A DNA stretch of 22,905 nucleotides from a virus. Position 1 is the first letter of the stretch, and the number at the start of each line of letters is the position of its first letter. Shown here in pieces: positions 1 to 22,905 of this stretch. The notes below the pieces were generated by a model, which was not told the origin of the DNA, did not search any database, and saw only the letters and a list, made by a program, of their open reading frames with translations. The stretch lies in IMG/VR virus record IMGVR_UViG_3300007363_000114, positions 1-22,905 of that record, one strand, 5' to 3'. Position numbers and translations under genes: made by a program.

Positions 1-23
1 GAAATCCAAACCACAAGGGGTTC

Positions 24-524
24 ATGATGCTTGAGGTGCTCGGCGGCGGTATTTTTGGCTCCCTCCTTGGGGGCATTTTTCGTCTGGCCCCCGAGGTCCT
101 GAAGTTCTTGGACAAGGGCAACGAGCGCAAGCACGAGCTGGCCATGTTCGAGCGCCAGTGCGAGCTGGAAAAGCAGCGCGGCGAGCAAAAGCTGGCCGAG
201 ATTGGGGCCCAGCGTGACATGGCCGTCGATGTCGGGGTCATGGACGCCTTCAAAGCCGCCATAGACCAACAAACCGAGATGGCCAAGGCCGCAGGTGGCA
301 AGGTGGCCGCTTTGAGCGCCAGCGTGCGTCCTGTGGTCACCTACTGGATTTTGTTCGTCTGGTCCGCCGTCCACTGCTGGTACGCCTACCAAGGCTACGC
401 CTCGGGGTTGGACGCCACCGAGGTCTTCAAGCTCATGATGAGTCCCGACTTCTCGGCTCTGGTCAGCGGCACCCTGAACTACTGGTTCCTCGACCGCACC
501 CTTGCAAAACGGGGGCTTGCATGA
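24..524 (+). CDS. three-helix holin-like protein (GTA_holin_3TM type)
   Basis: Probable holin that permeabilises the inner membrane so that the lysozyme encoded next can reach the wall. The 166-residue product has a glycine-rich hydrophobic N-terminus (residues 3-20), a charged helical middle rich in Glu, Lys and Gln (about 30-95), a clear membrane segment after SVRPVVTYW (about 103-121), and a weaker hydrophobic stretch near 140-157. The order (hydrophobic start, amphipathic helix, RPVVTYW-type helix) matches the three-TM holin family first described from gene transfer agents; that match is from memory. AAGGGG at 15-20 precedes a double ATG at 24 and 27, and the second ATG has the better spacing, so the true start may be 27. 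The stop overlaps the lysozyme start (ATGA), which supports one lysis cassette. Family assignment is fairly good; function is inferred from the neighbour. Confidence 0.72.
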   Translation: MMLEVLGGGIFGSLLGGIFRLAPEVLKFLDKGNERKHELAMFERQCELEKQRGEQKLAEIGAQRDMAVDVGVMDAFKAAIDQQTEMAKAAGGKVAALSASVRPVVTYWILFVWSAVHCWYAYQGYASGLDATEVFKLMMSPDFSALVSGTLNYWFLDRTLAKRGLA

Positions 525-985
525 ACCTGACACTGGCCGAAGCACTGTGCAAGCGGTTTGAGGGCTTTCGCTCCAAGCCGTACCTGTGCCCGGCCGGTAT
601 TCCCACGATTGGTTACGGCTCGACCTACTACCCCGGCGGTCGCAAGGTAACCCTTGAAGACACCCCCGTGGACGAGCCTACAGCCCGCCAGATGCTCTTG
701 CACGAGCTGCTCAATACCTACGCCCCGGGCGTAATCCGCCAGTGCCCAATTTTGCTCACGCTGGCCACCACAACAAATGATTGGGGAAAGTTGAACGCCA
801 TAGTGGACTTTTCTTACAATCTGGGTATTGGAAGATTGCAGACTTCGACCCTAAAGCGCAAGATCAACGCGCAAGATTGGGAGGGGGCAAAGGAGCAACT
901 GAAACTGTGGACTCGCGGGGGTGGCCGCGTGTTGCCCGGGTTGGTTGCCAGACGAGACGCTGAGGCAGCGATCATGGGCGCATAA
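521..985 (+). CDS. phage lysozyme, GH24 (T4/P22-type endolysin)
   Basis: Muramidase that cleaves the glycan strands of peptidoglycan at the end of infection. The 154-residue product has the family's catalytic pattern: E14 in KRFEGF, C23 eight residues on, and T29 five residues after that in PTIGYG. This is the E-8-(D/C)-5-T spacing of T4 and P22 lysozymes, with Cys in the middle position. The later AIVDFSYNLG and GLVARRDAE stretches correspond to the conserved second lobe. Length is normal for the family. There is no signal peptide or SAR helix, so export should depend on the overlapping holin. The start is fixed by the 4-base ATGA overlap with the holin. No spanin (Rz/Rz1) pair follows; if there is one, it lies outside the window or elsewhere in the genome. 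Confidence 0.93.
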   Translation: MNLTLAEALCKRFEGFRSKPYLCPAGIPTIGYGSTYYPGGRKVTLEDTPVDEPTARQMLLHELLNTYAPGVIRQCPILLTLATTTNDWGKLNAIVDFSYNLGIGRLQTSTLKRKINAQDWEGAKEQLKLWTRGGGRVLPGLVARRDAEAAIMGA

Positions 986-1001
986 AGAAGAGGACCAAAA
1001 A

Positions 1002-1637
1002 ATGACTGTCGCTGCCGTGATGACGTATGACTCGCTGGTCAATGACATCCAGACCTATCTGGAGCGTACTGACACGGCGACACTTGAGAAGATCCCCCAG
1101 TTCATCATGCTGGCGGAGCAGGTCATTGCGGCCGACCTCAAGTTCTTGGGCAACCTGCAGGTCGCTGAAAGCACCATGGTGCAGGGTGAGCCGGTGATTG
1201 CAAAGCCCGCCCGCTGGCGCAAGACGGTCTCGATGAACGTCACCGTTGCAGGCAGGCGTTACCCGGTCCTGCTGAGAACCTACGAGTACATCCGCGAGTA
1301 CTGGCCAAGCCCCACAGACGAGGACGTGCCAAAGTTCTTTTGCGACTACGACTACGAGCATTGGCTGATCGGGCCCACGCCGGACTCAGACTACACCTAC
1401 GAGGTGCTGTACTACGAGCGAGTGCAGCCTTTGGATTCCTCGAATCAGTCCAACTGGTTCACCCAGTACGCCCCGCAGGCGCTGCTGTACGGCTCCCTGC
1501 TCCAAGCCATGCCGTTCCTCAAGAACGACGAGCGCATGCCAATGTGGCAGGGCAATTACGACCACATCATTGAAGTCCTGAAGGCTGAGAACGTCACTCG
1601 TGCGGCTGATCGTCAGGCGATTGTGAGGGATTCATGA
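1002..1637 (+). CDS. head-tail adaptor protein (SU10 adaptor-like)
   Basis: Probable adaptor that forms a ring under the portal and joins the head to the short tail. The 211-residue protein opens with MTYDSLVNDIQTYLERTD and a helix containing FIMLAEQVIAADL. A beta-rich part follows with PARWRKTVSMNV and LLRTYEYIREYWP, then DYDYEHWLIGP and an aromatic strand, and it ends in helices. This layout is typical of phage adaptor proteins of the SU10/phiEco32 kind; I recognise it by pattern, without a search. A longer in-frame start at 921 exists, but it lies inside the lysozyme gene. The ATG at 1002 has a strong ribosome-binding site (AGAAGAGGA at 987-994), so it is preferred. The gene ends in an ATGA overlap with the fibre-like gene, and the nozzle-like gene comes next, as expected for a connector module. 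Confidence 0.7.
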   Translation: MTVAAVMTYDSLVNDIQTYLERTDTATLEKIPQFIMLAEQVIAADLKFLGNLQVAESTMVQGEPVIAKPARWRKTVSMNVTVAGRRYPVLLRTYEYIREYWPSPTDEDVPKFFCDYDYEHWLIGPTPDSDYTYEVLYYERVQPLDSSNQSNWFTQYAPQALLYGSLLQAMPFLKNDERMPMWQGNYDHIIEVLKAENVTRAADRQAIVRDS

Positions 1638-3130
1638 GTTTCAACAGCCCATTTACCGGTCAGGTCATCCAGCCGACCGACGTTTCTTTCCGCGCCATCA
1701 CGTTGGTCGCGGACTCGACCTTGTCGTGGCCAATCAACGGCAGCGCGACCGACAACGCCGCAGCACGGATCATGGACGTCGAGTCGCTCTCCAGCGGCCT
1801 AACCCTGTCCGGCGTCACTGTTGCCGGAACCAACGGCCAATGCACCTGCTCTGCAACCCCGAGCCTCTTCGTTGGCCAAGCTGTGGTAGTGACCGGCACC
1901 AACTCCGGCACGGCTACCGGCATCACGCCGGGCAACACCTACTACATCATCGCCACCAACGGCACGACGACCTTCACGCTGTCGTCCACGCTGGGCGGCG
2001 CTGCAGTGGCCACCACCGCAGGCTCAACCACCGGCATGACGTTCGCGCTGGACGCGTTCTCGATTGCCATGCCACCGGCCAATCAAGCCTCTGTGGGCAT
2101 CGATGCGCTGTTTCGCAACACCGGCTCTTACAGCTTCACCGTCACCGACTACGACGACGCCCCCATCGTCACGATTGCCCCGGGCGAGGCCAAGTACATC
2201 TACCTGACCGACAACGCTGACACGGCCGGGACGTGGGATCTGATCGCCTTTGGTGTTGGCACCTCGAACGTCGACGCTGCAACGCTTGCCGGTTACGGCC
2301 TCAAAGCCATCGGAAGCACACTAAATGCGGCCCACAATGTAAGTACGTTTGCATCAAACTACACCGCGCTGACGTCCGACCGCGCATCGTCCTATGTCTG
2401 GACCGGCGGCTCTGGAACCCTTGCGCTGACTTCGGCCATCACGCTTGGCAACGATTGGTTCATGCTGGTGCGCAACGGCGGCACCGGTACGCTGACGATT
2501 GCCCCTGACGCTGGCATCCAGATCAACGGTGCATCGACGATTGCCCTGCAGCCTGCTGACTCTTGCGTGATCTGCTGCTCCGGTGCGGCCTTCTACACCG
2601 TGGGCCTTGGCCGCAGCACGCAGTTCAATTTCACCCAGCTCACCAAGGCGGTGACCTCGGGAAGCTACACCCTGTCGGCCTCTGAGGCTGCCAACACCAT
2701 CCAGAAGTACACCGGCACCCTGACCGGCAACGTGACCGTGGTGCTGCCTCAGACGGTCCAGATCTACTACATCACGAACCAAACCAACGGCGGCGGGCCG
2801 GGCTATCAGATCACCTTCACGACCGGTGCAGGCGGCGCTACGGCGACCGTCCCTGCGGGTCAGCAGGTGATTTTGCTGTGCGACTCGGTCAACCTGCTCA
2901 ATGCCTCCACGATTGCCGCTGGCGCGGTGAACGTGTCGCTGGTGGACGGCACGGTGGGTGCGCCGTCGCTGAACTTCGCCTCGGAGACCTCCACCGGCAT
3001 CTACCGGCCCGGCTCTGGCGAGTTTGGTATCGCGATTTTGGGCGTGAAGCTGTTCGGTCTGACGGCCACCGGCCTGACGATCCCGGGCACCGGCACGTTT
3101 ACTGGGGGTGTACAAGGCGGGACGTTCTAA
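1634..3130 (+). CDS. tail fibre-like / virion surface protein with beta-rich modules
   Basis: Structural protein of 498 residues, probably part of the tail or a receptor-contacting appendage. It is rich in Thr, Gly, Ala, Ser and Val. A module at about residues 60-137 reads as alternating strands (FVGQAVVVTGT, TPGNTYYIIA, TTTFTLSST). The middle holds further short strands and a VLPQTVQIYYITNQTNGG segment. The C-terminal part (about 436-498) contains APSLNFASETSTGIYRPG, a short module often seen near the ends of phage fibre proteins, followed by GLTATGLTIPGTG. There is no chaperone or peptidase signature. It starts in an ATGA overlap with the adaptor gene and ends directly before the ATG of the nozzle-like gene. 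Lying between adaptor and nozzle genes makes a virion role likely, but which appendage it forms is unknown. Confidence 0.55.
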   Translation: MSFNSPFTGQVIQPTDVSFRAITLVADSTLSWPINGSATDNAAARIMDVESLSSGLTLSGVTVAGTNGQCTCSATPSLFVGQAVVVTGTNSGTATGITPGNTYYIIATNGTTTFTLSSTLGGAAVATTAGSTTGMTFALDAFSIAMPPANQASVGIDALFRNTGSYSFTVTDYDDAPIVTIAPGEAKYIYLTDNADTAGTWDLIAFGVGTSNVDAATLAGYGLKAIGSTLNAAHNVSTFASNYTALTSDRASSYVWTGGSGTLALTSAITLGNDWFMLVRNGGTGTLTIAPDAGIQINGASTIALQPADSCVICCSGAAFYTVGLGRSTQFNFTQLTKAVTSGSYTLSASEAANTIQKYTGTLTGNVTVVLPQTVQIYYITNQTNGGGPGYQITFTTGAGGATATVPAGQQVILLCDSVNLLNASTIAAGAVNVSLVDGTVGAPSLNFASETSTGIYRPGSGEFGIAILGVKLFGLTATGLTIPGTGTFTGGVQGGTF

Positions 3131-5344
3131 ATGACTCAGAAGGTCTTCTCCCTCGACACGCAGCCGGGCATTCAGCGCGACGGAACTACTTTCGACAAGC
3201 AGTTCTACAGCGACGGCCAATGGGTGCGTTTTCAGCGCGGCAGGCCTCGCAAGATCCTTGGCTACCGGGTGATTTCGGACCAACTGAGCGGCCCGTCTCG
3301 CGGCATTTGGGTCAACTCGCAGAACGCCTTCACCTCGATCTTCAGCGGGTACTCTGACGGCCTGCAGGTCCTGACCATCGACAACAACGGCGTCGGCGCT
3401 GGCGTGGGAACCTTCACGCTGGCCAACTTCACCGCGTCGCCCCTCAACCTCTGGCAGTTCGATGGCTTCTACGACGTGGCCGGAACCGGCCTGCAGTCCA
3501 TCGTGGCGCACCCGGGGCAGAACCTTGCCTCGATTGACAACGACACCAACACGCCGGTCCTGATCGGCGACATCACTGGCCTGAACATGTCTCAGGTGGG
3601 CGTGTTCACGGACTCGGTGACCACCACGGCGCTCTCGAACACCATCACGCTGGCTGCGGCCAACCCGTTGATCGGCGCTGGCCAAACCATCACCGGCACG
3701 GGTATTCCTGCAAACACCACGGTGGTGTCGGTGTCCACCACCACGGTCACCATCTCGAACAACGCCACGGCCTCCGGTACGGTGACGGCGACCTTCAACA
3801 ACAACGTGTCGGTCTCCGGCGGCCTTGTGTCGCTGCACCCGTACCTGTTCGTGTACGGCAACAACGGCCTGATCAAGAACTGCTCGGCTGGCAACGCCAA
3901 CGACTGGGTCTCTGCGGACGCCAACGAGACCAACGTGGCCACCGGCAAGATCGTCCAAGGCCTACCCGTGCGCGGCGGCTCAAACGCGCCCTCTGGGCTG
4001 TTTTGGAGCCTCGACAGCCTGATCCGCGTGTCGTTCATTGGCGGCACGGGCACCCCTCCCCAGTACTGGCGCTACGACATCATCAGCAGCCAGTCCTCGA
4101 TCATGTCGTCCCAGTGCGCGATTGAGTACGACGGCATCTACTACTGGATCGGTGTTGACCGGTTCCTTCTCTACAACGGCGTGGTGAAGGAAATCCCGAA
4201 CAACATGAACCAGAACTACTTCTTTGACAACCTGAACTACGACCAGCGCCAGAAGGTCTGGGCGACCAAGGTGCCGAGGTACGGTGAGATCTGGTGGTTC
4301 TACCCCCGTGGCGACTCCACCGAGTGCAACGACGCAATCATCTACAACGTGCGCGAGAACACTTGGTACGACGCCGGTCAGGCCTTGGGCGCTCGCCGCT
4401 CCGCCGGGTACTTCTCGCAGGTGTTTGCCTACCCCGTTGCGGCAAATTGGGAAACCAGCGAGGCCGTCACCGTCTTCACGGACACCTTCAACGAGGTGAG
4501 CGGCAGCGAATTCCTGTACCTCGACACCTACAACACGCAGGCCGCCATCGGTCAGGTCATCTCCGGCTCGAACATCCCGACCGGCACCAAAGTCGTGGCG
4601 ATCACAACCAGCAACATCAAGACGCTGGGCTCCATCACCCCGGGTTCTGGCTATGTGGATGCGGTCTACACCAATGTACCCCTCACGGGAGGCTCAGGAT
4701 CGGGCGCAGAGGCCACAATTTCCGTGGTTGGGGGTGCAGTGACCACCGTGACTTTGACGGCCCGTGGGGCCGGATATGCGGTCGGGGACAGCCTGAGCGC
4801 CAGCAACACCAATTTGGGCGGCACCGGGTCGGGTTTTGCCATCCCCGTGACGGCCATCTACGCCCAAGCCATCGAGATGTCGGACGCCTCCACCGGCACC
4901 GGCTCCGCCTCCCTGACGTTCTCGATCCCCGAGGGCCTGATCGAGATCTATCAGCACGAGATTGGCACCGACGACATCAACGGCCAGAACGTGCGAGCCA
5001 TCCGCAGCTTCTTCGAGACCAATGACTTGAGCTGGCTGCAGGGTGGCCCGTCCCAGCCCGCTCCTGAAGGCATCAACAAGTGGGTTCGACTTGAGCGCGT
5101 GGAGCCTGACTTCCTGCTCAACGGTGAGATGGAGCTGTACATCACCGGACGACCCTTTGCGCAGAGCCAAGACGTCACCACGGGCCCGTATACCTTCGAC
5201 TCGAACATCGGCAAGATCGACATGAAAGAGCAACGGCGCGAGTTGAGGCTCAAGTTTGTGTCTGACGTGGCCGGTGGCAATTACCAGCTTGGTAAGGTGG
5301 TGCTGAACGCCGACTTCGGCGACGTGAGGGGTTATGGCTCTTAA
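3131..5344 (+). CDS. tail nozzle / DNA-stabilisation-like protein with inserted accessory modules
   Basis: Large (737 residues) tail protein, probably the nozzle or stabilisation protein below the adaptor. The N-terminus (SLDTQPGIQRDGTTFDKQF, then DGQWVRFQRGRPRKILGY) is a pattern I associate with nozzle/stabilisation proteins of podovirus-like phages. The core has aromatic and Gly-rich segments such as YYWIGVDRFLLYNG and GEIWWFYPRG at roughly 335-400. The C-terminal region (about 600-737) runs from IEIYQHEIGTDD to KVVLNADFGDVRGYGS. Two Ig-like beta modules interrupt the core, at about residues 156-221 and 455-597; the second is itself interrupted at about 498-580. The start directly follows the previous stop. 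The next gene overlaps the end by 11 bases. Assignment rests on pattern and gene order, not on a search. Confidence 0.6.
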   Translation: MTQKVFSLDTQPGIQRDGTTFDKQFYSDGQWVRFQRGRPRKILGYRVISDQLSGPSRGIWVNSQNAFTSIFSGYSDGLQVLTIDNNGVGAGVGTFTLANFTASPLNLWQFDGFYDVAGTGLQSIVAHPGQNLASIDNDTNTPVLIGDITGLNMSQVGVFTDSVTTTALSNTITLAAANPLIGAGQTITGTGIPANTTVVSVSTTTVTISNNATASGTVTATFNNNVSVSGGLVSLHPYLFVYGNNGLIKNCSAGNANDWVSADANETNVATGKIVQGLPVRGGSNAPSGLFWSLDSLIRVSFIGGTGTPPQYWRYDIISSQSSIMSSQCAIEYDGIYYWIGVDRFLLYNGVVKEIPNNMNQNYFFDNLNYDQRQKVWATKVPRYGEIWWFYPRGDSTECNDAIIYNVRENTWYDAGQALGARRSAGYFSQVFAYPVAANWETSEAVTVFTDTFNEVSGSEFLYLDTYNTQAAIGQVISGSNIPTGTKVVAITTSNIKTLGSITPGSGYVDAVYTNVPLTGGSGSGAEATISVVGGAVTTVTLTARGAGYAVGDSLSASNTNLGGTGSGFAIPVTAIYAQAIEMSDASTGTGSASLTFSIPEGLIEIYQHEIGTDDINGQNVRAIRSFFETNDLSWLQGGPSQPAPEGINKWVRLERVEPDFLLNGEMELYITGRPFAQSQDVTTGPYTFDSNIGKIDMKEQRRELRLKFVSDVAGGNYQLGKVVLNADFGDVRGYGS

Positions 5345-5594
5345 CCCGGCACTCATCTACGACCCCCGATACCACACCTTCGAGTCGTGGGCGTCGCTCA
5401 TGGTCGAGCTGTATGCCGCGCAGCAGCTCGCTATCCCCGACGCCCTCACCGATTGGAAGAAGTGGGGCGAAGGGCTGGGTGCAATTGACGTCTTCTCAAA
5501 CGAAGCCATTCCAAGGACTGACCAGTACGACAATTGGTTCGACTGGGCCGAGGCACTTGTTGCGGCAGTTAACCCGGCGACACAAACAACATGA
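5334..5594 (+). CDS. small hypothetical protein of the tail module
   Basis: An 86-residue acidic protein with many Trp and Tyr residues (FESWASLMVEL, DWKKWGEGL, YDNWFDWAEAL) and no membrane segment or recognised domain. It starts inside the last codons of the nozzle-like gene: an 11-base overlap, with a GAGGGG ribosome-binding site just upstream of the ATG. It ends in an ATGA overlap with the next gene. Its place between the nozzle-like gene and the internal-protein genes suggests a minor virion part or an assembly factor, but nothing in the sequence decides this. I do not recognise the family. Confidence 0.65.
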   Translation: MALNPALIYDPRYHTFESWASLMVELYAAQQLAIPDALTDWKKWGEGLGAIDVFSNEAIPRTDQYDNWFDWAEALVAAVNPATQTT

Positions 5595-6076
5595 GCGCAA
5601 CTGGAATTCACCCCGTCAGCTCGAAAGAGCACATGCTCAAGCCCACGGATATTTTCGTGGTGGCTTCGCATGAGGACAAGCACAGCCAAAAACTGGTCGA
5701 GCTTGCGGCAAAAAAGGCTCACACCTCTGCAGAGCGGATGCTGTACTCCATGATGATTCAAGAGTACAGCAACAAGGGTCTTCTTCGCGTCCGCGCAGGC
5801 AATACTTTGTTCACGATTGCGGCCTTTGAGGGCCGCGTTGGCTTTGTGCGCAGCTACAACGGCGACACGGCTCAAAACTATGTAGAGAACATGCACCAAT
5901 TTTTGGAGTCGGCCCGTTCTATGGGCTTTGACACCTTGGTTGCATTCCCCCACACGAACGAGATTGTGCGCCTGCTCAAGGCTGCTGCTCGCAAAATGAA
6001 AAACCCGGACGTGAAAACGCACTTCGATAGAGAGAAGAATGTTTTTGCTGTCTCCACCGGCAAGAAAAGGGACTGA
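5591..6076 (+). CDS. hypothetical protein, possibly GNAT-like, before the internal virion genes
   Basis: A 161-residue soluble protein. The central part reads as strand-helix alternation: [22 protein letters not shown], then a helix with [16 protein letters not shown], then a strand FDTLVAFP, then a helix [13 protein letters not shown]. This could be a degenerate acetyltransferase-like (GNAT) fold. Some podoviruses carry such genes beside their ejection proteins, and the position fits. No clear acetyl-CoA loop (Q/RxxGxG/A) is visible, so catalysis is doubtful. The start is set by an ATGA overlap with the previous gene and has only a weak ribosome-binding site, suggesting translational coupling. 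The stop lies two bases before the giant gene. Function is unproven. Confidence 0.5.
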
Positions 6077-6078
6077 CC

Positions 6079-12447
<6,369 letters not shown>

Positions 12448-12449
12448 AC

Positions 12450-13433
12450 ATGGCATTCACTCAAGGCGCACCGCTGCCAGACATCAAAACGACCGAGACG
12501 CGCACCGATCAGGCACCGGACTATTACAAGGATTACCTGTCGGGCTTGTCGCAAGCCGGGCAGGCGGCCATGACTCGTTCTCCGACGCAGACTGTGGCGG
12601 GTTACGACCCGCTGCAAGTCATGGGGTACAGCAGCTTGCCTGCTGCCGCAACGGCCGGTCAAGACCAAATTTCCGCCGCGCAGGCAACTGCAGCTCAGGC
12701 CGCGCAAGGCATCACGCCGGAACGGATTCAGGCCCTGATGAACCCGTACACCACCAACGTGGTGGACGAGATGGCTCGCCTGTCCCAGCAAAACGTGCAG
12801 CGCAACCTGCTGCCTACCATGAAGGCCGGGTTTGTCGGCACCGGCGGGCTGGGCAGCCAGCGCTATGCCGGGGCCCTTGGGCAGTCCTTGGCGGACATTC
12901 AAGCCGGTTTGACAGGCCAACAGTACGGTGCTCTGTCTCAGGGCTATAGCCAAGCCCTCAAGGGCGCTTTGGATGAGGCCTCGCTGCTGAACCAAACCGC
13001 TCAGACGCAGGGCAAGCTGGCCGACATCGAGCAGAATGAGGCCCTGACCGGGGCTGGCGCTTTGACCAAGGCAGGCGCGGAGCGTCAGGCCTATCAGCAG
13101 AGCCTGCTCGATGCGCCCTTGAAGACCGCAATCACCGCCTCGGGGCTGATGCGCGGATACACCGTGCCTCAAAGTCAGGTTTCTACGTTCGTGGGCCCCA
13201 AGGCCGGGTCGTACCAGACGTCAGACCTTTCAAACATTTTGGGCGTGCTGTCCATGCTCGGCGCAACAAAAGAAGGCACCGCCGGTTCTAAGCTGTTTGA
13301 TTGGCTTGGCAACAAGGCCTCCAACTTTTTTGACCCAAGCAAAGTTGACCTTAGCTCGCTGCTTGGTGGCGATCAAAGAACCCAAGCTGAAATTGATTAT
13401 TCAAACTCGCTTGGCGATTGGATGGGCCCTTAA
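12450..13433 (+). CDS. internal virion-like protein (327 aa)
   Basis: Probable structural protein of the ejection set. It is Ala/Gln/Gly-rich. A central block reads MNPYTTNVVDEMARLSQQN, then LPTMKAGFVGTGGLGSQR, then helices with LADIQAGLTGQQYGALSQGY. This NPYT...VVD / GxGGxGS pattern recurs in phage proteins encoded next to internal or tail-tip genes; I recognise it as such but know no proven function. The C-terminal part (about 255-327) has a hydrophobic segment (LSNILGVLSMLGA) and an acidic end. Ribosome-binding site AGGAGA (12439-12444) lies over the end of the giant gene, and the ATG is two bases after that gene's stop. It is followed by another long internal-type protein, so the four genes probably form one transcription unit. 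Confidence 0.6.
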   Translation: MAFTQGAPLPDIKTTETRTDQAPDYYKDYLSGLSQAGQAAMTRSPTQTVAGYDPLQVMGYSSLPAAATAGQDQISAAQATAAQAAQGITPERIQALMNPYTTNVVDEMARLSQQNVQRNLLPTMKAGFVGTGGLGSQRYAGALGQSLADIQAGLTGQQYGALSQGYSQALKGALDEASLLNQTAQTQGKLADIEQNEALTGAGALTKAGAERQAYQQSLLDAPLKTAITASGLMRGYTVPQSQVSTFVGPKAGSYQTSDLSNILGVLSMLGATKEGTAGSKLFDWLGNKASNFFDPSKVDLSSLLGGDQRTQAEIDYSNSLGDWMGP

Positions 13434-13445
13434 AAGGAGAACAAC

Positions 13446-15314
13446 ATGGCCGAAGCCAAAACCCCATCGGCCCAGTATTTGGCGGGGGATGACCCTGCCA
13501 GTATTGAGGCAAATCGACGCTACCAAGAGGCTCTGGCGGCGCTTACGGAGTCGCTTGACAACCGCAAGCGGATGTTCGATCCCACCCTTTTGGCCATGGC
13601 CCAAGGGTTTCTTGCCCCGACGCAAACCGGCGGTTTTGGTGAGTCGTTGTCGAACGTCGCCAAAAACGTCGGTGCAGCTCAAGAGGCTGAGGACAAGCGC
13701 AACCAAGAGCTTTTGCAGCAACGGCTGGCCGCCGCAGGTCAGGGTCTGGAGCTGCAGCGCCTGAAGGCTCGCGACGCCGAGCTGGCCCGATACCTTGGCG
13801 AAGGCCCCATGGCGGGCCCACAGGCGGGCGCTTTGGCTGGCCCAAGGGCTGGTGGCCTGTCGGCCGCTACGGCGGCTCCTGAGCCCGTTTCCACCCCTCC
13901 TGCGGGGCCTTTGACTGCAGCCGCCTCCAAACCAGCCGGTGAAGCCGTCGCTCCGCCCATTACGCCGCCCACCGGCACCGTTTCGGACCTGCCCCCGGGC
14001 GGTCCTCGTGGCCCTGAGCGGCCCCTCGCTGGCGCTCCCGGTGCGCTGCCAGCCGCTCCGGCTGCTCCGGCCGCCCCGGCCGCCGGTGCTTTGACGCAGG
14101 TGCGCCAGATCGCTCCGCAGGCTGCAACCGGTGCCGCTCCGGTGGCTTCGGACCGTCCTGCCGGTTTTGAGGGCGTGGAGGGCATCCAAGTTGCCCCGGC
14201 CAACCCCAACTTCATGACGGCCCGGGACTACATCCGGCTGAACCGCTTCGACAAGAGCAAATCACCCGGCGACCTGATCAAGGAAGGTCAGGAGATCGAA
14301 CAGAAACGCTACCGCGACAAAGAGGGTGGCGTGCTGGATCTGGCCACCGGCAAGTACTATCAATACCCCACCGGCAAGACCGAGGAGATTCAGCTCTACG
14401 GCTACCCCGGCACCTACAAGGTCGACGCACGCACGGCGGCTCAACTCAGCCTGTACGCGGCCAACAACGACCCGAAGTACCACGACCTCGCCGAGCGCGT
14501 TGTCAAAGGACCGGAGCGTCGCAAGCCCGAGGGCGAAGGCAAGCCCGGGGAAGGGAAGCCCGCCGAGCCTGCTCGTCTCAAGTCGCAGGGCGAACTGGAG
14601 CTGGAGTCCAAAAAGAAAGAGGCGCTGCAAAAGGCCGATGTGGAAGAAGAGGTGGCAAGTCGCAAAGACTTCAACCAGCGCAAGAGGGAAGCCGACGAGA
14701 CCATTACGACGGCCAACATCTTCCGCAAGTTTGCTGCAGACCCGAACGCCAGCAAAATGTTTGGCATTCTCAACAACGACAAGTTGTCGTCTGGCATTGC
14801 AACGCTGGTCAAAGAGGGCATTGGCATCCCCGGCTTCACGGTGGGCACCAAAGCCATCGAGGACGTCATGCGCAACGCTGGCCTAAACCCCGCCGATCAG
14901 GCGAAGTACCGCACCTTCTTGACCTACACCGCAATGATGCAGTTGCAGGCACAGAAGTACATGAAGGGCGCAGTGTCGGACAATGAGCAAAGGCTGTTGG
15001 CCAACGCTGGCATCAACGCGCAAGACACGCCTGAGTCGATTCGCACGAAGGCCGACCTGCTCACTCGTCGAGCACAGTTTGATCGTCGCGTAGCCAAGGC
15101 ATTCAAGGATTCGAAGATGACGGCCGACGAGTTCTTGGACTCAAAGATCTACGAAGAGATGCGCGACAAGTACAACGAGGATCTGGCAGAGCTTGCATCA
15201 GGCTCGAAGATTCTTGTGCAGCCGACCAAGCCTGCGGCTTCAACGCAGCCCAGCGAGGGGTTCATTCGCGACCCCAAAACTGGCGTGATTCGTCGCAAGA
15301 AACCGGGGGAGTGA
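13446..15314 (+). CDS. internal virion-like protein with Ala/Pro linker (622 aa)
   Basis: Probable ejection-set protein. Residues 1-125 are helical (YQEALAALTESLDNRKRMFD, then LQRLKARDAELARYLG). Residues about 125-235 form a low-complexity Ala/Pro/Gly linker (for example APAAPAAPAAGAL). Next comes a compact part with NFMTARDYIRLNRF and YYQYPTGKTEEIQLYGYPG, then a charged helix (ELELESKKKEALQKADVEEE, about 380-410). A helical C-terminal domain has AMMQLQAQKYMKGAVSDNEQ and ends in IRRKKPGE. No enzyme motif was seen. AAGGAGA at 13434-13440 sets the ATG, and the next ATG is two bases after the stop. The pattern of helical ends joined by a disordered linker fits proteins that must unfold to leave the capsid, but this is inference. 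Confidence 0.55.
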   Translation: MAEAKTPSAQYLAGDDPASIEANRRYQEALAALTESLDNRKRMFDPTLLAMAQGFLAPTQTGGFGESLSNVAKNVGAAQEAEDKRNQELLQQRLAAAGQGLELQRLKARDAELARYLGEGPMAGPQAGALAGPRAGGLSAATAAPEPVSTPPAGPLTAAASKPAGEAVAPPITPPTGTVSDLPPGGPRGPERPLAGAPGALPAAPAAPAAPAAGALTQVRQIAPQAATGAAPVASDRPAGFEGVEGIQVAPANPNFMTARDYIRLNRFDKSKSPGDLIKEGQEIEQKRYRDKEGGVLDLATGKYYQYPTGKTEEIQLYGYPGTYKVDARTAAQLSLYAANNDPKYHDLAERVVKGPERRKPEGEGKPGEGKPAEPARLKSQGELELESKKKEALQKADVEEEVASRKDFNQRKREADETITTANIFRKFAADPNASKMFGILNNDKLSSGIATLVKEGIGIPGFTVGTKAIEDVMRNAGLNPADQAKYRTFLTYTAMMQLQAQKYMKGAVSDNEQRLLANAGINAQDTPESIRTKADLLTRRAQFDRRVAKAFKDSKMTADEFLDSKIYEEMRDKYNEDLAELASGSKILVQPTKPAASTQPSEGFIRDPKTGVIRRKKPGE

Positions 15315-15315
15315 G

Positions 15316-16827
15316 ATGGCCAACAAAAACATCGAGCAATTTGTTGAGACCTACGGTCCGGTTGCGCAGCAGGTCAGCAAGCAGATCAACGTCGACCCCA
15401 ACGTGTTGCTGGGTCAGTGGGGTCTGGAGAGCCGCTGGGGCCAGTCTGAGATGGCCAAAAAGCACTACAACGTGGGCGGCATCAAGGACTTCAGTGGCCA
15501 CGGCCACGAGGCCAAAGACAACAAGACCGGTTCCGTCGACAAGTACGTCAAGTTCGAGGACCCCGAGGTCTTTGGCATGTACTACGCCGACCAGATCAAG
15601 CGCAACTTCCCCAACGCGCTGAACACCGGCCCCGACGCTGGTGCGTTCACTCGCGGCCTTGCCAACGGCAAGTATGGGTCGTACTACGGCGTCCCGCAGT
15701 CCGAATACCTCAAGAGCCTGACCGGCGCACAGGCGGCCATTCCTGCGGACAAGCAAGTCCCGTTCGAGCCCACTGCGGTCAAACCTCCCGAAGAGGCAAC
15801 CCGCGAAGGGGACATGGTCACCGCGCCAGCTCCACCAGCTCCGCCTCCAACGGTTGACACCTCCGGCGCAAGCCCCGGTGAGCGCTTTCTTGGTGGTGCC
15901 CTTGGCACGGGCGTTGGCGTTGTTTCTACGGGCGCTCAGGGCGTCTCTGCAGCGCGAACCAGCGCGGCGGCCAATCGAGCCGCAGCCGAGGAGCGTGCTC
16001 GCATTGCGGCCCAGCGTGCTGCAGGCGTTGCGCCTGCTGGCGCTCCGGGTGCCCCGGGCGGTCCTCCGCAGAGCGTGGTGCGCGTGCAGCCCCCGGGCGG
16101 CCCGACACAGCTTGGCACGCCGGGCACCTATCCCAAGGCTACTGGACCGGGAAGCGCCACCTACAACTATGGCCGCGTGTACGGCCTGCCGGAAATCGAA
16201 GCTGGCCGAGCTTTGGGCACCGGCAAGGAAACCGGCGAGGTCTGGGATCTTCTAAGCAAGCGCCAAGAGGGCCTGAACCGCATCCAGCAGATGGGTGGTG
16301 GCTTCACCGAAAATCCGCGCTATGGCGGCCTCATGACGCCTCAGCAAAGCGTCGGATCTGGCCCGCGCCAGTCCTTCACCTACAAGCCCGACGTGCCACC
16401 CAGCCCCGAGGTGCCCAAGGGCGTCCCCGGCGGCCTGCAGCAGCTTCCAAAGACCACGCCGATACCAACGACCCCGGTGGGTCCTTCGGGCCTGCAGCAG
16501 GTCACCACGATGTTCCGCGACATGATGGGGCCGGTGGCGACCGGGCTGAAGACCGCAGGCAAGTATGTGCTGCCGCCCCTTGCCGGGTTGTCTGCCGGTC
16601 TTGATGTGGCTGAGATGGCCCACGAGTACGACAAGCCACAGGACCAGCGCGACTACACCAAGATGGGCCTCAAGGGCATGGGATTGGTTGGTGGTGCGCT
16701 GTCGATGTTCCCGCCCACCATGCCGCTTGGTATTGGCCTGAGCGCCGCAGCTCCTGCGCTTGAGTACACCCGCGAGAAGGGGTGGTGGGGCGATAAAAAG
16801 CCGGAGCAGGTGCCTCCTGCCCCGTGA
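15316..16827 (+). CDS. virion-associated glucosaminidase (FlgJ/GH73-like) with long linker
   Basis: Probable peptidoglycan hydrolase carried in the particle to open the wall during DNA entry. Residues 5-140 resemble the FlgJ-type glucosaminidase fold: VAQQVSKQINVDPNVLLGQW, then LESRWGQSEMAKKHYNVGGIKD, then KYVKFEDPEVFGMYYADQIK and YGVPQSEYLKSL. E38 in GLESRWG is the expected catalytic acid. The rest is not enzyme-like. It has Pro/Ala-rich stretches (about 170-185 and 232-270), a middle domain with GYPEIEAG-like and EVWDLLSKRQEGLNRI segments, and two hydrophobic C-terminal stretches (YVLPPLAGLSAGLDV; GLVGGALSMFPP). It differs from the lysozyme at 521 in fold and size, so the phage has separate entry and exit enzymes. 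Its stop is followed by three hairpins. Confidence 0.72.
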   Translation: MANKNIEQFVETYGPVAQQVSKQINVDPNVLLGQWGLESRWGQSEMAKKHYNVGGIKDFSGHGHEAKDNKTGSVDKYVKFEDPEVFGMYYADQIKRNFPNALNTGPDAGAFTRGLANGKYGSYYGVPQSEYLKSLTGAQAAIPADKQVPFEPTAVKPPEEATREGDMVTAPAPPAPPPTVDTSGASPGERFLGGALGTGVGVVSTGAQGVSAARTSAAANRAAAEERARIAAQRAAGVAPAGAPGAPGGPPQSVVRVQPPGGPTQLGTPGTYPKATGPGSATYNYGRVYGLPEIEAGRALGTGKETGEVWDLLSKRQEGLNRIQQMGGGFTENPRYGGLMTPQQSVGSGPRQSFTYKPDVPPSPEVPKGVPGGLQQLPKTTPIPTTPVGPSGLQQVTTMFRDMMGPVATGLKTAGKYVLPPLAGLSAGLDVAEMAHEYDKPQDQRDYTKMGLKGMGLVGGALSMFPPTMPLGIGLSAAAPALEYTREKGWWGDKKPEQVPPAP

Positions 16828-16833
16828 TGAATT

Positions 16834-16882
16834 CGAGCGCTCTCCCGCTCGGATTGCCGTGACTTACCAGTTGCCCACGGCA
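16834..16882 (+). other. two hairpins between the convergent modules
   Basis: First hairpin: CGAGCG (16834-16839), 6-base loop, CGCTCG (16846-16851). Second: TGCCGTG (16855-16861), 14-base loop, CACGGCA (16876-16882). Both are perfect and neither is followed by a T run. They sit directly upstream of the intrinsic terminator, so the 3' end of the late transcript should be highly folded. Confidence 0.6.
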
Positions 16883-16888
16883 TTCTTC

Positions 16889-16920
16889 CCCCCTTGGAAA
16901 AACTCCAAGGGGGCCTTTTT
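16889..16920 (+). terminator. intrinsic terminator of the late operon
   Basis: Perfect 10-bp stem CCCCCTTGGA (16889-16898) / TCCAAGGGGG (16904-16913) with a 5-base loop, then CC and a run of five T. Read leftwards there is no T run, so it should stop only rightward transcripts. It lies 62 bases after the glucosaminidase stop and directly before the end of the leftward gene set. Confidence 0.88.
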
Positions 16921-17148
16921 CTAGGGGCGCTGAGTGTTCAGGCCCTTGGCCACCTCGGGGTTCATGTGCCCCACGATGGTCACGCAGCGCTGGTGCTCTT
17001 CAAGGCGAATCATCGGCGCGATGACGGCCTCCAGCTTTTCAGCGAATTGCACGATGTCCACCTCGTCGGCGATCAGCGCATCGCGGCGCTTCTCGTCGCA
17101 GTAGAAAAACACTTGCTTGATCAGCTCTTCATTTAGGTGCGATTTCAT
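16921..17148 (-). CDS. small hypothetical protein, last gene of the leftward operon
   Basis: A 75-residue soluble, mostly helical protein (MKSHLNEELIKQVFFYCDEK ... LEEHQRCVTIVGHMNPEVAK). The open frame continues upstream to 17307, but that extra part runs through the next gene in another frame and is not credible. The ATG at 17148 overlaps the upstream gene's end by 20 bases. Family unknown. The stop codon is one base from the T run of the opposing terminator, so the two operons meet with no spare DNA. Confidence 0.6.
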   Translation of the reverse strand: MKSHLNEELIKQVFFYCDEKRRDALIADEVDIVQFAEKLEAVIAPMIRLEEHQRCVTIVGHMNPEVAKGLNTQRP

Positions 17149-17353
17149 TCTTAGATTTCCAGAGTTCCCAGTTGACGACGGTGGTGCGTGCCATGGCTCG
17201 ATGAGCGTGGCCGGTGTACGAGTTGTACGAGCTGTCGAGGAAGTCTTCGATGTGAGACTCCTTCGACAGGAATAGTTCGTGGCGCTCGGCCTGCTCCTTG
17301 GTCTCAAAGAGCGTGCCGTCGGACGTTTTGAATGCGACGATGTTTTCCATCAT
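17129..17353 (-). CDS. small conserved phage hypothetical protein (74 aa)
   Basis: Small soluble protein, MMENIVAFKTSDGTLFETKE at the start, then AERHE, and HAHRAMARTTVVNWELWKSK near the end. The combination of an FxTxDGxxFxTKExAxxHE start and a Trp-rich end recurs in small phage proteins of unknown role; this is recalled, not searched. The start is chosen at the first of two adjacent ATGs (17353), which forms an ATGATGA overlap with the stop of the nuclease gene. An upstream extension to 17434 would lie inside that gene and is rejected. Translation is probably coupled to the nuclease gene. Confidence 0.62.
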   Translation of the reverse strand: MMENIVAFKTSDGTLFETKEQAERHELFLSKESHIEDFLDSSYNSYTGHAHRAMARTTVVNWELWKSKNEIAPK

Positions 17354-18111
17354 TGGTGTTGGTTTTTGAGTTGCCAGAATTTTAGAAGCGAGCAGAACAT
17401 CTGCCAGCCGCGATTCAGATCGTCCTGCGACCACTCGACCACCTTAACAAGGCCGGGCACAGAGCGCGACACAAAGACGTTGGCACATCGAGCGCCGGGC
17501 ATGCCCAAGCCCACGCGGTAGGCTGAGAGCTGCATCAGGTGCTCGTCATACGCATCGACCTTGGCCGGGTCGCTGAAGTCTTTGGTTTTGACGTCCACGA
17601 CGATGTTGACGGCGTGCAGGTCACACTTGCCGCCGAAGCCGATCTCGTGCGCAAAGGCCCGCTCGGCGATCCAAGCCTGATTGCCGAAGTGCTCGCGGAT
17701 GGCCTCCACGCAGCCCTTGACGTGCTCCTCGTGGCGCGAGGTAGGCACGCCCTCATAGAAGGATTGGATCGAGGCGTGGATGTCTGTACCAGCATCTGCA
17801 GCAGCGCGGCCTTGCTCCTTGCTGTCGTCCATGATCCGAGCGATCCACTCGTCCTCGGGTTCGTCAGTGCGGCGGGGCAGCGTGAGCGCAGCCAGCAGGA
17901 CCTGCTTTTGCAGCCACTGGGTGAGCGCAGGCTTGGCTGCCACGTTGAGGACCGTGGTGACGCTTGGCACGAGGTTTTCGGTGCGAGCGTCGCGCAGCGT
18001 GGTGGCTCGCTCCTTGCCGTTCTTGCCGATCACCGTGTAGCGCGGCACGCCGTCACGGGTGTACCAGTGGTTCGATTCGCTGGCGCGTGGTTCTTTTGCT
18101 GTGATGCTCAT
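17350..18111 (-). CDS. PD-(D/E)XK nuclease (Cas4/RecB-like exonuclease)
   Basis: Probable metal-dependent DNA exonuclease for phage recombination, replication or host DNA breakdown. The 253-residue product has the full motif series of the RecB/Cas4-type fold: G108-T-D-I-H112, E150, G161-K-C-D164, D173-V-K175 (the D-x-K catalytic pair in IVVDVKTK), and Q194-L-S-A-Y198. The N-terminal part (47-70) has LVPSVTTVLNVAAKPALTQW, a pattern common in phage members that recognise DNA. There are no Cys clusters for an iron-sulphur site, so it is not Cas4 itself. Length is usual for single-domain phage versions. The start overlaps the upstream gene by ATGA, with AAGGA ahead of it. No recombinase (Beta, RecT or Erf) is next to it, but a single-strand-binding-like protein is in the same operon. 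Confidence 0.87.
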   Translation of the reverse strand: MSITAKEPRASESNHWYTRDGVPRYTVIGKNGKERATTLRDARTENLVPSVTTVLNVAAKPALTQWLQKQVLLAALTLPRRTDEPEDEWIARIMDDSKEQGRAAADAGTDIHASIQSFYEGVPTSRHEEHVKGCVEAIREHFGNQAWIAERAFAHEIGFGGKCDLHAVNIVVDVKTKDFSDPAKVDAYDEHLMQLSAYRVGLGMPGARCANVFVSRSVPGLVKVVEWSQDDLNRGWQMFCSLLKFWQLKNQHQ

Positions 18112-18683
18112 GTGGTTTTCCTTGTTTTGACCGCTTGGTGAATTGCGGCGTATTTTTCTTCAGTGGTGTGGCCGTTCCAAGGCTTTGTGTACGGGGCAAG
18201 ATGCTCGAACATCCACGCGTCGTCGTCGTGGTAGTGCCAAGATGCCTGCCCCCACGGGAAGTCAATGTAGACGCATCCGTGCCATGCCTCGTCCCAGCCT
18301 TCAATCGCGGTTTTTGCTTTGCCAGATGGGAAGCAAGTTGACAGCAGCGCCACCAACTGGTTGCGCTCTTTGTAGGCCGCGTTTTTTGCCTCCCGCTCCG
18401 GTGCCGCACCCACCTCCCGCTCCTCTTCGAGTCGGCCCTTGAATGCGTGCGCGATCCAGTCAATGAAGACCTTGGCGCTCTCTTCGGCGTCGCCTGTGAA
18501 TTTCAGCTCGGGGCCGTTGAAGTCAAGCCGACCGACCTCTGATTCTGGCGTGTACTGTCCGTTGCGATGGAACGTGATGTTGTAGTTGGGCTTGAGGTCC
18601 GCAATCTGCAACTGGCCCTCGGGCACAGTCAGCTTGGCCTCATGCCATCCAGCCATCTTGGGCAGCTCTTCAAAGTCTTCCAT
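18108..18683 (-). CDS. two-part conserved phage hypothetical protein (191 aa)
   Basis: Soluble protein with two visible parts. The first (about 20-85) has QYTPESEVGRLDFNG and KFTGDAEESAKVFIDWIA. The second (about 108-180) has LVALLSTCFPSG, then CVYIDFPWGQASWHYHDDD (137-155), then PWNGHTTEEKYAAI. The second module, rich in Trp and His with an invariant-looking GQxSWHxH and GHTTEEKY, recurs in many phage early regions, sometimes fused to other N-terminal parts. I know no established function. The His/Asp cluster could bind metal, but that is speculation. AAGGAG precedes the ATG, and the end overlaps the nuclease start by ATGA. Confidence 0.68.
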   Translation of the reverse strand: MEDFEELPKMAGWHEAKLTVPEGQLQIADLKPNYNITFHRNGQYTPESEVGRLDFNGPELKFTGDAEESAKVFIDWIAHAFKGRLEEEREVGAAPEREAKNAAYKERNQLVALLSTCFPSGKAKTAIEGWDEAWHGCVYIDFPWGQASWHYHDDDAWMFEHLAPYTKPWNGHTTEEKYAAIHQAVKTRKTT

Positions 18684-18691
18684 GTGTCTCC

Positions 18692-18943
18692 TTACGGGTA
18701 GCTTTTGTGTTCAAACGCCACCTCGACGGGCTCGTAGGTGGCCTCAAAGATGTCGGGCTTGCACGGGTAGTGCTCGCCCTTCACGCCGGTGATGATCCAG
18801 TCGCCGGGGGTGACAAAGTGCGGCCCCTCCAGCGTCTGGATGATGGGGTCTTTGCCCCCGTTGGTCATCCTGACGGCGGGGTGATCGCCATCCTTGAACC
18901 ACTGCGTGGCCTCAATGACCACGGGCTTTTTGCGGAACTGCAT
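18692..18943 (-). CDS. small conserved phage protein (GDWIITGVKGE-type, 83 aa)
   Basis: Small beta-rich protein beginning MQFRKKPVVIEATQWFKDGD and containing PGDWIITGVKGEHYPCKPDI then FEATYEPV. This start and the GDWIITGVKGE...CKPDIFE block are recognisable from many phage early regions; the function is not known to me. The open frame reaches upstream to 19093, but residues before this Met are Arg-rich nonsense from another frame. The ATG shares one base with the stop of the membrane protein gene (TGATG), which supports the start. It is followed after eight bases by the next gene. Confidence 0.75.
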   Translation of the reverse strand: MQFRKKPVVIEATQWFKDGDHPAVRMTNGGKDPIIQTLEGPHFVTPGDWIITGVKGEHYPCKPDIFEATYEPVEVAFEHKSYP

Positions 18944-19110
18944 CAGAACCACCCAAACCAAATGCCGGTGCCATGCACGCACCCAACGGGGAAGAACACC
19001 GCGCCAGCCAGCAGGAAGATCCACGAGGCTGTTTTGATGCAGGTGACGACGTGCGTGAACCACGCGCCGATCACCCAAACGGCGACGATCCAAGGGAATA
19101 ATTCAGCCAT
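18943..19110 (-). CDS. small two-helix membrane protein (55 aa)
   Basis: Short gene easily missed by length filters. It starts MAELFPWIVAVWVIGAWF, has a short polar turn around THVVTCIKT, and continues with the hydrophobic WIFLLAGAVFFPVG, ending HGTGIWFGWF. It has two predicted membrane helices (about 5-20 and 28-45). The PxGxxHGxGIWFG ending is a pattern I recall from small phage membrane proteins. A strong ribosome-binding site (GAGGAGA, complement of 19116-19122) lies ahead of the ATG, inside the end of the upstream gene. The stop overlaps the next start as TGATG. Role unknown; superinfection exclusion or membrane modification would fit its size and location, but neither is shown. Confidence 0.78.
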   Translation of the reverse strand: MAELFPWIVAVWVIGAWFTHVVTCIKTASWIFLLAGAVFFPVGCVHGTGIWFGWF

Positions 19111-19120
19111 AGTTTTCTCC

Positions 19121-19498
19121 TCAAAGAACCCGCAACAGCTCGACGTGCTGCTTCTCGCGGTTGATGGTGGTGGTGACAGATCCGGCCCCCCAAAGGCGGT
19201 GGGACGACGACGTGGCCGATGACTGGACCTCGACGCCTTCGTACTTGCCGAACGGGATGTTGACCACGTCTCCGACCTTGACTCCAGCGAGGAAGGGGCG
19301 GATGTACTCAGAGCGCTCGCCGTGGGGGTATTTGCGCCCTCCAGTGCGCGTAATGGGCTCCTTGACGTCTAGGGTGCCACGCTTGACTCCAAACGCGTCT
19401 ATGACCGCATAGGGCACTTTCAGGCCCTCAAGGATTGCAATGGCACGCTTTAGAGCCTGCTCGTGGATTTGCGAAGGTTGGGTTGCCAGTTGATTCAT
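19121..19498 (-). CDS. hypothetical early protein (125 aa)
   Basis: Soluble basic protein. Residues 1-40 form a helix and strand (QIHEQALKRAIAILEGLKVP, then YAVIDAFG). The middle is charged (TRTGGRKYPHGERSEYIRPF). The C-terminal part is beta-rich with GVKVGDVVNIPFGKYEG and SSSHRLWGAGSVTTTIN. The alternation of a Gly-Asp-Val-Val turn and a WGxGSxxT segment resembles other phage early hypotheticals, possibly DNA-binding, but I cannot name a family. The ATG at 19498 has GAGG upstream and follows the previous stop by two bases. A longer frame upstream runs antiparallel in sense to the two preceding genes and is rejected. Confidence 0.62.
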   Translation of the reverse strand: MNQLATQPSQIHEQALKRAIAILEGLKVPYAVIDAFGVKRGTLDVKEPITRTGGRKYPHGERSEYIRPFLAGVKVGDVVNIPFGKYEGVEVQSSATSSSHRLWGAGSVTTTINREKQHVELLRVL

Positions 19499-19500
19499 GA

Positions 19501-19989
19501 TTACCTCACTTGGTGTATTGCTGCGTCCTTCATGTCGATAAAGGCGTTGGTCCTCAGCGCTCTCCCGCCGTTGGTCGTCGCCTGCGTCGATGTGGTTGAT
19601 AGGCGCACCTCTGTGACCAGCTTGCCGTCCGGCTCCGAGATCCGCTGCATCAGCAGGACCTTGGGCTTGACGAGGTACAAGAAGCCGACACAGGGGACGC
19701 CCATAGATGTCGCGATATTGATCGCGTTGTGGACCTTCGACCAAGTCACCAGCCACTCGTTTTTGTAGTTGGTCTGGAACTGCTCCAGACTCGCGATGTC
19801 GTAGCGGCACTTGGTCTCGACCACCGCCAAGATCTCCGAAGAAGTCTTGTTGGCGATGATCGCGTCCACGAGTGCTGGTGAATTCTTGGGGGTCTGGATG
19901 TACCTCAGCGCAAACTTTTTTTCCACCCAACGGGCGGCGTACTGCTCGTCGCTGAGGGACACCTGACCCTTCTCGGTCAGGATGTCCAC
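19501..19989 (-). CDS. putative PD-(D/E)XK-fold nuclease (162 aa)
   Basis: Probable second nuclease-fold protein. With the GTG start at 19989, the motif pattern is a helix (SLSDEQYAARWVEKKF), then D42 in PALVDAII, then E58-T-K60 in ILAVVETKCRYD, a D-(15)-E-x-K arrangement typical of the fold. A helix and strand follow (YKNEWLVTWSKVHNAINIA, VGFLYLVKP). It is small and has no extra domain. The start is uncertain: GTG at 19989 gives a 13-base overlap with the HNH gene, while a TTG at 20046 would add 19 residues of low plausibility. It could act on DNA, or be an inactive relative used in binding. Confidence 0.55.
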   Translation of the reverse strand: MDILTEKGQVSLSDEQYAARWVEKKFALRYIQTPKNSPALVDAIIANKTSSEILAVVETKCRYDIASLEQFQTNYKNEWLVTWSKVHNAINIATSMGVPCVGFLYLVKPKVLLMQRISEPDGKLVTEVRLSTTSTQATTNGGRALRTNAFIDMKDAAIHQVR

Positions 19990-20426
19990 GGTTGGCCGCC
20001 ATTCAACTCTTTGTGCCTCTGCTTGTGGCAGGGCTGGCAGAGCCAAGTAACGTCAAGAGGCTTGTCATAGTCGTCGTGGTGAGCAACGCTCTTTGGATCG
20101 CCGCATCTTTCACAGGGGCTTCTAACGAGAGTGCCCTTGTTAATTGCTCTAGCGACCTGAGAATGGCACTGGCTTCTGCGTCGATCCTCATCTCTCCAAG
20201 CTCGGCTGATTGCAGATGCTGCTGCCCTGCGATCAGGCCTGTTTGCGCGGCCCCGGTCATATTCCCGGATTTTTTCAATGTTTGCTGCACGATGTTCACC
20301 TGCGTCTTTCTTTGTGCATTCTTTGCATTTGTTGAGGTGACCGTCAGCCATCATCTTGTGTTTGTAAAACTCAGTTAATGGCTTGACGGTCTTGCACTTA
20401 AAACACTCTTTTACCGAACGGATCAT
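19977..20426 (-). CDS. HNH endonuclease-like zinc protein (149 aa)
   Basis: Probable HNH endonuclease, perhaps a free-standing homing enzyme. N-terminal zinc knuckle: C8-x2-C11 and C34-x2-C37 around FYKHKMMADGHLNK. A basic helical linker (about 40-95) follows. The C-terminal HNH-type core has C105-x2-C108, H116-H117 in VAHHDDYDKPLDV, C130-x2-C133-H134, and H138. This two-zinc arrangement is common in phage HNH proteins inserted between early genes. The ATG has AAGGAG six bases upstream, but both lie within a large hairpin (20416-20470). The gene's end overlaps the next gene, so it is fully embedded in the operon. The single-strand-binding-like gene ends 43 bases upstream. Confidence 0.75.
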   Translation of the reverse strand: MIRSVKECFKCKTVKPLTEFYKHKMMADGHLNKCKECTKKDAGEHRAANIEKIREYDRGRANRPDRRAAASAISRAWRDEDRRRSQCHSQVARAINKGTLVRSPCERCGDPKSVAHHDDYDKPLDVTWLCQPCHKQRHKELNGGQPWTS

Positions 20427-20470
20427 GTCGAACTCCTTGTGCTTGGTGTTCGACCATTATAGATCCGTTC
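20416..20470 (-). promoter_or_regulatory. two-part hairpin over the HNH ribosome-binding site, with TATAAT box
   Basis: In the leftward transcript: outer arms GAACGGATC / GATCCGTTC (20462-20470 with 20416-20424, 9 bp, perfect) and inner arms GTCGAAC / GTTCGAC (20448-20454 with 20427-20433, 7 bp, perfect). The inner loop carries the Shine-Dalgarno AAGGAG, whose last G is the first stem base. The ATG spans the short 3' bulge (AT) and the first base of the outer 3' arm. A consensus -10 box TATAAT (complement of 20456-20461) lies in the 5' bulge, without a good -35. Transcripts started there would lack most of the 5' arms. Confidence 0.6.
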
Positions 20471-21147
20471 TAATTAAAAGGGATGTCATCATCCATGTCG
20501 TCAAAGCCGGAGCCCTGACGTGCCTGACGATCCGCACCGGACTGCTGCTCGCCCCGTGCGTACTCCTCACCCTCGCGGGCCTGCCATTCCGGCGACGCCT
20601 TGATCTTGTCCTTCAGGCCGTTGCTGAAGGTGTCGAACAGCTCCATGTCAGGGTTCTCGATGGCAAACATCGCAGGCTTGTTGTGGGCCTCTGGCATGCC
20701 AGCCTTCTTGATGGCAGCAGGCACCGGGTTCACCGACATGATGTTGGTGTACTCCTTGCCGTTGTTGCCAATCGACTTGGCCACAGAGATCATGGCCCAC
20801 GCGCCGAGGATGTTCTTCAGCTCGAAGCCGCGCAGCTCCTCTGGCGTGAAGTCGCGGCCGCGCCAAGCCTGAAGGTCCTTGCGCAGGGTGGCCTTCTCAG
20901 CAAGGCTGAGGGTGTAGTTCTTCGAGATGGACATGGGCTCGCCCTTGTTGGTCACGAGCGCCTTGCCTTTGTCGTCCTCGCCGTGAACTTCGAACTGGAT
21001 CATGACCTTTTGCAGGTACTTGATCTGCCCTTGGTACTCGGACTTTTGGGTGCCGAGGTCAACGATGCGGTAGCACCGTGCGAGGTGCATGCCGGGTGGG
21101 ACTGGGGTGAAGCTGCCTTCGCCGCTGTCTTTCGCTATCAAACTCAT
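20470..21147 (-). CDS. single-stranded DNA-binding-like protein with acidic tip
   Basis: Probable ssDNA-binding protein of phage replication and recombination. The 225-residue product starts MSLIAKDSGEGSFTPVPPG, then has ARCYRIVDLGTQKSEYQG, a beta-rich part with KVMIQFEVHGEDD and SISKNYTLSLAEKATLRKDL, then FELKNILGAWAMISVAKS and YTNIMSVNPVP. The last residues are Asp-rich and end DDMDDDIPFN, the acidic tip typical of SSB proteins that recruit partner enzymes. It lacks the short E. coli SSB fold length and resembles a phage-specific group I know only by pattern. The start has AGGAGC ahead of it and overlaps the upstream stop by ATGA. Confidence 0.7.
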   Translation of the reverse strand: MSLIAKDSGEGSFTPVPPGMHLARCYRIVDLGTQKSEYQGQIKYLQKVMIQFEVHGEDDKGKALVTNKGEPMSISKNYTLSLAEKATLRKDLQAWRGRDFTPEELRGFELKNILGAWAMISVAKSIGNNGKEYTNIMSVNPVPAAIKKAGMPEAHNKPAMFAIENPDMELFDTFSNGLKDKIKASPEWQAREGEEYARGEQQSGADRQARQGSGFDDMDDDIPFN

Positions 21148-21332
21148 TCTTCGCTCCTAGTGATTGAAACACTTTCCAAGGTTACAAATTGACGTCTGGG
21201 CACCCCGCACTCGTAGCGGATGATGTTCCAGTCGTCTGCGGTAGCAGTGCCTGCCTCGGCCCGTTCTAAGGCCTCCTCAAGCTGCTGCATTCGTTCCAGC
21301 ATGAGCTGGTGATATTCGGCGCTGTCGTTCAC
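21144..21332 (-). CDS. small helical hypothetical protein (62 aa)
   Basis: Small acidic protein with one long helix (YHQLMLERMQQLEEALERAE) then TADDWNIIRYECGVPRRQFV. The helix-plus-short-tail form suggests a dimeric coiled coil. It starts with GTG at 21332 inside a GTGA overlap with the upstream stop, and GGAGGG is well placed. The end overlaps the SSB-like start by ATGA, so its translation is coupled on both sides. Family unknown. Confidence 0.65.
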   Translation of the reverse strand: MNDSAEYHQLMLERMQQLEEALERAEAGTATADDWNIIRYECGVPRRQFVTLESVSITRSEE

Positions 21333-21580
21333 AGTTCAACCCTCCAGCGGCGCAACCAAGCGCTGCGCAGGCGCATCCACAAGCTGGGCTTGCGGTGCGG
21401 CTTGGCCAACAAGGCCGTCTGCAGGTCTTCCATGTCGCGGCTGACGGTCAGCTTGGGCTTGGGCTGGTACATGCAGCCGATCTTCAGCCCGGTGCTGGTG
21501 GTATATGGCACTGGTCGTTGGTTCACTTCGCTCTCCTTCGCTGTGGGTTCGGCCGAGTGTAGCTGGTTTAAGCTCAACAT
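21329..21580 (-). CDS. first gene of the leftward operon, basic hypothetical (83 aa)
   Basis: Basic protein starting MLSLNQLHSAEPT, with TGLKIGCMYQPKPKLTVSRD in the middle, then MEDLQTALLAKPHRKPSLWM and an Arg/Trp-rich end (RLRSAWLRRWRVEL) that could touch membrane or nucleic acid. The longer frame to 21682 crosses the divergent gene and promoter and is rejected. ATG at 21580 has AAGGGGG (complement of 21585-21591) ahead of it. Codons 3-6 contain one arm of the 10-bp inverted repeat of the control region, so an operator may lie inside the gene. Function unknown. Confidence 0.6.
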   Translation of the reverse strand: MLSLNQLHSAEPTAKESEVNQRPVPYTTSTGLKIGCMYQPKPKLTVSRDMEDLQTALLAKPHRKPSLWMRLRSAWLRRWRVEL

Positions 21581-21629
21581 ACAACCCCCTTGCGTGAAAA
21601 AATTTTCAGTGTATGATCGGCTTAAACCA
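21564..21629. promoter_or_regulatory. divergent control region with inverted repeats
   Basis: Outer perfect 10-bp inverted repeat TGGTTTAAGC (21564-21573) / GCTTAAACCA (21620-21629), placing the same sequence just inside both outgoing transcripts. Inner inverted repeat TGAAAA-AA-TTTTCA (21595-21608) lies between the -35 and -10 boxes of the rightward promoter. Both are candidate operators for the HTH protein encoded next. No convincing leftward promoter was found. Confidence 0.55.
21590..21617 (+). promoter_or_regulatory. rightward promoter of the regulator/replication genes
   Basis: -35 TTGCGT (21590-21595), 16-base spacer, -10 TATGAT (21612-21617). The start of transcription would be near 21624, about 25 bases before the regulator ATG, with AGGAGAG (21635-21641) as ribosome-binding site. 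Confidence 0.6.
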
Positions 21630-21648
21630 ACCACAGGAGAGTGACCAC

Positions 21649-21858
21649 ATGACATTGATCGAATTCTTTGAGACGAAGCCACGAGGCGCGAAGCTTGCGA
21701 TGGCCCAAAAATTGGGCATCAGCAAGACTTGGATGAGCCTGATCGTAAGTGGCCGACAGCTACCCAGTCCAGAGCTGTGCTTGGCCATCGAGCGCTACAC
21801 AAAGGGTCAGGTGAAGCGCAAGACATTGCGACCCGACATCTTTGGAGACCTGCGGTGA
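21649..21858 (+). CDS. YdaS/Cro-like helix-turn-helix regulator (69 aa)
   Basis: Probable Cro-type repressor acting on the divergent region. Helix-turn-helix reads AKLAMAQKLGISKTWMSLIV (about residues 14-33). The following SGRQLPSPELCLAIERYTKG and the ending LRPDIFGDL are characteristic of YdaS-like regulators. An ATG at 21613 is in frame but falls in the -10 box, so it cannot be used from the promoter seen here; the ATG at 21649 with AGGAGAG is chosen. The stop overlaps the next GTG start (GTGA), tying regulator and replication protein together. Whether the phage is temperate cannot be told from this gene alone. Confidence 0.82.
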   Translation: MTLIEFFETKPRGAKLAMAQKLGISKTWMSLIVSGRQLPSPELCLAIERYTKGQVKRKTLRPDIFGDLR

Positions 21859-22514
21859 TTTGGTACAAATTCCACCTCGGTGACTACATCACCCACACGC
21901 TGCACCTCAGCGATGCTGAGGATCTGGCTTACCGCCGCCTGCTCGACCTGTACTACATGAGCGAGCAGCCAATCCCACTCGATACCGAATTGGTTGCCCG
22001 CAAAATCAGGCTCGATCTGGACATAACCGAATCGGTTTTGAGGGAGTTTTTTGAACATACCGAAAACGGGTATCGCAATAGTCGTTGTGATGTCGAAATT
22101 GCCAAATATCAGCATCAAGTCGAAAACAACCGACAGCTCGGAAAGCGAGGCGGCAGGCCGAAGAAAACCGAATCGATAACCGAAACGAAACCGAACACAA
22201 ACCCTAACAGAAACAGAAATAGAAATACAAATACCATATCGTCGGTTGCACCGACTGTGTCGCGGTTCGATGAGTTTTGGTCGACATGGCCAACGTCCAA
22301 ACGCAAAGTTGGTCGCGCCGCTGTGCTTGCGAAGTGGGAGAAGCACAACCTCGACGGCGTGGCCGACATCATCATCGCCAATGTCAAAGCCCTGAAGGCA
22401 TCTGAGCAGTGGCTTGGCGGATTCGAGCCAGCGCCGATGACCTACATCAACCAACGCCGCTGGGAAGATGAAAACGGGGCCTCTGAGGCGTTTTCTGGCC
22501 GGAGGGTGATATGA
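21855..22514 (+). CDS. DUF1376 replication initiation-type protein (219 aa)
   Basis: Probable replication initiator or helicase-loading protein, in the place of lambda O. N-terminal DUF1376 domain (about 1-90): WYKFHLGDYITHTLHLS, EDLAYRRLLDLYYMSEQPIP. A Gly/Lys turn (KRGGRPKK) follows, then a linker rich in Asn, Arg and Thr (NPNRNRNRNTNT) encoded by A-rich DNA. The C-terminal domain (about 140-210) has FDEFWSTWPTSKRKVGRAAV then PAPMTYINQRRWEDE, the pattern of phage replication proteins that bind helicase partners. Start is GTG at 21855 in a GTGA overlap with the regulator stop, with GGAGA upstream. Repeats typical of an origin lie within the gene. The end overlaps a 22-codon ORF by ATGA. Confidence 0.8.
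   Translation: MIWYKFHLGDYITHTLHLSDAEDLAYRRLLDLYYMSEQPIPLDTELVARKIRLDLDITESVLREFFEHTENGYRNSRCDVEIAKYQHQVENNRQLGKRGGRPKKTESITETKPNTNPNRNRNRNTNTISSVAPTVSRFDEFWSTWPTSKRKVGRAAVLAKWEKHNLDGVADIIIANVKALKASEQWLGGFEPAPMTYINQRRWEDENGASEAFSGRRVI
22025..22040 (+). repeat. 16-bp exact repeat, copy 1
   Basis: AACCGAATCGGTTTTG, identical to 22737-22752 in the primase gene. Both copies include the palindrome AACCGA-A-TCGGTT and both read as Thr-Glu-Ser-Val-Leu in their genes. Confidence 0.8.
22025..22247. other. candidate replication origin: AACCGA repeats and A-rich tract
   Basis: AACCGA occurs at 22025, 22128, 22166, 22178 and 22189, the last three as AACCGAA spaced 12 and 11 bp. The complement TCGGTT is at 22032 and 22242. 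An A-rich stretch on the + strand (about 22196-22240) lies between the three close repeats and the inverted copy. AACCGA-A-TCGGTT (22025-22037) is a perfect palindrome. The layout is like the lambda origin inside gene O, but most copies also read in frame as Thr-Glu, so coding coincidence is possible. Confidence 0.42.
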
Positions 22515-22579
22515 CCCCTTACCCCACCCATAAAAACGTCACCACGGCCCGATTTGACCCCTTGGCGAGGCATCAATGA
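22511..22579 (+). CDS. 22-codon ORF between replication genes
   Basis: Reads MTPYPTHKNVTTARFDPLAR then HQ. It has a good ribosome-binding site (GGAGGG, seven to eight bases ahead) and ATGA overlaps at both ends, with the DUF1376 gene before and the primase after. It may be a real mini-protein or only a translational link that carries ribosomes to the primase start. No domain can be seen at this size. Confidence 0.4.
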   Translation: MTPYPTHKNVTTARFDPLARHQ

Positions 22580-22905
22580 CCCCTGTTGAGAACCTGCTGC
22601 AGAAGTTGGAGAAGGTCAAGGGCCGCAATGGCTCGTGGACTGCTCGTTGCCCGGCGCATGACGACAAAGGGCCATCCCTCGCGATCCGTGAGGCTGACGA
22701 TGGGCGCATTTTGCTGCATTGCTTTGCAGGGTGCCAAACCGAATCGGTTTTGGGTGCGGTGGGTATGGACATGACTGATCTGTTCCCGCCGGAAGAGAAG
22801 CGTCGCGAATACCCTATGGCAGGAAAGCCGTCGATGAAGCCTGCGTTCTTTGCCAGCGACCTGATGCGCATCATTGGGTTCGAGGCGCTGGTGGTGCAGA
22901 TCGTG
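22576..22905 (+). CDS. CHC2-type primase (partial, N-terminus only)
   Basis: Start of a phage primase or primase-helicase; the frame is open to the window end (110 codons). MTPVENLLQKLEKVKGRNGS leads into a zinc-binding region: C25 and H28 in ARCPAHDD, then C49 and C53 in LLHCFAGC, as in toprim primases of phages and plasmids. PSLAIREADDGR lies between them, and MDMTDLFPP follows. The last part (FFASDLMRIIGFEALVVQ) fits the region joining the zinc domain to the catalytic part. The ATG overlaps the stop of the 22-codon ORF and has GGCGAGG upstream. Whether a helicase domain follows cannot be seen. Confidence 0.85.
   Translation, partial: MTPVENLLQKLEKVKGRNGSWTARCPAHDDKGPSLAIREADDGRILLHCFAGCQTESVLGAVGMDMTDLFPPEEKRREYPMAGKPSMKPAFFASDLMRIIGFEALVVQIV
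22737..22752 (+). repeat. 16-bp exact repeat, copy 2
   Basis: Same sequence as 22025-22040, inside the primase zinc-finger region. The codons are identical (Thr-Glu-Ser-Val-Leu), although the two proteins are not otherwise alike here. Confidence 0.8.

Follow-up and report, generated by a model that had tools for sequence, protein, structure and literature searches.

The repeats clustered inside the gene for a DUF1376 protein are probably the replication origin of a tailed phage, an intragenic origin of the iteron type that the DUF1376 protein itself would bind. The DNA analyzed is a virus fragment of 22,905 bases (hereafter, the window), and the presence of an iteron origin inside a DUF1376 initiator gene was proposed in the initial annotation of this fragment. 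Comparative analysis strongly supports this core idea, although details of the placement had to be corrected. We favor the origin for several reasons. The repeats are constrained at the DNA level, and their half-sites occur independently of the reading frame in relatives. The periodicity is family-wide, with different words in the same place and non-coding copies in one locus (L347). Finally, palindromes and arrays are in excess, the context is one of replication, with a primase next and a DnaB-like helicase further on, and the protein shows weak winged-helix matches.

Genes for a YdaS-like regulator, the DUF1376 protein and a primase follow one another in this order, all on the plus strand. 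The YdaS-like HTH regulator gene (21649..21858; Pfam YdaS_toxin, 7e-13) lies directly upstream of the DUF1376 gene (21855..22514), which starts with GTG and matches PF07120 (1.4e-21) and the PHROG category of primosomal / replication initiation protein. The primase gene (22576..22905; PHROG DNA primase, 3.6e-17) is cut by the window end. In the relative G008, a reading frame further downstream was assigned from its sequence as a DnaB-like helicase. Another relative of the DUF1376 protein, with 71% identity, is located on a contig binned as Limnohabitans, and the host is therefore probably a freshwater member of Burkholderiales. The interval that separates the YdaS-like gene from the genes of the minus strand contains a 26-nt inverted repeat (TGGTTTAAGC ... 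GCTTAAACCA, 81%), which surrounds a promoter-like stretch at 21558-21635 and resembles an operator pair of some regulator.

Five AACCGA and two TCGGTT copies had been reported between 22025 and 22247, and recounting gave the same positions, 22025, 22128, 22166, 22178 and 22189 on the plus strand and 22032 and 22242 on the minus strand. The 22,905 bases contain 11 copies of AACCGA/TCGGTT, against a dinucleotide expectation of 11.15; seven fall within these 223 bp, two are in the primase gene (22737 and 22744) and two are elsewhere (272 and 11514). A similar density throughout had been named as evidence against an origin, and within the window the word is clustered, not evenly spread. Seven copies per 223 bp were matched by no other 6-mer, except in the GT-rich repeat near 10.2 kb, and in 200 dinucleotide shuffles of 20455-22905 no 6-mer formed a cluster of more than five. 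In addition, permutation of the codons of the DUF1376 gene with the protein preserved gave 1.67 ± 1.12 copies compared with the actual seven, a number reached in none of 5000 permutations. The GT-rich low-complexity repeat (10150-10550) encodes Gly-Thr/Gly-Ala runs within a 2122-aa reading frame (6079-12447).

Inspection of these copies together with the codons of relatives indicated two main elements. The first is a palindromic site, the 13-bp inverted repeat AACCGA-A-TCGGTT (22025..22037, both strands). The second is a direct-repeat array (22166..22195, plus strand) of AACCGAA at 22166, 22178 and 22189, with the spacings of 12 and 11 bp that had been claimed. The array is followed by an A/C-rich tract (22196..22235, plus strand; A or C at 33 of 40 positions), a candidate unwinding element whose A+T content is 68% by count, whereas the window as a whole has about 59% G+C; within the tract, AACCCT (22200-22205) is invariant among relatives. 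All of the copies had been assigned to the linker-coding part of the gene. This holds for the array (codons 104-114; predicted disordered linker, about 107-133), but the palindrome at 22025 belongs to the part coding for the N-domain. Similarly, the palindrome and array sites are conserved, but two of the seven copies are not. The AACCGA copy at 22128..22133 (plus strand), not kept as a half-site in relatives, is probably incidental, and so is the TCGGTT copy at 22242..22247 (minus strand), where the GTT codon varies. Upstream of the palindrome, a degenerate palindrome, ACCGAATTGGTT, is located at 21984..21995 (plus strand), and many relatives carry ACCGAATCGGTT at the equivalent place, +129 from the gene start and 42 bp ahead of the next site. 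The primase gene contains a second palindromic site, AACCGAATCGGTT (22737..22749, both strands), found in only some relatives (L068 and L069), and the identical 16-mer AACCGAATCGGTTTTG is present again there, at 22737-22752.

Conservation was determined with 80 relatives taken from IMG/VR (69-84% amino-acid identity) and aligned codon by codon, 50 representatives of which were used for the measure of synonymous variation. Loss of the repeats in relatives had been named as a further argument against an origin; they are retained. The palindrome codons 58-61 (ACC GAA TCG GTT) showed zero synonymous variation in the 50 representatives, giving an excess codon conservation of 1.00, and one relative with Thr replacing Ser uses ACG instead of TCG. 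The array codons (AAA ACC GAA TCG ... ACC GAA ... AAA CCG, then AAC CCT) are nearly as invariant. Excess conservation reaches 0.95 over codons 103-113, while the remainder of the N-domain has 0.43 and the C-terminal part 0.34. Among 49 distinct linker alleles, 43 have half-site spacings of 12 and 11 and frames of 0, 0 and 2, and three half-sites with at least one out of frame are found in 44. In the L068 linker the spacings are 11 and 11, and the half-sites occupy all three frames. Replacements of T by S and of P by A change ACCGAA into AGCGAA, which is the predominant word of the non-coding arrays. Judged from these sequence comparisons, the repeat row of the linker is under selection as DNA.

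The same place was then analyzed across the family, using 48 DUF1376 representatives from further IMG/VR loci, bacterial loci and phage records. For 45 linkers whose N-domains are less than 70% identical, repeated 6-mers were compared with a synonymous-permutation null, and excess was observed at lags 11 (z 5.8) and 22 (z 8.2) as well as at lags 7, 14, 28 and 35 (z 4.9-7.5). None of these lags is a multiple of 3; lags 12, 21, 27 and 33, which are such multiples, were raised too. In the N-domain control, only lag 22 departed from a flat profile (z 3.0). When 7-mers were counted in 13 linkers of less than 50% identity, lags 7, 11 and 14 were in excess, with the observed value reached in 0 of 500 permutations, and the controls from the N- and C-parts were flat. 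Measured from a point 27 nt ahead of the end of the domain, the 11-bp array is at a median of +58 nt, and 7-bp repeats of the AACCNNN type come after it at a median of +100, in a region where A+C reaches 0.75 across the family. The repeat words differ between families in this same place, examples being CAACGGGCGTT, CAACGACCGTT, GAACGAACGCT, GCGAACGCAAT, AACCCAG and TTCAACGAACG. Second arrays of the linker words were sought in the other DUF1376 families and were convincing in L347 only, where six 11-bp copies of the linker motif (3825-3900) lie in the non-coding gap that immediately precedes the DUF1376 gene, possibly as an autoregulatory element or as part of the origin.

A linker that merely repeats Thr-Glu, Asn and Lys codons could also produce repeats in the DNA, and the initial annotation had rightly cautioned that several copies read as Thr-Glu; ACCGAA is in frame at 22026, 22167, 22179 and 22738, and also at 21984 and 22059. 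It was equally right that one copy is off frame (ACCGAA at 22190, within AACCGAA at 22189). We reject this protein-level explanation, since the 11- and 7-bp spacings are not multiples of 3, copies stand in different frames, their number exceeds the protein-preserving null and non-coding copies exist.

The DUF1376 protein is assigned with confidence to its family (77.1 bits versus a curated cut-off of 30.1 for PF07120), which was the sole Pfam match at E 0.001, with no lambda O-family model found. The AlphaFold2 model (mean pLDDT 80) has two helical domains, an N-domain that also contains a small hairpin and a C-domain, and the segment encoded by the array and the tract, approximately residues 107-133, is disordered. 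Structural matches of the N-domain are mostly to winged-helix DNA-binding domains; these are weak (Z at most 6.7) and, being below Z 8, are only suggestive. A PDB sequence search with the DUF1376 profile gave no match, and Foldseek against the PDB gave nothing below E 0.001. Right before the linker, 22146-22165 encodes GKRGGRPKK, whose AT-hook-like GGRPKK motif is found in many DUF1376 proteins.

Sites were also counted over the whole contigs of twelve relatives (643 kb). The palindrome ACCGANTCGGT occurs 45 times, whereas 29 palindromes of matched composition average 1.1 occurrences and reach at most 4, and 29 arrays were found versus none in five local shuffles. Besides those in the DUF1376 gene, arrays recur in relatives ahead of the gene for the small subunit of terminase (terS); on a circular map this place is mostly 8-11 kb downstream of DUF1376, circularity being assumed for contigs in which this distance wraps round the ends. 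The terS-side array is known from the relatives, as the window itself stops in the primase gene; it consists of half-sites in 11-bp steps with a palindrome at the end. A third array (AGCGATTGAGAACCGAACTGAAA[CG]CGATTCGGT) is present in L100 (18459-18500) and L115 (6627-6670), near the 3' end of a reading frame and about 100 bp ahead of the next gene. In L083, L114, L116 and L099, a stretch that begins near GGGCCAA.ACGCATG and ends near GCCGTGTTGG lies between the array and terS. Rfam gave no match on three long terS-side loci (L116, L114 and L099), and ARAGORN detected no tRNA in seven loci including these three and L083.

The position before terS suggests two other roles. In the first, the A[CG]CGA-N-TCG[CG]T sites and 11-bp arrays would be operators of a transcription regulator that controls the replication operon and the terS-led late operon, with the copies in the DUF1376 gene as intragenic operators. 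Such a regulator would account equally well for the terS-side sites; a site-like word stands about 40 bp ahead of terS in all 10 genomes in which terS was located, and in nine of them it is AGCGAATCG adjoining a -10-like TACACT, TACGAT or TAAACT (ACCGAAAGGGTTTACACT is the site-like word in G021); sites precede a few other genes as well. This explanation is nevertheless unlikely for the system as a whole, because it accounts neither for arrays of different sequence at the same place in unrelated DUF1376 families nor for the adjoining A/C-rich 7-bp repeats, and the sites within the gene have no adjacent promoter-like element. In the second, the small subunit of terminase would bind the arrays as a packaging signal, of pac or cos type upstream of terS, and the DUF1376-gene sites would be secondary. 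An unbiased scan of all IMG/VR contigs with a 14-base version of the palindrome gave 119 loci, 18 with a DUF1376 gene and 26 with an array at the site, and a terminase large-subunit motif was found in 23 of the latter, in agreement with packaging. However, no other part is kept as constantly as the array within the gene, and this array recurs in DUF1376 families for which the search gave no terS-side array with the same words, which makes a packaging signal very improbable. The terS-side sites could serve as operators or in packaging, but neither function accounts for the array that the whole family carries within the DUF1376 gene.

Under the origin interpretation, the ydaS-DUF1376-primase operon would supply the DUF1376 protein, and its winged-helix-like N-domain may bind the palindrome at 22025 and the array at 22166-22195. 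Because the spacing of about 11 bp places the half-sites on one helix face, we propose that a cooperative complex forms, which would open the adjacent A/C-rich tract (22196-22235), and the C-domain might recruit the primase/helicase encoded downstream. The terS-upstream array is probably bound by the same protein, as an SPP1 oriR-like site or for coupling to late genes. The cumulative GC skew, recommended earlier as a check, reaches its minimum no more than about 1 kb from the start of DUF1376 in four of nine long relatives but elsewhere in five; since this result is mixed, it is not counted in favor of the origin.

The arrangement is comparable with three known systems. The lambda origin (ori-lambda) lies inside gene O, where iterons and an A/T-rich tract occupy the linker between the DNA-binding and partner-binding domains (PMC6022878, PMC7466680), and here too an array in the linker-coding part of an initiator gene is followed by an A/T-rich tract. 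Unlike lambda, whose iterons are 18-bp hyphenated inverted repeats, the present gene has half-sites 11-12 bp apart and separate 13-bp palindromes, and the initiator is a DUF1376 protein (PF07120), which Pfam does not place in the lambda O family. In Bacillus phage SPP1, the direct repeats bound by gp38 are those within its own gene 38 and those of oriR, which is in the late region at a distance of about 12-13 kb (PMC6316719, PMC3485210). Like SPP1 oriL/oriR, the present phage group combines repeats in the initiator's own gene with a second cluster, located in relatives 8-11 kb downstream and upstream of terS; the host group is different, the second cluster borders directly on terS and on a promoter-like word, and an A/T-rich tract is seen in the gene, with no obvious A/T-rich neighbor or unwinding element at the terS-upstream arrays. 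The E. coli Rac prophage, which has an active origin, oriJ (PMC3945230), shares the order of neighbors around its DUF1376 gene (ydaS-ydaT-ydaU-ydaV, with ydaU as DUF1376). The linker of Rac ydaU carries a looser version of the repeats, TGTT dyads about 12, 11 and 13 bp apart, whose words differ from those of the window.

Phages and prophages, E. coli Rac among them, commonly encode DUF1376 proteins, for which annotation usually goes no further than primosomal or unknown function; a full-text search of open-access articles yielded five that contain the name, a single time each. Similar repeat rows occur in the DUF1376 genes of very different phages. It is conceivable, and we suggest it tentatively, that DUF1376 proteins form a broad family of initiators in phages, with the origin in their own linker-coding DNA and in a previously undescribed format, in which 7-bp A/C-rich repeats come after an iteron array with a one-turn spacing of 11 bp. 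In the group of the present phage, the protein might also bind the terS-upstream array and affect late transcription, fork stalling or packaging, thereby coupling replication to the late program. If this is true, the linker DNA of each DUF1376 gene would pinpoint both the origin and the binding word of the initiator without experiment, and the family would offer a test system for the co-evolution of an origin and a protein linker in one sequence.
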